From Chlorobium sp. (GTDB lineage: Bacteria > Bacteroidota > Chlorobiia > Chlorobiales > Chlorobiaceae): a DNA stretch of 64,000 bases. Location of the stretch: the NCBI GenBank assembly GCA_005862225.1, contig SZXV01000003.1:124001-188000 (forward strand), read 5' to 3'. Below, piece after piece: positions 1 through 64,000 of this stretch (position 1 is its first letter; each line of letters begins with the position of its first letter). The position numbers were made by a program, and so were the translations under genes. The notes beneath the pieces were generated by a model, which saw only the letters and a list, made by a program, of their open reading frames with translations, was not told the origin of the DNA and did no database searches.

Positions 1-735
1 CGATCCGATGTAACGGGTGCTGTAAGGGCGGTTTGTTTCCGGATCTTCTTCCTTGATGTAGTCAAGATATCTCTTCGTTCCCTCGTTGAACTGTGCGTAA
101 GAACCCTCATTGATCGAATAATACTTGCCTGTTTTTGGCGTGATGATATTCTCGTGGGAAAGAAGGAACTCCCCGATTGTCGGGTCGTAGGTAAAGCCAT
201 GGACGCCGTGACCAGTCGTATAAACCATGACCACCGATGAACCGTAAATAACATAACCGGCAGCAACCTGCTCGTAGCCATGCTGCAAACAGTCGGCAAG
301 GTTGGCTTTACTCGGATCGTCACCCTTGAGCTTGTAGATCGAGAAAATAGTGCCGACACTGACGTTTACGTCAATATTTGAAGAGCCATCCAGAGGGTCA
401 AAAAGAAGAGCATAATTGCCAGTCTCGTTTTTCGGAGGAATAATGATTCCCTCGTTCTCTTCTGAGCCCATGATGGCAAACCGTCCGTGCTGTCCGATAG
501 CGGAGATAATTTTTTCATTGGCGAACAGATCAAGTTTTTTGACCTCTTCTCCCTGAACATTGGTGCTTCCTGCAAAACCGAGAATGTCGACCAGACCCGC
601 ACGGACAACCTCTCTTCTTACCAGTTTCGCAGCAAAGGCAACGTCGTTGAGAAGATCGGTAAGTTCTCCGTGTGCTTCAGGGAAAAATTTCTGCTGTTCA
701 AGAATGTGGCGTTCAATAGTAATCAAATTGCTCAT
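1..735 (-). CDS. fbp: Fructose-1,6-bisphosphatase class I (partial, C-terminus outside window)
   Basis: Hydrolyses fructose-1,6-bisphosphate to fructose-6-phosphate in gluconeogenesis and sugar synthesis from fixed carbon; cytoplasmic. The frame is open from an ATG at 735 to the left edge, giving 245 codons of a protein that is usually about 330 residues. Class I signatures are clear: the metal-binding GSEENE at residues 90-95 and [10 protein letters not shown] at 113-122. The start matches the usual family N-terminus ([11 protein letters not shown]). It is divergent from recJ, with a 200-bp gap holding both promoters. Certain apart from the missing 3' part. Confidence 0.96.
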
Positions 736-936
736 GCTCTGTGTTCCCGATGTTTTAGTGTGTTGATTGACATGCTGGCTGAAGCGTAAATGTTTTGAAC
801 TTCAATGTAAGAAATATTCAGGCTATCTTTACAACTCAGGAATGCCTCATTTATGTCTGGATGTCTGAATATTTTTTGTCAGAAAATGGCCAGGTGTTCC
901 CTACATTGACACTTTGTCATTACGCGTTAATTTTTC

Positions 937-2649
937 ATGAAACGATTTCGCTGGAATATCCTTTCTCCTGATGAGCAGCTTGTTCTTGCTCTTTCGGAGG
1001 CGATCAATGTCAGTCTGCCTGTTGCAAGAGCCTTGTGCAATCGAGGCATCTTTACCTTTGACGAAGCAAAGCAATATTTTCGTTCGTCACTACTCAATCT
1101 TCCATCTCCGTTTCTTTTTCAGGATATGCCGCAAGCGGTTGAGCGTGTTTTGAGCGCAATCCGGAAACAGGAAAAAATAATGCTGTATGGTGATTATGAT
1201 GTTGACGGTACAACGGGCACAGCGCTCCTTTTGCTGTTTCTCAGAGAGCATGGAGCGGAGCCCTCCTACTATATCAATGATCGTTTTGCAGAGGGTTATG
1301 GCTTGTCGATGGAAGGAATTGACTCGGCCATTGAGCGCAAGATTTCTCTTCTCATTACTGTTGATTGCGGTATAAGGGAGAATGATGCGATAAGGCGCTG
1401 TCAGCAATCCGGTATTGATGTGATTGTCTGTGACCATCATGAGTCGGATGAGCTTCCTCCGGCGTATGCCATTCTGAATCCAAAGGTTCCGGGTTCAACT
1501 TACCCGTTCAGGGAGTTATGCGGTTGTGGTGTGGCTCTCAAGTTTATTCATGCCATAGCGGAGAAGATGAATCTTGATGCCGAGAGCTGGCAGAAGTATC
1601 TTGATTTTGTCGCTATTGCCACCGCCGCCGATATGGTTTCGCTTGAACATGAAAACCGTATACTGGTTCGAGAAGGGTTACAGCGAATGCGAACAAACCC
1701 CAGAGCCAATATCAAGGCGATGTTTGCTCTCATGAACGTTGTTTCTGCTGACGTCGGTATGTTTCAACTTGCTTTCGGTATTGCTCCGCGCATCAATGCT
1801 GCTGGCCGCATGCACTCTGCGCACCTTGCGGTGGAGTGGCTCCTTTCGGACTCGTCCGCCGATTCGCGACGGCATGCCGAGGAGCTTGATCGGATTAATG
1901 TGCAGCGACGTGAGCTTGATGCCGATATTATGGCGAAAGCTGAAAAGATGCTTGATAACCATTTTGCCTCCTGGAGCTCTTCGATTGTTCTTTATGATGA
2001 GTCATGGCATCTTGGAGTGCTTGGCATTGTCGCCTCAAAGATGATAGAAAAACATTATTTACCCACCGTTATCCTTGGTGGAATGAACGGGCTCGTCAGG
2101 GGTTCAGTGAGGAGCGTTGAAGGGCTCGATATCCATGCAGTATTACAGGAGTGCAGCGAATATCTTGAACAGTTCGGCGGGCATCACCAGGCAGCAGGTC
2201 TCACCCTTCGTCCAGAAAACTATTCAGGATTCCGTAAAAAGTTCAACGAAGTGTGTGCCGACCTTCTTTCAATGACACAACGCCAGAAAGAGCTTGTTGT
2301 TGATTCAAAACTTGCCCTTGACGATATCACCCCTAAATTTATCAACGTGCTTGAGCAGTTTTCGCCCTACGGTTATGGTAATCGTGAGCCGCATTTTGTG
2401 TCGGAAAATCTTGTCCTGACTGGTCAGCCAAAACTGCTCAAGGAGAGGCATGTCAAGTTTTCTGTCAGGGACAACAATGGACGGCTTTTCGATGTTATTG
2501 GCTTTGACCGCCCGGATATTTATGCAGAACTTGCGTCAGTTCCCTGTCCGGTCTTTTCCATGGTTTATTCAGTAGAAAAAAGGATATGGAATCACCGGGA
2601 ACAGTGGCAGATGAAGCTGAAGGATCTTGAATTGTGTAAACGTCCCTAA
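937..2649 (+). CDS. recJ: Single-stranded-DNA-specific exonuclease RecJ
   Basis: 5'-3' single-strand exonuclease used in recombination repair, mismatch repair and fork processing. The 570-residue length is normal. DHH-family motifs are present: YGDYDVDG at residues 84-91, VDCGI at 142-146 and the name-giving DHH at 166-168. The DHHA1 region follows, with FGGHHQAAG in its second half, and an OB-type C-terminus. No clear Shine-Dalgarno precedes the ATG. The gene ends head-on into the flippase-like gene with a 4-bp overlap, and its stop codon sits inside a terminator hairpin. Confidence 0.96.
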   Translation: MKRFRWNILSPDEQLVLALSEAINVSLPVARALCNRGIFTFDEAKQYFRSSLLNLPSPFLFQDMPQAVERVLSAIRKQEKIMLYGDYDVDGTTGTALLLLFLREHGAEPSYYINDRFAEGYGLSMEGIDSAIERKISLLITVDCGIRENDAIRRCQQSGIDVIVCDHHESDELPPAYAILNPKVPGSTYPFRELCGCGVALKFIHAIAEKMNLDAESWQKYLDFVAIATAADMVSLEHENRILVREGLQRMRTNPRANIKAMFALMNVVSADVGMFQLAFGIAPRINAAGRMHSAHLAVEWLLSDSSADSRRHAEELDRINVQRRELDADIMAKAEKMLDNHFASWSSSIVLYDESWHLGVLGIVASKMIEKHYLPTVILGGMNGLVRGSVRSVEGLDIHAVLQECSEYLEQFGGHHQAAGLTLRPENYSGFRKKFNEVCADLLSMTQRQKELVVDSKLALDDITPKFINVLEQFSPYGYGNREPHFVSENLVLTGQPKLLKERHVKFSVRDNNGRLFDVIGFDRPDIYAELASVPCPVFSMVYSVEKRIWNHREQWQMKLKDLELCKRP

Positions 2650-2668
2650 CTTTCGGGGACGCTTTTTT
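2641..2668 (+). terminator. Rho-independent terminator of recJ
   Basis: Inverted repeat CGTCCC (2641-2646) and GGGACG (2656-2661) with a 9-nt loop, followed by C and six T. The hairpin begins in the last two codons of recJ and includes its stop codon. It also overlaps the 3' end of the convergent gene on the other strand. Seen in sequence; function inferred. Confidence 0.7.
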
Positions 2669-3530
2669 CATGTCGAACTCTTGTCAGTATTCCCGCCAGA
2701 GAGGAGATCGCTGAGATACCAAAGAAGATGAGCGACAGCGCCACGCCAGGATTGGTTTCAAGCCGGATAAAATTCAGCAGATAATAGAAGGTGACCTCCC
2801 TGGCCCCTGCTCCGCCGATAGTGATCGGCAGGATGGTTGCCACTGTTGACATCAGAAATATTGCCAGATAGTCGATATGGTTTGCGTGCACTGAGATGGC
2901 CAAAAGGATAAAAAAGGCGGCGATGACCTGGGTAATCTGAACCAGCATCGATTCAAGCGCGACTATGGGAAATATCCCGATAAACTGTTTGTAGAAGAGT
3001 TTGTTCAGCAGCAATGCAAGAGGATAGATTGCAGCAAGCACTGCCCACGCCCATGGAACCAGATTGGGGAGTTTCAATGCAAAGGTGCTGGGCAGCAGCA
3101 GCGTGACTGAGAGAAACACAAGGGCAACAATGCCGCATATTCTGTCCCACAAGACTGCATGAAAGACATTGATCATCTTCATGCCATGGTTTTTCTGCAA
3201 TACATAGATTTTGTAACCATCCCCGCCAACGCCCCCTGGAAGAAACAGATTATAGAACATTCCGAGATAGTAAAGCTTGATGTTATACATTGGCGAAAGC
3301 TCAATGCCAATGGCCCTGAAAAAACGGTTCAGGCGTATCGCATTGAAAAGCTTGGAGATATTGAAAAAGATAAGGGAAAGCAAAAGATACCACAGGTTGG
3401 CGCTTCGAATGATGTCAAGCAGTTTGGCAACATCGGTTTTTCTCAGGACCAGATAAAGAGCAAGAGCAGTGACAAGAATCTGGAGAAGAGGCTTCAGCAG
3501 CTTTTTGAGATTGAATTTACTGTTTCCCAA
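2646..3530 (-). CDS. Flippase-like integral membrane protein (UPF0104 / lysylphosphatidylglycerol synthase TM family)
   Basis: Polytopic inner-membrane protein of the family that includes the transmembrane half of MprF and proteins next to dolichol-phosphate-mannose-type glycosyltransferases. The protein has about eight hydrophobic segments and the family feature PGGVGGDGYK after the third segment. The frame is open upstream to a TTG at 3599, but that would overlap the preceding glycosyltransferase by 83 bp. The TTG at 3530, which starts just before the glycosyltransferase stop codon and gives 294 residues, fits better. Probably moves or presents the lipid-linked sugar made by its neighbours (inference from context). 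Start codon uncertain. Confidence 0.82.
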   Translation of the reverse strand: MGNSKFNLKKLLKPLLQILVTALALYLVLRKTDVAKLLDIIRSANLWYLLLSLIFFNISKLFNAIRLNRFFRAIGIELSPMYNIKLYYLGMFYNLFLPGGVGGDGYKIYVLQKNHGMKMINVFHAVLWDRICGIVALVFLSVTLLLPSTFALKLPNLVPWAWAVLAAIYPLALLLNKLFYKQFIGIFPIVALESMLVQITQVIAAFFILLAISVHANHIDYLAIFLMSTVATILPITIGGAGAREVTFYYLLNFIRLETNPGVALSLIFFGISAISSLAGILTRVRHEKSVPES

Positions 3531-4449
3531 TGATCTTTTTGATGATATAGGGTTTCTTGTTCTGTGATTCGTAATAGGTGCGCATGATGAATTCTGCAAT
3601 GAATCCGGTCGTGATCAACTGAATGCCGATAAATGTCATAATAATGCCCAGGGAAAGCAATGGGCGGCCTCCAATCTGTTCTCCCAGGATTTTCAGCGCG
3701 AGCAGGTAAAGGTTCAGGGCCATACCAATAAAGAGAGAGAGGAACCCGAGAGTGCCGAAAAGATGCATTGGTTTCTGGCTGTATTTCTGGAAAAAAAGCA
3801 TAAACAGCAAATCACTCAGCACTTTGAAAGTGCGCCCGATACCATATTTCGATGTGCCGAATTTTCTCGGGTGATGTCGGACATCAACCTCCTCCATTGT
3901 TGCGCCGTAGAGTTGCACAAGCACCGGTATAAAACGGTGCAGTTCACCATAAAGGCCAAGATTTTTTGCCACATCTTTTTTGAAGACCTTCAGGGTACAG
4001 CCATAATCGTGGATGTGAACATTGGTGAGATTTCTGATCAGCGCATTGGCAATTTTGCTTGGAATTTTTCTCAGAATCATGCCGTCCTGCCGTCCTGCTC
4101 TTCTTCCTGCCACAACATCCAGATCGTGGTCATAAAGGTACTGCATCATCATCGGAATATCCGAAGGATCATTCTGCAGGTCACCGTCCATAGTCGCGAT
4201 AAGCTCGCCAGTCGCATGATCAATGCCAGCGGCCATAGCTGTTGTCTGCCCGTAATTTTTGTTCAGTACAACAAGGTGTGCGTTGTCGGGCGCATATCTC
4301 TGAATAGCGGCAACGGTGCCGTCCGTTGATCCGTCGTCAACCAGAACAATCTCATGCTCAACACTGGCGAGTGAGATGGCGAGAGCAGCAAACAGGGGTT
4401 TGATGCTCTCAGCTTCATTCATGACCGGTATGACGACCGAAAGCTTCAT
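3517..4449 (-). CDS. Family 2 glycosyltransferase, polyprenyl-phosphate sugar synthase type (ArnC/DPM1-like)
   Basis: Predicted to transfer a sugar from a nucleotide donor to undecaprenyl phosphate at the inner face of the membrane. The GT-A domain shows VDDGSTDGT at residues 37-45 and MDGDLQNDP at 87-95. Two hydrophobic segments near residues 230-295 anchor the protein, as in the GtrB/ArnC group; 310 residues is typical. It lies between an ArnT-like transferase and a flippase-like protein, all on one strand, which supports a role in decorating lipid A or another envelope glycan. The exact sugar cannot be read from the sequence. Confidence 0.9.
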   Translation of the reverse strand: MKLSVVIPVMNEAESIKPLFAALAISLASVEHEIVLVDDGSTDGTVAAIQRYAPDNAHLVVLNKNYGQTTAMAAGIDHATGELIATMDGDLQNDPSDIPMMMQYLYDHDLDVVAGRRAGRQDGMILRKIPSKIANALIRNLTNVHIHDYGCTLKVFKKDVAKNLGLYGELHRFIPVLVQLYGATMEEVDVRHHPRKFGTSKYGIGRTFKVLSDLLFMLFFQKYSQKPMHLFGTLGFLSLFIGMALNLYLLALKILGEQIGGRPLLSLGIIMTFIGIQLITTGFIAEFIMRTYYESQNKKPYIIKKIIGKQ

Positions 4450-4461
4450 GATATCAGGGGG

Positions 4462-6018
4462 TCATTGTCCAAGTTTTGCCATTACAATGCCGTATTTGCT
4501 GTAAAGTATGGCTGGATGATCGAGTTTCTCAAGTTGTTTGACCGTTGTCAGAACAATCTCGCCCGGTTCAGGGCGCCGTTTTTCAACAAATGACTCTGAA
4601 TATACTAAAAAAGAGGGGTTATAGCTTTCCCACATGACGATTTTATACCTCTCTTTTTTAGCCAGAAGGGCAGCCTGTTTTATCGGCTCCTGAAGCAGTT
4701 TTCCTGCAATGGGCATAAGAAAAAGATTAATGAGACAAGCAAAAAGCACACCGGTTGCAATCAGTTTGCCTTCAATGGAAGCGCCGGACAAAAATTGTAT
4801 ACCCGTGATTCCCGCAATGGCAGCAATAATAACGACAAGATAGGTTTGCCCGAGAAGCTCTGTTGCGCCCATCAGCAATGCCTGTATATAGACATCATCA
4901 AAGGCCTGAATTGCTTTTGGAAGAAGAAAAGGAAGGATGGCCAGAACAGCAAGAAAGAAGAGTGGCCATAATGCAAAACGTCCAGCATGATTATGTAAAG
5001 AACTAAACGGCAGGGCTCTTGCCATAAGGATAAACAGCGGGGTGTACCCATAAATCATGTAATGCGGAAGTTTTGTCCCGGAGAGAGAGAAAAAGAAAAA
5101 AACAAATGCAAACCAGATCAGCAGAAACCGGTTTGTGTTATCGGACAGCAGGGTTTTCAGTTTGAAAAGAACGGTAAAGAAAAGCGCGGTAAAAGGCATC
5201 ATGCCAATTATGATGACCGGAATATAATAGAAGAGTGAACCGGAGTGCCCCTCTAATGAAGAGTTAAAGCGATTGATGTTGTGTTTGAAGAAAAAACCTT
5301 CAATGAAATCCATGCCCTGATCACGGTATTCGAGCAGGTACCAGGGCAGGGCAATCAAAAGAAAAAGAGTGATGCCTGCCGGGTTGCATATCATCCGGAT
5401 CCATTTTTTTAACGTTCCACCCTGAAGAGAGAATAAAAAGGTGACAGCAAATGGAATAATGATGGCTATCGGGCCTTTGGTGAGCATACCAAACCCCGCT
5501 GCGGCAAAGGCAAGATGCAGAGCATGTTTTGAACCTGTCTTATAATGGCGGAGCAGGGCAAACATGGTGATTGCGAGAAAGCAGTTCAGCACTCCATCGG
5601 CTATGGCAGCTTTTGCAATAACGATCACCTGTAGTGAGAGCACCATCATAGCTGCAGCAAGAAAAGCCTGTCGGTTACCGGACTCTTTGCGCACAAACAG
5701 AAAAATTGATGTTGCCCATGCAGTTCCTGCAAGTGCGGATGGCAGCCTGAAGGCAAACTCGTTCAGTCCGAACAGCCTGACAGAAGCCAATTGCAGCCAG
5801 TATATCAGTATCGGTTTATCAAAACGGGGTGCGCCGTTCAGGTAAGTCGTCAAATAGTTTTTACTGACTATCATTTCCCGTGTTGCTTCACTGAAGGCAC
5901 CCTCATCAACATCAAAGAGTGGCGCAGATCCAAGGCCTGAAAAAAAACTGACCAGAATAAGGAGTGCAAGCGCGGCCAAAAGCCAGATCGTTTCAGATTT
6001 TGATTGTTTCAGAGGCAT
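4462..6018 (-). CDS. ArnT-like glycosyltransferase (PMT / family 39, lipid-linked donor)
   Basis: Polytopic membrane enzyme of 518 residues, expected to move a sugar from undecaprenyl phosphate to an acceptor on the outer face of the inner membrane. The first periplasmic loop contains the conserved acidic motif FDVDEGAFSEATREM (residues 35-49), followed by FDKPILIYWLQ, both characteristic of the ArnT/PMT group. About twelve hydrophobic stretches and a soluble C-terminal tail fit the family. Its start overlaps the PAP2 phosphatase gene by 26 bp and it ends 12 bp before the glycosyltransferase gene, so the four genes form one operon. Acceptor unknown: lipid A is the best guess. Confidence 0.88.
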   Translation of the reverse strand: MPLKQSKSETIWLLAALALLILVSFFSGLGSAPLFDVDEGAFSEATREMIVSKNYLTTYLNGAPRFDKPILIYWLQLASVRLFGLNEFAFRLPSALAGTAWATSIFLFVRKESGNRQAFLAAAMMVLSLQVIVIAKAAIADGVLNCFLAITMFALLRHYKTGSKHALHLAFAAAGFGMLTKGPIAIIIPFAVTFLFSLQGGTLKKWIRMICNPAGITLFLLIALPWYLLEYRDQGMDFIEGFFFKHNINRFNSSLEGHSGSLFYYIPVIIIGMMPFTALFFTVLFKLKTLLSDNTNRFLLIWFAFVFFFFSLSGTKLPHYMIYGYTPLFILMARALPFSSLHNHAGRFALWPLFFLAVLAILPFLLPKAIQAFDDVYIQALLMGATELLGQTYLVVIIAAIAGITGIQFLSGASIEGKLIATGVLFACLINLFLMPIAGKLLQEPIKQAALLAKKERYKIVMWESYNPSFLVYSESFVEKRRPEPGEIVLTTVKQLEKLDHPAILYSKYGIVMAKLGQ

Positions 6019-6616
6019 CTAATTTCGACTTGAAATAGTGGTTATAGAGGAGAATTGTTGATGCAATTCCCAGAAAAGAACCAGCCAGAACATCGCTGAT
6101 GTAGTGCTGAGCAAGAACAATACGACTGAAGGCTACCATAAAACCAGCAAAAAGCGCAATAGTTTTCCAGCGCGGGTAAAGGAGGACTACAACCATAGCG
6201 ACACTCAAAGCAGTTGCCGAATGGCCGGATGGAAAAGATGTCCAGGCTTTTTCAAGCTGGAAAAATGCAAATCCATAGAGATGCTGATCAAAATAGAGAT
6301 TTGGTCGAGCCCGTCCACAGATAAACTTGACAAGATCAGCAGAGAGCCCTGACACGGCGACGGTAGTAAAGAGAAAAAGACCCGCATAAGCCACGTGCGT
6401 TTTTTTCTTCCTGAAAAAAATATAAAGAATCATTCCCCCCAGAAGGTAGGCGAGTGAGTCACCAAAGAACGTTATTATCCCGAATAGCTCATAAAGCCAG
6501 GTAGTTCCGAGTGCATGAAACCACAACGCCGTCGTAATATCAGCAACATTGTAACTGAAAATGCAGAGGAGTATAATCGTTGCCGAGGTTATTCCCCATA
6601 GAAAAGCTCTGTTCAT
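5993..6616 (-). CDS. PAP2-family membrane phosphatase
   Basis: Integral membrane phosphatase of 207 residues with all three PAP2 motifs: KFICGRARP (97-105), PSGH (129-132) and SRIVLAQHYISD (164-175), so it should be active on lipid phosphates or pyrophosphates such as undecaprenyl pyrophosphate or lipid A phosphates. Six hydrophobic segments are visible. It is first in the envelope operon with the ArnT-like transferase, glycosyltransferase and flippase-like protein. Recycling of the carrier lipid or removal of a lipid A phosphate before sugar addition are both plausible; the sequence does not decide between them. Confidence 0.9.
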   Translation of the reverse strand: MNRAFLWGITSATIILLCIFSYNVADITTALWFHALGTTWLYELFGIITFFGDSLAYLLGGMILYIFFRKKKTHVAYAGLFLFTTVAVSGLSADLVKFICGRARPNLYFDQHLYGFAFFQLEKAWTSFPSGHSATALSVAMVVVLLYPRWKTIALFAGFMVAFSRIVLAQHYISDVLAGSFLGIASTILLYNHYFKSKLDASETIKI

Positions 6617-6853
6617 GAAGCAGTGACTGCGGTATTGTGTTTGTATTGCACCTTAACAGATGCAGAAAATACATTAAATTTTATGGCCGCAGAGATGCGG
6701 AAGGGTTGAAAAATAGTGAAGAAGTAAAAAAAACAATAGCGTGGAATAAAATGGGTTGGTTTTTCAGTTTGCATTTCTGAACTTGAACGACAAAAACCAA
6801 ATTGCGATTTGATAACAGCGGGGTAGAGAGCCCATCACTACAGGACTGAATTT

Positions 6854-7870
6854 ATGAGCAACACAACATCTGGTGGGTGTACACACACGCACGACCATGA
6901 GCACGACCATGAGCACGAGCACGAGCACGAGCACGAGCATGAGCATGAGCATGAGCATGAGCATCATGCACATCATGCTCATGGTAATCATGCACACCAT
7001 CACCACCATCATGCCACAGGAAACATCAAGGTTGCATTTTTCCTCAATCTGGGATTTACCCTTGTTGAAATTGTTGGTGGACTTCTCACCAACAGTACGG
7101 CTATTCTGGCTGATGCGGTTCACGATCTTGGAGATTGCTTTGCTCTCGCCCAGGCATGGTACTTTGAAACCAAATCCGGAGATGGGAGCAGCGCACGATA
7201 CTCTTATGGTTATAAACGCTTTTCACTTCTCGGGGCGCTCATCAGTACAGTGGTGCTGCTTACCAGCTCACTTTTTGTGCTTGCAAACGCGATACCCCGT
7301 ATTCTTGAGCCGCATCGTCCCGATGCTGGAGGAATGATTCTGCTGGCGGTCGTCGGGGTCATGGTCAACGGTATTGCCATGGCAAGACTGTCGAAAGAGA
7401 GCGGGATGAATGCCAAAGTTGTGGCCCTGCACTTGTTGGAGGACGTGCTCGGCTGGGTTGCTGTGCTTGTCGTTGCTGTTGTTCTTTACTTCTGGGATAT
7501 TCCTGTTCTTGATCCTCTTCTTGCCGTCATCATTACGCTCTATATTTTGTCAGGCGTCGTTAAAAATCTGAAAGCAATGCTGCCGGTTTTTTTGCAGGCA
7601 GTGCCCAAAGAGCTTGACCTTGGAGTGATCACAAGAGAGATTGAGGCGCTGGAGCATATTCATGCGGTGCATCACGCCCATATCTGGTCACTTGATGGAG
7701 TAAATACAGTTTTTACAGCCCATCTTGAAGTGGATACCCTGCTTGATGCCGAGTCCTACAAGCAACTCAAAGAGCTGATCAGAACACTTATTGAGCGATA
7801 TGGAATGTATCACTCTACCGTAGAGATCGAGTATCCTGGAGAAGCTTGCAGGAATGTTCTTTCAGCATGA
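6854..7870 (+). CDS. Cation diffusion facilitator transporter (zinc type) with long His-rich N-terminus
   Basis: Exports divalent metals, most likely zinc, from the cytoplasm in exchange for protons. The 338-residue protein begins with a His-rich arm (about residues 11-53) rich in His-Glu alternation that would bind metal, then six membrane segments with the metal site DAVHDLGD (87-94) and a second HxxxD site in the fifth segment (HLLEDVLG), then a cytoplasmic domain (HIWSLDG). This is the ZitB/CzcD group. The arm is encoded by a tandem hexamer repeat. A possible weak ribosome site lies 10-15 bp upstream. Stands alone, divergent from the envelope operon. Confidence 0.94.
   Translation: MSNTTSGGCTHTHDHEHDHEHEHEHEHEHEHEHEHEHHAHHAHGNHAHHHHHHATGNIKVAFFLNLGFTLVEIVGGLLTNSTAILADAVHDLGDCFALAQAWYFETKSGDGSSARYSYGYKRFSLLGALISTVVLLTSSLFVLANAIPRILEPHRPDAGGMILLAVVGVMVNGIAMARLSKESGMNAKVVALHLLEDVLGWVAVLVVAVVLYFWDIPVLDPLLAVIITLYILSGVVKNLKAMLPVFLQAVPKELDLGVITREIEALEHIHAVHHAHIWSLDGVNTVFTAHLEVDTLLDAESYKQLKELIRTLIERYGMYHSTVEIEYPGEACRNVLSA
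6911..6964 (+). repeat. In-frame hexanucleotide tandem repeat (His-Glu codons)
   Basis: Nine perfect tandem hexamers, four GAGCAC followed by five GAGCAT, each encoding Glu-His. Further imperfect units lie just upstream (GAGCAC-GACCAT at 6899-6910). Unit length is a multiple of three, so slippage would change the length of the metal-binding arm of the CDF transporter without breaking the frame. Confidence 0.95.
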
Positions 7871-7907
7871 CGCGGGCTGAATACGTTATTGTTCCAAATT
7901 GAAACGC

Positions 7908-8090
7908 TCAGGGCTTGATGTAGGCGTTGAGGCCAATGGTGACAGGTTTGCCGTTAACTTCAGCATTCGTGACGGTGTTTCCATGCGTACTTGCGACGAC
8001 AAGAGTTTTACCCGATGCTGAAGGTGTGGGCTTTTCAAGATCAATTTCAATACAGAGTTTGTTGTTTTTGATTTCGACAGTCATGGCCAT
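7908..8090 (-). CDS. Small conserved-looking hypothetical protein
   Basis: A 60-residue protein with no hydrophobic segment, starting MAMTVEIKNNKLCIEIDLE. A good ribosome-binding sequence (AAAGGGAG) lies about ten bases before the ATG at 8090, and the alternation of polar and hydrophobic residues suggests a small beta-sheet protein. I do not recognise a family. It is convergent with the CDF gene and divergent from the lipocalin gene, so likely its own unit. Confidence 0.6.
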   Translation of the reverse strand: MAMTVEIKNNKLCIEIDLEKPTPSASGKTLVVASTHGNTVTNAEVNGKPVTIGLNAYIKP

Positions 8091-8175
8091 TGTTAGCGCT
8101 CCCTTTGTTTGGGTGAGTTAAAATACGTACATATCTTTAAAAACATCCTGAAATGATAATAACCGGAAAACTCAA

Positions 8176-8706
8176 ATGAAAAAACTGTTATTACTGCTGC
8201 TTGCCTTGCTTGGTGGATGTACTGGCATTCCTGAGGGACTTACTGTTGTCGATAATTTTTCACTGAACCGCTATCTTGGTACTTGGTATGAAATTGCGCG
8301 CCTTGATAACCGTTTTGAAAAGGAGCTCGATCCGGTATCTGCGACCTATTCGCTTGCTGATGATGGCAGCGTCAAGGTGGTCAATAAGGGATATGACGCC
8401 AAAAAACAGGAATGGAAAAGTATCAATGGGCGCGGTGTGTTTCTTGATGACAAGGATACAACCAGAGGCGCGTTGAAGGTTTCATTTTTTGGCCCTTTCT
8501 ATGCAAGCTATAATATCCTTGCTCTCGACAAGGTAGACTATCGCTGGGCGGTAGTATGCGGCCACAACCGTTCATTATTCTGGATTTTATCCAAGGATTC
8601 CACTATGGATCCTGCGCAACTCAATGAGCTGGTTGCTAAAGCGGCATCCTTTGGGTTCGATCCTGCCAAACTGCGTTATCTTGGCAAGCAAAAATCGCAG
8701 CCATAA
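8176..8706 (+). CDS. blc: Lipocalin-family lipoprotein (Blc-like)
   Basis: A 176-residue protein with a lipoprotein signal (MKKLLLLLLALLGGC, lipobox cysteine at 15) and the lipocalin signature NRYLGTWYEIARLDNRFE at residues 31-48. The second conserved region YAVVCGHNR-type (here YRWAVVCGHNRSLFWILSK) is also present. Bacterial lipocalins of this type sit in the outer membrane and bind fatty acids or lysophospholipids under envelope stress. It stands alone, and the 246 bp after it show nothing I can identify. Confidence 0.92.
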   Translation: MKKLLLLLLALLGGCTGIPEGLTVVDNFSLNRYLGTWYEIARLDNRFEKELDPVSATYSLADDGSVKVVNKGYDAKKQEWKSINGRGVFLDDKDTTRGALKVSFFGPFYASYNILALDKVDYRWAVVCGHNRSLFWILSKDSTMDPAQLNELVAKAASFGFDPAKLRYLGKQKSQP

Positions 8707-8952
8707 TCATTATCAAAAACGTTATGCTTCCTGTGTTGCTGTTCCGGAAACGCAGGAAGAGTGACGTGGTGATTGATGTTCCTTTGTCGCCTGGGCCTGC
8801 GATGTTGATAAGCGCTTACCTCTTTTCATTTTAATGTCTTGCTTTGCCGGGCCGAAATAAGAGGGATCGTGTCAGAAAGTTTTATATTTGAGTTATACAG
8901 TTCGCACGGGGCGGTATTTGCGGCTAATCATTTTATAAAGGAAGAGCATACG

Positions 8953-9183
8953 ATGCAAACTCATGATCGGATCACTATTGACCCCAATATTTGTCATGGC
9001 AAACCATGTATTCGCGGACTGCGTTATCCAGTAGAAAACGTGCTCGAATGGCTCGCTGGGGGTATGAGCATTGATGATATCCTGTGTGACTATGAGGATC
9101 TTGAACGGGCTGATATTCTCGCGACGTTAGCTTATGCAGCACGATTAGCTCATGTCAAAAGTACCAAAGTGCTTGCGGCATGA
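8953..9183 (+). CDS. DUF433-family protein, probable antitoxin
   Basis: A 76-residue protein starting MQTHDRITIDPNICHGKPC; the motif HGKPCIRGLRYPV followed by a helix-turn-helix-like segment (VLEWLAGGMSIDDIL) is the hallmark of DUF433. The frame extends further upstream, but the ATG at 8953 has a good ribosome site (AAAGGAAGAG) and matches the family start. It overlaps the next gene by ATGA (9180-9183). DUF433 plus DUF5615 pairs are predicted toxin-antitoxin modules; the DUF433 partner would be the antitoxin. Confidence 0.88.
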   Translation: MQTHDRITIDPNICHGKPCIRGLRYPVENVLEWLAGGMSIDDILCDYEDLERADILATLAYAARLAHVKSTKVLAA

Positions 9184-9533
9184 AGTTTCTGGTGGACGCA
9201 CAACTGCCTCGCCGTTTTTGTGATTGGTTGCGGGAAAGTGGTCACGATGCTCTGCATACCCTCGAATTGGAGTTGGGTAACAAAACGACAGATTCTGAAA
9301 TTACTCGTATTGCCGATAGGGATGGTCGTATTGTTGTGACCAAAGATGATGACTTTGTTCAGTCTTTCCTCTTGCGAAATACTCCTCAACGGCTGATGCT
9401 TGTTGCTTCTGGCAATATTGGCAATGCTGAACTTGAACGGTTGATTATTGATGCATTGCCGACGATAATAGAGGCTTTCGAAGCAGCGCATTACATAGAG
9501 ATTGGCAGAAATTCATTGATTATTCACGAGTAA
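9180..9533 (+). CDS. DUF5615 PIN-like protein, probable toxin
   Basis: A 117-residue PIN-like nuclease domain. It starts MKFLVDAQLPRRFCDWL, with the first acidic residue at D6, and has the central VVTKDDDF motif (about residues 58-65) that carries the second acidic cluster, as in the DUF5615/Mut7-C-like group. Translationally coupled to the DUF433 gene through ATGA. Predicted to act as the RNase toxin of the pair. The gene ends 11 bp from the convergent cydC stop codon. Confidence 0.86.
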   Translation: MKFLVDAQLPRRFCDWLRESGHDALHTLELELGNKTTDSEITRIADRDGRIVVTKDDDFVQSFLLRNTPQRLMLVASGNIGNAELERLIIDALPTIIEAFEAAHYIEIGRNSLIIHE

Positions 9534-9544
9534 ATGGGTTGACG

Positions 9545-11266
9545 TTAGCTAATCTCCACCACATGCTGCAACTCCCACATCCTCCGATAAAGCCCATTTT
9601 CAGCCATTAACTCACCGTGAACACCCTGCTCCACAATCCGCCCCTTCTCAAGTACCAGAATCCGGTCATACTGTTCCATTCCTTTTAGGCGGTGGGTAAT
9701 TGTTATCAGCGTCTTTTCATCACTGATGGCGTTCAGGGTCTCCGTTACCTCACTCTCCGTTACACCATCGAGGTTCGCTGTTGCTTCATCAAGAATCATG
9801 ATTGGCGCACTTTGCAGCAGGACTCGGGCGATGGCGATGCGCTGACGCTCACCTCCGCTCAGTTTCATGCCGTGCTGGCCGCACCATTCGTCGAGCTTTG
9901 AGGTGAAGTGGCTGAGCCCGGCAGCGGTGAGCGCTTTTTTGAGATCGTCGTCGGTGGCCTCTGGAGCAGCGAGTGTCAGGTTTTCGCGGATGGTTTCGGC
10001 GAAGAGGTAGGTTCGCTGCGAGACGAGGGCGATGTTGCGGCGCAGCTCTTCAGGATCGAAGAGGGTGATGTTGTGGCCTCCGATAGAGATGCTCCCTTCG
10101 CTGCTGTTCCAGAAGCGCATGAAAAGCGAGGTGATAGTTGATTTGCCAGCACCACTTGGGCCAACGATGGCGATGTGCTCTCCGGGGAGAACAGTGAAGC
10201 TGAGACGATCGAGCGCTTTTGTCGTGCTGCCGGGGTAGGTGAAGCTGAGCTTTTCAACCCGAATGGTATGCTCTGCCGGAAAGGGGCGGGGAGTAGCAGG
10301 GGCGACAGTCTCGGGTTTGGCATCAAGAATTTCAAAAAGGCGCTCTCCGGCGTGCTGATCGGCTTCAAGGTGTTTGATGGTTGATGGCAGCGGGAGAAAA
10401 GGCTCAAACGATGCCATGACGGCAAGGGTGATGACGGTGAGAGAAATGCCGTTGATGGCGCCTTTGGCAAGTAAAGGCAGGAGAGCCCAAATAATAGCGA
10501 TGAGAGCCCCGTTCATGAGGAGGCCGGTGAGCGATTCGTGAAGCCCTTCGATAATTGCGTTCTTTCTCTCGAACTGGAGTTTGCCTTGTTCTGCCTTCTG
10601 CATCGCGGTGAGGTGTGCCGGAAGTTTCCCATAAAGTTGCAGTTCCCCAATTCCCTGAAAAAGATCAAGTGCAAGTATCTGCTGTTCGGCCTTGAAGTTC
10701 ATGATGCCGACGGACAGGCCCCTGCTCAACTGTTTGGTCAAAAGGGGGACACCAATTCCCGCAAGAGTATGAAAGAGAAGGATAAGCAGCGCAGCCTGAA
10801 GAGAGTAAACGCCAAGAAGAAACCACATCAGCGCTGCCACAAGCAGTGCGGTGAGGGGTGGGCCGAGTACTCTGGTGTAGATGTTTTCCAAACTCTGGAT
10901 ATCGTCAACAACCCGTTGCAGCAGGTCGCCGCTCTTGAAGTGCATGAGGCGTGCCGGTGCGAGTGGTTCGATGGCGTCATAGAACCAAAGGCGCAGTTTT
11001 GCGAGAATCCTGAAGGTGATGTTGTGGGAGATGAGCCGTTCTGCATATCGGAAGATTCCCCGGCCAAGGCTGAAAATCTGTACACCTATAATACCGACTT
11101 GCAGACTGCCTGTCGGAGGTTGCAGGGCAGCCTTGGCGATGATGTAGGCAGAGGTCATCAAAAGGCCGATGCTGCTGCCGGTTGTGGCAAAGCCGATAAG
11201 TGCAGCAAGAGCCATCCACCAAAAGTATGGCTTGACCAGTGCAATGAGGCGAATAAATGTTTTCAT
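9545..11266 (-). CDS. cydC: Thiol reductant ABC exporter subunit CydC
   Basis: Second half of the heterodimeric CydDC exporter, which moves cysteine and glutathione to the periplasm and is needed to assemble cytochrome bd and c-type cytochromes. It has an N-terminal six-helix membrane domain (MKTFIRLIALVKPYFWW start) and an ATPase domain with Walker A GPSGAGKST near residue 367 and signature LSGGERQRIAIAR near 465. The ATG at 11266 overlaps the cydD stop (ATGA) and has the ribosome site GGAGAG just upstream; this gives 573 residues. No cydAB in the window, but the cbb3 operon lies 11 kb away. Confidence 0.95.
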   Translation of the reverse strand: MKTFIRLIALVKPYFWWMALAALIGFATTGSSIGLLMTSAYIIAKAALQPPTGSLQVGIIGVQIFSLGRGIFRYAERLISHNITFRILAKLRLWFYDAIEPLAPARLMHFKSGDLLQRVVDDIQSLENIYTRVLGPPLTALLVAALMWFLLGVYSLQAALLILLFHTLAGIGVPLLTKQLSRGLSVGIMNFKAEQQILALDLFQGIGELQLYGKLPAHLTAMQKAEQGKLQFERKNAIIEGLHESLTGLLMNGALIAIIWALLPLLAKGAINGISLTVITLAVMASFEPFLPLPSTIKHLEADQHAGERLFEILDAKPETVAPATPRPFPAEHTIRVEKLSFTYPGSTTKALDRLSFTVLPGEHIAIVGPSGAGKSTITSLFMRFWNSSEGSISIGGHNITLFDPEELRRNIALVSQRTYLFAETIRENLTLAAPEATDDDLKKALTAAGLSHFTSKLDEWCGQHGMKLSGGERQRIAIARVLLQSAPIMILDEATANLDGVTESEVTETLNAISDEKTLITITHRLKGMEQYDRILVLEKGRIVEQGVHGELMAENGLYRRMWELQHVVEIS

Positions 11267-13002
11267 GATTGTCTCTCCTGTTGCAGAAGCAGGCTGTCGT
11301 GGTAAAAGCCTCCGTTGGCAATCAACTCCTCGTGGGTGCCGCACTGGGTGATTTTTCCTCCGCTGACGACAATGATTTGCTCGGATGAACGTATGGTTTC
11401 AAGCCGGTGAGCAATGATAACAGTGGTTCTCCCTCTCATAAGCTCCTGAATAGAGCTGCGCAGCGCTGCTTCGAGTTCAGGGTCAGTGTGCGAGGTTGGT
11501 TCGTCAAGCACCAGCAGCGGGGCGTTTTTCAGGAACGCGCGGGCAAGCGCCACCCGTTGCGCCTCTCCTCCGCTCAGGCGAGCACCCTCTTCACCAATCA
11601 TGGTCTCAAGGCCATCCGGCAGTGTTCTGACAAAGGCGGTAAGGCCGGTCTTTTCCAGAGCACTCTCCATCTCTGCCGCTGAAGCCTCCGATTTTGCAAG
11701 GAGAATATTCTCTCGCAGCGTGGCGTTGAAAAGGTAGGGATGCTGCGGAACCCATGAAATCTGGCGATGCCACTCCTCAAGCGGGATGTCATGAATCGGG
11801 TTGCCGTCGATGGTGATACCTCCTTCAGCGGGCTCCTGAAAGCGAAGAAGCAAGTTGATGAGGGTGCTTTTTCCTGCACCGCTCGGGCCAATGATCGCGG
11901 TGGTTTTTCCGGCGGGGATGGTGGCATTTATTCCCTCAACTGCGGGCTGCGATCCTCCGGGATAGGTGTAGGTAACATCAGTAAAGAGAATAGGCCGCTT
12001 TCCGGCGTACTCCTGCACGGTAAAGGCAGGCTTCTGCACGGGAGCAGGCAGGCTCTGGTCGAGAATGGCAAAGATCTCTTTTGAGGCGCTGACTCCTTCC
12101 ATTCCTGCATGAAATTTAGTGCCAAGCTGGCGCAGCGGGAGATAGAAATCGGGGGTGAGGATCAGCACAAAGAGGGCGTGCTGAAAGGTGAGTTTTCCGC
12201 TCATAAGGCGAAGGCCAATGCCGACGGCAATAATGGCCATGCCGATGGTGCCAACGAGTTCGAGCGTCAGAGAAGAGAGAAAGGCCACTTTCAGGACGCG
12301 CATGGTGGCGTGGCGGAAGCTTTCGCCTGACTCTTCAATGGCATCGTGCTGTCGTTTGCTCTGCGCAAAAAGTTTCAGTGTCGGCAGACCTTGCAGCATA
12401 TCAAGAAAGAAGCCGCTCATCCGGCTCATGGTTTTCCACTGCTTTTCAGTCATCGCGCTGGCCGATTTCCCGATCAGGATCATAAAGAGTGGGATAAGAG
12501 GCGCGGTAGCGAGCAGGATGCCGCCGGAAATCGGGTCGTTGGGCATGATGGTGCCCGCGATCAGCAGCGGCGTGAAGAGGGCAAAAAAGATCTGAGGAAT
12601 GTATTGACTGTAATAGGCATCGAGCGCTTCAACGCCCTTCAAAAGGGTGGTGCTGAGCCGTCCGCTCTGCACCGATTTGGCATAGATCGGACCGAGAGCG
12701 CCGACCGTGCTGGTGAGCCTGGTGAAAACTTTCTGTCGGATAATGAGCGTGCCACGGTTCGCTTCAGTATGCGAGAACCAGTTGAAAGCCATCCGCAGAG
12801 TGCTGAAGAGTGCAAAAAGCCCAAGTGGCAGGATGAGTCCCTCCATACCGCTCTTCTGGATAAAGGCACTGTCGATCACCTTGCTGAGGTAGTAAGCCTG
12901 GGCAACCAGCATCCCGGCAGCAAGAATTCCCGATATAATCGAAACGATAAAGGGCCTCCCTTCTTCTTTAAGCAACTGAAAAAGGCGCCGGTCAATATTC
13001 AT
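11263..13002 (-). CDS. cydD: Thiol reductant ABC exporter subunit CydD
   Basis: First half of the CydDC exporter, 579 residues: membrane domain in the first 310 residues and ATPase domain with Walker A GPSGAGKST near residue 370, signature LSGGEAQRVALARA near 475 and Walker B LLVLDEPTSH. The order cydD-cydC with a 4-bp overlap is the usual one. Its 5' side faces a 235-bp gap that should hold the promoter; I see no recognisable operator in it. Confidence 0.94.
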   Translation of the reverse strand: MNIDRRLFQLLKEEGRPFIVSIISGILAAGMLVAQAYYLSKVIDSAFIQKSGMEGLILPLGLFALFSTLRMAFNWFSHTEANRGTLIIRQKVFTRLTSTVGALGPIYAKSVQSGRLSTTLLKGVEALDAYYSQYIPQIFFALFTPLLIAGTIMPNDPISGGILLATAPLIPLFMILIGKSASAMTEKQWKTMSRMSGFFLDMLQGLPTLKLFAQSKRQHDAIEESGESFRHATMRVLKVAFLSSLTLELVGTIGMAIIAVGIGLRLMSGKLTFQHALFVLILTPDFYLPLRQLGTKFHAGMEGVSASKEIFAILDQSLPAPVQKPAFTVQEYAGKRPILFTDVTYTYPGGSQPAVEGINATIPAGKTTAIIGPSGAGKSTLINLLLRFQEPAEGGITIDGNPIHDIPLEEWHRQISWVPQHPYLFNATLRENILLAKSEASAAEMESALEKTGLTAFVRTLPDGLETMIGEEGARLSGGEAQRVALARAFLKNAPLLVLDEPTSHTDPELEAALRSSIQELMRGRTTVIIAHRLETIRSSEQIIVVSGGKITQCGTHEELIANGGFYHDSLLLQQERQS

Positions 13003-13238
13003 GATTCATGCGTGTTCGTTGTTCTGGAAAAAACCGTAGTAGTGTACATAATAAAAGGGTTTGATGCAATGGGGGACGGCTTGTATGGATGGGAATGGTT
13101 CTTCGGTTCAATGAGTTCCGCCAAATCAGCGGAGTCGAGAAGAATTTTTTTGTTGCTGATGTTATTGAAACAGGATTTCATAACAAAATTCCGTTGAAGC
13201 TTATTGGGCTTCTCTATTGAGTTGCTGTTTTCATCCTG

Positions 13239-13634
13239 TCAGCCTTTAAAATATTGCTTGAACTCATCAACCGGTTCCCGATCTGAATAGATGTACAGCG
13301 AGTTTCCAATGGGATCAATTATTGAAAATCCTCTGTCTCCCCATGGATGGTCTTCAAGCGGCATCCCCACTTGCAGCCCTGCCGCCACTAATCGTGCATG
13401 TTCTGCATCGACATCATCAACCTTGAAATTGAGCGTGATTCCTTTGCCACTGCATTCCGGCATACCCTCTTGTGGCTGCATGAACTGAATCGAAGGGCCA
13501 TTACCGCCAACGCGTAGATTGAGATACCATCCGCAATCAAAAATGGCTTGAGCCGCGAAATACTGCTCGTAAAAACTGCGGCAGGCATCGACGTTTATTG
13601 TGATGAAGCAGGTCGATAGTTCGATGGTTTTCAT
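13239..13634 (-). CDS. VOC (glyoxalase/bleomycin resistance) family protein
   Basis: A 131-residue single VOC domain with the beta-alpha-beta-beta-beta layout twice: MKTIELSTCFITINVDACRS start with a first module, and LNFKVDDVDAEHARLVAAG opening the second, ending with DPIGNSLYIY, the usual last strand. Such proteins bind a divalent metal and act on small molecules or bind drugs; the substrate here is unknown. A TTG 27 bp upstream is in frame, but the ATG at 13634 matches the family start. It marks the core-genome edge before the accessory island. Confidence 0.88.
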   Translation of the reverse strand: MKTIELSTCFITINVDACRSFYEQYFAAQAIFDCGWYLNLRVGGNGPSIQFMQPQEGMPECSGKGITLNFKVDDVDAEHARLVAAGLQVGMPLEDHPWGDRGFSIIDPIGNSLYIYSDREPVDEFKQYFKG

Positions 13635-13765
13635 AATGTTGTTACTTGCAGAATGAAACAAAGATTTTTCCGGGAAACGCGATGATCAGACTTATTGCGC
13701 GGTAATTCTTAATTTTTCGACAGGGCGTTGACCGCTAAGGTTGATGTCCTGATGGAGTTCGAATG

Positions 13766-13948
13766 TCAGTTTTTTGATGATTTGATTTTTATCGGTGAAC
13801 AAAGATGTCTCTTTTTTGCAGAAACCCTTGCACATTTAAGACACAGAAATTTTGGTTCAGAAACAAGAGATACGATACTGTCAATGTTTTCTTCGATATC
13901 GTGCTTGCCAAACTTGCACAATGTTTTCTTGACTTTCGTGGTTTTCAT
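13766..13948 (-). CDS. Small cysteine-containing (zinc-ribbon-like) protein
   Basis: A 60-residue basic protein with four cysteines at residues 11, 36, 39 and 50 (CLKC then C after ten residues), looking like a one-metal zinc ribbon. Its ATG overlaps the stop of the 45-residue gene before it (ATGA), so the two are translationally coupled. I do not recognise a named family. It is the last gene of a three-gene unit that starts with the broken ORF6N gene. Small size keeps the confidence moderate. Confidence 0.5.
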   Translation of the reverse strand: MKTTKVKKTLCKFGKHDIEENIDSIVSLVSEPKFLCLKCARVSAKKRHLCSPIKIKSSKN

Positions 13949-14082
13949 GGAGATGTTGTTGAGAGTTTTTTTGTGCGAATTCTTGCATCTTCCTCTGCTT
14001 GATGGATTAAGAGGGCGAGATGCTGTTCATCCTTTTCACTGTCGTCCGGTATTTTCGGATTATTGGCAGCGTTTGTGCTCAT
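13945..14082 (-). CDS. Small hydrophilic hypothetical protein
   Basis: A 45-residue strongly charged protein starting MSTNAANNPKIPDDSEKDEQ, with no membrane segment and a probable helix (LALLIHQAEEDARIRTKK). Longer upstream starts would overlap the ORF6N gene; the ATG at 14082 begins 17 bp after that gene's stop. ATGA overlap with the following cysteine-containing gene supports a real coupled pair. Function unknown. Confidence 0.4.
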   Translation of the reverse strand: MSTNAANNPKIPDDSEKDEQHLALLIHQAEEDARIRTKKLSTTSP

Positions 14083-14098
14083 GTGCTTCTTCAGAATT

Positions 14099-14737
14099 CT
14101 ACTTGAGGTATTTGCCAGAATTTGGTTTTGGCACACTTTCCCCGAAATACTTGCAAAAAAGAGATATCTCGTTTTTTCTTTTATGTTTACGGGTTATTTT
14201 TTTCTTTTTTATCGTATGTTTGAATTTTAATACAGCAAAATGCAGTTCGATAGATGTTTCTGTATCGCTTGTTTGTAAATCGTCGTCAAAGATGTCCGCA
14301 ATGAGTTCCCCACTCTTTTGCATCAGGGATTTTTGTTCAGCCTTATCTTGAGTAACCGATAATTCTTTTATGCTTCGGGATAACTCCCTGATTTTCGAGA
14401 ACGTTTCGACAATCGAAATGGTTGCCAAGGTTGCCTGTGGGCTTTTGAGTATTGTTGCCAGCATATACAGCCCTTTTTCTGTAAACGCACTTGGCAATTT
14501 TACCTTTCCTCCTTTTATTGAAGTCGAAAATTTCGACTTCAATGAGGATCACTCATTTTTATCAAGCTCCAGTACATAGCCTTCAGGAAACTTTTCCGGG
14601 TTGTTTTTTACCGCCTCATTTATTCTTTTAACCTCGACTCCATAAATGTCGGCAACACTACTGTCAAGCAAAACCGATTGTGTTCTTATCTCAATGATCA
14701 GCTCTTTCAAATTCTCGATTTTTATGAGATCAGTCAT
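14099..14737 (-). pseudogene. ORF6N-domain protein interrupted by an in-frame TGA
   Basis: Residues 1-62 (start MTDLIKIENLKELIIEIRTQ) form the first half of the ORF6N DNA-binding domain seen in phage antirepressor and KilA-N-type proteins, including DIYGVEVKRINEAVKNNPEKFPE-like sequence. The frame then meets TGA at 14549-14551 and continues in the same frame with SSLKSKFSTS and LPSAFTEKGLYMLATIL, the second half of the domain, followed by a coiled-coil-like and very basic tail. Family members commonly have tryptophan at the stop position, so a single TGG to TGA change is the simplest cause. A restart at the TTG at 14542 is possible but would lack half the domain. Confidence 0.8.
14518..14542. 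repeat. 25-nt near-perfect palindrome inside the ORF6N gene
   Basis: Two 12-nt arms (TTGAAGTCGAAA and its reverse complement) around a single A. It begins seven bases after the in-frame TGA of the ORF6N gene, on the downstream side, and spans the codons for LKSKFSTS. It could be an operator-like site or chance from codon content. Confidence 0.7.
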
Positions 14738-14855
14738 ATCCAGAGATCAGCTAATGAACATTTTACCCTTCGCTGTCCTTGGCCGATAAATTCTATTGGA
14801 ACAGTATTCTCCAAGATTTATTGCCAGCTTCTTTTAAAAGCATAATACGTAAATT

Positions 14856-15038
14856 TCAGCTCATGTAAAACCGCTTTACCATTTCAAAGCCATCTCCCTT
14901 CACTACACTGAACTCTTCGAAAATCTCGAAGAGTTGCCCCATCCTCACTTCTGCCTCTCCAGAATACTCCTGTAGATCTCCTTTGCCAGTATCGGGAATA
15001 TCGTTTTCTGGAAGCTCAACCTTGCGTCGACTTTTCAA
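14856..15038 (-). pseudogene. Unrecognised fragment downstream of methyltransferase relic
   Basis: A 60-residue acidic reading frame opening at a TTG at 15038 with LKSRRKVELPENDIPDTG. It begins 17 bp after the methyltransferase relic stop and is on the same strand, where a partner restriction endonuclease would sit. I do not recognise the family. It is too short for an enzyme and may be the remains of one. The 118 bp between this and the ORF6N gene show nothing further. Confidence 0.3.
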
Positions 15039-15055
15039 AAAGCGGTAGTCTCCTG

Positions 15056-15583
15056 TCAGGCACTATAGAGAAATAATTCTCCTTGAGCATTTGATTCAGC
15101 CATCGACTTTGCTTTTTTAATCGGATTGAGTGCACAAGCCGTCTTGTTCAAAAAGTAATTTGCATCACTCTTGCTCAATGCATCCAAGACTCGCTCCATG
15201 GTTGCAGAGCTTTGTCCATCAAGGAACCTGAAGACGGATGAAGAGAGATAATCCTGATTGATCTCAAAGGTTATCCACTTTCGCCTGAGAGCTTCTGCGG
15301 TGAATCCGGTGGTGTTTGAGCCTCCAAAAATGTCACGCACAACATCGTTCTCGTCGGTCAGCATCTTGATAAAAAATGCGGTGAGTTCTGAAGGGAATCT
15401 TGCCGGATGACGTTCAATAACGAGTTCCTTGCATATCCGCAGATAGCTCGAATTGCTATCGGTATTCGGTATAGTGAGAAGGTTGGAAGGAATTACTCCA
15501 CCGTTATCCTTGCCAAACCCGTCACTGATGAATGGTGAGCGATTCATGCAAACGACTTTGCTGGAATTTGAGCTTGAGTGCAA
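15056..15583 (-). pseudogene. Truncated beta-class DNA methyltransferase (C-terminal part), copy 1
   Basis: Reading frame of 175 residues matching only the C-terminal half of a type II N4-cytosine/N6-adenine methyltransferase. SAM-binding motif I is present as DIFGGSNTTG, followed by GFTAEALRRKWITFEINQ, and the upstream segment IPSNLLTIPNTDSNS is typical for these enzymes. In this class the catalytic DPPY-type motif lies before motif I, and it is absent here, so the gene is a 5'-truncated relic. A second, shorter copy lies 1 kb to the right in the same orientation. Confidence 0.8.
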
Positions 15584-15680
15584 GAATAATTTTGTACTTT
15601 TCGGGAGGTAAGAAAAGGCATAAAGGAAATAGTGCTATAAGACTTTTGTCACTAACAACTCATTACGGAGTCAACCTGAA

Positions 15681-15911
15681 ATGGCAATCCTGACAATCGA
15701 CATACCCGACGATTTGAAAAAACGTTGTGAAAGTATCTTTGTCGGCCAAACAATCGAAGAAATGCTTGCTCGACTCTTGCAAGAAGCCCTTGAACATGAA
15801 ACCGTGCATCGCCGTGCCAGGGCCGTCGACAGGCTTTTAGCTCGGCGAGCTACAACAAAACCGGTCAGTGCAGAGGAAATTCAGGCAGCTCGCTTCGCGG
15901 GACGGCCATGA
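15681..15911 (+). CDS. VapB/FitA-like antitoxin
   Basis: A 76-residue protein with an N-terminal ribbon-helix-helix-like segment (MAILTIDIPDDLKKRCESIF) and an acidic-basic C-terminal tail rich in Ala, Arg and Glu (VSAEEIQAARFAG) of the kind that wraps around a PIN toxin. GGAG lies upstream of the ATG. Its stop overlaps the following start by ATGA, the usual vapBC coupling. The partner toxin is collapsed, so this is an antitoxin without a working toxin of its own. Confidence 0.78.
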   Translation: MAILTIDIPDDLKKRCESIFVGQTIEEMLARLLQEALEHETVHRRARAVDRLLARRATTKPVSAEEIQAARFAGRP

Positions 15912-16024
15912 ACCAGTTTGTATTACATTTGGGCGCGTTGCTGATAACGGCTGATGAACAGTATTTTCGGAAAGCGAAAGATATCGGCAATATCAAATTG
16001 TTGGCTGATTATCGACCAATATAG
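15908..16024 (+). pseudogene. VapC-like PIN toxin with the middle deleted
   Basis: A 38-codon frame from an ATG that overlaps the antitoxin stop (ATGA). The first seven residues (MNQFVLH) look like a PIN start, then the frame runs directly into GALLITADEQYFRKAK and IGNIKLLADYR, which is the C-terminal end of VapC proteins. About 90 residues that should carry the catalytic acidic cluster are missing, and the join is in frame. Remnant toxin, not active by inspection. Confidence 0.72.
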
Positions 16025-16080
16025 CTCGACGAGGCTTTATTTGTTGTAAATATGGGAGTTGCAGAATATGTCTGTCAGCA

Positions 16081-16398
16081 CTATAGAGCGGTAGCCCCGA
16101 AAACGAATAATTCTCCTTGCCCTTCAGGTTCAGCCATCAACTTTGATTTTTTAATCGGATTGAGTGCGCAAGCCGTCTTGTTGATAAAGTAATTTGCATC
16201 ACTTTTGCTCAATTCATCCAAAACGCGTTTCATGCTTGCAGAGTTTTGTCCATCAAGGAACCTGAAGATGGATGAAGAGAGATAATCCTGATTTATCTCG
16301 AAGGTTATCCACTTTCTCCTGAGAGCTTCTGCGGTGAATCCGGTGGTGTTTGAGCCTCCAAAAATGTCGAGCACAACATCGTCCTCGTCGGTCAGCAT
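16081..16398 (-). pseudogene. Truncated DNA methyltransferase, copy 2
   Basis: A 105-residue reading frame nearly identical to the last part of the relic at 15056-15583, with the same DIFGGSNTTG motif I and the same C-terminal region ending GELFVFG. By eye the DNA is about 90% identical over roughly 340 bp (15055-15394 against 16075-16424), in direct orientation. Homology fades near 16424, where the gene is cut off. The two relics flank the collapsed VapBC module. Confidence 0.8.
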
Positions 16399-16544
16399 CG
16401 TAATAACAAACGCGGGGTGTTCTGAGATTTACAGAGGAGTGTTACGATAAGCAACGGAGTCGAATCTTGCTCTGGGAGGATTTGAGCACCTTTCATGATG
16501 TTTGGGAAGAGTCTCCGGTAAAAAATCTGGCTGGTTTGAGCGGA

Positions 16545-17642
16545 CTATAATTTCCCTGACAAGCTCAACGTTTGATACCAGTAGAACAACGGTGCTCCGG
16601 GAATGTTTCTTCGTCTATTGAGAAACTGATATTCTATGGGAGCAATACTGTACTTCTGTATATCATCACCTGGCTGCCAACGTTTTATTTCACCCTCATA
16701 ACCTGTCAGGATCATAGCGGCCAGATAAGCAGCTTTAGAAGATGCTACTACCGCATCATCGAGACGGAATGCCCCATTGTAGATGTACGATTTTAATTGC
16801 GTCAAGCCTTTGGTTATGTGCTGAAACTCCCGCTTCGGATCAAAGAACTTGCCCAGTGAGCCAATCATCAATGAGGTGTTGATAATGTCGTTCAGCACCG
16901 CTTCGATAGTGATCTGTTTCTCACCCCTGTAGGCAATCTCTTTTTGTGCTGTTCTGGTAAAGGATTGCCTGAGATGATCGAGGTTGGTTATCCTGTCGAA
17001 CAACATGCCAATGTCGAAAAGTTGCTTCATCACCTCCATTTGTTTTTCGGTAATGCTACCATTGGCGCGCTCAACTCTGAATCGAATACCTACGGTGTTG
17101 GGTGCATAAGCGGTGAGTTTATCACCTGAGATGGAATCCGCTGAAGGTATTTGAACGGTAACAAGTCTCTTGTCTGTTTGAATCCACTTGTTGAGAATCG
17201 GGGCTTGCACAAGTGCCGGATAGCCATGCTCTTCAAACAGGATATCCAGCAAGATCCATTGCTCTTTCTTGTCCCATTGCGAAAAGAATGTGAGCTTGTA
17301 GTGAGCTTTCGGTATGCCGGGTTGATAGCTTCTCCCTTCGTCCAGTTCAAATTTACTGAAGATGCTTCCTGTGCAAATGCCCGTTAAAACCGCTTCGATG
17401 TTTTTCCTGCTTTCGGTGGTAACAATATCGACATCAATCGAGAACCTTTTTGGCTCGGCCAAAATAAGTAAAAGGCTTGTTCCGCCTTTGAAGGTAAACG
17501 AGAGGTCAGTTTGCGCCAACTGCTCAACCAGAGACAGAGCATAGATCACCTTCTCCATGATGGCCGGGTTTGGTGGATTTTTGGGGTAAGCTTTTCTTTT
17601 TCCCCTGATCCACTCTGGAGCATACGATGCAGGCAAGATCAT
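16545..17642 (-). CDS. AbiEii/AbiGii-type nucleotidyltransferase toxin
   Basis: A 365-residue nucleotidyltransferase of the AbiEii family, the toxin of type IV toxin-antitoxin systems linked to phage abortive infection; relatives modify tRNA or other targets with nucleotides. The catalytic GSxxxDxD-type core is visible as FKGGTSLLL (residues 51-59) followed by FSIDVDIV (67-74), with a later SGDKLTAYAPNT motif. Starts with ATG at 17642, overlapping the stop of the upstream partner by ATGA. Appears intact. The 146 bp to the next relic hold nothing I can name. Confidence 0.88.
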   Translation of the reverse strand: MILPASYAPEWIRGKRKAYPKNPPNPAIMEKVIYALSLVEQLAQTDLSFTFKGGTSLLLILAEPKRFSIDVDIVTTESRKNIEAVLTGICTGSIFSKFELDEGRSYQPGIPKAHYKLTFFSQWDKKEQWILLDILFEEHGYPALVQAPILNKWIQTDKRLVTVQIPSADSISGDKLTAYAPNTVGIRFRVERANGSITEKQMEVMKQLFDIGMLFDRITNLDHLRQSFTRTAQKEIAYRGEKQITIEAVLNDIINTSLMIGSLGKFFDPKREFQHITKGLTQLKSYIYNGAFRLDDAVVASSKAAYLAAMILTGYEGEIKRWQPGDDIQKYSIAPIEYQFLNRRRNIPGAPLFYWYQTLSLSGKL

Positions 17643-18391
17643 CTGATGAATAACTCTGAAAAAAGTGTGTTTTTGGACATAAAATCGATCAGCTCTTCGT
17701 CTTTGGTTCTGCGTTTGGCGTAAGCCGTCATTCGGGTGATGTTGAGGGCGTACTTGCTGTAGAGAGTGTTGTAAATATGCTGCAGCTCACTTCCTTGAAA
17801 AGTGCTGAAGAGTTTTTGGTCAACAAAGAGATCGACCAATATTTTTTCGAGTGACGGCGTGGCTATTTTCTTCTCCTTGTCAATGGGTGCTTTGGTTATG
17901 AGAGATTTAACAATGATGGACTCTCTCTCTTCAAAGATGTAACGCTCGATGGTGTTTTCATCAGGAGTTAAAAACAGGTTTTTATAGTGCTCATCCTTCA
18001 GAAAATAAAACGCCGCTTCTGTTGCCGCCGCTTCAGCCTCAACCAACAGCAAGAATCGACCAGGTTGGTGAATCATCCAGTCATTCAGCCATTGGGTGCT
18101 CCAGACGCAAATCCGTGCAGATGGAAACTGCTTCGTGAGTTTTATGGCTATTGCTCGTAGTTTTGGCTCTACCTTCGGGTGAAACTGAGGTTTCGGAGAG
18201 AATGAGTAAACACCTTTTTTGACAGGCATTAACAGGTTTTTTGCTTTAAGCGAATAGAGCCGCCACGCAAAGGTTGAGTCTTTCAAATCAGGTTCAAACG
18301 ACCTGTAAAAGCCCAGCAACTCCTCACGGGTAATGTGGGGATGACGGGAAAACCGCTGTTGTAGCCGTTCTATCATTAAATCTTGTGGCAC
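17639..18391 (-). CDS. AbiE-type antitoxin / winged-helix regulator (DUF6577-like)
   Basis: A 250-residue protein that precedes the AbiEii toxin and overlaps it by ATGA. The N-terminal third looks like a winged helix (ITREELLGFYRSFEPDLKDS, then GVYSF), as in AbiEi antitoxins that repress their own promoter, but the overall sequence resembles the variant class often annotated DUF6577 rather than classical AbiEi. The start is GTG at 18391; an ATG at 18376 is an alternative. The 140 bp upstream would carry the promoter and operator. Confidence 0.75.
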   Translation of the reverse strand: MPQDLMIERLQQRFSRHPHITREELLGFYRSFEPDLKDSTFAWRLYSLKAKNLLMPVKKGVYSFSPKPQFHPKVEPKLRAIAIKLTKQFPSARICVWSTQWLNDWMIHQPGRFLLLVEAEAAATEAAFYFLKDEHYKNLFLTPDENTIERYIFEERESIIVKSLITKAPIDKEKKIATPSLEKILVDLFVDQKLFSTFQGSELQHIYNTLYSKYALNITRMTAYAKRRTKDEELIDFMSKNTLFSELFIR

Positions 18392-18534
18392 GGTAGCTAT
18401 CTTACTACATTAAAAATTAATTAAAGGTATATATTTGTTTTCAAATATAGGCCAGTAAAAGTGGAATGCTGTCCAATATTTGATTTCAGAAATCAGGATG
18501 GACGGGGGAAGTGAAGAAGGCAACATCTATCTTT

Positions 18535-18789
18535 TCAGGCTTGCCAGTCCCAAGGATTGACGACAGAGACAGATAAATCGCTACAGTGATGAATGTTCCG
18601 AGTTGCCAGGATGGCGTTGTGCGCCAAAACAATACCAGCAATAAAAGTGTCACGCATATCTACTGGACGACCACAGGCCTTACGCTTAGCCGCCAATTGT
18701 GCAGATTGACCGTCCAGCCAAGCCACAACCTGCGGGTCGGGCTGCTGCTGCATCAGGCCAGACAAGACGTTGGTGTCCAGAATAATCAT
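18535..18789 (-). pseudogene. FitB/VapC-type PIN toxin with internal deletion
   Basis: An 84-residue frame starting MIILDTNVLSGLM with the first catalytic aspartate at residue 5. At about residue 30 it jumps from the first alpha helix directly to LAAKRKACGRPVDMRD, which belongs near residue 90 of FitB-like toxins, and then keeps a normal end (AILATRNIHHCSDL, NPWD). Roughly 55 residues, including the central glutamate, are missing in frame. Coupled by ATGA to the antitoxin before it. Probably inactive as a nuclease. Confidence 0.75.
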
Positions 18790-19034
18790 GAGCCAAAGCC
18801 CATCGGTTCAATGGGGTTTCCATGGAGTTCAGTTAACGGCTCGGTAAGGCCTATACCTTCAAACCGGGCAGCGATGCTTGAGCCAAGCCCTGGACGAGTT
18901 TGCCCCACGTTGCTGACAGCATTGCACAGAATCTGACGAACCTCTTCCTCCATACTCCAGCCATGTCGGGTAGTACGTACTTTAAGAAGAACATTTATGT
19001 CATCTTCGATATTGCAAACAATAACTTGAGTCAT
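18786..19034 (-). CDS. FitA/VapB-type antitoxin
   Basis: An 82-residue ribbon-helix-helix protein: MTQVIVCNIEDDINVLLK, then HGWSMEEEVRQILCNAV, the signature of FitA-like plasmid-stability antitoxins (GRSxExEVRxIL). The ATG at 19034 has a strong GGAGG about six bases upstream; a longer frame from 19049 lacks one. The C-terminal tail is long and acidic to neutral. Overlaps the toxin start by ATGA. The antitoxin looks intact while the toxin is gutted. Confidence 0.82.
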   Translation of the reverse strand: MTQVIVCNIEDDINVLLKVRTTRHGWSMEEEVRQILCNAVSNVGQTRPGLGSSIAARFEGIGLTEPLTELHGNPIEPMGFGS

Positions 19035-19261
19035 GAGATACCTCCGCATTTAAACAAGATCAGCACTCTATTGGAAAATCGTCTTTATCGTTCGTTTTTT
19101 TTGAGTTTGAGATGCCGCTGCATTGTATTATTTCAGGCAGAATCAATCTGCCGTACCCAACTATTCCATTGAGGTGGCGTGTCGGCTCTTTACATCCACA
19201 AATATATATTGGATGATCATTAAAACAAAATACTCTGAAATTCCAGATCAGCTCCACTGGT

Positions 19262-19533
19262 TTATTGTACTTTTGTACTGACACAGAAGTCTTGTTGTTG
19301 TCTGAACTGTGCCCCTCTCATACTCCGCACACGAAAACCAATAGCCAATATCAGTGGCAAAGCATAGTGCGCTATCAACTATTCTTTACCGTGATTGGCA
19401 GTTGTTCGGAAATTACGAACAACTGAATTTTTCTCTAACTCTTTTTCTTGCAATATATTAGTGATATTTTCGTTGACGCTTGACTTAGAGGTGGCAAAAT
19501 ATCTGACAACTGTTTTTGTGTTAGCCAAGTCAT
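19262..19533 (-). pseudogene. Relic of a RhuM-family (virulence/KilA-N-like) gene
   Basis: Reading from 19533 on the minus strand gives MTWLTQKQLSDIL, then after a one-base loss in a T run ATSKSSVNENITNILQ, ELEKNSVVRNFRTTANHGKE, a TAG stop, and ILAIGFRVRSMRGAQFRQ in the same frame. These are the successive conserved blocks of the N-terminal half of RhuM proteins. One frameshift, one nonsense codon and loss of the whole 3' part make it a relic. Confidence 0.65.
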
Positions 19534-19586
19534 GGGAGGCTCACGAGTGAAGTCCCCCGACCCCACAAACCAAATATTTTTTGCCA

Positions 19587-19861
19587 TCAGCATAAAGGTG
19601 TCACTCGGCTGACAAACAGAAAAGCATCAGGGTTACGAATTGATTCAATGGAAAGATCAATATCCAAAGACGGCCAATACAAGTGCTCTTGGTGATGGAG
19701 TTCTACCTTGCAGATTTTCCCAACGGGAGCCTCTTTGAACCAGGGAAATCAGTGTATGGCTAAAACAGCTCTTCATCCCCGACAAGAATCCATAAGCCAT
19801 AAAGAGAAATATTTGTCACTTCATCGAGGGAAGTGCTGATGCCATGCGTTGTGTCTGTCAT
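19587..19861 (-). pseudogene. Relic of a DUF2442-like small protein gene
   Basis: From ATG at 19861 the minus strand reads MTDTTHGISTSLDEVTNISL, then GLWILVGDEELF, a TAG stop, a one-base frameshift near FPWFKEAP, then KVELHHQEHLYWPSLDIDLS and IESIRNPDAF to a TGA at 19587. The block YWPSLDIDLSIESI is the part resembling DUF2442 proteins, which often accompany toxin-antitoxin or regulatory genes. Two lesions. An open but startless frame (19864-20020, ending LPDNEAA) immediately upstream on the same strand may be its former operon partner; I do not recognise it. Confidence 0.5.
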
Positions 19862-20054
19862 TATGCTGCTTCGTTATCGGGTAAAGGGCTTCGGAGTATA
19901 TCACCACTCGAGTCTATCAAGTGTCGCCCCTTTTTCCTGTGGCTCAATTTTGCTTCGAGAAGGTTTTGCTCCATGTCGTTGATGCTTCTGAGATATTCAT
20001 CGTCGCTTATATTCTCAGATTGCGCCAGTATTGCTCATCTCCCGGTGTGCGCTC

Positions 20055-20230
20055 GGGAAAACGCGAATAACGATTACTCACCAGTTAAAGGCGATGGTGC
20101 AGTATGAGCATATTCTTCTGCTTGAGAAAGGGCGGATTGTGGAGGAGGGTGTGCACTGAGAGTTGTGCTTGGGGATGGTCTTTATCTGCATATGTGGGAG
20201 TTGCTGCATAGAGTGGAGGTCATGGGATGA
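20055..20230 (+). pseudogene. Diverged fragment of the 3' end of a cydC gene
   Basis: On the plus strand the bases encode ITITHQLKAMVQYEHILL, LEKGRIVEEGVH, a TGA with a small frameshift, then GLYLHMWELLHRVEV before a TGA at 20230. This parallels the last 55 residues of the CydC protein at 9545 (ITITHRLKGMEQYDRILV, LEKGRIVEQGVH, GLYRRMWELQHVVEI). By eye the DNA is only about 70-75% identical, so it is a tail from a different cydC rather than a recent local copy. Confidence 0.7.
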
Positions 20231-20354
20231 GGAATTATAGCTTCTCAGATTACATCAAGTAGCACAACAAAAATTACATTGATATTGATTATAATGTTCA
20301 AACAGTATTGAGTGGCGGTTAAATACACAGTAATTCAATTTTGAATATAATTTT

Positions 20355-23300
20355 ATGAATGAATCAATCTCCATCCGTATTCTTGAGAATGATGCGAACC
20401 GCCGGGGTGATCTTTTTGGGCGCCTCATGGCTGATCTTTTTGTGGCACTTGGCTATGAGCAACCCCGCCTCAACATTCATAAGTCAGGTCGTGAGCTGGA
20501 TCTTTCTGCTGACCATCGACTCGAAACTCGACGCGCTGTTGGAGAGTGCAAGGCTACACAAGAAACAACTGGCGGTGCCGACTTGAATAAATTTGTTGGG
20601 GCACTTGATGCAGAGCATGATGACAAAAAACCGGTTACAGGATATTTTATTTCTCTTGCTGGATTCAAAGAAACAGCACGCGAACAGGAAAAAAAGCGGC
20701 CAAGAACTAAAATTGTTACCCTTGCGGGTGCTCAAGTGATTGACGAGTTGGTGAAAGGTCGTATTCTTATTCCCAAGGAACGTGCTACAGAACTTTCTGG
20801 TCGCTGTTGCCCATTACTAAAAGATTGCGTTCTTGATCCCGCAACAGAACTTCTCGCTCACGAACGCGGCTGGATCTGGGCAATCTATTATACTCAGGGC
20901 AAAGAACGAACTCACTTCACGTTAATTCACTCAGATGGCACGCCACTGGCTCGTGCGATTGCAGATGAAGTTATCAAGTCAGATAGCGAATGTGGGGGTA
21001 AAATGTCCAGTATTATATGCATCAACCCTCATCCGCAATCGGAGATAGATGCGGAGATGCCTGTCTTGGAAGCTCTTGCTGCTTACGGCCTATACATTGC
21101 CAACGAGTGTGGTTATATCCAACTTGATGGCCTTCCCGCTGATAGTGATGTTGGCTCACGCCGACTCAGAATCGAAAACCTTTTTGTTCCACTTCACCTT
21201 GATGTAAAAGTTAAGGCAGGTGATGAATGGCGGAAAATGGAACGCCAGTCTATTGGTGCTATGCTTGCAGATCATCCACGACTTGCACTGTTGGCTGCCC
21301 CGGGTGGCGGAAAATCAACGCTTCTTAAAAGGTTAGCTGTTGCTTATGCAGACCCAGAAAGGCGCGAAAAAATTGCTGACAATCTTCCGGCGAACACTTG
21401 GCTGCCACTCTTTTTTCGATGCCGAGAGTTACGCGGCTTAGCCCGTGGCTCCTTTGCTGAATTACTGGATGCCTTGTCGCAGCGCGAACCAGTCAGACAA
21501 CACGCAACAATTTTCCGTGCGCATGTGGATCGTGAATTGCTTGCCGGACGAGTTCTACTTCTTGTTGATGGACTTGATGAAATATCCGATCCTGGTGATA
21601 GAGCGGCATTTGTCTGTACTATCAGAATGGCACTTCAGGCTTATCCCGGTATTGCCGCTGTAATTACTTCGCGCGAGGCTGGTTTTCGACATGTCGCGGC
21701 ACATTTAGCTCCCGTTTGCACTCACGCCACAGTTTCTTTCTTCGATCATGATGATATTCGCCGACTCAGCGTTTCTTGGCATCAGGAAGTTGTTGGTGAT
21801 ACGGAAAAAGTGCGCACGGACGCTGAACAACTTGCACAAACGATTGTCCAGAACGACCGTATTCAACGACTTGCGGTGAACCCGTTATTGCTTACTACGC
21901 TTTTGCTCGTAAAGAGATGGGTTGGTTCGCTCCCGACACGAAGGGCAGTACTTTATGGAAAGGCTGTGGAAGTTCTTCTGATGACATGGAATACTGAGGG
22001 ACATGAACCAATTCCCGACGAAGAAGCGTTGCCGCAGCTTTGTTATGTCGCGGCGGCAATGATGCTCTCAAAAGTAGAAAGAATAAGTCGCCGAGGGTTG
22101 GCTGCCCTGATTCAGGAAGCTCGTGATGTTCTTCCAACGGAACTCGGTTACGTAAAAGGCACCGTTGAAGAATTTATTCACCGGGTCGAAGACCGTAGCA
22201 GCCTTCTTATGATGACCGGGTACGATGTGGAGGAGGGGCAACTGGTTGAGTTTTTCGAATTTCGCCATCTTACCTTTCAGGAGTTTCTTGCAGCCCGTGC
22301 GATGGTCGAAGGGTGGCACCCTGGGCGAAAGGAGCAGGATACTCTTGCAACTGTTCTTGAACCACATTTCGAAGACGAGAAGTGGCGCGAAGTTATCCCA
22401 CTTGCTGCGGTATTGGGCGGAAAGGCGACGGAAGCTCTTATCCAGCTATTGACCGATAATGTTCGAGGAAAAGTTGCCTCGAATGAAACATCGTTTACTG
22501 TGCTTGGCAATTGTTTAGCTGATGAAGCAGCAGCTCGCCCTGAAACCATTCGGGCGGCCATTCGAGAATTGGTGCGTTTCGGCTCACAGTTATATGATCA
22601 ATCATTTGCGATGATGCTTTGTCGAGGGAAATATGGTGTAGAGTTACGCGAAGAAGCTGAGAAGGCCTTCATATCAGTGACCAACGACATAGCCAATCCT
22701 GCAGACGCGTTGATTTTGACACTTCGATCACAAACTTATGTTGGCTTGGATGCTGAACCAATTCATAGAGAAATTGTGAAATTCAATGGCATGTTGCGTA
22801 GCAAAGAAAGGCTTACCCGATGCGCAGGTGCTCTTGGTATTGGGAATATGTGCGCTTACATAGCTGATGAAAGAGTCTTACATGATAAACCCTTAGAGGA
22901 GGCTTTCACCGAAGCAGTGTTATTAATCGAGCCATTATTGTATGAACCGTTTTTACAGGAACAATCCGCAGCCACTTATGCACTTGCATATCTACCCCAA
23001 ATCCACAAGGAGCCGCCACAAGAACCAGATTTGCTTGATCGCCTTATGTGGTTATGGAGGAGCAAAAGCTCAAACGACACAATGCAAAATCTAGCAATAC
23101 GTGCATTGGTCAATCAACCTATTGCCTCTCGACTTCAGGTACGGCGTTGCGTTTCACTTCTTCCCGAAGAAATTGAAAGTATGTTTTATAGGTATGATGA
23201 ATTAAAAGATGGAGATGAAAAAACAGCAACTCTTGTTGTAGCTTGGTATCTGATGGCGCTCACTGACCGTGACCTGAGCACACGAACCCATAAGCTTCTC

Positions 23301-23390
23301 GAAAAAAAGAATGTGTATTTGTCTGATTACGCGAGACAGACTCTTAAATCGCTGCTCGCTCAGCTTGGTGAAAAGCCTCTTGAAAACTAA
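20355..23390 (+). CDS. REase-NACHT protein, bacterial NLR-like anti-phage defence (bNACHT)
   Basis: A 1011-residue intact protein. Residues 1-135 form a restriction-endonuclase-like domain of the Mrr type: RRGDLFGRLMADLF helix, then GRELDL with D49, and GECK with E64 and K66, the PD-(D/E)xK catalytic set. A linker region to about 290 is followed by a NACHT NTPase: Walker A LAAPGGGKST (residues 313-322, first Gly replaced by Ala), Walker B LLLVDGLDEI (401-410), TSREAGFR sensor, LAVNPLLLTTLLL, and the winged-helix end motif FEFRHLTFQEFLAARA (about 634-649). The remaining 360 residues are helical, HEAT-like, and probably sense the trigger. In studied bNACHT proteins sensing of phage activates the N-terminal effector; here that effector would be a DNA nuclease. 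Upstream DNA is AT-rich with no clear ribosome site. Confidence 0.88.
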   Translation: MNESISIRILENDANRRGDLFGRLMADLFVALGYEQPRLNIHKSGRELDLSADHRLETRRAVGECKATQETTGGADLNKFVGALDAEHDDKKPVTGYFISLAGFKETAREQEKKRPRTKIVTLAGAQVIDELVKGRILIPKERATELSGRCCPLLKDCVLDPATELLAHERGWIWAIYYTQGKERTHFTLIHSDGTPLARAIADEVIKSDSECGGKMSSIICINPHPQSEIDAEMPVLEALAAYGLYIANECGYIQLDGLPADSDVGSRRLRIENLFVPLHLDVKVKAGDEWRKMERQSIGAMLADHPRLALLAAPGGGKSTLLKRLAVAYADPERREKIADNLPANTWLPLFFRCRELRGLARGSFAELLDALSQREPVRQHATIFRAHVDRELLAGRVLLLVDGLDEISDPGDRAAFVCTIRMALQAYPGIAAVITSREAGFRHVAAHLAPVCTHATVSFFDHDDIRRLSVSWHQEVVGDTEKVRTDAEQLAQTIVQNDRIQRLAVNPLLLTTLLLVKRWVGSLPTRRAVLYGKAVEVLLMTWNTEGHEPIPDEEALPQLCYVAAAMMLSKVERISRRGLAALIQEARDVLPTELGYVKGTVEEFIHRVEDRSSLLMMTGYDVEEGQLVEFFEFRHLTFQEFLAARAMVEGWHPGRKEQDTLATVLEPHFEDEKWREVIPLAAVLGGKATEALIQLLTDNVRGKVASNETSFTVLGNCLADEAAARPETIRAAIRELVRFGSQLYDQSFAMMLCRGKYGVELREEAEKAFISVTNDIANPADALILTLRSQTYVGLDAEPIHREIVKFNGMLRSKERLTRCAGALGIGNMCAYIADERVLHDKPLEEAFTEAVLLIEPLLYEPFLQEQSAATYALAYLPQIHKEPPQEPDLLDRLMWLWRSKSSNDTMQNLAIRALVNQPIASRLQVRRCVSLLPEEIESMFYRYDELKDGDEKTATLVVAWYLMALTDRDLSTRTHKLLEKKNVYLSDYARQTLKSLLAQLGEKPLEN

Positions 23391-23638
23391 TAACTAAACA
23401 AGAACCAAACTAACTATAAATAGTTTCAGCAATAACAATCAAGTATCCTTGCGGTAAATTTGTTTATTCCTAAACACTCGTAGCAGAAGAGGTTCAAGTC
23501 CTGCAACACCGTTTCACTTGACTGGTTAATAAAATACAGGGATATTGGCTTTCCAGCCATGGCTCAAACCTTATTGGCGTTATCTGAAACAATTATTGTG
23601 ATGGTTGAACCCTTTACACGAAGGTAACAGAAAAAATA
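23391..23638. other. Intergenic stretch with an isolated tRNA T-arm-like sequence
   Basis: No gene is visible here. GGTTCAAGTCC at 23491-23501 matches the T-loop consensus of tRNA exactly, but the flanking arms pair poorly and no D- or anticodon arm precedes it. It could be a scar of integration at a tRNA 3' end or chance. Confidence 0.3.
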
Positions 23639-23956
23639 TTGGCAATGGAAGCTCCTCCATTACAACTATTGGCAGAGGTCTTTGGATATCCGATCAATGA
23701 CCACTCAACCAAAGCTCAACGCTTCCGTGCGCACAAGCTTTGCCCGTTCAACAACAAAATCCCAAATTACACAAAGGACAATGCAAAATATTCTCTTGGC
23801 GTATGCAGTATTTTTCACAACAACCAGCCCCTCAAAACGGTCATCGCTGGCCATGGGCAAAGTTTTCTCTGGTGTTTCAAAATGGAACCATCAACTCACA
23901 TCACCTCATGTTGCAAACCAACAGCAGCAAAAAAACCTCAGGAAAGCGGCCTGTAG
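23639..23956 (+). pseudogene. N-terminal relic resembling a NotI-family restriction endonuclease
   Basis: The first 65 codons (ATG at 23645, MEAPPLQLLAEVFGYPI) carry HKLCPFNNKIPN, a degenerate YTKDNAKYS and GVCSIF, which follow the start of NotI-type endonucleases, where a set of early cysteines binds iron. After about codon 70 the reading frame no longer resembles the family, and the expected ITCPxRF-type block is missing, so it is a truncated relic. The following 230 bp to 24138 show no gene I can support. Confidence 0.45.
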
Positions 23957-24138
23957 ATTAGTGCCGTCAACCTCAGATGGCTCGAACTTAGTCTTCGAGA
24001 AGAGCATGAAGAAATTGACAAGCAACTTTAATGACGCGTCAGGAGTCATCGGAAATATGGATAACATAATTATTTTAATCTCTATGGGTCATATTCCCCG
24101 CCTCTTGAGGCGTAAAGTATTATAGAGTTGTCTTCAAA

Positions 24139-24161
24139 ATACCCCGCTGCTTGCGGCGGGG
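24139..24161. repeat. Palindromic repeat, copy A (terminator-like)
   Basis: A 23-nt sequence with a CCCCGCTGC / GCGGCGGGG stem (one G-T pair) and a tiny loop. It is found again base for base at 61187-61209. Here TTCTTTATT follows it on the plus strand, so it may work as a transcription terminator. It lies between the island and the cbb3 operon. Confidence 0.8.
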
Positions 24162-24223
24162 TTCTTTATTAGCGCTAAGCAGTGGATTATTTTACGACTA
24201 ATAATACGCAAATTCCCGACCAT

Positions 24224-24901
24224 CTAAAACCCCTCCACCACAAACCAAACCCCAGTCGCAATCATAATCACACTGGCCACCCGATAAAACCACATCCGCA
24301 TTCTGCCGCTGATACTATTCACCACCCTACCCACAAGAATCAGCGCTGGCGAGGTGCCGATGCCGAAGAGCATCATCATCAGGGCACCCTGGAGCATTCC
24401 TGCAAAGGGGTGAGGTGCCTCCATGGCGGCGCGGGCGGCGGCAAGGAGGGCGGTGTAGGTGAGGCCGCAGGGGAGAAAGCCGAGGACGATGCCCATGGGG
24501 TAGTAAGCGCCGATGGAGCGCGGGGCTTTGAAGAGCGACATGATCTTTTGGATGAGTGAGTTGCAGGGGGTGCAGCTTTTGGTTAAAGCAGGGAGCGGCA
24601 GCCACTCGGCGGTGGATAGGCCCATGAGGATGATGGAGAGTCCGGCGATGATCATGATGGCTCGCTGGAGCTGCTCGATGGAGGTGGTAAGGACAAGGAA
24701 TGAGCCGGAGAGGCCGACAAGGGCACCGAGGATGGTGTAGGTGGTAATTCGCCCGAGGTTGTAGAGCAGGTGGTGAAGCACTCCCTGCCGGGTTTCGCCG
24801 ACGGTGAAGGCTGCAACAACCGGCCCGCACATGCTGATGCAGTGGCCGAATCCTCCGGCAAGTCCGGAGAGGAGCATGGCGAGAAGGGGAGCGCTGCTCA
24901 T
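24224..24901 (-). CDS. Sulfite exporter TauE/SafE-like membrane protein of the cbb3 operon
   Basis: A 225-residue protein with six hydrophobic segments and the motif GLAGGFGHCISMCGPVV near the start, plus LGFLPCGLTYTALLAA in the middle, as in the DsbD/CcdA-related TauE/SafE proteins found at the end of cco operons. Family relatives are implicated in copper or thiol handling during oxidase assembly. Its ATG overlaps the ccoS stop by 4 bp, so it belongs to the operon. Contains paired cysteines in both motifs that could be redox active or bind metal. Confidence 0.85.
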   Translation of the reverse strand: MSSAPLLAMLLSGLAGGFGHCISMCGPVVAAFTVGETRQGVLHHLLYNLGRITTYTILGALVGLSGSFLVLTTSIEQLQRAIMIIAGLSIILMGLSTAEWLPLPALTKSCTPCNSLIQKIMSLFKAPRSIGAYYPMGIVLGFLPCGLTYTALLAAARAAMEAPHPFAGMLQGALMMMLFGIGTSPALILVGRVVNSISGRMRMWFYRVASVIMIATGVWFVVEGF

Positions 24902-25125
24902 GGGCTTTTTTTCTTAGCGAGCGTTGCGAGAGTCGAGGGCGTTTTGGGATTAGACGGCTTCAGGGGCTTTGCCGCTTTTGCAGGCTCGTCATCATCGTCG
25001 AGCATCCGGTATTTCGGCGCTTCTGGGTCGTCGAACTGGCCGCTTTTGACTGCCCAGATAAAGAGAAACCACGCGGCGACGCCGACAAAAAAACCGATGC
25101 CGATCAGGTAAAAGGTGCTGCTCAT
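24898..25125 (-). CDS. ccoS: cbb3 oxidase maturation protein CcoS
   Basis: A 75-residue protein with one N-terminal membrane helix followed by AVKSGQFDDPEAPKYRML, the CcoS hallmark (W-A-x-x-x-GQFDD), and a basic tail. CcoS is required to insert cofactors (heme and copper) into the catalytic subunit CcoN. Overlaps the TauE/SafE gene and follows ccoI by 10 bp. Confidence 0.94.
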   Translation of the reverse strand: MSSTFYLIGIGFFVGVAAWFLFIWAVKSGQFDDPEAPKYRMLDDDDEPAKAAKPLKPSNPKTPSTLATLAKKKSP

Positions 25126-25135
25126 GGTTGCTTGG

Positions 25136-27562
25136 TCACAGGTTTTTCAGCCGCAGGGAGTTGCTTACCACAACAAGGGAGCTGGTCACCATCAGCAGTG
25201 CGGAGATGATGGGGTGCAGCACCCCCGACACGGCAAGTGGCAGCGCTATGAGATTATACGAAAAGGCCCAGACAAGGTTCTGCCTGATGATGGAAAAACA
25301 TCGCGAGGAGCTTGTAATCAGGGTGTTGATGAGCCTGAGATCGTCGTTCAGGATGGCAACGCTGGCGCTCTCAAGGGCAATGGCTGAGGCATGGCCGAGG
25401 GTGACGCCGATGTCGGCTTCGGTCAGGGCGGGCGCGTCATTGATGCCGTCGCCGACCATCATGACGCATTCTCCGTTTGCTTTCAGGGCGCGGATCACCG
25501 CCGCTTTTTCGAGGGGGCCAAGCCCGGCCTGTACGTCGGTGATGCCGCATTTGGCAGCGATGTAGTTTGCTACTCCACGGTTGTCGCCGGTCAGCATCAT
25601 CAGGGCAAACCCTTTTTTCCGCAGCCCCTCAATAAGGGGAAGGGCATCCGTGCGCAGGTCGTCAATCATCCCGATTACTCCGGCCAGTTTGTTGCCGCAG
25701 GCGACCATCACCACGGTTTTCCCTTCAGCTTCGAGTGATGCGGTGTGGTCGCTCTCTTGACGCTCAATCTGAACACCCTCCTCATCCATAAAAGCCTTTG
25801 AGCCTGCCCGCCAGAGAGTTCCTGCAATCACCCCAGAAACTCCTCTGCCCGGCGTTGCCCTGAACTGTGTTACCGTCAGCCGTTCACCCTGCCATGCAGC
25901 CACAAGGGCGCGTCCGGTGGGGTGCTCCGAGGCAGCTTCGAGCGAGGCGACATGCTGCATCAACGTTGACGCGAGGCCGTAGTCGTGCAGGTTGGTCATG
26001 GAGGGCTTGCCGGTGGTGATGGTGCCGGTTTTGTCGAGCACGACGGTGGTGGTTTTTGAGACGGTCTCAAAAATATCGCCCCCTTTGACGAGAATCCCTC
26101 TCTTTCCGGCAGAGGTGGTGCCGACCAGAATGGCGAGCGGCGTTGCCAGACCAAGGGCGCAGGGGCAGGCGATGACGAGCACCGAGACGGCGTTCATCAG
26201 GGCGGTGACGCTGCTGGCGGAGGTGAGTTTCCAGTAGAGAAAGGTGGCAAGCGCGAGGATGATGGTGGTCGGGACGAAATAACCGGCGGTTTTGTCGGCA
26301 ATGCCCTGAATCGGCGCCTTTCGTGCCTGGGCATCCTCCACCGTGCGGATAATAAGGGCAAGCAGGGTGCTCGCCGCATTGCCGGTGACCTGGATGCGGA
26401 GCCGTCCATTCATGGAGAAGCTTCCGGCAAACACCTCGCTGCCGGTTTTTTTAAGGACGGGATTTGATTCGCCGGTCAGCATCGCTTCGTTTACCTCCGC
26501 TTCACCATCCACAACCCTGCCATCAAGCGGAATCCGGTCGCCCGGGATGATCTCAATCATCTCCCCGCTTTGTACCGCAGCAACAGGCACCATACTGGTT
26601 TCGCCACTCTCTGCCACCCGCAGCGCCTCATGCGGTTGCAGCTCAGCCAGTTCAGCAATCGCGTTGCCTGCCTTGAGCCTTGAGCCTGCCTCCAGAAAGC
26701 GCCCCAGCAGAATGAAGGTGATGATCATCGAGGCGGTGTCGAAAAATATCTCCCCCCCATAGAAAATCATGGCAATGCTGTAACCGTAGGCCGAGAGTGA
26801 GCCAAGCGCCACCAGAACATCCATGTTGAGCGTCAGCCGTCTCAGCGAGCGGAGGGCGCTTGAAAGAAAGGGATAGCCAGAGTAGAAGAGCACCGGCGTG
26901 GCCAGCGCCCATGAGATAAGCTGGAAAGCAAGCCGGTAACGCTCCTCAATTCCCTCAAAAAAGCCCGCGTAGAGTGCGGTGGTAAAGAGCATGAGCTGCA
27001 TGGAGAAAAATCCGGCGGTGCCGAAGCGCAGCAGCAGCTCCTGTTTCTCCCGGGCAAACATATCGGCACTTCCATTGCCATGGCAGGGGTGGGGCAGGTA
27101 GCCGATGGAGCGGATGGCGTTCAGTATAACTTCGAGGCTCACCTCTTCACCACTCCAGGTGATGGTTGCCTTGTGGGTGGCATAGTTCACCCTTACCGAG
27201 AGCACCCCGTCAAGCTTCATCAGAAACTTTTCGATAAGCCAGACACAGGAGGCGCACCTGATGCCTGAGAGGAGCAGCTCAATCCGATGCTCCTTGCCGT
27301 TGATGATGACGGTGTCGCTGAAGGCCGAGGCCTGAAGTTTTACCCCGGTTGCCGGAGGGCCGGGCTGCCAGTCGCACCGCTGGTTGTAGAAGGCGTCAAG
27401 CGAGTTGCTGTGGATAAGCTCATACACGCCAAGGCAACCGTGGCAGCAAAACACCTTGCGCTCTCCGTTGATCTCAACGATAATGGCCGATGCCCGGCTG
27501 GTCTCCTGCAGGCAGTGGTCGCAGCGCAGCCTTTCGGGCGATGGTTGGTCACTCTCTGACAT
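25136..27562 (-). CDS. ccoI: Copper-translocating P1B-type ATPase CcoI (FixI)
   Basis: Exports copper across the inner membrane for assembly of the heme-copper centre of the cbb3 oxidase. The 808-residue protein has a Cys-rich N-terminus (CDHCLQ, then CCHGCLGVYEL), a heavy-metal-associated domain with GIRCASC near residue 102, eight membrane segments, the transport motif ACPCALGLATP near 465, the phosphorylation site DKTGTITTGK near 511 and GDGINDAP near 705. Starts at ATG 27562, overlapping ccoH by 14 bp. Confidence 0.95.
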   Translation of the reverse strand: MSESDQPSPERLRCDHCLQETSRASAIIVEINGERKVFCCHGCLGVYELIHSNSLDAFYNQRCDWQPGPPATGVKLQASAFSDTVIINGKEHRIELLLSGIRCASCVWLIEKFLMKLDGVLSVRVNYATHKATITWSGEEVSLEVILNAIRSIGYLPHPCHGNGSADMFAREKQELLLRFGTAGFFSMQLMLFTTALYAGFFEGIEERYRLAFQLISWALATPVLFYSGYPFLSSALRSLRRLTLNMDVLVALGSLSAYGYSIAMIFYGGEIFFDTASMIITFILLGRFLEAGSRLKAGNAIAELAELQPHEALRVAESGETSMVPVAAVQSGEMIEIIPGDRIPLDGRVVDGEAEVNEAMLTGESNPVLKKTGSEVFAGSFSMNGRLRIQVTGNAASTLLALIIRTVEDAQARKAPIQGIADKTAGYFVPTTIILALATFLYWKLTSASSVTALMNAVSVLVIACPCALGLATPLAILVGTTSAGKRGILVKGGDIFETVSKTTTVVLDKTGTITTGKPSMTNLHDYGLASTLMQHVASLEAASEHPTGRALVAAWQGERLTVTQFRATPGRGVSGVIAGTLWRAGSKAFMDEEGVQIERQESDHTASLEAEGKTVVMVACGNKLAGVIGMIDDLRTDALPLIEGLRKKGFALMMLTGDNRGVANYIAAKCGITDVQAGLGPLEKAAVIRALKANGECVMMVGDGINDAPALTEADIGVTLGHASAIALESASVAILNDDLRLINTLITSSSRCFSIIRQNLVWAFSYNLIALPLAVSGVLHPIISALLMVTSSLVVVSNSLRLKNL

Positions 27563-28022
27563 TGAAGGTAAAGGCGGGATTTTTAAGCTCGTCGGAGAGA
27601 ATCGTCACCTGCCAGAGCGTTCGACCGCTCATGCAGCGCACAATAATTCCCTTTCCCTCATAGCGACAGGCGCTCTTTTTGACCAGTGTCACCTGATTTT
27701 TACCCATCTGCATCCCCGGCATTGAGAGGTCGAGCAACAGTGTTTCAGGCAGTTTGTCGCATGGGGTCACCGTGACGCTGAAGGTGAGCTCTTTCATGGC
27801 GCGTACCGGTTTCGGCTCAATGTTCAGCCTCACAGTTCGCTGACCAACGGTAACGGAGCAGGGCCCCTTGTGGATGTTACTCTCCTTTATCTGAAAATAG
27901 TGGGTGCTGTTTTCGTAATAGTTGCTGTCCACAAGGCCGTCGGCAGTCGTGTAGGCCACATAGATCCCGCAGCCCATGGCAAAGAAAAAAATCGGGTAAA
28001 CGATGTAGAAAAAAAGCTTCAT
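27549..28022 (-). CDS. ccoH: cbb3 oxidase assembly protein CcoH (FixH)
   Basis: A 157-residue protein with one N-terminal membrane anchor (MKLFFYIVYPIFFFAMG) and a periplasmic FixH domain, including LLLDLSMPGMQMGKNQVTL, the family's strongest motif. It interacts with CcoI and CcoN during assembly. ATG at 28022 overlaps the ccoG stop by 4 bp, and the 3' end overlaps ccoI. Confidence 0.9.
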   Translation of the reverse strand: MKLFFYIVYPIFFFAMGCGIYVAYTTADGLVDSNYYENSTHYFQIKESNIHKGPCSVTVGQRTVRLNIEPKPVRAMKELTFSVTVTPCDKLPETLLLDLSMPGMQMGKNQVTLVKKSACRYEGKGIIVRCMSGRTLWQVTILSDELKNPAFTFNVRE

Positions 28023-29122
28023 AGAAAAACGCTCTCCCGGTTGAGTGCAATGCCGCCTCCAGAGATGTTGAGATGCAGTTGCTCCAGCTTGCCGGACGAT
28101 TTCACCAGGATACGCCCATGCAGCACCGAAAATGGCGGCAACACAAGCGAATGTTCGCCGATAAGAGTAACGTTGTCGGGCGAAGAGAGTTCAAGGGCAA
28201 GCGGCTCTCCACCATTATTATAGATGGTGTATGAGTATCGGTTCAGGCCCGAGGGCAAGGGAGCATTGTCGCGGGTGACAAGAAAGTCAACGGGTGGACG
28301 GCTCCAGAGCAGCAGGAACAGAACAATTCCCGCAGCGGCGGTTGCGCCTCCAAGCCAGAAGGTTTTTGGACGGAATATCCGCCCCTTATAGTTCGGGAAG
28401 GGTGGCATACCCCTTTTTTCACTGAGCACCCGGCAGGCATCAATACATTCGGCACAGGCAATGCAGGCTGAACTCAACCCTTTCTTGATATCAATGCCGA
28501 CAGGGCAGACCCTGACGCACTCATCGCACTTCATACAGGTCGCATCCCTTGAAACATCATACTCGATCACCAGGGTGTCCTTGTCGAAGAGGGCATTCTG
28601 CAGCATGGCGTAGGGGCAGATCGAGGTACAGAATCCTCTTCCCAGAAATGCCAGCTCCAGATAGACCGCCACCCAGAGAACCAGAAAAAAGGTGCTCATG
28701 GTTGATGAGACAAAGAGTGTAGTCAGCGTCTCGGCAGGAGGCACAAAGTACCAGATCATGGTGATCGCTACCAGGGCAGAGAGAGGTATCAACAGAAGAT
28801 GCTGAATAGTTTTCTGATGTTTCCTTCCAAACAGCTTTGAGATGCTCTGGCTCAGGTCGAGCAGTACCGTCTGGGGGCAGAGCCAGCCGCACCAGACTCT
28901 TCCAAGAATGACCGTCACAAAAGCAATCAAGAGCAGGAAAAAGAGCGAAACGCCAAGAATAAGATAGAGCTCCCGGATCCAGATCACCGATCCGAAAACA
29001 TAGAGTTTGAGGGTTGGGATATCAAAGCGTAGCGCACTTTGACCATTGATGGTAAGAAACGGCAGGCCAGTCAGCATGACGGCCTGCAGGATTTCGATAG
29101 CTCTTCGGTATGGTTTCCACAA
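28019..29122 (-). CDS. ccoG: Cytochrome oxidase accessory ferredoxin CcoG (FixG/RdxA)
   Basis: Membrane-bound 2x[4Fe-4S] protein of 367 residues that reduces Cu(II) so that copper can be delivered to the oxidase. Several membrane segments, the sequence GRVWCGWLCPQTVLLDL, then cysteine clusters CMKCDECVRVCP (about 197-208) and CIACAECIDAC, followed by a soluble C-terminal beta domain. The only good start is a TTG at 29122 with CAGGAG nine bases upstream. Shorter than proteobacterial FixG (about 470 residues), mainly at the N-terminus. Confidence 0.93.
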   Translation of the reverse strand: MWKPYRRAIEILQAVMLTGLPFLTINGQSALRFDIPTLKLYVFGSVIWIRELYLILGVSLFFLLLIAFVTVILGRVWCGWLCPQTVLLDLSQSISKLFGRKHQKTIQHLLLIPLSALVAITMIWYFVPPAETLTTLFVSSTMSTFFLVLWVAVYLELAFLGRGFCTSICPYAMLQNALFDKDTLVIEYDVSRDATCMKCDECVRVCPVGIDIKKGLSSACIACAECIDACRVLSEKRGMPPFPNYKGRIFRPKTFWLGGATAAAGIVLFLLLWSRPPVDFLVTRDNAPLPSGLNRYSYTIYNNGGEPLALELSSPDNVTLIGEHSLVLPPFSVLHGRILVKSSGKLEQLHLNISGGGIALNRESVFL

Positions 29123-29149
29123 AATGGCAAGCTCCTGACTTGGTGAGAA

Positions 29150-29611
29150 TTACTTTTTCCTCAGACTTTCCAGAAAGGCAGCCAGTTTGCTGATTTTTTC
29201 TGAACCAATCTGCGGAAGGAATGCAGGCATACCGTTGGGGCGACCCTTGGCAATTGATTCATGGATATCCTTCGGGGTAGCTCCGTATTTGAGCGTTGCA
29301 GCGGTGAGATTGGGGCCGATTCCGCCTGTTGCATCCGCATTATGGCAGGCTGCGCAGGTGTTGGCATAGATCTCCTTGCCCTCCTTGATGGCCTCCTTGT
29401 CGCCGGAGTACTCTTTGACGGCAACAGATGTTTCTGATTTCGCCGCAGATGCCATCTCCTTGTCAAACTCTTTGTAGAACGACCAGCCTGAAATGGCCGG
29501 GGTATAGCGGACGATATAGCCGATCAAAAAAATAATCATCCCGAAAAAAAAGAGCAGCCAACCTTTGGGGATTTTGTTATGGCTCTCCTGGGGTTCTCCG
29601 GTATCATGCAT
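29150..29611 (-). CDS. ccoP: cbb3 oxidase subunit III CcoP, short single-heme form
   Basis: Electron-entry subunit of the oxidase. One membrane helix (GWLLFFFGMIIFLIGYIV), then a periplasmic cytochrome c domain with a single heme site CAACH and axial Met in GMPAF. Typical CcoP carries two hemes in about 300 residues; this has 153 and one heme. The ATG at 29611 has AGGAG six bases upstream; an ATG at 29617 and a TTG at 29632 are also in frame. Sits between ccoQ and ccoG. Confidence 0.92.
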   Translation of the reverse strand: MHDTGEPQESHNKIPKGWLLFFFGMIIFLIGYIVRYTPAISGWSFYKEFDKEMASAAKSETSVAVKEYSGDKEAIKEGKEIYANTCAACHNADATGGIGPNLTAATLKYGATPKDIHESIAKGRPNGMPAFLPQIGSEKISKLAAFLESLRKK

Positions 29612-29641
29612 GGTCATCTCCTTTTCGCTCAATTCTGTTAT

Positions 29642-29785
29642 TCAGTTGTCGTCATCAAGCATTCTGTGTTTTGGCGCCTCAATCTTCTGCTTTCGTTTCG
29701 GATTGTAGTAGTATGCTATGATTCCTGACGAAATCAAGGCAAGAAGCACGGTGAACGCCACATAAGCCAAGCCTGAAACATTCAT
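29642..29785 (-). CDS. ccoQ: Small cbb3 oxidase subunit CcoQ
   Basis: A 47-residue protein with one membrane helix (GLAYVAFTVLLALISSGIIA) followed by YYYNPKRKQKIEAPKHRML and an acidic end (DDDN). Position between ccoO and ccoP, size and topology all fit CcoQ/FixQ, which stabilises the complex. The ATG at 29785 overlaps the ccoO stop by ATGA and has GGAGG upstream. Confidence 0.85.
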   Translation of the reverse strand: MNVSGLAYVAFTVLLALISSGIIAYYYNPKRKQKIEAPKHRMLDDDN

Positions 29786-30453
29786 TTTGTTGCCTCCATG
29801 TTCTTGACATCCCGTCCAAGTTTCTGAAGGTAGGCAATCAGGGCATCCATCTCGGTCAGCTCCTTCTGCAGTTCCGGCGGCGTTACCTGATCACGGCTCT
29901 CTTTTGAGGGATAGCCGGCGTCAGTGACTTTTGCCCGGTATTGGGCGATCTGTTGCTGAACATCACGTTCAGAGTAGCCATAGCCAAGAGTGGAGGTTTT
30001 TTTGAATGAGTAGCTGGTGTCAAGCTTGTTGTGGGCAAGCCAGCCGTAAGGAGGCATGTTCGACTTTTCAAACATGCTTTGAGGGTGTGCGGTATGTTTG
30101 TAATGCCAGGAGTCAGGATATTTTCCGCCAACTCTGTTCAGATCAGGCCCGGTGCGCCGGGAGCCCCAGAGGAAGGGACGGTCGTAGGCGAACTCCTCAG
30201 GTTTTGAGTACTCGCCGTAGCGGAGCACTTCGGTTCTCAGTGGGCGAACGGTCTGGGTGTGGCAGTTGTTGCACCCTTCACGCATATAGATGTCGCGACC
30301 CTCCTGTTCAACCGCAGTGTAAGGCTTTATGTAGGCGCTGACCGGTTGCGTCGACGGCATGAAAAGCGGAATAAAGACGGTGACGGTAGTACCGATCAGG
30401 ATAACAACGGCTGCAAGAAGAGCAAAAACAACCGGTTTTGAAGTAATCCCCAT
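29782..30453 (-). CDS. ccoO: cbb3 oxidase subunit II CcoO (monoheme cytochrome c)
   Basis: A 223-residue membrane-anchored cytochrome c, passing electrons from CcoP to CcoN. N-terminal anchor, then YMREGCNNCHTQTVRPL with the heme site near residue 60, and the family motif WGSRRTGPDLNRVGGKYPD. The methionine ligand region is present (SNMPPYGWL). 31 bp downstream of ccoN. Confidence 0.95.
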   Translation of the reverse strand: MGITSKPVVFALLAAVVILIGTTVTVFIPLFMPSTQPVSAYIKPYTAVEQEGRDIYMREGCNNCHTQTVRPLRTEVLRYGEYSKPEEFAYDRPFLWGSRRTGPDLNRVGGKYPDSWHYKHTAHPQSMFEKSNMPPYGWLAHNKLDTSYSFKKTSTLGYGYSERDVQQQIAQYRAKVTDAGYPSKESRDQVTPPELQKELTEMDALIAYLQKLGRDVKNMEATK

Positions 30454-30484
30454 GATGGCAGCTCCTGTTTGTTGATGTTGTCGT

Positions 30485-31876
30485 TTATGCTTCAGTCTGG
30501 TTGTGCTGTTTCCTGACGGTCATGATCAGATTCCAGGCGAACACCAGTATGCCGATAAAGTAGATAACACCGGCAACAAACCGCAACTTGTAATAAGGGT
30601 AAAGAGATGTTACGGTGTCAAGAAAATTGTACATCAGCGAGCCATCAGGGTTGGTGGCTTTCCACATGGCGCCCTGCTGGATTCCTGCAATCCACATGGT
30701 GATGGTCCAGGTGAACTGACCAACAAGAATAAGCCAGAAATGGGTGTTGGCAAGTTTCACGCTGTAGAGTTCCGTGTTGTTAATGCGCGGAATCATGTAG
30801 TAGAACGATGCCGAAATAATCATGGTTACCCATCCCATCGTCCCCATGTGTACATGTCCGACGACCCAGTCGGTATAGTGGAAAAAAGCATTGAGTGTTC
30901 TCAGTCCCTGAAGAGGTCCCTGGAGGGTCTGGAGTCCGTAAAAGGTGATGCCGGCAATGAAGAACTTGGTCAGATAATTGGTACGCATCTGATCCCAGTT
31001 TCCCTGAAGCGTGTAATAGCCATTGACCACTGAACCCCATGAGGGGGCAATCAGGAAGATGCTGAAGGCCATCGCGACAGTCTGGATCCACTCTGGCAGG
31101 GGAGTGAGCATAAGGTGGTGTGCACCAGTCCAGAGATAGGCAAAGTTTAGCGCCCAGAAAGAGACGATGGAGAGCCGGTGGCTATAAATTGGAAGGCCGG
31201 TGGACTTTGGCAGAAAATAGTAGAACATCGCCAGGATTGGTACGGTGAAGATAAATCCTACAATGTTGTGAGCATACCACCACTCGACATTGGCATCGTT
31301 TGCGCCGGAAAAGAGTGTGTACGATTTGAAGAGATTGATGGGGATTTCAAGGTTGTTGACAATATAGAGAATCGCAATGGCCACCGTCATGGAGATGATG
31401 TACCACAGAGAGATGTACATCTGCTTCTCCTGTCGTTTGATCAGTGTGCCAAAGACGTTGATGGCAAACATCACCCAGAAGATCACAACAACGATATCAA
31501 GAGGCCATTCCAGCTCGCCATATTCGCGGGTGGTGTTCATGCCGGCAAAGAGCGATATGGCCGCCAACGCTATGGCTGTGTTGAAAAGGTAAAGGTGCGC
31601 CTGTGCAAGCCGTGGAAAGAGAAGAGGTGTGCGAGTCAGTCGCTGAAGGATATAATAGGATGTTGAAAAAATTGCCGCGAGGCCGAATCCGAGTCCCAGT
31701 CCGTTGGTGTGAACCACGCGGAGACGTCCAAAACTGAGCCAGGGGGTAAGATTCAGCGCAGGATCGAACATTTCAAAGGCTAACCAGAGTCCAACCACTA
31801 AACCAATAACAAGCCAGAATAACGCTGAAAATGCAAATCCGCGCACTACCCTGTAGTTGTACCCTGCGTCGCTCAT
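30485..31876 (-). CDS. ccoN: cbb3 oxidase catalytic subunit CcoN
   Basis: Heme-copper oxidase catalytic subunit, 463 residues, about twelve membrane helices, with the conserved histidines for low-spin heme (RVVHTNGLGLGFG), CuB and heme b3 (WYAHNIVGFIFT, TGAHHLMLTPLPEW, HYTDWVVGHVHMGTMGW). Reduces oxygen to water with high affinity and pumps protons. Excellent GGAGG ribosome site before the ATG at 31876. First gene of the nine-gene cbb3 operon; the upstream 270 bp would hold its promoter, and I do not see an FNR-type TTGAT-N4-ATCAA box there. Confidence 0.97.
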   Translation of the reverse strand: MSDAGYNYRVVRGFAFSALFWLVIGLVVGLWLAFEMFDPALNLTPWLSFGRLRVVHTNGLGLGFGLAAIFSTSYYILQRLTRTPLLFPRLAQAHLYLFNTAIALAAISLFAGMNTTREYGELEWPLDIVVVIFWVMFAINVFGTLIKRQEKQMYISLWYIISMTVAIAILYIVNNLEIPINLFKSYTLFSGANDANVEWWYAHNIVGFIFTVPILAMFYYFLPKSTGLPIYSHRLSIVSFWALNFAYLWTGAHHLMLTPLPEWIQTVAMAFSIFLIAPSWGSVVNGYYTLQGNWDQMRTNYLTKFFIAGITFYGLQTLQGPLQGLRTLNAFFHYTDWVVGHVHMGTMGWVTMIISASFYYMIPRINNTELYSVKLANTHFWLILVGQFTWTITMWIAGIQQGAMWKATNPDGSLMYNFLDTVTSLYPYYKLRFVAGVIYFIGILVFAWNLIMTVRKQHNQTEA

Positions 31877-32106
31877 ATTTTCCTCCAGATCGTTTTTTGA
31901 TTATAGAGGAATGTAATGAGAAATATGGAATGATGTAAGGGAAATCTGCCTCTTAATGCTCATTTTCCTGTGCTACTAATATGTCCCCCGGACAGGGCTT
32001 GTATTCATAGCCTTCAATCAGAATTCAGAGATGTCGGTAATGTAATGAGGGTTATTCTGAGCCCGTCAGGCGCTACATGTCAGTAGCAAGGCATGTTGGT
32101 ATATCG

Positions 32107-32140
32107 AACACTCTCCGTACTCCGGTGTACGGAGAGTGTT
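32107..32140 (-). terminator. Strong hairpin after mtnA
   Basis: Perfect 14-bp inverted repeat (AACACTCTCCGTAC and its complement) with a six-base loop, seven bases after the mtnA stop codon. No T-run follows on the minus strand, so termination is plausible but not of the classic kind. It could also stabilise the mRNA end. Confidence 0.6.
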
Positions 32141-32147
32141 GGGATAC

Positions 32148-33212
32148 TCACTCCTCCATAAGAGCAGCAAGTTCGGTGATGTAGTTGCCGACGACAGCTT
32201 TTTTATCAGTGATGATGCCCCTGATAAATTGAGCCGGGGTGACATCAAACGCGTAATTGAGCACAGGGGTATTTGGCATGGCAACCTGAGTGCCGAAAAT
32301 GGTTCTCAGTTCGTCAGCATTGCGCTCCTCAATCGGAATGAACGTGCCATCTGGAATAGTGATATCAATGGTTGACACCGGCGCGGCAATGTAAAACGGG
32401 AGCTTGTGATGGTACAAACTGATGGCATGTGCGCAGGTACCGATCTTGTTGGCGGTGTCGCCGTTGGCGGCAATACGGTCGGCGCCGACAATACCGAAAT
32501 CAATCATGTCTCTCTGCATCAGGAATGCTGATGATGAATCTGAAATTGAAACATAAGGTATGCCATCCTGCTGAAGCTCCCAGGCGGTCAATCGAAGTCC
32601 CTGCAGGAGCGGACGGCTTTCGGCGGTAATGACACGCTCAATCAATCCTTCCTGCCAGGCAAGTCTGATGACTCCAAGCGCGGAACCTGTGCCGCAGCAG
32701 GCAAGGGTGCCGGTGTTGCAGTGGGTCAGCACATTGAGTTTGCGGGTTTTCAGGATGTGGGCAAGGTCAATTTTGATCTGATCAACACCGTGGCGCGACA
32801 TGAGATCGCAGTTGGCGATTTCATCATCATGGATTTTGCGGGCGGCATCGTTCATTTTTGCAAAGAGCGCCTCAATGGTATCAGCCTCAAAATTTTCAGC
32901 ATAGACCTTTTTCATCCGGGCAGCGGCAAAAAAGAGGTTGACTGCCGTCGGGCGTGAGGCTTCTACTTCGGTTACCAGCGTTTTGAAATATGCGGGAAAT
33001 TCCTCTTTGCTTCCCTCGAAGCTGTTGATGCCGAGGATGATCGTATAGGCAGCCGCAACACCAATCAGCGGCGCGCCGCGTACGGCAAGAGTCTTGATGG
33101 CCTCGATGGCCTCCTTGTAATTTTTTGTCGCTACATAATTCTCCTTGAGCGGCAGATACCGCTGGTCGAGGTAGTGAAGCGTGTTGTCTTTAAACGATAT
33201 GGCGTCTATCAT
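32148..33212 (-). CDS. mtnA: S-methyl-5-thioribose-1-phosphate isomerase
   Basis: Converts 5-methylthioribose-1-phosphate to 5-methylthioribulose-1-phosphate in methionine salvage. 354 residues with the family motifs THCNTGTLACCGTGSALGV (catalytic cysteine) and GADRIAANGDTANKIGT (catalytic aspartate), and the N-terminal TLAVRGAPLIGVAAAY. It follows a purine nucleoside phosphorylase gene by 15 bp, which can supply its substrate by cleaving methylthioadenosine. Other salvage enzymes are not in the window. Confidence 0.95.
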   Translation of the reverse strand: MIDAISFKDNTLHYLDQRYLPLKENYVATKNYKEAIEAIKTLAVRGAPLIGVAAAYTIILGINSFEGSKEEFPAYFKTLVTEVEASRPTAVNLFFAAARMKKVYAENFEADTIEALFAKMNDAARKIHDDEIANCDLMSRHGVDQIKIDLAHILKTRKLNVLTHCNTGTLACCGTGSALGVIRLAWQEGLIERVITAESRPLLQGLRLTAWELQQDGIPYVSISDSSSAFLMQRDMIDFGIVGADRIAANGDTANKIGTCAHAISLYHHKLPFYIAAPVSTIDITIPDGTFIPIEERNADELRTIFGTQVAMPNTPVLNYAFDVTPAQFIRGIITDKKAVVGNYITELAALMEE

Positions 33213-33227
33213 ACGTTGCTCGGGAAG

Positions 33228-34049
33228 TTAAAGGTTGGCGACAATGGATTTGAAAATAGAGGTCATTTTTGGCTCAGCATGGCCGGAGACCTCAATGATC
33301 TCTTCAATGCTGACAGATTTCAGACAGTCAGGGAAACACTCATCGGTAATGATGGACATACCGAAAACCTCTGTTCCCTGATGGACGGCGGCAATCACCT
33401 CCGGTACGGTTGACATGCCGACGACATCGGCGCCAAGTATACGTAACATGCGATATTCGGCACGTGTTTCAAGGCATGGGCCAGAAAGGGCGACATAAAC
33501 GCCGCGCTGTACCTTGATGCCCTGGTTCAGTGCAACCTCTTCAGCAAGTGCCAGAATTCTTGGAGAGTACGGGGCGCAGAGATCAGGAAAGCGGGAGCCA
33601 ATCTTTGGGTCGTTTGGCCCAATCAGCGGGTTGCCGCCAAGCAGGTTGATGTGGTCGTCAATCAGCATGATATCGCCTTTTCTGTAGCCGGGGTTCAGAC
33701 CGCCACAGGCATTGGTGATTCCAAGGGTTTTGATGCCGAGATGCTTCATGACCCGTATCGGAAAAACAATCTGGTGCATGGAGTAGCCTTCATAGAAGTG
33801 AAACCGTCCTTGCATGGCAACAACATTTTTACCGGCGAGTTGACCAAAAATCAGTTTTCCGTGATGGGTTTCAACCGTTGAAACAGGGAAGTTCGGAATA
33901 TCGCTGTAGTCAAGTGAAAATTCAATATCAATCTCCTTGACAAGAGCCCCAAGGCCTGTTCCCAGCACGATTCCGACAGGATAATCGGCGGATGTTTTTT
34001 TTCTGATAAAGGCGACAGCTTCCTGGATTTTTGCCTGCTGTGAAATCAT
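33228..34049 (-). CDS. Purine nucleoside phosphorylase (PNP-I / MTAP family)
   Basis: Trimeric-type phosphorylase of 273 residues with GTGLGALVKEI (phosphate loop), ETHHGKLIFGQLAGK, MQGRFHFYEGY and ITNACGGLNPGY, and the purine-binding LSGPCLETRAEYRML. Cleaves purine nucleosides with phosphate. The closest match by eye is to bacterial PNP (PunA); placement directly before mtnA suggests that methylthioadenosine may be a physiological substrate (inference). Confidence 0.93.
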   Translation of the reverse strand: MISQQAKIQEAVAFIRKKTSADYPVGIVLGTGLGALVKEIDIEFSLDYSDIPNFPVSTVETHHGKLIFGQLAGKNVVAMQGRFHFYEGYSMHQIVFPIRVMKHLGIKTLGITNACGGLNPGYRKGDIMLIDDHINLLGGNPLIGPNDPKIGSRFPDLCAPYSPRILALAEEVALNQGIKVQRGVYVALSGPCLETRAEYRMLRILGADVVGMSTVPEVIAAVHQGTEVFGMSIITDECFPDCLKSVSIEEIIEVSGHAEPKMTSIFKSIVANL

Positions 34050-34118
34050 GATAGGTGTGTTTTACAGGTTAATTGATAATAGGTTATAAAACGTTTTTCT
34101 GGAGCCGCAAACAACGCT

Positions 34119-34808
34119 TCAGCGCCAGCCGAAAATTGACGTTCCGACACGGATCATGGTTGCTCCTTCATGAATGGCCTCCTCAAAATCACCGCTCATG
34201 CCCATCGAGAGTTCGGTAAGCTTCGAAGGATCAGGAGCTATGTCCCGAAGCGACTCAAGCAGCATGCGGAGTTGCCGGAACTCTTCCCGGGCAGCCACCC
34301 GATCATAAGAGGCAATGGTCATCAGCCCCCGCAGCGTAATGTTCGGGAGATGAAAAAGCGATGCAGCCTCCAAAAGGAGATCGTCCGGTGACATGCCGTA
34401 TTTGGATGTCTCTCCGGAGGTATTGACCTCAAGGAGATAGTCAACATGCAGATTGTGCTGGACTGCCCGTTTTGAGAGTTCTTCAGCCGTAGAGAGTTTG
34501 TCGATGCCGTGGACAAGTTTGACCTTGTCAATAATTGAGCGCACCTTGTTCGACTGCAGGTGGCCGATAAAATGCCATTCAATCGGAATATTCTCAAGCA
34601 GGGGATCTTCATATTTTTCAAGGAACTCCTGCACATAGCTCTCTCCGAACTCAACCTGTCCTGAGTCGAATGCTTCACGGACAAGCTCTGCCGATTTGGT
34701 TTTGGAAACAGCAATCAGGCGCACACTGGCAGGGTCTCTTCCTGCCTCAATGCACGCAGTGTTTATCTGTTTCCTTATTGCCTCAATATTGGATGCAATG
34801 CTCTCCAT
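34119..34808 (-). CDS. YggS/PROSC-family PLP homeostasis protein
   Basis: A 229-residue PLP-binding TIM-barrel protein with the cofactor lysine in IAVSKTKSAE, and EWHFIGHLQSNKVR, LLEVNTSGETSKYG and LSMGMSGDFEEAI, all family hallmarks. Keeps free pyridoxal phosphate in balance; no enzymatic turnover is known. Nine base pairs upstream of the cyclophilin-to-YggS junction, in a run of minus-strand housekeeping genes. Confidence 0.95.
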   Translation of the reverse strand: MESIASNIEAIRKQINTACIEAGRDPASVRLIAVSKTKSAELVREAFDSGQVEFGESYVQEFLEKYEDPLLENIPIEWHFIGHLQSNKVRSIIDKVKLVHGIDKLSTAEELSKRAVQHNLHVDYLLEVNTSGETSKYGMSPDDLLLEAASLFHLPNITLRGLMTIASYDRVAAREEFRQLRMLLESLRDIAPDPSKLTELSMGMSGDFEEAIHEGATMIRVGTSIFGWR

Positions 34809-34817
34809 GGTAACTTT

Positions 34818-35309
34818 TCAAGACTTTGCAGGAGGCACAATGGTCTCAATGGTGACCGGAACAAGGGGATTATCGTTATGGTCGGTTTTGACGGCGGCAA
34901 TTTTTTCCACCACATCCATTCCGGACTCCACGACGCCAAAGACGGTATACTGTCCGTCAAGGAAGGCATTGTCTTTATGATTGATATAGAACTGGCTGCC
35001 TGACGAAGCTCTCTGTGGATTGTTGTCCCGTGCAGCGGCAAGCGTTCCTTTTTTGTTTGGATGCTTGATTTCAGCCGGGATACGGGTTGAAGGTCCACCG
35101 GTTCCATGCAGCGAGCGTTTGTCCTCATGGCGTGAGAGCGGGTCGCCGGTCTGAATCATGAAGCCGTCAATCACCCGGTGAAAACGGATGCCGTCGTAGT
35201 AGTTTTCGCCGGTGAGCTTGATGAAGTTGTCGCGGTGCAGCGGAGTGTCGTCGTAAAGGCTGATGGTAATGTCGCCAAGGCTTGTCTTGATAATAAACTG
35301 TTCGGCCAT
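34818..35309 (-). CDS. Cyclophilin-type peptidyl-prolyl cis-trans isomerase
   Basis: A 163-residue protein without a signal peptide, therefore cytoplasmic. Catalytic motif FHRVIDGFMIQTGDP with the active Arg, then SSGSQFYINHKDNAFLDGQY and YTVFGVVESGMDVV, are all present. Speeds proline isomerisation during protein folding. 25 bp separate it from the upstream TPR gene. Confidence 0.96.
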   Translation of the reverse strand: MAEQFIIKTSLGDITISLYDDTPLHRDNFIKLTGENYYDGIRFHRVIDGFMIQTGDPLSRHEDKRSLHGTGGPSTRIPAEIKHPNKKGTLAAARDNNPQRASSGSQFYINHKDNAFLDGQYTVFGVVESGMDVVEKIAAVKTDHNDNPLVPVTIETIVPPAKS

Positions 35310-35342
35310 GTGAGAAGTATTTAAAAGTAAAAATTGAGGTTA

Positions 35343-36011
35343 TTAGAGGTTTCCGGAAATCTGCCAGAGCGACCGTTGTGCGACAGCGGCCCCTGTTGAA
35401 CCGGGATAATCAGCAATAATTTTTTTATAGAGTTCGGCAGCTTTTTTAAGCTGGTTTGACTGCTGATAACTGTTCGCAGCATGGGTAAGATATTGCGCCT
35501 TGAGGACGCTGTTGTCAGCCTTTTTTGATGCATCCTGATAGCTTTCTGCTGCTGGCCCGAACTGGTTTTTATTGAAATAGCAGTCACCCGCGCCGGAAAG
35601 GGCGGCAGCGGCAAGGTCATTATTTGCTATCGTTACCGTTTTGAACACTTTAAGGGCACTGTCAAACTCTCCAAGAGAGTAGTACGCATTGGCAAGCAGC
35701 AGGTTTGCCATATTTCCGCTTCGAGTTCCGGTAAAGTTGCCTGCGTATTGCCCGGCAATCTTTTTCAGTCCGGGAATATTACCCTTTCCGTTGATGGCAA
35801 TTTGATACTCGCCCTGGTCAAGGAGTGGTGTAATCCGGGAGAGTTGCAGCGACGACTCCAGCTCATTTGTCTTCTGATAGTTAATCCAGAAGAATGTTCC
35901 CCCCACTAAAATAGCAAGCAACACAAGTGCGCTGATAATCGCATTTTTATATTTAATGGCAATGTAGAGAAGATTTTCCTCTGTCGATGGTTTTATGATA
36001 CTCTGTTCCAT
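35343..36011 (-). CDS. TPR protein with single membrane anchor (YfgM-like)
   Basis: 222 residues: a short cytoplasmic N-terminus, one membrane helix (ISALVLLAILVGGTFFWI, about 30-47), then TPR-type repeats (NLLLANAYYSLGEFDSALKV, GDCYFNKNQFGPAAESYQDA, ANSYQQSNQLKKAAELYKKI). The layout is that of YfgM and related ancillary SecYEG or cell-division TPR proteins facing the periplasm. A role in protein traffic is inferred from topology only. Confidence 0.8.
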   Translation of the reverse strand: MEQSIIKPSTEENLLYIAIKYKNAIISALVLLAILVGGTFFWINYQKTNELESSLQLSRITPLLDQGEYQIAINGKGNIPGLKKIAGQYAGNFTGTRSGNMANLLLANAYYSLGEFDSALKVFKTVTIANNDLAAAALSGAGDCYFNKNQFGPAAESYQDASKKADNSVLKAQYLTHAANSYQQSNQLKKAAELYKKIIADYPGSTGAAVAQRSLWQISGNL

Positions 36012-36122
36012 AAGCTCTTTTTCGGGTTACTGCTTCTGTTGCGGTTTGGCCCTCAACCTAAGCAAGTTTGCATGAATTTCAAAATATTTGCAGGGCAACG
36101 TCCATTCGAAGGGTGAAGCGGG

Positions 36123-36896
36123 TTATGAAGCCGGTAATCTAAACAATTCAGTGGTATTCCTTGCAATAGCTTCAGCGGCCTCTTCCAGTGAAATCTCCCG
36201 GATATGAGCGATGCTTTCTGTGACAAGACGAACCCACGCTGGTTCGTTTCTTTTTCCTCTCCAGGGTACAGGCGCGAGGTAAGGCGCATCGGTTTCAGTG
36301 AGCAGGTCATCAAGAGCCACACTTCGGATGACATCGGGCAAGAGAGAGCGTTTGTAGGTTACCGTGCCGGGAATGGAGAGCTTGAAGCCCATGCGGATAC
36401 ACGCATTTGCAATCTCGACATCACCGGAAAAACAGTGCATGACGCCGCGCATACCCGAATGACTCTCTTCAGCAAGAATATGCAGCATATCTTCCCAGGC
36501 ATCCCGGCAATGGATAACCACCGGCATGTCAAGCGATTGGGCAAGCCTCAGCATCTCACGGAAGGCATGATGCTGTGCTGAGCGGTTATAGTCTGGATAG
36601 TGGTAGTCCAGGCCGATCTCTCCGATGGCAACAACTTTTGGTGAATCTGCAAGTCTTGCCAGTTCAGCGAAAACACACTCGTCTACAGGCTGGGTTGCTT
36701 CATGAGGGTGAAGGCCGACGTTGGCGTATATAAAGTCAACCTGGCTGGCTAGTTCAATTGATTTTCGGCTTGTTGCAACGTCAACTCCGGGGTCGATGAG
36801 CACGCTGACCTGTGCCTCTTTCAGACGCTCTATAACCTCATGACGATCCTGGTCGAATTCGGGGAACGAGAGATGGCAATGGGTATCAACAAACAT
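36123..36896 (-). CDS. tatD: TatD-family metal-dependent DNase
   Basis: A 257-residue TIM-barrel hydrolase starting MFVDTHCHLSFPEFDQDR with the metal-binding HxH, then AIGEIGLDYH, PVVIHCRDAWEDML, GVMHCFSGD and LLTETDAPYL, the complete family set. TatD enzymes are 3'-5' nucleases linked to DNA repair and RNA quality control. The frame extends nine bases to a TTG, but the ATG at 36896 matches the family start. It begins just before the lspA stop codon region. Confidence 0.94.
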   Translation of the reverse strand: MFVDTHCHLSFPEFDQDRHEVIERLKEAQVSVLIDPGVDVATSRKSIELASQVDFIYANVGLHPHEATQPVDECVFAELARLADSPKVVAIGEIGLDYHYPDYNRSAQHHAFREMLRLAQSLDMPVVIHCRDAWEDMLHILAEESHSGMRGVMHCFSGDVEIANACIRMGFKLSIPGTVTYKRSLLPDVIRSVALDDLLTETDAPYLAPVPWRGKRNEPAWVRLVTESIAHIREISLEEAAEAIARNTTELFRLPAS

Positions 36897-36901
36897 CACT
36901 G

Positions 36902-37396
36902 TCAAGCGCTTTTTTTGCTGTCAGGAAAGACTTTTTCATGAAAAATAATCAGCAGACAGGCGCCAATGGAGATAGCAGAGTCTGCAATATTGAAAATAGG
37001 CCAAAGGGAGAGGTATGTGCCAAAAATATAACCGTTGTAAAGATCAAAATAGATGAAATCAACAACATGGCCAATGGTTATACGGTCAATCATGTTGCCG
37101 ATGCCTCCGCCTGTAATGAGGGCAAAAGGAACAAGAAAGAGCGCAGTCCGGTTGTTTGACCTGAAAACATAGACAAGCACAACAGCGGTAATGAGCCCGG
37201 TAAGAAGGAGAAGTACAGCCGGGGGGGCAAATTCAAGGCCAAAAGCGATACCTTTGTTCTCAGCGTAGGTGAGCGAAAAAAAATCCTGAATTATCGAGAT
37301 GCTTTGCGCTTTGTCCCTGAGGAAGGCAAGAGCAAGTTTTTTGGTCAACTGATCAGCGGTAATAACCAGAAGGACAAGAGAGAAAAACCATTTCAT
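36902..37396 (-). CDS. lspA: Lipoprotein signal peptidase (signal peptidase II)
   Basis: A 164-residue membrane aspartyl protease that removes the signal peptide of lipoproteins such as the lipocalin in this window. Four hydrophobic segments, with [29 protein letters not shown] (first catalytic Asp) and [14 protein letters not shown] (second Asp). Three bases separate it from aroE. Confidence 0.96.
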
Positions 37397-37399
37397 GGG

Positions 37400-38266
37400 T
37401 CAGATCTGTTGTTGTTGAATTTCTTGCAAAAGAGCTGCTCGTACTTCAGCGATGGGCATTTGCATATTAGTCCAGAGTGTAAATGCCCGTTCAGCCTGGC
37501 CGATCAGCATCTCGATGCCTGATATGGTTGTGGCCCCTGCCTGCTCCGCTGCATGCAACAATGGAGTATCGAACGGGTTGTAAACCATGTCGTAGACAAT
37601 CTGGTCAGCATTGAGTAATTCACGGTCAAGAGGAATAATTGATCGTTCACCATCTCTCCCTCTGGTGCCAACAGGTGTGGCATTGACAATAACGCGGCAC
37701 TCTCTTATGGGTTCTGGTTCAGTCAGACGCAAGATGGTGAGGGGCGCACTGTTGTTATAACCCGTATGGTCAAGAAGGGCGCAGGCTTTTTCAGTGTCAC
37801 GCACGAAAAGCAGAATTTCCTTTGGGGCGAAAAATCGATTGAATGCTTCTATTGCTGCCAGCGAAGCGCCGCCGCCGCCAAAAATGGAAACCGTATTGTC
37901 TGCTATGCTCTCCCTGTATGGCAGAAGCGGTGCGGCAAAACCAGCAATGTCAGTGTTGTGGCCAGTGAGTTTTCCCTTTTCATTGACAATGGTGTTGACG
38001 GCCTGTATGGATGCCGCTTCTTCAGAGAGTTCATCAAGAAAGGGGACAACAGTTTTCTTGTAGGGTATGGTGACATTAAATCCGGCAATTCCGAGCGCTC
38101 TTGCGCCGCGCAGTGCATCCTGTACCTGATCGGGTTCAGCAATGTTGAAAACGGTGTAATGAAACGGAAGATCAAGCGCCCGGAAGGCCGTATTATGAAT
38201 GAGCGGAGAGTATGAATAATCAACTGTCCGTCCGAGAAGAGCAAAGATTTTTGTTGCTTTCGTCAT
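37400..38266 (-). CDS. aroE: Shikimate dehydrogenase
   Basis: NADPH-dependent reduction of 3-dehydroshikimate in aromatic amino acid synthesis. 288 residues with [13 protein letters not shown] (substrate), [10 protein letters not shown] with the catalytic lysine, VNTIV and GHNTDIAGF, and [14 protein letters not shown] as nucleotide site. The ATG overlaps the upstream TPR gene by 4 bp, so the two are translated together. Confidence 0.95.
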
Positions 38267-39660
38267 GAAATACCGAGCATCCGTCTGACGGAATCCTGCT
38301 GATAGAGTTCCGGAAATGTGCTCTGGAACAGCTCTTTTTTATCCGGATCAATCTTGAATGCTTTGCTCAACGCCTTCAGTGTGCTGAGTTTGTCGCCCAT
38401 GGCGAAATACGCAGCGGCAATTTCAAAATGGGCATCAGCAGAAAGCGGCTGAAGCTTCAGTGACTGCTGCAGTGCATCAATTGATGCGTTGACAAGACCG
38501 TCTTCTCTGAGCACTATTGCCAAATCGACCCAGATCTGCGGATTATCCGGCTCAATGGTAATGATCTGCTGGTACGTTGCCACAGCCTTGTCAAGAAAGT
38601 TGAGGTTGTACTCAATCTCTGCTTTAAGGAGCAGAAACTCAACGCTGTCGGCGGTTGTTTTCAGCGCTTCGAGTGTGGCATCATAAGCATCATCGTACTC
38701 TTCAAGCGCCTCATGGCAACAGGCCAGCGCAAACCATGCATCTGCAAATTCAGGGTTGATGGCGATGCATCGGCTATAGCATGGTATGGCATCACTGTAC
38801 CGCTCAAGCTCTTCATAAGCTATGCCGAGATTGTAGAGGGCATTGATGTCATCAGGCTCATATTCCAGTGTTTTCAGATAGCTTTCCGCAGCCTCTTCAA
38901 TAAAACCGGTAATAGCCAGGACATTTGCCCGGTTATACCATGCCGAGCTGAAATCATCAGCAATGGCGAGCGCCATATCATAACATTGAAGAGCGTCGTC
39001 AAAGCGCTTCATTTTGCTCAGCACCAGACCGTTATTGTACCAGGCGTTGACGTTGTATGGATCCTGATCAACCGTGTTGCGGTAACAGAGGGTGCTCTCC
39101 TCAAGTTTGTCAAGAACGTCCTTGCAGTAGGCAAGCTCGTACCACGCATCAGCAAACTCTTTGTCAATCTCCAGAGAGCGTTCAAAGTCAGCCTCGGCCT
39201 CTTCAAAGCGTTCCAGCCGCTGCATGATAATGCCGCGATAATAATAATACTCTTTTTCAAGCGAAGGCTCGATCGTACTATCCTCAATCTCTGCAAGGGA
39301 CTGCTCGAAATTGCCGATATTAAAGTAGCCGAGTGCAAGGTTCAGACGCATTTCACTGTCCGACGGGCTGAAGACAACCGCTTTTTGAAATGCTTCAAGC
39401 GCCTCTTCGAAAAAGCCGTTAAGTGTCAGGCTGTTGCCAAGAAAAAACCAGGTTTCCGTATTGCAGGGCGCAATCTCAGCCAGACGACGGGCAACGGCCA
39501 ATCCCTCAAGCAGAAATCCGTCTTCATTATATTGAGTGATCCGGTCAAGAAGCTCCTCCGAATCAAACATGCAGTCAAGGTTACTGAGGTCAGGCTGTTC
39601 TTTACCTGACGCTCCCGTTGGATAGAAATGATTATCGTCGAAAAAATCAGGCATGTTCAT
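38263..39660 (-). CDS. Large TPR-repeat protein
   Basis: About 465 residues made of at least eleven tandem 34-residue TPR units (for example [60 protein letters not shown]). No signal peptide or membrane helix, acidic, so a cytoplasmic scaffold. The frame is open from a TTG at 39678, but ATGs at 39660 and 39654 are likelier. Partner proteins are unknown; conserved as an aroE neighbour only by position here. Confidence 0.85.
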
Positions 39661-39769
39661 AAAAAAAACACCATTCAAAAGTTTCTTTATCTTTCAGTGG
39701 TCATGTTAATCATCATCAAATATAACAGAATTTTATTAAGAAAAACATTCTGCCGGGTGAGGGGGCAGT

Positions 39770-41641
39770 TCACGGCCGGTAAAAACGGTCGATGGCTTCG
39801 GCGGCTTTTTGCCCTGCAGTTGTTCTCAGCTCTTCAAAAGTTGCATGCGCAACACCCTCAGCCGAGCCGAAACGTTCAAGGAGTTTAAAGGCTGTCTTTT
39901 CTCCAATTCCTGCAATGGTGGTGAGTTCTGTCTGCAGAGTTCGCTCCGATCTCAGTTTGCGGTGATAGGTCACGGCAAAGCGGTGCGCTTCGTCACGCAT
40001 TTGCTGGAGAAGCTTGAGCGCGGGAGATGTTTTGGGCAGATTGAATGGATCAGGTGACTGCGGCGTAAAGATCTCCTCAATGCGTTTTGCCAGTCCAATA
40101 ACCGGTAAAGAAAGTCCGAGAGCGTTCAGGGTGTGAAACGCGGTGTTGACCTGTCCTTTGCCCCCATCGACCACAATGAGGTCCGGCCAGGGGAGTTCGG
40201 CAGAAAGAGAGCCACTGTAACGTCGGCGGATCACCTCTTCCATGGCGGCGTAGTCGTCCGAGCCCTCAAAAGTTCTCAGTTTAAACTTCCGGTAATCTGA
40301 TTTTTTTGGTTTTCCTTTTTCAAAACAGACCATGGAGCTCACATAATCAGTGCCTTGCAGATGGGAATTATCAAAACATTCAATGCGTTGTGGCACTTTT
40401 TGCAGATGGAGCAGCTCTCTGAGTGCCGTCAGCCCGAAGTGCTCCCGGGCAATTTCGCCTCTCTTTTGCTTCTGGATAAGGTACTCTTCAAGGTGGTGCC
40501 GGGCGTTCTGGCGGCACATCTCGACCAGGTGCGCTTTTTCACCGATTTGCGGCACGATGAAACGGATCTGTTTTTTCTCCGGCTGCTTTTCCACAATAAA
40601 CGCCCGCAGCGTCTCCTCCTCCTCAGGCCCAATTGCTTCCTGCAGCAGAATCTCATCAGGCAGGCCTTCAAGAGTTTCGATATAGTATTTTTCGACTACT
40701 CTCGCCTGCAAGCCTGCGTCACTTTCTCCATCGGTATTGTTCATATATATACGCTGTGAGCCAAGCAGCTTTCCCTCCCGAATTTTAAACACCACACCGC
40801 AACCATCATCCTCGCCAGCGGCAACAGCAAAGACATCCCGATCCACTTCGTCACCCGCAATCATCTTCTGCCGCTCAGCATACCGTTTCAGACTTTCAAT
40901 CTGTGCTTTTATCTCTGCGGCCTGTTCAAACTTCAGCTCCCGTGCATAGCGCAGCATGGATTCTGTGAGTGAGCGGATCATTGTTGAGGTCTTTCCTTTT
41001 AACAGTCTGATAATCTCATTGATCATAATGAGATAATCTTCTTCTGACTGAAGGCCCTCACAAGGCCCCTTGCATTTATGGATATGATAGTCGAGGCAAA
41101 TCTTGAATTTACGTGCGGCAATATTTTCCTCACTCAAGCGGAATTTGCAGCTCCGCACAGGAAAAATCGAGCCGATAAGATCCATAATGGAACGGAGTTG
41201 GCCCGCTTCAGTATAAGGACCGAACCAGGTGGAGCCGTCTCTTCTTCGCTGGCGGGAAAAGAGAATGCGCGGAAAGGGTTCATTGGTGATAACAAGGTAG
41301 GGATAGGTTTTGTCATCCTTGAGGTTGATGTTGTAGCGGGGTTTCAGCTCCTTGATCAGATTGTTTTCAAGAATCAATGCCTCAACCTCTGAAGAGGTGA
41401 TAATAACCTCAAAATCCTCAATATGGGTGACCAGCACCAATGTTTTGCCAAAGAGCTGTTGTGCATTGCGGAAATAGGAGCGAACCCTGTTGCGGAGATT
41501 TTTTGCCTTGCCGACATAGATCACCCTGCCACCTGCATTTCTGAACTGGTAGACACCTGGTGAGGTGGGCAGTGTGGCAAGCTTCTGATAAAGCGCTTTT
41601 TTTATGTCGGATCGGGCGACATCTTCATCAATCGTATCCAT
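39770..41641 (-). CDS. uvrC: Excinuclease ABC subunit C
   Basis: Makes both incisions in nucleotide excision repair. 623 residues in the normal order: GIY-YIG nuclease (SPGVYQFRNAGGRVIYVGKA at about 28-47), UVR motif (ARELKFEQAAEIKAQIESL), RNase H-like C-terminal nuclease (ECFDNSHLQGTDYVSSMV; IVVDGGKGQ) and two helix-hairpin-helix motifs at the end (IAGIGEKTAFKLLERFGS). Complete. Confidence 0.97.
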   Translation of the reverse strand: MDTIDEDVARSDIKKALYQKLATLPTSPGVYQFRNAGGRVIYVGKAKNLRNRVRSYFRNAQQLFGKTLVLVTHIEDFEVIITSSEVEALILENNLIKELKPRYNINLKDDKTYPYLVITNEPFPRILFSRQRRRDGSTWFGPYTEAGQLRSIMDLIGSIFPVRSCKFRLSEENIAARKFKICLDYHIHKCKGPCEGLQSEEDYLIMINEIIRLLKGKTSTMIRSLTESMLRYARELKFEQAAEIKAQIESLKRYAERQKMIAGDEVDRDVFAVAAGEDDGCGVVFKIREGKLLGSQRIYMNNTDGESDAGLQARVVEKYYIETLEGLPDEILLQEAIGPEEEETLRAFIVEKQPEKKQIRFIVPQIGEKAHLVEMCRQNARHHLEEYLIQKQKRGEIAREHFGLTALRELLHLQKVPQRIECFDNSHLQGTDYVSSMVCFEKGKPKKSDYRKFKLRTFEGSDDYAAMEEVIRRRYSGSLSAELPWPDLIVVDGGKGQVNTAFHTLNALGLSLPVIGLAKRIEEIFTPQSPDPFNLPKTSPALKLLQQMRDEAHRFAVTYHRKLRSERTLQTELTTIAGIGEKTAFKLLERFGSAEGVAHATFEELRTTAGQKAAEAIDRFYRP

Positions 41642-41682
41642 AGGTAATTGTCTTGTTTGGTCTCTTCAGCTTTTTTCTGAAA

Positions 41683-41718
41683 ACAGAAAAGCCGCACTCC
41701 AAGATGCGGCTTTTCTGT
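41683..41718 (-). terminator. Terminator hairpin between uvrC and the transporter unit
   Basis: Perfect 14-bp stem (ACAGAAAAGCCGCA and its complement) with an 8-nt loop and A- or T-rich flanks on both sides. It can terminate the minus-strand transporter unit that ends at 41749; the sequence after it on that strand starts TTTTC. Confidence 0.75.
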
Positions 41719-41748
41719 GAAAAAAAAGAGGAGATTGTCTCCTGATGC

Positions 41749-41973
41749 CTATGCAATAACATCATATTCGCCCTTGAGCGCAAATACCCCGAAGGTAATA
41801 AGGCTGAAGGCAATGATGGGCATCAGAACGACAATGACGATTGACCAGAAAATCCAGTTCTCTTCACTGGGTTTTGCTGCGATCTCTTTCATGGCCTGCA
41901 TGATCACCAGCGGGATGATTCCAATTCCCATGAGTGACCATACAATACCGAAAAGTTTTTTAATGGCTGACAT
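41749..41973 (-). CDS. Small two-helix membrane protein (DUF6814-like)
   Basis: A 74-residue protein with two hydrophobic helices (LFGIVWSLMGIGIIPLVIMQ and FWSIVIVVLMPIIAFSLITFG). Small proteins of this layout are commonly found right after MHS-type MFS transporter genes; here it starts 27 bp after the transporter stop. May be an accessory subunit of the transporter (inference). Confidence 0.7.
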   Translation of the reverse strand: MSAIKKLFGIVWSLMGIGIIPLVIMQAMKEIAAKPSEENWIFWSIVIVVLMPIIAFSLITFGVFALKGEYDVIA

Positions 41974-42000
41974 AATAAAATAAAATTAAAAGTTTCTTGG

Positions 42001-43578
42001 TTACTCAACGTCCATATTGTTGGTTTTATTGGAGATGTACAGCATTCCGATCACAAAGCTTACGCTTGCAATCAGTATCGGATACCACAGACCGGCAAGC
42101 GGATCGGCAGGAGGCAGACCAGGCGCAGGACGGGTTGCTTCAACAAGACGGGTTGAGATAAGCGGAACCAGACCACCAAAGACGCCGTTGCCGATATGGT
42201 AAGGCAGTGACATCGAAGTGTAGCGGATACGTGTCGGGAAGATCTCAACAAGGAATGCCGCAATCGGACCGTACACCATGGTGACGAAAATCACCTGGAT
42301 GAGAACAAGACCAATCATCTTGTAGTAGCTCTCCTGTGGAAGAGTCGCTTCCTTCTTTGTTTCAGGTTTCAGCTTGCCTGCTGCTGCAAGTGCGGCCTTT
42401 TTTGCCTCATCAAGCGGGATGGTCTCCTTTTTGGTCTCTTTGTAGGTCGTGCCATCAGTGAAAGTTTTTTTCGTGATGGTTGTGGTAACGGTGTCAGTGC
42501 CTTTTACTGCCTCTTTTTTCTCAACAGTCGTCTTCTCGACAACCTCGGTTTTCTGTTTGAGATCAGCCTCATTGTACATGAGCGTGTAGATCGGTCTGTA
42601 GGCAATAACAGCAATAAGCATACCAGCCATCATGATGTACTTCCGTCCGATTTTGTCGGAAAGAGCACCGAAGATGATAAAGAATGGTGTGCCGATAAGC
42701 AGCGCAATCGAAATGATAAGGTTACTCTGCACAAATTCAACGTTACAGGCATTCTGCAAAAATGAGAGTGCATAGAACTGACCTGTGTACCAGACAACAC
42801 CCTGGCCGGCGGTTGCACCAAGAAGAGCGATCAGCACCATTTTCAGGTTATCCTTCTGCTTGAAGCTTTCAGCCAGAGGGTTAGCGGAGGTCTTGCCCTC
42901 TTTTTTCATCTTCACAAACATCGGCGATTCAGACATCTTCATACGGATAAAGACCGACACTCCGACAAGAAGCGCTGAAAGGATGAAGGGAATGCGCCAT
43001 CCCCAGTCAGAGAAGGTTTCAACGCCAAGTGATTGGCGGACAATGAGAATAACGCCGAGCGCAAGAAAGAGACCCATGGTTGCCGTTGTCTGGATAAAGC
43101 TGGTCCAGAAGCCCCGCTGACCTGTCGGAGAGTGCTCTGCGACATACGTGGCCGCACCACCGTACTCACCTCCAAGAGCAAGACCCTGCAATAATCGCAA
43201 AGCAAAAACAATCGCAGGAGCAAAAAAGCCGATCGTTTTATAACCGGGAACAAGACCAATGGCAAAAGTTGAGCCGCCCATGATGACCAGGGTCACAAGA
43301 AAGGTGTATTTCCGTCCGATAAGGTCACCAAGACGACCAAAAAAGAGAGCACCAAACGGCCTGATAACAAAACCGGCGGCAAAGGTAGCCAGAGTGGCAA
43401 GCAGTGCCGCAGTCGGGTTATCTTTTGGAAAAAACTGTTCTGAGATAATTTTCGCAAGAGTACCGAAAATATAAAAGTCATACCATTCGATGAGCGTCCC
43501 GACCGAGGAAGCGGCAATAACCCGCCGGGTGCTTGACACCTCTTCGGTTTGAGAAACGTTTGTGACATGTTGTGCCAT
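42001..43578 (-). CDS. MFS transporter, metabolite:H+ symporter (MHS) family with hydrophilic insert
   Basis: A 525-residue member of the group that carries osmolytes and carboxylates (ProP, KgtP, ShiA relatives). Signatures: GTLIEWYDFYIFG near the start, RPFGALFFGRLGDLIGRKYTF loop with the MFS motif, and RLLQGLALGGEYGGAATYVAEH. Twelve membrane segments. Unusual is a charged stretch of about 75 residues (roughly 338-412, rich in Lys, Thr and Glu) inserted between late membrane segments. Substrate not predictable. Preceded by a universal stress gene and followed by a small membrane protein. Confidence 0.9.
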   Translation of the reverse strand: MAQHVTNVSQTEEVSSTRRVIAASSVGTLIEWYDFYIFGTLAKIISEQFFPKDNPTAALLATLATFAAGFVIRPFGALFFGRLGDLIGRKYTFLVTLVIMGGSTFAIGLVPGYKTIGFFAPAIVFALRLLQGLALGGEYGGAATYVAEHSPTGQRGFWTSFIQTTATMGLFLALGVILIVRQSLGVETFSDWGWRIPFILSALLVGVSVFIRMKMSESPMFVKMKKEGKTSANPLAESFKQKDNLKMVLIALLGATAGQGVVWYTGQFYALSFLQNACNVEFVQSNLIISIALLIGTPFFIIFGALSDKIGRKYIMMAGMLIAVIAYRPIYTLMYNEADLKQKTEVVEKTTVEKKEAVKGTDTVTTTITKKTFTDGTTYKETKKETIPLDEAKKAALAAAGKLKPETKKEATLPQESYYKMIGLVLIQVIFVTMVYGPIAAFLVEIFPTRIRYTSMSLPYHIGNGVFGGLVPLISTRLVEATRPAPGLPPADPLAGLWYPILIASVSFVIGMLYISNKTNNMDVE

Positions 43579-43655
43579 AAAAGTTTGCTTTGATAGTTAA
43601 AAAAATTGTTGTGAACTTTCCTGTCAACCGTTGACCGGCGTAATGAGTAATGCGC

Positions 43656-44093
43656 CTACTTGATAAACTCGTGCTCGTTTTCCTTGACAACCAGCACCGG
43701 ACATGGAGCGCGACGAATCACGTGTTCGGCTACGCTGCCGAGAATCATCCGTTTCAGTCCCCGACGGCCATGTGAACCCATGATAATGACATCAGCCTCC
43801 TGGCGTTTGGCATAATCAAGAATGCACTCTTCAGCAAATCCTTCATAGATCACATAATCGGCAACAATGCCTGCCATCTTTTCCTCTTCAATCAGAGAAA
43901 GAAGTTTTTGTTCTTCTTCTGCACGCTCCTTTTCAAGGCCGTGAGAATAAGTGATAGTTGGGTCGTTCTCAATAACGCCGACCAGAAAGACTTGCCCATT
44001 GGAAAGCCTTGCAAACTCGTTGGCGTATTGCAGCGCCTTGCGCGACAAAGCAGAGAAATCAACCGGGCAGATGATTTTTTTAATGGTAATCAT
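43656..44093 (-). CDS. Universal stress protein (UspA family)
   Basis: A 145-residue single-domain protein with the ATP-binding pattern GSHGRRGLKRMILGSVAEHV and the ending CPVLVVKE, so of the nucleotide-binding type. KKIICPVDFSALSRKAL forms the first strand and loop. Located 77 bp upstream of the transporter gene on the same strand; usp genes often accompany transporters, but cotranscription is only suggested. Confidence 0.93.
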   Translation of the reverse strand: MITIKKIICPVDFSALSRKALQYANEFARLSNGQVFLVGVIENDPTITYSHGLEKERAEEEQKLLSLIEEEKMAGIVADYVIYEGFAEECILDYAKRQEADVIIMGSHGRRGLKRMILGSVAEHVIRRAPCPVLVVKENEHEFIK

Positions 44094-44472
44094 AGTACCG
44101 CTGTTGTGTTTAAGTTATTGAATTTTAATGCATTGAATCTGATGTACTACAAAAAGAACACTTTAAAACTGGTCAAAATTCACCGGTTCATCGATGTTCC
44201 AGGCAAAAAGGTATGCACGAAGAGCAGACGCTTTTTACTCACGCAAAACAGTGCCAACATGTTTAGTGCCAAGAGGCAGTAGAAACCTGAGTATGCAGAA
44301 ACGGTTTCTGTATGCCGAAAAAATGTAAAACAAAGATAATTAAGCCTGTTCGCGTCTAAAATACTGTCGGCTCTCACACAATATCACCAAATTCCCCTAA
44401 GTAACAATTGTTATTTTAAGGAAATACCACCTTCACAAGAATTGAAACGGATATAATAAACGAAATATAAAA
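44094..44472. other. Intergenic region upstream of the stress-protein gene
   Basis: About 380 bp, AT-rich, without a coding region I can support. It should contain the promoter of the stress-protein/transporter unit. No repeat or RNA gene was recognised. Confidence 0.5.
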
Positions 44473-44502
44473 AAGAAAGCCGTAGTTCCCTACGGCTTTC
44501 TT
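44473..44502 (-). terminator. Terminator of the porin gene
   Basis: Perfect 13-bp stem (AAGAAAGCCGTAG and its complement) with a 4-nt loop, 17 bp after the porin stop codon. On the minus strand it is followed by T-rich TTATATTTCG. A classic strong terminator for a highly expressed membrane protein. Confidence 0.8.
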
Positions 44503-44519
44503 GACAGTAAGGCAGAAAT

Positions 44520-45740
44520 TTAGAAGGTCACTGTCGCATAGAGCTCACCACGAAGCTGGTTGTTCCTTCTTAATGTTGTATCAGTACCAGCATCACCTAC
44601 TGAGCTTGCGCGATAGCGCACTGTTGGAGTAAGGCTGAAAGTACCGGTAGCTGACTCATGCACCTTGATGTTATACTGTGCCCAGACAAAAATATTGTTG
44701 TACTTGAGATCAGTAGCAGGTGTTTTGTCAGTGGTGTGGTTGTAGTCAACCCATGCGGTGACTGGCCCTGACTCGCCTTTGAGCCTGAGAAGGTAGCCAT
44801 TGTAATCAACTGAAGCTGGATTGGGCGTGGTTGTCGTTGTCGTTGTCACTACGTGAGTAATAGGATCGGCAGTCGTAACTGATGTAACTGTAGGTGGCAT
44901 AGCACCCTTTGAGTCTTTGCAGACTGTGTAGAAACCGCTCACACCGATTTTTGACTTGCCAGCAGGTATAGTGGCATTTGCACCGAAGGTGTTCGGTGAG
45001 ACTTTCTGATATATTGCGCCCTGCAAATCGGTCAAAGAAAGAATTGCCTGTGGTTCAAATGTTACATCGCCAATGTTGGTTTTGTAGGAGAGGTGCAAAG
45101 CGTACCCGTCATTCAATAGTCCATCGCCTGTTGCTGGTGTGTTTTCGACTTTGGAGTTGTTGTCAAAAATAACCAGTGTTCCGTTCAGTTCACCGCCACC
45201 AATCTTTGTGCCATAGTTAAGGCCAAAAACGCGATCAAAATTCCATGTAGCTACAGGGATATCAACAGCATATACTCCTCCTAATGCTGCGCCTCCTGTT
45301 GGAATCGGGTAAAGAGTAATGTCAAATATAGGATTGTTGACACTGTTGAGCGGAAGACGACCAATGCTGTAGTGGCAATTTTCGAGAGTACGTCCAAAAT
45401 AGAAGTTGGAGACCTCAAGATTGTATGCGCCTACGTTACCATTCTCTACAGTTGCCCATCCGCCAGCAACCGTATTTCCAGTAATACCATCGTCTTCAGT
45501 CTGCGCCAACGCCTTGAAGAAGTAACCGCTGCCAAGATCCGCAGTTGCTTTCAGGCGGATACGATATTGATACTTCAGGTCGTCTGAATTGGTCGTTTTT
45601 GGAGATCCAACAATTTCAGAATTATTAAATTCACCTCTTGCACGAACTGCAGCGTCTCCACCGATTTTCAGTTCAGCCGATGCCGGTGATGCGTATGACA
45701 AAACTGCAAACATTGCAGCAAGCGATAGCATTTTTTTCAT
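44520..45740 (-). CDS. Outer-membrane porin-like protein
   Basis: 406 residues. Signal peptide MKKMLSLAAMFAVLSYASPASA with cleavage after ASA, then LKIGGDAAVRARGEFNN and an amphipathic beta-strand pattern to a terminal phenylalanine (ATVTF), the outer-membrane assembly signature. The frame runs 60 bases further upstream, but the ATG at 45740 has GGAG before it and starts the signal peptide exactly. Includes a low-complexity Thr run (about residues 302-310). Closest to the general porin type; the substrate is unknown. Confidence 0.85.
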   Translation of the reverse strand: MKKMLSLAAMFAVLSYASPASAELKIGGDAAVRARGEFNNSEIVGSPKTTNSDDLKYQYRIRLKATADLGSGYFFKALAQTEDDGITGNTVAGGWATVENGNVGAYNLEVSNFYFGRTLENCHYSIGRLPLNSVNNPIFDITLYPIPTGGAALGGVYAVDIPVATWNFDRVFGLNYGTKIGGGELNGTLVIFDNNSKVENTPATGDGLLNDGYALHLSYKTNIGDVTFEPQAILSLTDLQGAIYQKVSPNTFGANATIPAGKSKIGVSGFYTVCKDSKGAMPPTVTSVTTADPITHVVTTTTTTTPNPASVDYNGYLLRLKGESGPVTAWVDYNHTTDKTPATDLKYNNIFVWAQYNIKVHESATGTFSLTPTVRYRASSVGDAGTDTTLRRNNQLRGELYATVTF

Positions 45741-45940
45741 TTTCTTTTCTCCGTTGTTTGGTTGGTTGTGTGTGTTAATCAATGTAAAATTTACAGGCAT
45801 TTTTCGTTAACCACGATATGTTACGTCGTTTTTATTGGTTAAAATAGCCATTGTAACACAAATATAATAAAATAATAATGAATCGAACAAATATAAGTTT
45901 CTGTTGTTTTTTTGGAGCATTCGATTGTTAATGAATAGAT

Positions 45941-46816
45941 TTAAAAATCAATAATGATACCTGCGGTGGTATAGCTTTCCGGCTTGTAAAAATACATGCC
46001 ATGACGGCTGATGCCGTTATAGTAGTTGCAGGCGACTCTCACCTTTTCAAGACCGATACCATTGAGGCGAATCCCGGCTTGCAGATTCCATGTTCCCCTG
46101 TGTCCTCTTGTTTTTTTAAGTGATGGTTGCCAGACGGGAAGCAGTTTGAAGTCTGCCGCCAGATAGGTGTTGTATGGAGTGGAGAGTTCAGCTCCAGCCT
46201 GAAACGAGTGCGCATTGATTCCATCAGGAAGTGAGTGGTAAAGGTACTGGTAACCGGTATAGAACCGATGTCCTGGGGAACTGAGTGCAAGAACAAGATT
46301 CACGAATTCCCGGCTGTAGGTAAGGGGAATATGTGGGGCACCAGCCTCCTGAATCCAGCCTCCGGCATCCTCGTCATAGTGCCCATCTTCAAAATGAGCT
46401 GAAATGTGGCTGATTCTTGCTCTTGCGCTGAATTCGTCAAAAGGGAGTCTCTTGCAGTTGATCTGCTTTTTCCAGCTTGCGTTGATGCCGAACAGATAGT
46501 CAACAGTATCGACCGGAAACTTGAAATTATTTTTACGTCGCAAAAGAGAGTATGTTCCGAAATCAACTCCGGCGGCAAATGTTTTATTGTCGTTTTGATA
46601 GAGGTCGGTGGATGATCCGATATCAAGCTGCAGCGCACTTTTGCCAAGCCATGGCATGACGGCAACTCTTGGTTCAAATGGATCGGCCAGAAGCGGTTTA
46701 AAGATTGTTTTGGTTGAAGGATTCAGCGCGGTTGCTGCTGAGGTCTTGTCAAGCGAGGTCAAGAGTGTTACTGTCAGAATGAACAATACCTTGCAGAGAC
46801 TGTAGGTGCGTTTCAT
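45941..46816 (-). CDS. DUF1207-family outer-membrane beta-barrel protein
   Basis: A 291-residue protein with an N-terminal signal peptide (about 1-28) and the DUF1207 motif FKPLLADPFEPRVAVMP just after it. Aromatic-rich amphipathic strands and a final phenylalanine (GIIIDF) indicate a barrel in the outer membrane. Function of the family is not known. The 140 bp after the gene toward the porin are AT-rich and probably the porin promoter. Confidence 0.82.
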   Translation of the reverse strand: MKRTYSLCKVLFILTVTLLTSLDKTSAATALNPSTKTIFKPLLADPFEPRVAVMPWLGKSALQLDIGSSTDLYQNDNKTFAAGVDFGTYSLLRRKNNFKFPVDTVDYLFGINASWKKQINCKRLPFDEFSARARISHISAHFEDGHYDEDAGGWIQEAGAPHIPLTYSREFVNLVLALSSPGHRFYTGYQYLYHSLPDGINAHSFQAGAELSTPYNTYLAADFKLLPVWQPSLKKTRGHRGTWNLQAGIRLNGIGLEKVRVACNYYNGISRHGMYFYKPESYTTAGIIIDF

Positions 46817-46862
46817 ATTGAGGATTAATAATGTGTTAAGAGATTATGATCATGCAATAGCT

Positions 46863-47789
46863 TTAATGGGCAAGAAGAGTTCTGAGCACAGCCATGCGGA
46901 CAGCAACGCCATTGGTTACCTGCTCGAGCAGCATGCTTTTTGAATAGCCCGGGGGCTGTATGCGATCTGCGACATTGTTTGATATTTCAATTTCCCTGTT
47001 GATGGGTCCGGGATGAAGAACCAGAAGATGTTTTTGTATTCGTTCAAGACGTTCATCAGTAAGGCCGTAATGCACAGAATATTCCTCCAGGGATGGGAGG
47101 TATCCGCCTGTAGCACGCTCAAGCTGAAGTCGAAGCACGATTGCTGTATCGGCCCAGGCGATGGCTTGATCAAGATTGTTAAAGAGAGAAACACCGAGTC
47201 TGCTCGCATCGGGCGGAATAAGGGTAACAGGGCTGCAGATTCCAACCTGTGCTCCGGAGGCAAGAAGCCCGTAAATGTTGGAACGGGCCACACGGCTGTG
47301 CAATACATCACCGATAATAATGACCTTGAGCCCTTCGATTCTGCCGAAATATTCACGGAGAGTAAATATGTCGAGCAAAGCCTGTGTCGGGTGTTCATGA
47401 GATCCGTCACCGGCATTAATCACGGTTTTTGAAGTGATGCCGGTTATGAGGTCTGCTGCTCCTGAAGAGGGGTGGCGCAGCACAAAAGCATCCACCTGCA
47501 TCGCTTCAAGGTTTTTGATGGTGTCGCTCAGTGTCTCTCCCTTGCTTACACTGCTCGAAGAGGCCATAAAGTTAAGCGTTCCGGCTCCAAGATGGCGGGC
47601 AGCCAGCTCAAACGAAAATCGGGTGCGGGTGGAATTTTCAAAAAAAACAAGAGCAATGCGTTTATTATGAAGTGAGTGCTCAAAAACGGGGTTGTCGGTG
47701 ATCAACTTTTTTTTGAACTCTTTGGCCAAGTCGAGGAGCATTGTCATGTCACTGGCCCGGACATTGCATAACCCTGTCAGGTGCTTCAA
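46863..47789 (-). CDS. pyrB: Aspartate carbamoyltransferase catalytic subunit
   Basis: Joins carbamoyl phosphate and aspartate in pyrimidine synthesis. 308 residues with the carbamoyl-phosphate motif FFENSTRTRFSFELAA, then DAFVLRHPSSGA, INAGDGSHEHPTQALLDI and LHPGPINREIEI. The start is TTG at 47789 (KHLTGLCNVRASDM), preceded by AAGAGAAAAG; it matches the family N-terminus and no ATG lies closer than residue 15. No pyrI or pyrC neighbour. Confidence 0.95.
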   Translation of the reverse strand: MKHLTGLCNVRASDMTMLLDLAKEFKKKLITDNPVFEHSLHNKRIALVFFENSTRTRFSFELAARHLGAGTLNFMASSSSVSKGETLSDTIKNLEAMQVDAFVLRHPSSGAADLITGITSKTVINAGDGSHEHPTQALLDIFTLREYFGRIEGLKVIIIGDVLHSRVARSNIYGLLASGAQVGICSPVTLIPPDASRLGVSLFNNLDQAIAWADTAIVLRLQLERATGGYLPSLEEYSVHYGLTDERLERIQKHLLVLHPGPINREIEISNNVADRIQPPGYSKSMLLEQVTNGVAVRMAVLRTLLAH

Positions 47790-47865
47790 CTTTTCTCTTG
47801 TTAGGGGTGTTTTTCAGAAAGAAATTTTCGAAATGTACAATAAAAATTCATGATCAGGAACTACC

Positions 47866-48117
47866 TTACATGAGTTGCAACCTCGTAAAAGCGATCTGTT
47901 GCTGGTAAGTCGAGTTGTATACGCCCTGAAAAAGCACTATGTCGGCAGCGTTCGAAGACACAAGCCCTGCGGGGCAGATATGCTGGTAAAAACGGTTTAA
48001 CAAAGCGGTGTTCTCCGAAGACGCTCCAGCGGGCACGGTGGGCTCCAAGCTCAAAAGGGGCGGCATATTGGTAGAAAAATTATTTGAATAATATCTGTTA
48101 GAGAGTATTGTATGCAT
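47866..48117 (-). CDS. Possible small protein or repeat-derived reading frame between pyrB and hypA
   Basis: An 83-codon frame starting MHTILSNRYYSNNF and ending QQIAFTRLQLM that fills most of the 322-bp gap between divergent pyrB and hypA and overlaps the hypA start by 6 bp on the other strand. I do not recognise a family. The 3' two thirds looks protein-like in composition, but there is no clear ribosome site. It might be part of an intergenic repeat family; a copy-number search would tell. Confidence 0.25.
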   Translation of the reverse strand: MHTILSNRYYSNNFSTNMPPLLSLEPTVPAGASSENTALLNRFYQHICPAGLVSSNAADIVLFQGVYNSTYQQQIAFTRLQLM

Positions 48118-48456
48118 GAAATGAGCATTGCGCTTTCAATCATTGAGGCGGTTGAGGAAAAAGCAAGAGAGGAGGGAGCTGGAAAGATTTCCGGAGTTGA
48201 CCTGGTCATCGGAAAACTTGCCGGAATTGAGCCGGAATCCCTGAAGTTCTGTTTTTCAGCGGCGGCAAAGGGGACGCTTGCAGAAGATGCGGTGTTCATG
48301 GTTGAGGAGCCAGAAGGAACCGGCGAATGTGGTGATTGTGGTATGAGGTTTCCTGTTACCTTTTATTATGCAGAGTGTCCTGGATGCCGATCACTTCGGG
48401 TAAAAATTGTCTCCGGTGAGGAGTTTCTGATTCAGTCAATAACTATAGAAGAATAA
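48112..48456 (+). CDS. hypA: Hydrogenase nickel-insertion protein HypA
   Basis: Delivers nickel to the hydrogenase large subunit together with HypB. 114 residues, starts MHEMSIALSI with the Ni-binding His2, and has a zinc site from C73, C76, C89 and C92. First gene of hypA-B-F-C-D-E; hypB follows after 14 bp. Confidence 0.95.
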   Translation: MHEMSIALSIIEAVEEKAREEGAGKISGVDLVIGKLAGIEPESLKFCFSAAAKGTLAEDAVFMVEEPEGTGECGDCGMRFPVTFYYAECPGCRSLRVKIVSGEEFLIQSITIEE

Positions 48457-48470
48457 GGAGATTCGTCAAT

Positions 48471-49322
48471 ATGTGCGATACATGCGGTTGTTCGTCGGAT
48501 GGGGGAGCTGTGCTCCGCAAACCTGGGGAGAGCGATTATCATGTCCATGTCAGCGAGGGTGCGCATGGGCATCCTCATACTCATTCTGGTGAGGAACTTC
48601 ACGCCGTGGATCATCACCATGAGATGCATCATGATCATGGAGATGGATCTCATCATCATGATGGCGCAGTGCGGAAGGTTGTGCTCGAGCAGGATGTTCT
48701 TCAGAAGAATAATCTTCTTGCCGAAAGGAATCGGGGATATTTTGAGGCAAAAAATATTTTTGTCCTCAATTTTCTGAGCTCTCCGGGTTCAGGAAAAACC
48801 TCTCTGCTCGAAAAAATTATTCCACTCATGCAGCAGCGTTTTCCGGTTGCTGTTATTGAGGGTGACCAGCAGACAACCAATGATGCTGATCGTATTCATG
48901 CTCTTGGGGTTGAGGTGATACAGATCAATACCGGTTCAGGATGTCATCTTGATGCCCTGATGGTTAACCGTGCGATCAGGGAGCTTGATTTGCAGGATAA
49001 TTCACTGCTCTGTATCGAAAATGTTGGAAACCTTGTCTGCCCGGCTCTCTTTGACCTTGGTGAGGCTCTGAAGGTGGTTATTATCAGCGTGACCGAGGGC
49101 GACGACAAACCTCTGAAGTACCCGACAATTTTTCATGAGGCGGATATCTGCATCCTTAACAAGATCGACCTGTTGCCTTATGTGGAGTTTGATGCTGCGA
49201 AGTGTCGGGAGAATGCCTTGCGAGTCAATCATCATCTTGAATGGTTTGAGGTATCGGTAAAGAGTGGTGAGGGACTTGCAGAGTGGCAGGAGTGGCTCGA
49301 AAAGAGATTGGTACGCCATTGA
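48471..49322 (+). CDS. hypB: Hydrogenase nickel-incorporation GTPase HypB
   Basis: GTPase that drives nickel transfer. 283 residues: N-terminal metal motif CDTCGC (C2, C5, C7), a His-rich stretch (about 23-63, roughly twenty His) that can store nickel, the P-loop SSPGSGKTS at 103-111 and the later switch residues (GDQQTTND, ENVGNLVCPALFDLG). A good AAGGAG precedes the ATG. The stop overlaps the hypF start. Confidence 0.96.
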   Translation: MCDTCGCSSDGGAVLRKPGESDYHVHVSEGAHGHPHTHSGEELHAVDHHHEMHHDHGDGSHHHDGAVRKVVLEQDVLQKNNLLAERNRGYFEAKNIFVLNFLSSPGSGKTSLLEKIIPLMQQRFPVAVIEGDQQTTNDADRIHALGVEVIQINTGSGCHLDALMVNRAIRELDLQDNSLLCIENVGNLVCPALFDLGEALKVVIISVTEGDDKPLKYPTIFHEADICILNKIDLLPYVEFDAAKCRENALRVNHHLEWFEVSVKSGEGLAEWQEWLEKRLVRH

Positions 49323-51712
49323 ACACTCATGCTGATGAGCGTCGCCGCCTGTTGGTCAACGGTATTGTTCAGGGCGTTGGGTTCCGGCCTTTTGTGTACC
49401 GGATTGCAGTCGGGTTCGGGCTTAAAGGTTTTATCCGCAACACTCCATCAGGTGTGTTGATAGAGATACAGGGTTCTCCAGAACTTCTCGACAGCTTTGG
49501 TTGTGCTCTGCAAAGTGATCGTCCACCGCTTGCCCGTCTTGAGACAATTGAAAAGAGTACCATTGATTGTGTGACCGAGGATGGCTTTGTCATCGGAGAT
49601 TCGAGTGCCGGAGACGAGGTTGAAACACTCATTCCACCTGATATTGCTCTCTGCAGCGATTGCCGCCGTGAACTTCTGGATCCGGCAAATCGCAGGTTTC
49701 GCTATCCCTTTATCAACTGTACCAATTGCGGCCCCCGTTACACCATTGTCGGTCGGCTGCCTTATGACCGTCCCTCGACATCAATGCACTCTTTTGTGAT
49801 GTGCCCGGAGTGTGAGCGTGAGTACCACAACCCTCTTGACCGTCGTTTTCATGCCCAGCCCAATGCCTGTTCTGTTTGTGGCCCTGCGCTTGTGCTGCAT
49901 GATGCGGCGGGAGCGGTTTATATCCCCCCACTAGGGCGTTCCGGGCTTGTTCAGAAGATGGATGTGGATGCGGTAGCAGAAGCTGTGAAGTTGCTGAAAG
50001 AGGGGATGATTCTTGCTCTCAAGGGGCTTGGTGGTTTTCATTTGGCGGTTGATGCCCGAAACGATGCAGCAGTGCAGCGTCTGAGAGTGCGGAAGGGGCG
50101 TGAGGCAAAACCCTTTGCTGTGATGATGCGCGATATGACGGCGGTTCAAAGTATTTGCAAGGTCAGTGAAGGTGAACGGAACGCCCTTGCCTCTCCAGAG
50201 GCGCCAATTGTGCTTCTCAAAAAGAAGATGACCAGTATGCTGGCTGCATCGGTGGCGCCAGGCTACGATCGACTTGGCGTCATGCTTCCCTATACTCCAC
50301 TTCATACCCTGCTCTTTGAAGACGCTCTTGATGCGCTGGTCATGACCAGTGCAAATTTCAGTGAAGAGCCGATTGTTCATGGAAATGATGAAGCACTTTC
50401 ACGTCTTGCGGGTATTGCTGACGCATTTTTGCTCCATAATCGTTCCATATACCTTAAATGCGACGATTCGGTAACTATTTTTCTGGCTGGCGAGCTCCGG
50501 CAGATCAGGCGAAGCCGGGGATATGTGCCTGCGCCGATTTCTCTTCGTGAAGCAGGGGTGTCGGTGCTTGGTACTGGAGGTGAACTTAAAAACACCGTGA
50601 CCTTGCTTAAAGGTGCTCATGCGCTGACGAGCCAGCATATCGGCGACATGAAAAACTTTGAGGCATATCGTCATTTTCAACATGTTGTGGCTCACTTGCA
50701 GCACCTTTTTCAGGCCATTCCCGAGCTGGTGGTTCACGACCTTCATCCAGGGTATATGACAACGCAGTGGGCTCAACAGCAGCATATTCCGACACTGGGA
50801 GTACAGCACCATCATGCTCATCTTGTTGCCTGTCTTGCAGAAAACAGGGTGGAGGGGCCTGCAATTGGACTTATCCTTGATGGAACAGGTTATGGCACTG
50901 ATGGTACGATATGGGGAGGAGAAGTGCTGATCGGTGATGCTTCAGGAGTCCAGCGTTTTGCTTCACTGGAGTCCATGCCACTGCAAGGTGGCGATGTGGC
51001 GGTCATGCAGCCATGGAGGTTGGCGCTTTGTTACCTTCACAGAAGTTGCGCCGATATTGCCGATCTGCCGTTTATGAAAGGACGAAATGTTTTGCAAATC
51101 CTTGAACTGCTCGGAAAAAACATAAATATTGTTGAAACATCAAGCTGTGGCCGGCTGTTTGATGCTGTTGCCGCGCTTTGCAACCTCCGGGGAGAGATCA
51201 CCTATGAAGGAGAAGCTGCCATAGCTTTGATGCATGCTGCCAAGGGTGTCGTTGGAGATAAATGTTTTCCCTATGCTCTTCATTTTGAGGGGGATGAAGC
51301 GGCCTCGAGGAAATTCCCCAGAACCGTCAGTGAAGCCATCGGCAACAACAATGTCCGGAATAAGGGGGAAGAACGGTGGATTATTCGTGTGTCGCCCATG
51401 ATTCAGGAGATTGTCTCTGTGCTGCTGCAGGGGATGTCTGTCAGGGAAATCAGCCAAAGATTTCATCGCACCATGATAACCTGCTTCTGTGAAATTATTG
51501 AAAAAGCCTCTGAGGTCACCGGTATAACAACAGTCGCACTCAGCGGAGGAGTCTTTCAGAACGAGCTTCTTTTTGAAACCATGCATCAGGAACTGCAACG
51601 TTCAGGTTATCAGGTGCTCACCCACCGGCAGGTTCCTTCGAATGATGGCGGTATTTCGCTTGGTCAGGCTATTATCGGACGTAATTTTTTGAGTGGTCGT
51701 TATGCCAGGTAA
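49319..51712 (+). CDS. hypF: Carbamoyltransferase HypF
   Basis: Makes the cyanide ligand precursor of the [NiFe] site by transferring a carbamoyl group to the HypE C-terminus. About 797 residues: acylphosphatase domain (VNGIVQGVGFRPFVYRIA), two zinc fingers (CSDCRRELLDP, CTNCGPRY; CPECEREY, CSVCGP), YrdC-like domain and Kae1-like domain (VQHHHAHLVACLAEN). The frame extends to GTG codons at 49283 and 49292, but a TTG at 49319 overlaps the hypB stop (TTGA) and gives the usual family start length. The stop codon TAA lies inside a dispersed repeat. Confidence 0.94.
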   Translation: MNTHADERRRLLVNGIVQGVGFRPFVYRIAVGFGLKGFIRNTPSGVLIEIQGSPELLDSFGCALQSDRPPLARLETIEKSTIDCVTEDGFVIGDSSAGDEVETLIPPDIALCSDCRRELLDPANRRFRYPFINCTNCGPRYTIVGRLPYDRPSTSMHSFVMCPECEREYHNPLDRRFHAQPNACSVCGPALVLHDAAGAVYIPPLGRSGLVQKMDVDAVAEAVKLLKEGMILALKGLGGFHLAVDARNDAAVQRLRVRKGREAKPFAVMMRDMTAVQSICKVSEGERNALASPEAPIVLLKKKMTSMLAASVAPGYDRLGVMLPYTPLHTLLFEDALDALVMTSANFSEEPIVHGNDEALSRLAGIADAFLLHNRSIYLKCDDSVTIFLAGELRQIRRSRGYVPAPISLREAGVSVLGTGGELKNTVTLLKGAHALTSQHIGDMKNFEAYRHFQHVVAHLQHLFQAIPELVVHDLHPGYMTTQWAQQQHIPTLGVQHHHAHLVACLAENRVEGPAIGLILDGTGYGTDGTIWGGEVLIGDASGVQRFASLESMPLQGGDVAVMQPWRLALCYLHRSCADIADLPFMKGRNVLQILELLGKNINIVETSSCGRLFDAVAALCNLRGEITYEGEAAIALMHAAKGVVGDKCFPYALHFEGDEAASRKFPRTVSEAIGNNNVRNKGEERWIIRVSPMIQEIVSVLLQGMSVREISQRFHRTMITCFCEIIEKASEVTGITTVALSGGVFQNELLFETMHQELQRSGYQVLTHRQVPSNDGGISLGQAIIGRNFLSGRYAR

Positions 51713-51736
51713 ATACACAATATCACCTACGTCCCC
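51711..51736 (+). repeat. Dispersed 26-nt repeat, copy 1 (single)
   Basis: Identical over 26 nt to 61239-61264, and over 23 nt it is the reverse complement of 60928-60950. It begins within the hypF stop codon (51710-51712) and lies in the hypF-hypC gap. The other two copies form an inverted pair at 60.9-61.3 kb. Confidence 0.9.
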
Positions 51737-51817
51737 TTATATTGGCTTTGATCGTTTTGCTGGTTGTTTTTTCTTATTTTGAGCGAAGTGCTTGAAAACT
51801 TCATTTTGTGATGCCCT

Positions 51818-52090
51818 ATGTGCCTTGCTATCCCTGGCAGACTTCTGGAACGTACCGTCGAGAATGGTCTCAACATGGGCACCATAGACGTGAATGGCTC
51901 AAAAACAAGGGCATGCCTTGAGTATGTGCCCGACATCAAGATTGGTCAGTACACTATTGTTCATGCTGGATTTGCCCTTAAGATTATTGATGAAGAGGAG
52001 GCGGCTGAGAGTCTGAAGCTTTGGCAGGAGCTGATCGAGAGCGGAGCTTTTGATGCTGATGAGGAGCTTCCTTCTCCCGAATCGTTGTGA
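51818..52090 (+). CDS. hypC: Hydrogenase maturation chaperone HypC
   Basis: A 90-residue chaperone that carries the Fe(CN)2CO group with HypD to the large subunit. Starts [10 protein letters not shown] with the essential Cys2, and has [25 protein letters not shown]-type family sequence in the middle (here [17 protein letters not shown]). No clear Shine-Dalgarno precedes it. The 105-bp gap after hypF contains a dispersed repeat, unlike the other tightly overlapping junctions in this operon. Confidence 0.95.
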
Positions 52091-53193
52091 TGCCTACCCC
52101 GATGAAATATATCGATGAGTTCCGTGATCCACAGCTTGCCCGCAAGCTGCTTGAGGAGATTGGCAGAAAAGCCACCCGGCATTGGACTATCATGGAGATA
52201 TGTGGAGGACAGACTCACTCAATTATCCGCAATGGAATTGATCAACTGTTGCCCGACACGATTACACTGGTTCATGGCCCAGGGTGTCCGGTTTGTGTGA
52301 CTCCGCTTGAATCTCTTGAACGTGCTTTGGCTCTTGCCGGACGAAAAGAGGTGATTTTTACAAGTTTTGGTGATATGCTTCGGGTGCCTGGCAATGCAAG
52401 GGATCTCTTCATGGTACGCAGTGCGGGAGGAGATGTGCGCATTGTCTTTTCACCACTTGATGCCCTTCAGATTGCCCGTGATAACCCGGCAAAAGAGGTG
52501 GTCTTTTTTGCTGTTGGTTTTGAGACGACAGCTCCGGCAAATGCAATGGCGGTTTATCAGGCTGCCCGGGAAGGGATAGAAAATTTCAGTGTTCTGGTCA
52601 GTCAGGTGATGGTGCCGCCCGCAATGCGGGTCATTCTCTCTTCACCGGGGAACATGGTTCAGGGTTTTCTTGCGGCAGGCCACGTTTGTGCGGTGATGGG
52701 TTATGCGGAGTATGAGCCTGTAGCACTGGAGTTTGGCGTGCCGATAGTTGCGACTGGTTTTGAGCCGGTTGATTTGCTTGCAGGGATCCTTAAAACTGTT
52801 GAGCTGCTCGAAGAGGGTAAAGCTGATGTGGCAAATTGCTATGGCAGGGTGGTGAGCCGCGAAGGGAATCTGTTTGCGCAGGAGATCATCAAAACAGTGT
52901 TTGAGGTTACTGACCGTCAGTGGCGGGGGATTGGCCTGATTCCCCGCAGCGGCCTTGGTCTCAGGAAAGAGTTTGCCCGTTTTGATGCCGAAACAAAGTT
53001 TCATGTGACCAATATCATTGCCGAAGAGTCGCCACTCTGCATGAGCGGTACTGTTTTGCAGGGGCTGATGAAGCCTGATGGCTGTCCCGCTTTTGCGAAA
53101 GAGTGTACGCCGCAGCATCCACTCGGCGCCACCATGGTTTCATCCGAAGGCGCTTGTGCCGCCTATTATAAATATCATCACCATATCTCATGA
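52090..53193 (+). CDS. hypD: Hydrogenase maturation scaffold HypD
   Basis: Iron-sulfur protein on which the Fe(CN)2CO unit is built. 367 residues with [11 protein letters not shown] (catalytic Cys), [25 protein letters not shown] and the C-terminal 4Fe-4S cysteines ([28 protein letters not shown]). The ATG at 52090 overlaps the hypC stop by one base (TGATG); a GTG one codon earlier and an ATG at 52105 are alternatives. Confidence 0.95.
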
Positions 53194-54236
53194 CGATTGC
53201 ACCTCTCTGCCCGCTCCCGATTATGCAGCACGAAACTGTTCAGATGGCGCATGGCGCGGGTGGGCAGTTATCGCAGTCGCTCATGCAGCGGGTTTTTATG
53301 CCGCACCTCCATAATAACTTTCTTGATCTGCTTGATGATCAGGCAAAACTTGATCTGCCGCCAGGACGAACCGCATTTACCACAGACACCTATGTGGTAA
53401 GTCCGGTCATTTTTCCCGGTGGAAACATTGGAGAGCTTGCCGTCAATGGCACCGTCAATGATCTGGCTGTGGGCGGAGCAAGACCGCTCTACCTCAGCGC
53501 AGGATTTGTGCTGGAAGAGGGACTTCCGTTGGTTGAGCTTGAAACAATTGTCAAAAGTATGGCCGAAGCGGCCCGTCGGGCCGGGGTGATGATTGTGACC
53601 GGTGACACCAAAGTGGTTGGAAAAGGCCAGTGCGACAGGATTTTTATCAACACATCGGGTATTGGTTGTCTCAGAGATGGAGTGAGTCTCTCATGCCGAA
53701 ACCTGAAGCCGGGTGACGCTATTATTCTTTCAGGCACTGTTGGTGATCATGGGATGGCCATCATGACCTCGCGTGAGGGCCTCTCATTCCAGTCGCAGAT
53801 TACCAGCGATTGTGCGGCCCTCAACAGCATGATTGGTGCCATCCTTGATGAGGCGCCTTTGGACATTCACGCTATGCGCGATCCGACCAGGGGAGGCGTG
53901 GCGGCGACCCTGAACGAGCTGGCACAATCCTCCTCTGTTGGTATTGAGATTCATGAGACGACAATCCCTGTCAAGCCAGATGTCCGTGGAGCCTGTGAAT
54001 TGCTTGGTATCGACCCGCTTCACGTGGCAAACGAGGGGAAAGTTGTCATTGTTGTTGCTCCAGAGAAAGCAGGGCAGGTGCTTGATGTGCTTCGTTCTTT
54101 TGACCCTGGCCGGGATGCCGTCATTATCGGTTCAGTGGTTGACGATCATCCCGGGATGGTTGTGATGCGAACTCTTTATGGCAGCCGACGCATTATTGAT
54201 CTGCCCGTCGGCGAACAGTTGCCCCGGATTTGCTGA
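53190..54236 (+). CDS. hypE: Hydrogenase maturation protein HypE
   Basis: ATP-dependent enzyme that dehydrates its carbamoylated C-terminal cysteine to thiocyanate. 348 residues; [17 protein letters not shown] near the start, [53 protein letters not shown], and the terminal PRIC with the catalytic Cys348. Overlaps hypD by ATGA; it meets the convergent lpd gene two bases after its stop. Confidence 0.96.
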
Positions 54237-54238
54237 AA

Positions 54239-55675
54239 CTACATGTTCAGCGCCCGTTTTTCAATGGCGAGTGCGGCTTCCCGCATTACTTCCGAAAGAC
54301 TTGGGTGTGGATGACAGGTACGGGCAATATCTTCGGATGATGCACGGAACTCCATGGCAAGAGCCCCCTCTGCAATCAGGTCAGAAGCGCTGGCTCCGAT
54401 AATGTGCACTCCAAGAATTTCATCAGAAGTGGCATCGGCAAGCATTTTGATAAAACCTTCACTGTCTCCAAGACCAAGAGCACGACCGTTGGCAGCAAAT
54501 GGAAACTGTCCGACTTTATACTCGCGGCCTTCTGAGCGAAGCTGTTGCTCAGTTTTTCCAACCCATGCGATTTCCGGGGTGGTATAGATCACCCAGGGCA
54601 TACTGTTATAGTCGAGGTGTGGTTTCTGGCCGGCAAGCTGTTCAGCGACCAGAACACCCTCATCTTCTGCCTTGTGTGCAAGCATTGGGCCACGGACAAC
54701 ATCTCCAATGGCATAAACGCCGGCGGCTGCGGTGGCGCAATGATCATTGACCGGAATAAAGCCCCGTTCATCTGGCTGAAGGCCTATAGCCTCAAGGTTA
54801 AGTTGTTCGGTGTTCGGAATGCGCCCAACAGAGACAATCAATTTATCGCATTCAAGGGTATGTTCTGATCCCTGGTCGTCTGTATAGGCTATGCTGACAC
54901 CATTTTCTTTCAGTTTTGCCTGGCCGATTCTCACTCCAAGCTTGATGTGCAGCCCCTGCTTTAAAAAGAGCTTTGAAGCTTCTCGTGAAATACTCTCATC
55001 GGCGGCGCCAAGGAACGAAGGCATGACTTCAAGGATGGTAACCTCTGCGCCGAGTCTGCGCCATACGGATCCTACTTCAAGTCCTATGACCCCTGCGCCG
55101 ATGACTCCCAGTTTTTTCGGCGCTTCTGTAAATTTCAGTGCGCCTTCATTATCGCAAATGGTAACGTTATCGACCTGGACGTTGGGAATATGACGGGCTT
55201 TTGACCCTGTAGCGATAATCACCTTCTGTGCCACAACCTCCTCGCTGCCATCTTTTCCGCTGATGATGATTCGATAGCCAGCGTCGGTTTTTCCGGCAAA
55301 GGAGCCTCTGCCTTTCAAAAGAGTGATCTTGTTTTTGCGGAAAAGAAATTTGACACCTGCGGTCATTTTGGTGACAATGGCTTCCTTTCTCTTTTGCATC
55401 TTGGCGACATCAATGCTTATGCAGGATGTGCTGATTCCATGATCAGGAAGGTGAAGTACAGCTTTTTCGTATGCTTCCGATGAAGCGACAAGTGCTTTGA
55501 GTGGAATACATCCTGCATTGAGACAGGTGCCGCCAAGCCTTGGTTCCCCTGCCGGATCGTCGTAGGCGCTGAACTCGCAGCAGGCCACTGAAAAGCCAAG
55601 CTGTGCCGCACGGATTGCTGCGATATATCCGCCGGGGCCTGCGCCGATAACAAGAACGTCAAATTGTTTGTTCAT
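54239..55675 (-). CDS. lpdA: Dihydrolipoyl dehydrogenase (E3)
   Basis: Flavoenzyme that reoxidises lipoyl groups of 2-oxoacid dehydrogenase complexes with NAD+. 478 residues with FAD motif IGAGPGGYIAAIRAAQLG, redox disulfide GGTCLNAGCIP (two Cys five apart), NAD motif GVIGAGVIGLEVGSVWRRLG and the C-terminal catalytic HPHPSLSE. Directly after sucA-sucB on one strand with 15 bp between, so it is the E3 of the 2-oxoglutarate dehydrogenase complex. Confidence 0.95.
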   Translation of the reverse strand: MNKQFDVLVIGAGPGGYIAAIRAAQLGFSVACCEFSAYDDPAGEPRLGGTCLNAGCIPLKALVASSEAYEKAVLHLPDHGISTSCISIDVAKMQKRKEAIVTKMTAGVKFLFRKNKITLLKGRGSFAGKTDAGYRIIISGKDGSEEVVAQKVIIATGSKARHIPNVQVDNVTICDNEGALKFTEAPKKLGVIGAGVIGLEVGSVWRRLGAEVTILEVMPSFLGAADESISREASKLFLKQGLHIKLGVRIGQAKLKENGVSIAYTDDQGSEHTLECDKLIVSVGRIPNTEQLNLEAIGLQPDERGFIPVNDHCATAAAGVYAIGDVVRGPMLAHKAEDEGVLVAEQLAGQKPHLDYNSMPWVIYTTPEIAWVGKTEQQLRSEGREYKVGQFPFAANGRALGLGDSEGFIKMLADATSDEILGVHIIGASASDLIAEGALAMEFRASSEDIARTCHPHPSLSEVMREAALAIEKRALNM

Positions 55676-55690
55676 GGTAGAGTTTCTCTT

Positions 55691-56929
55691 TTAAAGATCA
55701 AGTAACAGACGCGCAGGATCTTCCAGTGCGTCCTTGATTGCAACAAGACCAAGTACAGCCTCTTTGCCGTCGATGATCCGATGGTCATAAGACATTGCAA
55801 GATAGTTCATCGGTCGTATGACGATCTGGCCGTTTTCAACAATCGGTCTCTCCTTGGTCGCATGGATACCAAGAATTGCGGACTGCGGCGGGTTGATGAT
55901 CGGTGTTGAAAGCATCGAACCGAAAACGCCTCCGTTGGAAATGGAGAAGGTGCCACCAGTCAGATCTTCAAGAGAGAGAGAACCCAGTTTCGCCTTCGTG
56001 GAATAGTCAGCAATTTTGCGTTCAATGTCTGCAATTGTCATCTGGTCGACATTTCGCAGGATAGGCACAACAAGGCCTCTCGGTGAACTGACGGCAATAC
56101 CGATATCGAAATAACCATGATAGATGATATCCTTTCCTTCAACAGAGGCGTTCAGGACAGGATATTTGCGCAGGGCGTGGACTGTCGCCTTGACAAAGAA
56201 GGACATAAAGCCGAGTTTGACGCCATGCTCTTTTTCAAAAGCAACTTTATAGCGGTTGCGCAGTTCAATAACAGCATGCATGTCAACCTCATTAAAGGTC
56301 GAAAGAATAGCATTTGAGGACTGCGACTGAAGGAGCCTTTCGGCAATGCGAGCCCTGAGCCGGGTCATGGGGACACGCTGTTCCGGGCGCTCTGTCATAA
56401 TCGGAGGCTCAAGGTGTGCTTCAACAGGTTTGAGTTTCGGCGCGGGAGGCGCAGGGAGAGTTGCTGGTTCGGCTCCAGCCGCAATGGCCTTGATGACATC
56501 ACTTTTTGTAACTCTTCCGTCTCTGCCGGTTCCCTCTACCTGTGACATGGTTAGTCCGGTTTCCGCCATTAATTTCGCAGCCGCAGGCATCGAAATTCTT
56601 TTTTCTGATGTTGGCGCTGCCGTTTGCGGGTCGGGTTCGACTTTTTTCAGATCAGTCTCAGATGCTGGAGCTGCTGACGATTGCTTTCCTTCGCTGTCGA
56701 TGCGAGCCAGTATCTGATTGGGAACAACGGTGCCACCATTACCGACAAGAATTTCAAAGATAATACCTGCTGAAGGTGAAGGGACATCAAAAACAACTTT
56801 GTCAGTTTCAATCTCAAAGAGAATTTCGTCTTCAGCAACAGCATCTCCCGGAGACTTTTTCCAGTTCAGGAGAGTTGCTTCAGCAACAGATTCCGACAAC
56901 TGGGATATGGTGACATCAATGATTGCCAT
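55691..56929 (-). CDS. sucB: 2-oxoglutarate dehydrogenase E2 (dihydrolipoyl succinyltransferase)
   Basis: 412 residues in three parts: lipoyl domain with [17 protein letters not shown] (lipoyl lysine near 43), Pro/Ala-rich linker and peripheral-subunit-binding domain ([31 protein letters not shown]), and catalytic domain ending [13 protein letters not shown] with the active His and Asp. Order E1-E2-E3 and the [15 protein letters not shown]-type E2o sequence support succinyl rather than acetyl transfer. Confidence 0.94.
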
Positions 56930-56938
56930 TCGTGGATA

Positions 56939-59770
56939 TTATTTGTTGAAAAAAACACTGAACTCACCAAACGCCTGATCAAGCAAAGCTTTTTGCTGGA
57001 CGGCATGTATTGCGGCATAACCACAAGCGGTGGATGCTGAAGCGAGACGTCCGGCATATCCGAACTGCTGACCCGGAGTCATTGCTTTCATGATATAGTG
57101 CTGGAGAAAACGCCAATACCCCTGATTTTTTGGCTCATCCTGGCACCAGACAATATCCTTCAGTTGAGGATACCGTCCAAGTTCAGCGCCAAATTCCTCA
57201 AGCGGGAATGGATAGAGCTGTTCAATACGGATAATGGCGACATCTTCGGCGGTGTTTTCACGTCTGCGGTTGACAAGATCATAATACACTTTGCCGGAGC
57301 AGGCAATAAGTCTCTTTACTTTAGCAGGATTTGTCTCCGGATCGCTGATAATGTTCTGGAAATTTCCCGTGGCGAGTTCATCAAGTGCAGAGACAGCCTC
57401 TTTGTTGCGGAGCAATGATTTTGGCGTCAGAATCACCAGAGGCTTGCGGATCATGGTGGTCATCTGGCGTCGTAAAATATGAAAAATCTGGGCGGGGTTA
57501 CTTGGTTGACACACCTGGATGTTGTTTTCGGCGCAAAGCTGTAAAAAGCGCTCCGGTCGGGCGGAAGAGTGTTCTGGCCCCTGTCCTTCGTAACCGTGAG
57601 GCAACATGAGTGTCAGGCCTGATGCCAGTCCCCATTTTACCTCGCCAGAGGTGATGAACTGATCAATTAAGACCTGTGCTCCGTTGGCAAAATCTCCAAA
57701 CTGTGCTTCCCAGATCACTAAGGTGTCAGGAGCAGAGATGGAGTACCCGTATTCAAATCCCAGGACAGCCTCTTCGGAAAGAACGGAGTCGATAACGGTA
57801 TAGGGTGCCTGGTTATCGGCAATATTCTGCAGAGGTATATAGGTGCCGGAGTCCCATTTTTCGCGGTTCTGGTCGTGCAGTACGGCATGGCGATGCGAGA
57901 ATGTTGCCCTGCCGCTGTCCTGGCCGGTAATGCGTATCGAGTAGCCGCCCGCAAGCAGCGAGGCGAACGCCAGATGTTCGCCCATACCCCAGTCGAGCGG
58001 TTGTTTGCCAAGGCCCATATTTGCACGATCCTTGATAACCTTTTCGACCAGCGGGTGAAGTTTGAATCCTTCAGGGATGGAGGTGATTTTTTCTGAAAGC
58101 CGTTTGAGTTCAGCAATTGGAACTCCAGTTTCGGAAGCTTCCTGGCGGCCGGAAGCGGGTTCGGCAGTAAAGATGGTTTTATTGACAAGTATGGGATTTG
58201 CGGTGTACTTGCCTTCATCAAGATCCTTGCGGAACTGCTGGCTGAGCTTTGTGGCATACTCCTCTCCAATAACACCCTGCGATTCAAGCCTCTCGGCAAA
58301 AAGCTTGCGGGTGCCGGGGTGCTTGTCTATCTTTTTGTACATCAGCGGCTGAGTCATGGCCGGTGTATCCTGCTCATTATGGCCAAGCTTGCGGAAACAG
58401 ATAATATCAATCACCACATCGCGCTTGAATGCCTGCCGGTAATCAAGTGCCATCTGTGTTGCCAGTACGACGGATTCAGGATCGTCGCCATTGACGTGCA
58501 GCACCGGAGCTTCAATCATCTTGACCACATCGGTGCAGTATGTTGTTGAACGGCTGTCGCGGGGATCGGAAGTGGTGAAGCCGATCTGGTTGTTGATGAC
58601 AATATGGACAGTGCCTCCTGTGCCATATCCCCTTGTCAGTGCGAGGTTCAGGGTCTCCATAATAACGCCCTGTCCTGCAAATGCGGCATCACCATGAACA
58701 AGGATCGGCAGCACTTGTGAGCCATCCCTGTCGCTTCGTCTTACCTGGCGGGCTTTAACTGCTCCCTCTACGACTGGATTGACAATTTCAAGATGCGATG
58801 GGTTGAAAGCCAGTGAGAGATTAACCGGCCCGCCAGGGGTGGAGATGTCGCTCGTAAATCCCTGGTGGTATTTTACATCGCCGGATGGAAGATCAGCGGC
58901 ATGTTTGCCCTCGAATTCCGCAAAAAGGTCTAATGGATTTTTGCCCATGATATTGACCAGCACATTCAGTCGTCCCCTGTGGGCCATGCCGATGACAATT
59001 TCCTGAACCCCGGCTTTGCCTGCACGCTGAATCAGTTCATCAATGGAGGCAATAAAGCTTTCCCCGCCTTCAAGAGAAAACCGTTTCTGTCCGATAAAGC
59101 GGGTATGCAGATAGCGCTCAAATCCTTCAGCAGCAGTTAAGCGTTCAAGAATGTGCTTTTTCTTCTCGGGAGTAAAATCAGGTTTTGAACGAATTGTCTC
59201 TAACTTTGCCTGCCACCACCGTTTTTCGGTCTGGTCAGTGATATACATGAACTCAATTCCAAGAGTCCCGCAATAAGTCTCGCGCAGATTCTGGAGTACT
59301 TCACGCAATGGCATGCTCTCCTGTCCGAAATAGGTATTGCTTGTATTAAAAACAATATCCATGTCGGTTTCAGTGAAACCATAAAAAGATGGTTCGAGAT
59401 CGGGAAGAGCTGGCCTTTCCTGACGTTTCAGAGGGTCAAGATCGGCCCATCGTGAACCGATGTTGCGATAGGCGGCAATCAGTTTTTGTACTGATACCCT
59501 TTTACGTCCCAGATCGGCATCAGGATTTGCTATGACACGGCAGATTGGTCCAAGGCGGGCTCTTTCAACAAACGATGCCTGGACGGGGGAGTGTGCAATA
59601 TCCCGGGCATCGGTACTGTTTGCGCCCGGCATATTCTGCATGGCGTCAAAGTACGCACGCCACTTCTCGGAAACAGAGCCCGGATTGTCGAGATAGGCTT
59701 CATAAAGATCTTCGATATAGGGGGCATTTCCCCCGAAAAGATAGGAGCTGCTGCTATACTGCTGCATCAT
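56939..59770 (-). CDS. sucA: 2-oxoglutarate dehydrogenase E1 component
   Basis: Thiamine-diphosphate enzyme that decarboxylates 2-oxoglutarate. 943 residues, near the usual length. N-terminal YIEDLYEAYLDNPGSVSEKW, then GMAHRGRLNVLVNIMGK, HGDAAFAGQGVIMETLNL, IVINNQIGFTT, HVNGDDPE (ThDP/Mg), and the C-terminal WCQDEPKNQGYWRFL, all typical. Ten bases separate it from sucB. The 450 bp upstream to the divergent neighbour would hold its promoter. Confidence 0.96.
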   Translation of the reverse strand: MMQQYSSSSYLFGGNAPYIEDLYEAYLDNPGSVSEKWRAYFDAMQNMPGANSTDARDIAHSPVQASFVERARLGPICRVIANPDADLGRKRVSVQKLIAAYRNIGSRWADLDPLKRQERPALPDLEPSFYGFTETDMDIVFNTSNTYFGQESMPLREVLQNLRETYCGTLGIEFMYITDQTEKRWWQAKLETIRSKPDFTPEKKKHILERLTAAEGFERYLHTRFIGQKRFSLEGGESFIASIDELIQRAGKAGVQEIVIGMAHRGRLNVLVNIMGKNPLDLFAEFEGKHAADLPSGDVKYHQGFTSDISTPGGPVNLSLAFNPSHLEIVNPVVEGAVKARQVRRSDRDGSQVLPILVHGDAAFAGQGVIMETLNLALTRGYGTGGTVHIVINNQIGFTTSDPRDSRSTTYCTDVVKMIEAPVLHVNGDDPESVVLATQMALDYRQAFKRDVVIDIICFRKLGHNEQDTPAMTQPLMYKKIDKHPGTRKLFAERLESQGVIGEEYATKLSQQFRKDLDEGKYTANPILVNKTIFTAEPASGRQEASETGVPIAELKRLSEKITSIPEGFKLHPLVEKVIKDRANMGLGKQPLDWGMGEHLAFASLLAGGYSIRITGQDSGRATFSHRHAVLHDQNREKWDSGTYIPLQNIADNQAPYTVIDSVLSEEAVLGFEYGYSISAPDTLVIWEAQFGDFANGAQVLIDQFITSGEVKWGLASGLTLMLPHGYEGQGPEHSSARPERFLQLCAENNIQVCQPSNPAQIFHILRRQMTTMIRKPLVILTPKSLLRNKEAVSALDELATGNFQNIISDPETNPAKVKRLIACSGKVYYDLVNRRRENTAEDVAIIRIEQLYPFPLEEFGAELGRYPQLKDIVWCQDEPKNQGYWRFLQHYIMKAMTPGQQFGYAGRLASASTACGYAAIHAVQQKALLDQAFGEFSVFFNK

Positions 59771-60223
59771 GGTGTGACGTGCTTATCTTCGAAAAATTTG
59801 TAACAGAGATTCCTTTTGGCAGGATTGTCAATAGGTGGTAACTGAGGAAATAACGTATTTTCTCCTCGTAAGAAGGGGTAATAGGGGAGTTGTTGTTGAC
59901 CCATTTTATAAAATTGATCACTATAAGTACAATACAAAACGAAGTATAAGCATCTCTTCGATTATTGTGAAGAAGTTAACGAAAATAAACCCCATAATAT
60001 GTAAATAATCTCTGTCTGGAGCAGGTGTCAGGCGTGACTGTGCTGTTATTGGTTAAGAATAATGCAGTCATTCAGTTCTGGGGGGGCATGAGTTGCGCAG
60101 TCACGGGAGCTTATGAAGTCGCTCGCAAACAAAAAGAAGAGCAGTGTAACTTTTATAAGATAAATGTATTATTTAGATTGTTATAAAAGTGTTGATCAAG
60201 TTATTAACTAAACGGGGTAAATC
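59771..60223. other. Divergent intergenic region between sucA and the 60.2 kb membrane protein
   Basis: About 450 bp, strongly AT-rich in the last 200 bp, with no reading frame or RNA gene I can support. Expected to contain both promoters. Confidence 0.5.
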
Positions 60224-60922
60224 ATGAAAACATTTTCTCGAGTTATTGCCGCTGGAATGCTTGCTCTGATGTTGATACTGCTTCCATCGATTGCATCAAC
60301 AGCCCCAACAACGGAAGTTCCTCCACCATCACCAAAAGAAACAACAGCCGTTTTACCTGTTCAGAAGCCAGTTGCGGATAGTGCTTCAGTGGCCAGTGTG
60401 GCACCAGTCAAGGCGACAGCGACACCAGCAGCATCAGAAGCTCCGGCAGATTCAACGTTGAAATCCACACAATGGAAGGCACCTGCCATGTGGGTTATTT
60501 ATACCGTTCTCGGAGTTATTCTTTTTGGTTCATTTATTGCAATGCTTTTTATTCGGTCAGCACTCAGCCACTCTGATTGGCTATTCGGTGATGCCTTGTC
60601 CGAGGAAGTGGAAGTCCATCTTGTCCTCAGGAAGCAGGACGGGAGTGAAGAAGTTAAGCTGGACCCCTCAGGTAACCCTGTTGCTGTCAAGGTGCTGCGT
60701 GCAAGCGTCAGTCGACTGATTGCGCTGATGGGGATGATCTCTATCCTGTTTTTATTTATGGGCTTCGGTATATTTATACTGTATTCGTTTGCAATATACG
60801 GACAGATGCCCTCCTCAACCGGCGATATCCTCAAGTTTCTGACCGGCGGATTAACCCTGTTTGCACCCTACGTCGTCAATAAATTTGCGTCAGTGTTTGA
60901 CCGACTCCCCAAGCTCCGGTAA
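60224..60922 (+). CDS. Unknown membrane protein with signal peptide and Ala/Pro-rich linker
   Basis: 232 residues. Signal peptide (MKTFSRVIAAGMLALMLILL, cleavage probably after STA near 27), an exported Pro/Ala/Thr/Val-rich linker to about residue 83, a membrane helix (MWVIYTVLGVILFGSFIAML), a soluble part (DALSEEVEVHLVLRKQDGSE), a second hydrophobic segment (LIALMGMISILFLFMGFGIF) and a third weak one (LKFLTGGLTLFAPYVV). GGGG-rich weak ribosome site. I do not recognise the family. Stands alone with a long AT-rich promoter region; a repeat element begins six bases after its stop. Confidence 0.75.
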   Translation: MKTFSRVIAAGMLALMLILLPSIASTAPTTEVPPPSPKETTAVLPVQKPVADSASVASVAPVKATATPAASEAPADSTLKSTQWKAPAMWVIYTVLGVILFGSFIAMLFIRSALSHSDWLFGDALSEEVEVHLVLRKQDGSEEVKLDPSGNPVAVKVLRASVSRLIALMGMISILFLFMGFGIFILYSFAIYGQMPSSTGDILKFLTGGLTLFAPYVVNKFASVFDRLPKLR

Positions 60923-60927
60923 GAAAA

Positions 60928-60950
60928 GGGGACGTAGGTGATATTGTGTA
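60928..60950 (-). repeat. Dispersed repeat, copy 2 (left end of inverted pair)
   Basis: 23 nt, reverse complement of bases at 61242-61264 and of the same sequence at 51714-51736. With copy 3 it forms terminal inverted repeats around a 290-bp core. Confidence 0.9.
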
Positions 60951-61186
60951 CTTCTGCAATCAACTACCCCGCAGCAGAGCTCCGGGGTATGGGTTCATGT
61001 CTAATAATTACTTTACGAAGGAGAGCTTCGAGGAATATGTCCTATAGCGATTTAACCTGAAGTCAAGTTTTGCTTTTTGTCGGCGAGCGTTGAATGATGA
61101 CTTTCTGTCTTTTTGCAAGTATCATCTTTCAGGATTGAATTCCTCTTAGCTTGCTGTCGAGTGTGTTAAGCCTCTTCTATAACCGG

Positions 61187-61209
61187 ATACCCCGCTGCTT
61201 GCGGCGGGG
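61187..61209. repeat. Palindromic repeat, copy B
   Basis: Identical over 23 nt to 24139-24161 (stem CCCCGCTGC/GCGGCGGGG). Here it lies inside the MITE-like element and lacks the T-rich tail seen in the other copy. Confidence 0.85.
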
Positions 61210-61238
61210 AGTGCCACTTTTGTTTTTGGGAAAACGGC

Positions 61239-61264
61239 AAATACACAATATCACCTACGTCCCC
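61239..61264 (+). repeat. Dispersed repeat, copy 3 (right end of inverted pair)
   Basis: 26 nt identical to 51711-51736, including the three-A start. It ends eight bases before the thiF stop codon region. Confidence 0.9.
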
Positions 61265-61272
61265 AAATGTTG

Positions 61273-62010
61273 TCAGGAGCAGAGGGGACAGCTTGTGTTG
61301 CGGGTGACAGGGATTTTGCGAATGTTCATTGAGAGAATATCGCAGGTGAGCAGGGTGTTGACGAGTGGGGTGCCGATGGAGAGGATGTGCTTGATGGCTT
61401 CGGTGGCCTGGATGGATCCGATAATTCCTGGTAATGCACCGAGAGGGCCTTTAGGGATGGTTGTAGCAGGAATTCCTTCTTCGTGGAAGAGGCAGTGGTA
61501 GCAGGTGGTCATACCGGGATGAACGGTCATGGTTTGCCCGTAAAACTCTCTGATTCCCGCATGGGAGTAAGGCTTTGCCGCGTTGTGGCAGGCTCTGGCG
61601 ATGAGGAATTTTGAATCGAAATTATCGGTGGCATCAATGACAAAGTCGTATGCTGCAAGAATGTTGGCTGCGTTGTCGGCCGCGATGCGGAAGGGGTAGA
61701 GCTTGAGTGTGATATCCGGATCAAGCCTGAGGAGTCGCTGCTCTGCAGAGGCTACCTTGAGTTCTCCGATAGCATCTGTGGTATGCAGAATCTGTCGCTG
61801 GAGGTTGCTCAAATCGACGACGTCGCTATCCATCAGTCCAATGGTGCCAATACCTGCTGCCGCCAGGTAAAATGAAGCGGGGGAGCCGAGTCCTCCGGCG
61901 CCGATGACCAGTACTTTTGCCTTGAGCAATTTCTCCTGTCCCTCTTCGCCGATCTCTTGCAAAGAGAGGTGACGGGCATATCGTTCACGCTGTTTGTCGT
62001 TCAGTGGCAT
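61273..62010 (-). CDS. thiF: ThiF/MoeB-family adenylyltransferase
   Basis: Activates the C-terminal glycine of ThiS by adenylation so that it can receive sulfur. 245 residues with IGAGGLGSPASFYLAAAG (ATP site), DSDVVDLSNLQRQILH, DATDNFDSKFLIARACH and zinc cysteine pairs (CYHC, CPLC). MoeB is closely related, but position after thiG-thiH points to ThiF. 44 bp after thiH. Confidence 0.9.
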   Translation of the reverse strand: MPLNDKQRERYARHLSLQEIGEEGQEKLLKAKVLVIGAGGLGSPASFYLAAAGIGTIGLMDSDVVDLSNLQRQILHTTDAIGELKVASAEQRLLRLDPDITLKLYPFRIAADNAANILAAYDFVIDATDNFDSKFLIARACHNAAKPYSHAGIREFYGQTMTVHPGMTTCYHCLFHEEGIPATTIPKGPLGALPGIIGSIQATEAIKHILSIGTPLVNTLLTCDILSMNIRKIPVTRNTSCPLCS

Positions 62011-62054
62011 GGCTTTGGTTCTGGAGTTATCAACAAGAATAACGGTCTCTTTTT

Positions 62055-63146
62055 TTAAGACTTGAGTGACAAAGAAGGCCCATTATAAACAGGCTCCCAG
62101 TTTTTGAAGATCGGCACAATGTTCTGGCTTCGCAGTGCGGCACAAAACTCTTTGGCGGTGCGGTCGTCACATATTTCAAACTGTCCCTGATCGCTATTTT
62201 CTTTTGTGGTTTTGTCAGTGGCCTCTTCATTGTCATAATATCCTCCAACAGTCGTCCGGCTTTCAATGCTCATTCTGGTAATTCCGAGGCCAGCCATTCC
62301 ATCACGGAACGTTGCGCTCTCTCTTGTTGAGAGCACCAGCTCAGTGTCGGGGAGAGCGATGCGAAAAGCAAAAATCATGCGGGCAAGAAGGTGGTCGTCA
62401 ACCGGGAAGGGTGACTCATAACCACCGGTTTGCGGCCTCATGCGCGGGAAGGAGAGAGACATGCCAGCGCGCCAGTAGGTGCGTCCGAGGTAACGGATGT
62501 GGCGATAGAGACTCATGGCATCTTCAACCGGATCAGACAACCCGAGTAATACTCCGAGCCCGACAGATTTTATTCCACCTTCAAGGGCGCGGGCAGGAGT
62601 CTCAAGGCGGTCAATAAAATCTTTTTTCGGTCCCCAGCGGTGCAGTGCTTCGTATCTTTCGCGGTTATAGGTTTCCTGATAGATGGTAATTCCGGTACAC
62701 CCGCAGTCAGCAAGAGTTTTGTATTCAGCAATACTCATGGGAAAAGCCTCAACCGAAACTTTCTGCATCTTTTCAGCAGCAATTGCAACGCTTCTTTGGA
62801 GATAATCAAAATCGGCAGCGGCAGTCCGTTCACCGGTGAGGAGAAGAATGTCGCTGATACCAAGTTTTTTCAATGCGTCAAGTTCGCGCCGGATATCGTC
62901 GGGTTCAAGACGACGACGAGGAGTTTTACGGTCGGAGGCAAAGCCGCAGTAGGCACACCCGCTTGAGCAGTAGTTCGAGAGATAGAGCGGAGCATAGAGC
63001 GTCATGGTGCGACCGAAACGGCGCATGGTGATTGCTCTTGATTCGGCAGCAAGCGCTTCAAGGGGACGGGTTGAAGCTGGCGACAGCAACGTGGCCAGTG
63101 TACCGGTTTCGCGATTGTCTGTAAGCCATTCCGGTAACGCTTGCAT
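62055..63146 (-). CDS. thiH: 2-iminoacetate synthase ThiH
   Basis: Radical SAM tyrosine lyase that provides dehydroglycine for the thiazole ring; the oxygen-sensitive alternative to ThiO. 363 residues; the 4Fe-4S cluster motif is C60-C64-C67 (NYCSSGCAYCGFAS), followed by GISDILLLTGE and the thiazole-specific C-terminal domain. The ATG overlaps the thiG stop by one base (TGATG). Confidence 0.95.
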   Translation of the reverse strand: MQALPEWLTDNRETGTLATLLSPASTRPLEALAAESRAITMRRFGRTMTLYAPLYLSNYCSSGCAYCGFASDRKTPRRRLEPDDIRRELDALKKLGISDILLLTGERTAAADFDYLQRSVAIAAEKMQKVSVEAFPMSIAEYKTLADCGCTGITIYQETYNRERYEALHRWGPKKDFIDRLETPARALEGGIKSVGLGVLLGLSDPVEDAMSLYRHIRYLGRTYWRAGMSLSFPRMRPQTGGYESPFPVDDHLLARMIFAFRIALPDTELVLSTRESATFRDGMAGLGITRMSIESRTTVGGYYDNEEATDKTTKENSDQGQFEICDDRTAKEFCAALRSQNIVPIFKNWEPVYNGPSLSLKS

Positions 63147-63919
63147 CAGAGTGTTCCCAGAAATGTGAGAGGGCTTGTTGCGACGGCTGAGCCACTTTTC
63201 TCCATAAGGCCGGCCCTGATTGCTTTTCTTCCTGCAACAACAGCTTCAGCGAAAGCCTCAGCCATTGCTGGAGGGTTCCCTGCCGCCGCCACAGCGCTGT
63301 TTACGAGCACTGCTGCGCATCCCATCTCCATAGCGTGGGCTGCTTCGGAGGGAGAGCGAAGTCCTGCATCGACAATAACCGGAATACCGCTTTCACGAAT
63401 GATAATGTTGAGCATCTCAGAGGTTGCCAGTCCTTGTCCGCTGCCGATTGCTGAGCCGAGCGGCATCACCGATGCGCAGCCAACCTCTTCCAGTCTTTTT
63501 GCGAGTACCGGGTCAGCGGCGATATAGGGCATGACCAGAAACCCCTCTTTTGCCAGAATCCGTGATGCCTCAAATGTTTCAATTGGGTCTGGCATCAGAT
63601 GTTGAGGATTTGGATGAATCTCAACCTTGATAAAAGGGCTTCCCGAGAGTTCACGGGCAATATGGGCTGCGCGAACAGCTTCGGCAGCGGTTGATGCGCC
63701 TGAAGTATTTGGCATGAGGGTGATGCCCTCAAGAGTCAAAAGAGGGCCGAAAAGATCATCTTCTGATTGTTCCCGGTTGAAGCGGCGAAGTGCTACGGTC
63801 ACGAGTTGAGCACCTGACGCCCGAACTGCGTCAAGCATAACCGTTGAGTTGCTGAATTTGCCTGTTCCAAGAATCAGTCGCGAGGAGAATGTATAAGAGC
63901 CAAGCTGCAATAAATCCAT
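63146..63919 (-). CDS. thiG: Thiazole synthase ThiG
   Basis: Condenses 1-deoxy-xylulose-5-phosphate, ThiS thiocarboxylate and dehydroglycine into the thiazole. 257 residues with [73 protein letters not shown] and [24 protein letters not shown] at 63919. It follows thiS by 15 bp. Confidence 0.96.
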
Positions 63920-63934
63920 AAGTAAAGTAATCTG

Positions 63935-64000
63935 TTAGCCACCACCCGCAAACATAAGGAGTTCAACCCGATCTCCTTCCTGAAGTTTGTGGGCAGAACG
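63935..64000 (-). CDS. thiS: Sulfur-carrier protein ThiS (partial, N-terminus outside window)
   Basis: The last 21 codons are in the window: RSAHKLQEGDRVELLMFAGG followed by a final glycine and TAA. The GDRVELL turn and diglycine end are the ThiS signature; the last Gly is the site of thiocarboxylation. Order thiS-thiG-thiH-thiF. Confidence 0.9.
   Translation of the reverse strand, partial: RSAHKLQEGDRVELLMFAGGG

Follow-up and report, generated by a model that had tools for sequence, protein, structure and literature searches.

How did two truncated copies of a single methyltransferase (MT) tail come to flank a damaged toxin-antitoxin (TA) module in a Chlorobium chromosome? A preliminary description of the window (the whole 64,000-nucleotide stretch analysed here) had placed two ~340-bp copies in direct repeat, roughly 90% identical, and its coordinates proved correct within ~30 bp. 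Pairwise alignment of 15072-15391 with 16106-16425 is continuous and ungapped, with 288/320 positions identical (90%; E 1e-119), and beyond a short gap a further 17/18 positions match, so that the homology reaches ~15054 and ~16073. Both copies are on the minus strand and thus direct with respect to each other; they share a longest identical run of 51 bp, and within the 9-22 kb part of the window they are the only long direct repeat. MT nucleotides are numbered below on one intact gene of a relative, genome G027 (351 aa, L063:4567-5622). The repeat and its surroundings comprise, in window coordinates:

14901-15017, minus strand: 117-bp repeat fragment, found in relatives after the MT and after a longer ORF, 94-96% identical
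15072-15530, minus strand: MT copy 1 remnant, MT nt 573-1032, with homology running into the native 3' flank to 14937 (MT 1182)
15681-15911, plus strand: complete antitoxin ORF, 76 aa, with no significant Pfam match
15908-16024, plus strand: PIN (VapC-like) toxin remnant, 38 aa, ~310 bp shorter than in G027
16072-16425, minus strand: MT copy 2 remnant, MT nt 712-1066, with ORF 16081-16398
16545-17642, minus strand: AbiEii-like gene, a window-specific neighbour that adjoins the truncated 5' end of copy 2
17639-18391, minus strand: AbiEi-like gene (DUF6577)

Against the intact reference, copy 1 corresponds to MT nt 573-1182 and copy 2 to 712-1066. As had been proposed, the copies share the motif I region (a motif-I-like DIFGGSNTTG) and lack the catalytic, N-terminal half with its SPPF motif. 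Their matches to the Pfam N6_N4_Mtase family are confined to the C-terminus of the profile (159-218 and 177-218 of its 221 positions); the intact relative matches positions 1-218 of the 221 in PF01555, with SPPF followed by DIFGGSNTTG, the order (motif IV before motif I) of a full domain. Because no more than the final third of the beta-class profile is matched, both copies are, judged by domain coverage, 5'-truncated remnants of one beta-class N6/N4 MT gene. Their ends differ: the native MT 3' flank is retained by copy 1 and not by copy 2, which is cut 10 nt past the stop codon, where the TA module begins with its toxin gene. Copy 1 lies within an ORF (15056-15583) whose first ~18 codons derive from the TA flank. 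No full-length MT was found elsewhere in the window's own genome, where a DNA search returned just the two window fragments and no N-terminal remnant; the best other protein match is 45% identical and lies on another contig. A 491-aa HEAT-repeat ORF, probably the partner nuclease of the MT, precedes the intact MT genes of relatives; it is present in 4/37 genomes, and has no match in the window's genome at E<=1e-10.

The module between the repeats was rightly called collapsed, in that its antitoxin ORF is complete and its PIN toxin is an in-frame remnant. Compared with the intact G027 homologue (142 aa, PIN E 1.8e-6), the window toxin has lost ~310 bp, and a type II VapBC-like pair of PIN toxin and antitoxin is thus intact in G027 and not in the window; the antitoxin is called VapB-like only by its position and its PIN partner. 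MT and toxin functions have presumably both gone from the window, leaving a direct repeat and possibly a live antitoxin. A second PIN/RHH TA pair lies at 18535-19049 (minus strand; FitA-like antitoxin, E 1.7e-10), and its toxin has an internal deletion of ~160 bp between 18696 and 18709, leaving 84 aa where L063 has 141 aa; two toxins of the window island are collapsed, while their antitoxins are still open.

Two simple accounts of the tails can be weighed on the copies themselves. A recent tandem duplication of one tail within this genome, an origin that the preliminary description had raised, would produce the direct orientation, and the two copies do group together (96/93) in a tree of 12 MT tails, 11 of them distinct, from which shorter pieces were excluded; inner branches of this tree are short and 7/8 of its forks open. 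We nevertheless regard such an origin as very unlikely and do not retain it, since the copies differ in their ends and outer neighbours and are just 90% alike, about as distant from each other as from the copies of other species. A true tandem duplication is present at the same locus in genome G013, where 6.3 kb are repeated at a spacing of 9.36 kb with 98.8% identity. Even harder to credit is the idea that the tails are retained as expressed peptides, for example as a SAM-binding decoy. Copy 1 is open for 175 aa, and differences of each copy from an intact relative still favour third codon positions (20/32 and 22/41), but differences between the copies are spread 14:10:8 over positions 3:1:2, compared with 44:6:5 between two intact genes, so that much of the divergence between the copies is relaxed; moreover, the catalytic half is absent and the open frame of copy 1 begins in the TA flank.

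Relatives provide the context that the window alone does not. MT DNA matches at E<=0.001 occur in 15/61 genomes, some of them weak, and full or near-full genes (at least MT 7-1056) were found in G005, G013 (two), G022 (two) and G027 (two). The uninterrupted target expected for a long target duplication exists in these relatives, as the MT is intact and without the TA module in G027 (C44) and G013, with further full-length matches in G022 and G005. On a second G027 contig (C24), the order is an intact 356-aa MT reaching MT 1068, the intact PIN toxin, the antitoxin and an MT fragment starting at 443. The junction of MT 1066/1068 with the toxin is common to the window and G027; in G030, MT 1067 is joined to a different neighbour. 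The right-hand MT fragment that adjoins the antitoxin in G027 is 50 bp long (443-492) and scores 48, against a maximum of 33 among 1000 dinucleotide shuffles, and the corresponding G013 fragment scores 42 against a maximum of 34; the score was thus attained by 0/1000 shuffles in either genome, and reverse-complement controls score 19 and 23. In G013 the left arm spans MT 366-802 and the toxin is partly missing. The same module therefore lies between a left and a right MT piece in three genomes (the window's, G027 and G013), although the right junction of the window is unlike that of the other two, with about 14 bp and MT 443-572 missing. The two arms with their ends and common orientation, the G027 and G013 arrangements and the significance of the 50-bp arm are direct observations. 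A similar overlap is seen in G018, where MT 7-658 is followed by a D12 methyltransferase and a NotI-like nuclease and then by MT 382-1180 (L057:6884-10346; direct repeat 92.8% identical); its junctions recur, further trimmed, in G022, and the right junction alone in G005.

Since the G027 MT runs to 1068 before the module and resumes from 443 after it, the module lies inside a long MT duplication (~MT 443-1068, 626 bp, a figure that combines pieces of one relative whose right arm is just 50 bp). Direct copies of target DNA flank the inserts over 320-355 bp in the window, where this is the overlap between the two MT copies, 277 bp in G018 and 626 bp as reconstructed from G027. The two tails are a true scar in a genus-wide variable locus, and we lean, with modest confidence, towards reading them as what erosion has left of the two arms of a long target duplication, formed about a TA module inside an MT gene. 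A PIN TA module would have entered a Type II-like restriction-modification unit within its MT gene, leaving ~MT 443-1068 on both sides in the order left arm (MT up to 1068), toxin-antitoxin, right arm (MT from 443). G027 would represent a stage at which neither the MT gene of the left arm nor the module has been damaged and just 50 bp of the right arm survive. In the window, erosion would have truncated the left arm at MT 712, now fused to AbiE, and the right arm at MT 573, still with its native 3' flank, and would have shortened the toxin in frame, through deletions whose joints have little or no homology. That the duplication arose at insertion, and the order of the deletions, we infer from these arrangements. 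It may have come from a circle with the module and an MT piece on it that integrated by a single crossover, a process that would yield such duplications and be reversible, or from some other mode of insertion. The locus would then offer a natural series, from intact through half-worn to eroded, for what looks like insertion of a TA module into an MT gene with long target duplication. The earlier suggestion of recombination with a related restriction-modification locus comes close to this reading, in that the intact MT occurs in relatives, two of which also have the same TA module enclosed by stretches of MT. Recombination between the repeats, also proposed earlier, could remove the module given the 51-bp identical run, but no excised form was present in the genomes searched, and the pair is more than a simple excision repeat.

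The ends of MT fragments are scattered on the left (7, 366, 382, 440, 451, 573, 712, 763, 851) as on the right (462, 658, 802, 830, 839, 887, 894, 1066-1068, 1097), and site-specific breakpoints inside the MT were rejected for this reason. Ends that recur mostly do so with a common flank and therefore reflect shared descent, the exception being MT 1067 with its two different neighbours. The repeats belong to an island whose conserved flanks we identified as follows; the gene labels ccoI, safE and cydDC used here are presumptive.

11263-13002, minus strand: ABC transporter ORF, which we take to be of CydC/CydD type, conserved island flank
25150-27400, minus strand: cation ATPase region, presumably ccoI-like, conserved island flank

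Both flanking genes are on one contig in 13/41 genomes (G000, G001, G004, G006, G007, G014, G015, G018, G022, G029, G031, G034 and G061), and the distance between ccoI and cydDC, obtained by subtracting match positions (the G022 ccoI match being a 5'-truncated copy), ranges from 1.5 to 33.6 kb. Five genomes have 1.5-3.1 kb, six have 8-16 kb, among them the window's own with 12.1 kb, and the remaining two have 25.2 and 33.6 kb. Self-comparison of the islands yielded 16 direct pairs in G013, 24 in G018 and 37 in G022 (77 in total) against one inverted pair of 27 bp in each (three in total); the window island has one direct and one inverted pair, and window 24201-64000 one direct and two inverted. 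Where an MT piece shares its contig with a flanking gene, its orientation is the same in 20/20 cases (G000 2, G013 6, G018 3, G022 7, G027 2); these pieces are not independent events, and the count excludes those on the flank-less contigs of G005, G009, G012, G017, G023, G025, G030 and G033 and weak ones. Direct-only repeats favour tandem duplication, deletion and homology-based insertion over transposition. As regards movement as a composite transposon or with an IS, no transposase or integrase appeared among the Pfam families (25 of 28 listed in one part) of 85 island ORFs of >=100 aa from G013, G018, G022 and the window. The relatives' genomes are mostly draft assemblies with many contigs.

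Such islands lend some weight to a different history, in which an ancestral island already held several direct MT copies, unequal crossing-over or transformation put the TA module between two of these, both were trimmed by deletions, and the insertion itself duplicated nothing. As many as seven MT pieces occur in a single relative's island, repeats of the ccoI 3' end are present in G013, G018 and G022, and the G013 tandem repeat demonstrates duplication at this locus. We consider this history possible but less probable, because random placement predicts neither the identical MT-1067 junction of the module in the window and G027, nor MT sequence on the other side of the module in three genomes. 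Pieces of the flanking core gene ccoI, both internal and from its 3' end, are repeated in the islands of G022 (L059), G018 (L057-L058) and G013 (L055-L056), always in direct orientation.

Several results count against the target-duplication reading if one insertion is shared by all three genomes. Such an event predicts that copy 2 is nearest to the G027 left arm; instead it groups with copy 1. Arms made at one insertion should start out identical, and those of the window are 90% alike, group in the tree and have diverged unequally with the module. Copy 2 is 89.5% identical to the G027 MT arm, whereas the TA module is 97.7% identical between the window and G027 and between the window and G013 (toxin tail 96.6% with G027), a difference with a Fisher p of 1.1e-6; flanking core genes are 92-93% (ccoI) and 85-87% (cydC) identical to G013, G018 and G027. 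Divergence is thus greater in the arms than in the module, so that either the module was the later to spread or decay was faster in the arms; together with the grouping of the window copies this requires that the module spread horizontally or that conversion took place between arms. Over its final ~45 bp, beside the toxin, the arm is nearly identical to G027, yet wider arm profiles show no clear mosaic; with no clear gradient, arm mosaicism was rejected as a proof that integration was by single crossover.

Insertion with long target duplication was reportedly described for restriction-modification genes by Nobusato et al. in 2000 and Furuta et al. in 2010. The window arrangement appears to match this mode, with a TA module as the insert: in both, a defence module lies between direct target copies of variable length, no transposase is seen and there is a link to rearrangement. 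Here, however, the insert is a TA pair, the target is itself an MT gene, the inferred duplication is ~626 bp, the arms are eroded and several layers are found at one locus. Target duplications are put 'in the order of 100 bp' in a review (PMC3874152), and a paper on restriction-modification (PMC3031569) speaks of 'long and variable target duplications'. As in defence islands that grow by accretion and decay, restriction-modification, AbiE, RhuM, zeta toxin, PIN/RHH, D12 methyltransferase and NACHT/STAND-like genes occur in one interval, but repeats here are almost purely direct and include pieces of a flanking core gene. Comparison with relatives suggests a chromosomal spot where defence genes have been repeatedly added, duplicated and broken. 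A literature search, with subscription journals mostly outside its reach, returned no paper on the ccoI-cydDC locus.

Islands of several Chlorobium genomes share a boundary motif, directly after which their sequences diverge. The window has two copies:

14842-14857, minus strand: GAAATTTGCGTATTAT (16 bp, one mismatch), promoter-like TTTACA-16-TATTAT
24201-24216, minus strand: second GAAATTTGCGTATTAT copy, exactly at the end of the ccoI-side flank homology

With up to one mismatch, these are the only two copies in the window's genome, and 29 matches were found in 12 of 37 genomes, against 2 for a reversed control pattern; viral contigs gave no exact match. Among the loci compared, the motif joins varied neighbours, upstream class U1 occurring with seven downstream classes and downstream class D1 with five upstream classes. 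Both window sites fit a sigma-70-like promoter (TTTACA/TTTAGA-16-TATTAT), for which 0.7-0.8 matches per region are expected by chance. The attI-like stretch after the integron integrase of G013 also contains the island motif with one mismatch. The likeness to attI is significant at four island sites, in G017, G018, G022 and CAIMPI (0/500 shuffles each), and not significant for the two window sites alone, whose scores are reached by 42/500 and 38/500 shuffles. The motif may serve as a promoter common to these loci, as an attachment site or in both roles. The G013 integron (L091:1-5200) has an integrase (G013:C11:5067-6083; TIGR02249, E 1.9e-142) transcribed toward attI, and three attC sites. 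An integron integrase is above cut-off in 10/41 genomes of the genus; the window's genome has none above cut-off, its best match being an 87-aa remnant on another contig (C10:3470). A strict attC pattern, which may miss odd sites, occurs three times in the 5.2 kb of the G013 integron, at most once per strand in other islands and not at all in the 11.2-kb window island. A cassette array was therefore rejected for the window, which differs from the Chlorobium chromosomal integron in having no attC-like sites and no linked integrase, despite the motif that G013 attI and the islands have in common.

More speculatively, the ccoI-cydDC interval could be a dedicated acquisition site of Chlorobium, which modules would enter as circles, each bringing along part of a resident gene (the MT or the 3' end of ccoI) as its own movable arm of homology, and/or at the promoter-like motif within attI; MT fragments would then be recurring points of landing and exchange, and modules would cross species faster than arms. 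We regard this as an improbable generalization. If arms do serve exchange, defence genes could spread without a mobile element of their own. Across one genus, this locus allows a defence island to be followed as it grows and decays with no evident transposases.

Other features of the window island are recorded here. A 1011-aa NACHT/STAND-like protein is encoded at 20355-23390 (plus strand), weakly matching antiphage EruA (E 5.5e-9) and perhaps having an Mrr-like N-terminus, if the NACHT and Mrr matches are correctly assigned to this ORF. An ORF6N-type gene at 14099-14737 (minus strand) is split over two frames, the second part matching PADLOC PDC-S05 (E 2.3e-45). Finally, an inverted repeat of 107 and 44 nt (78-80% identical) pairs 9554-9715, on the cydDC side, with 20058-20218 in the island.
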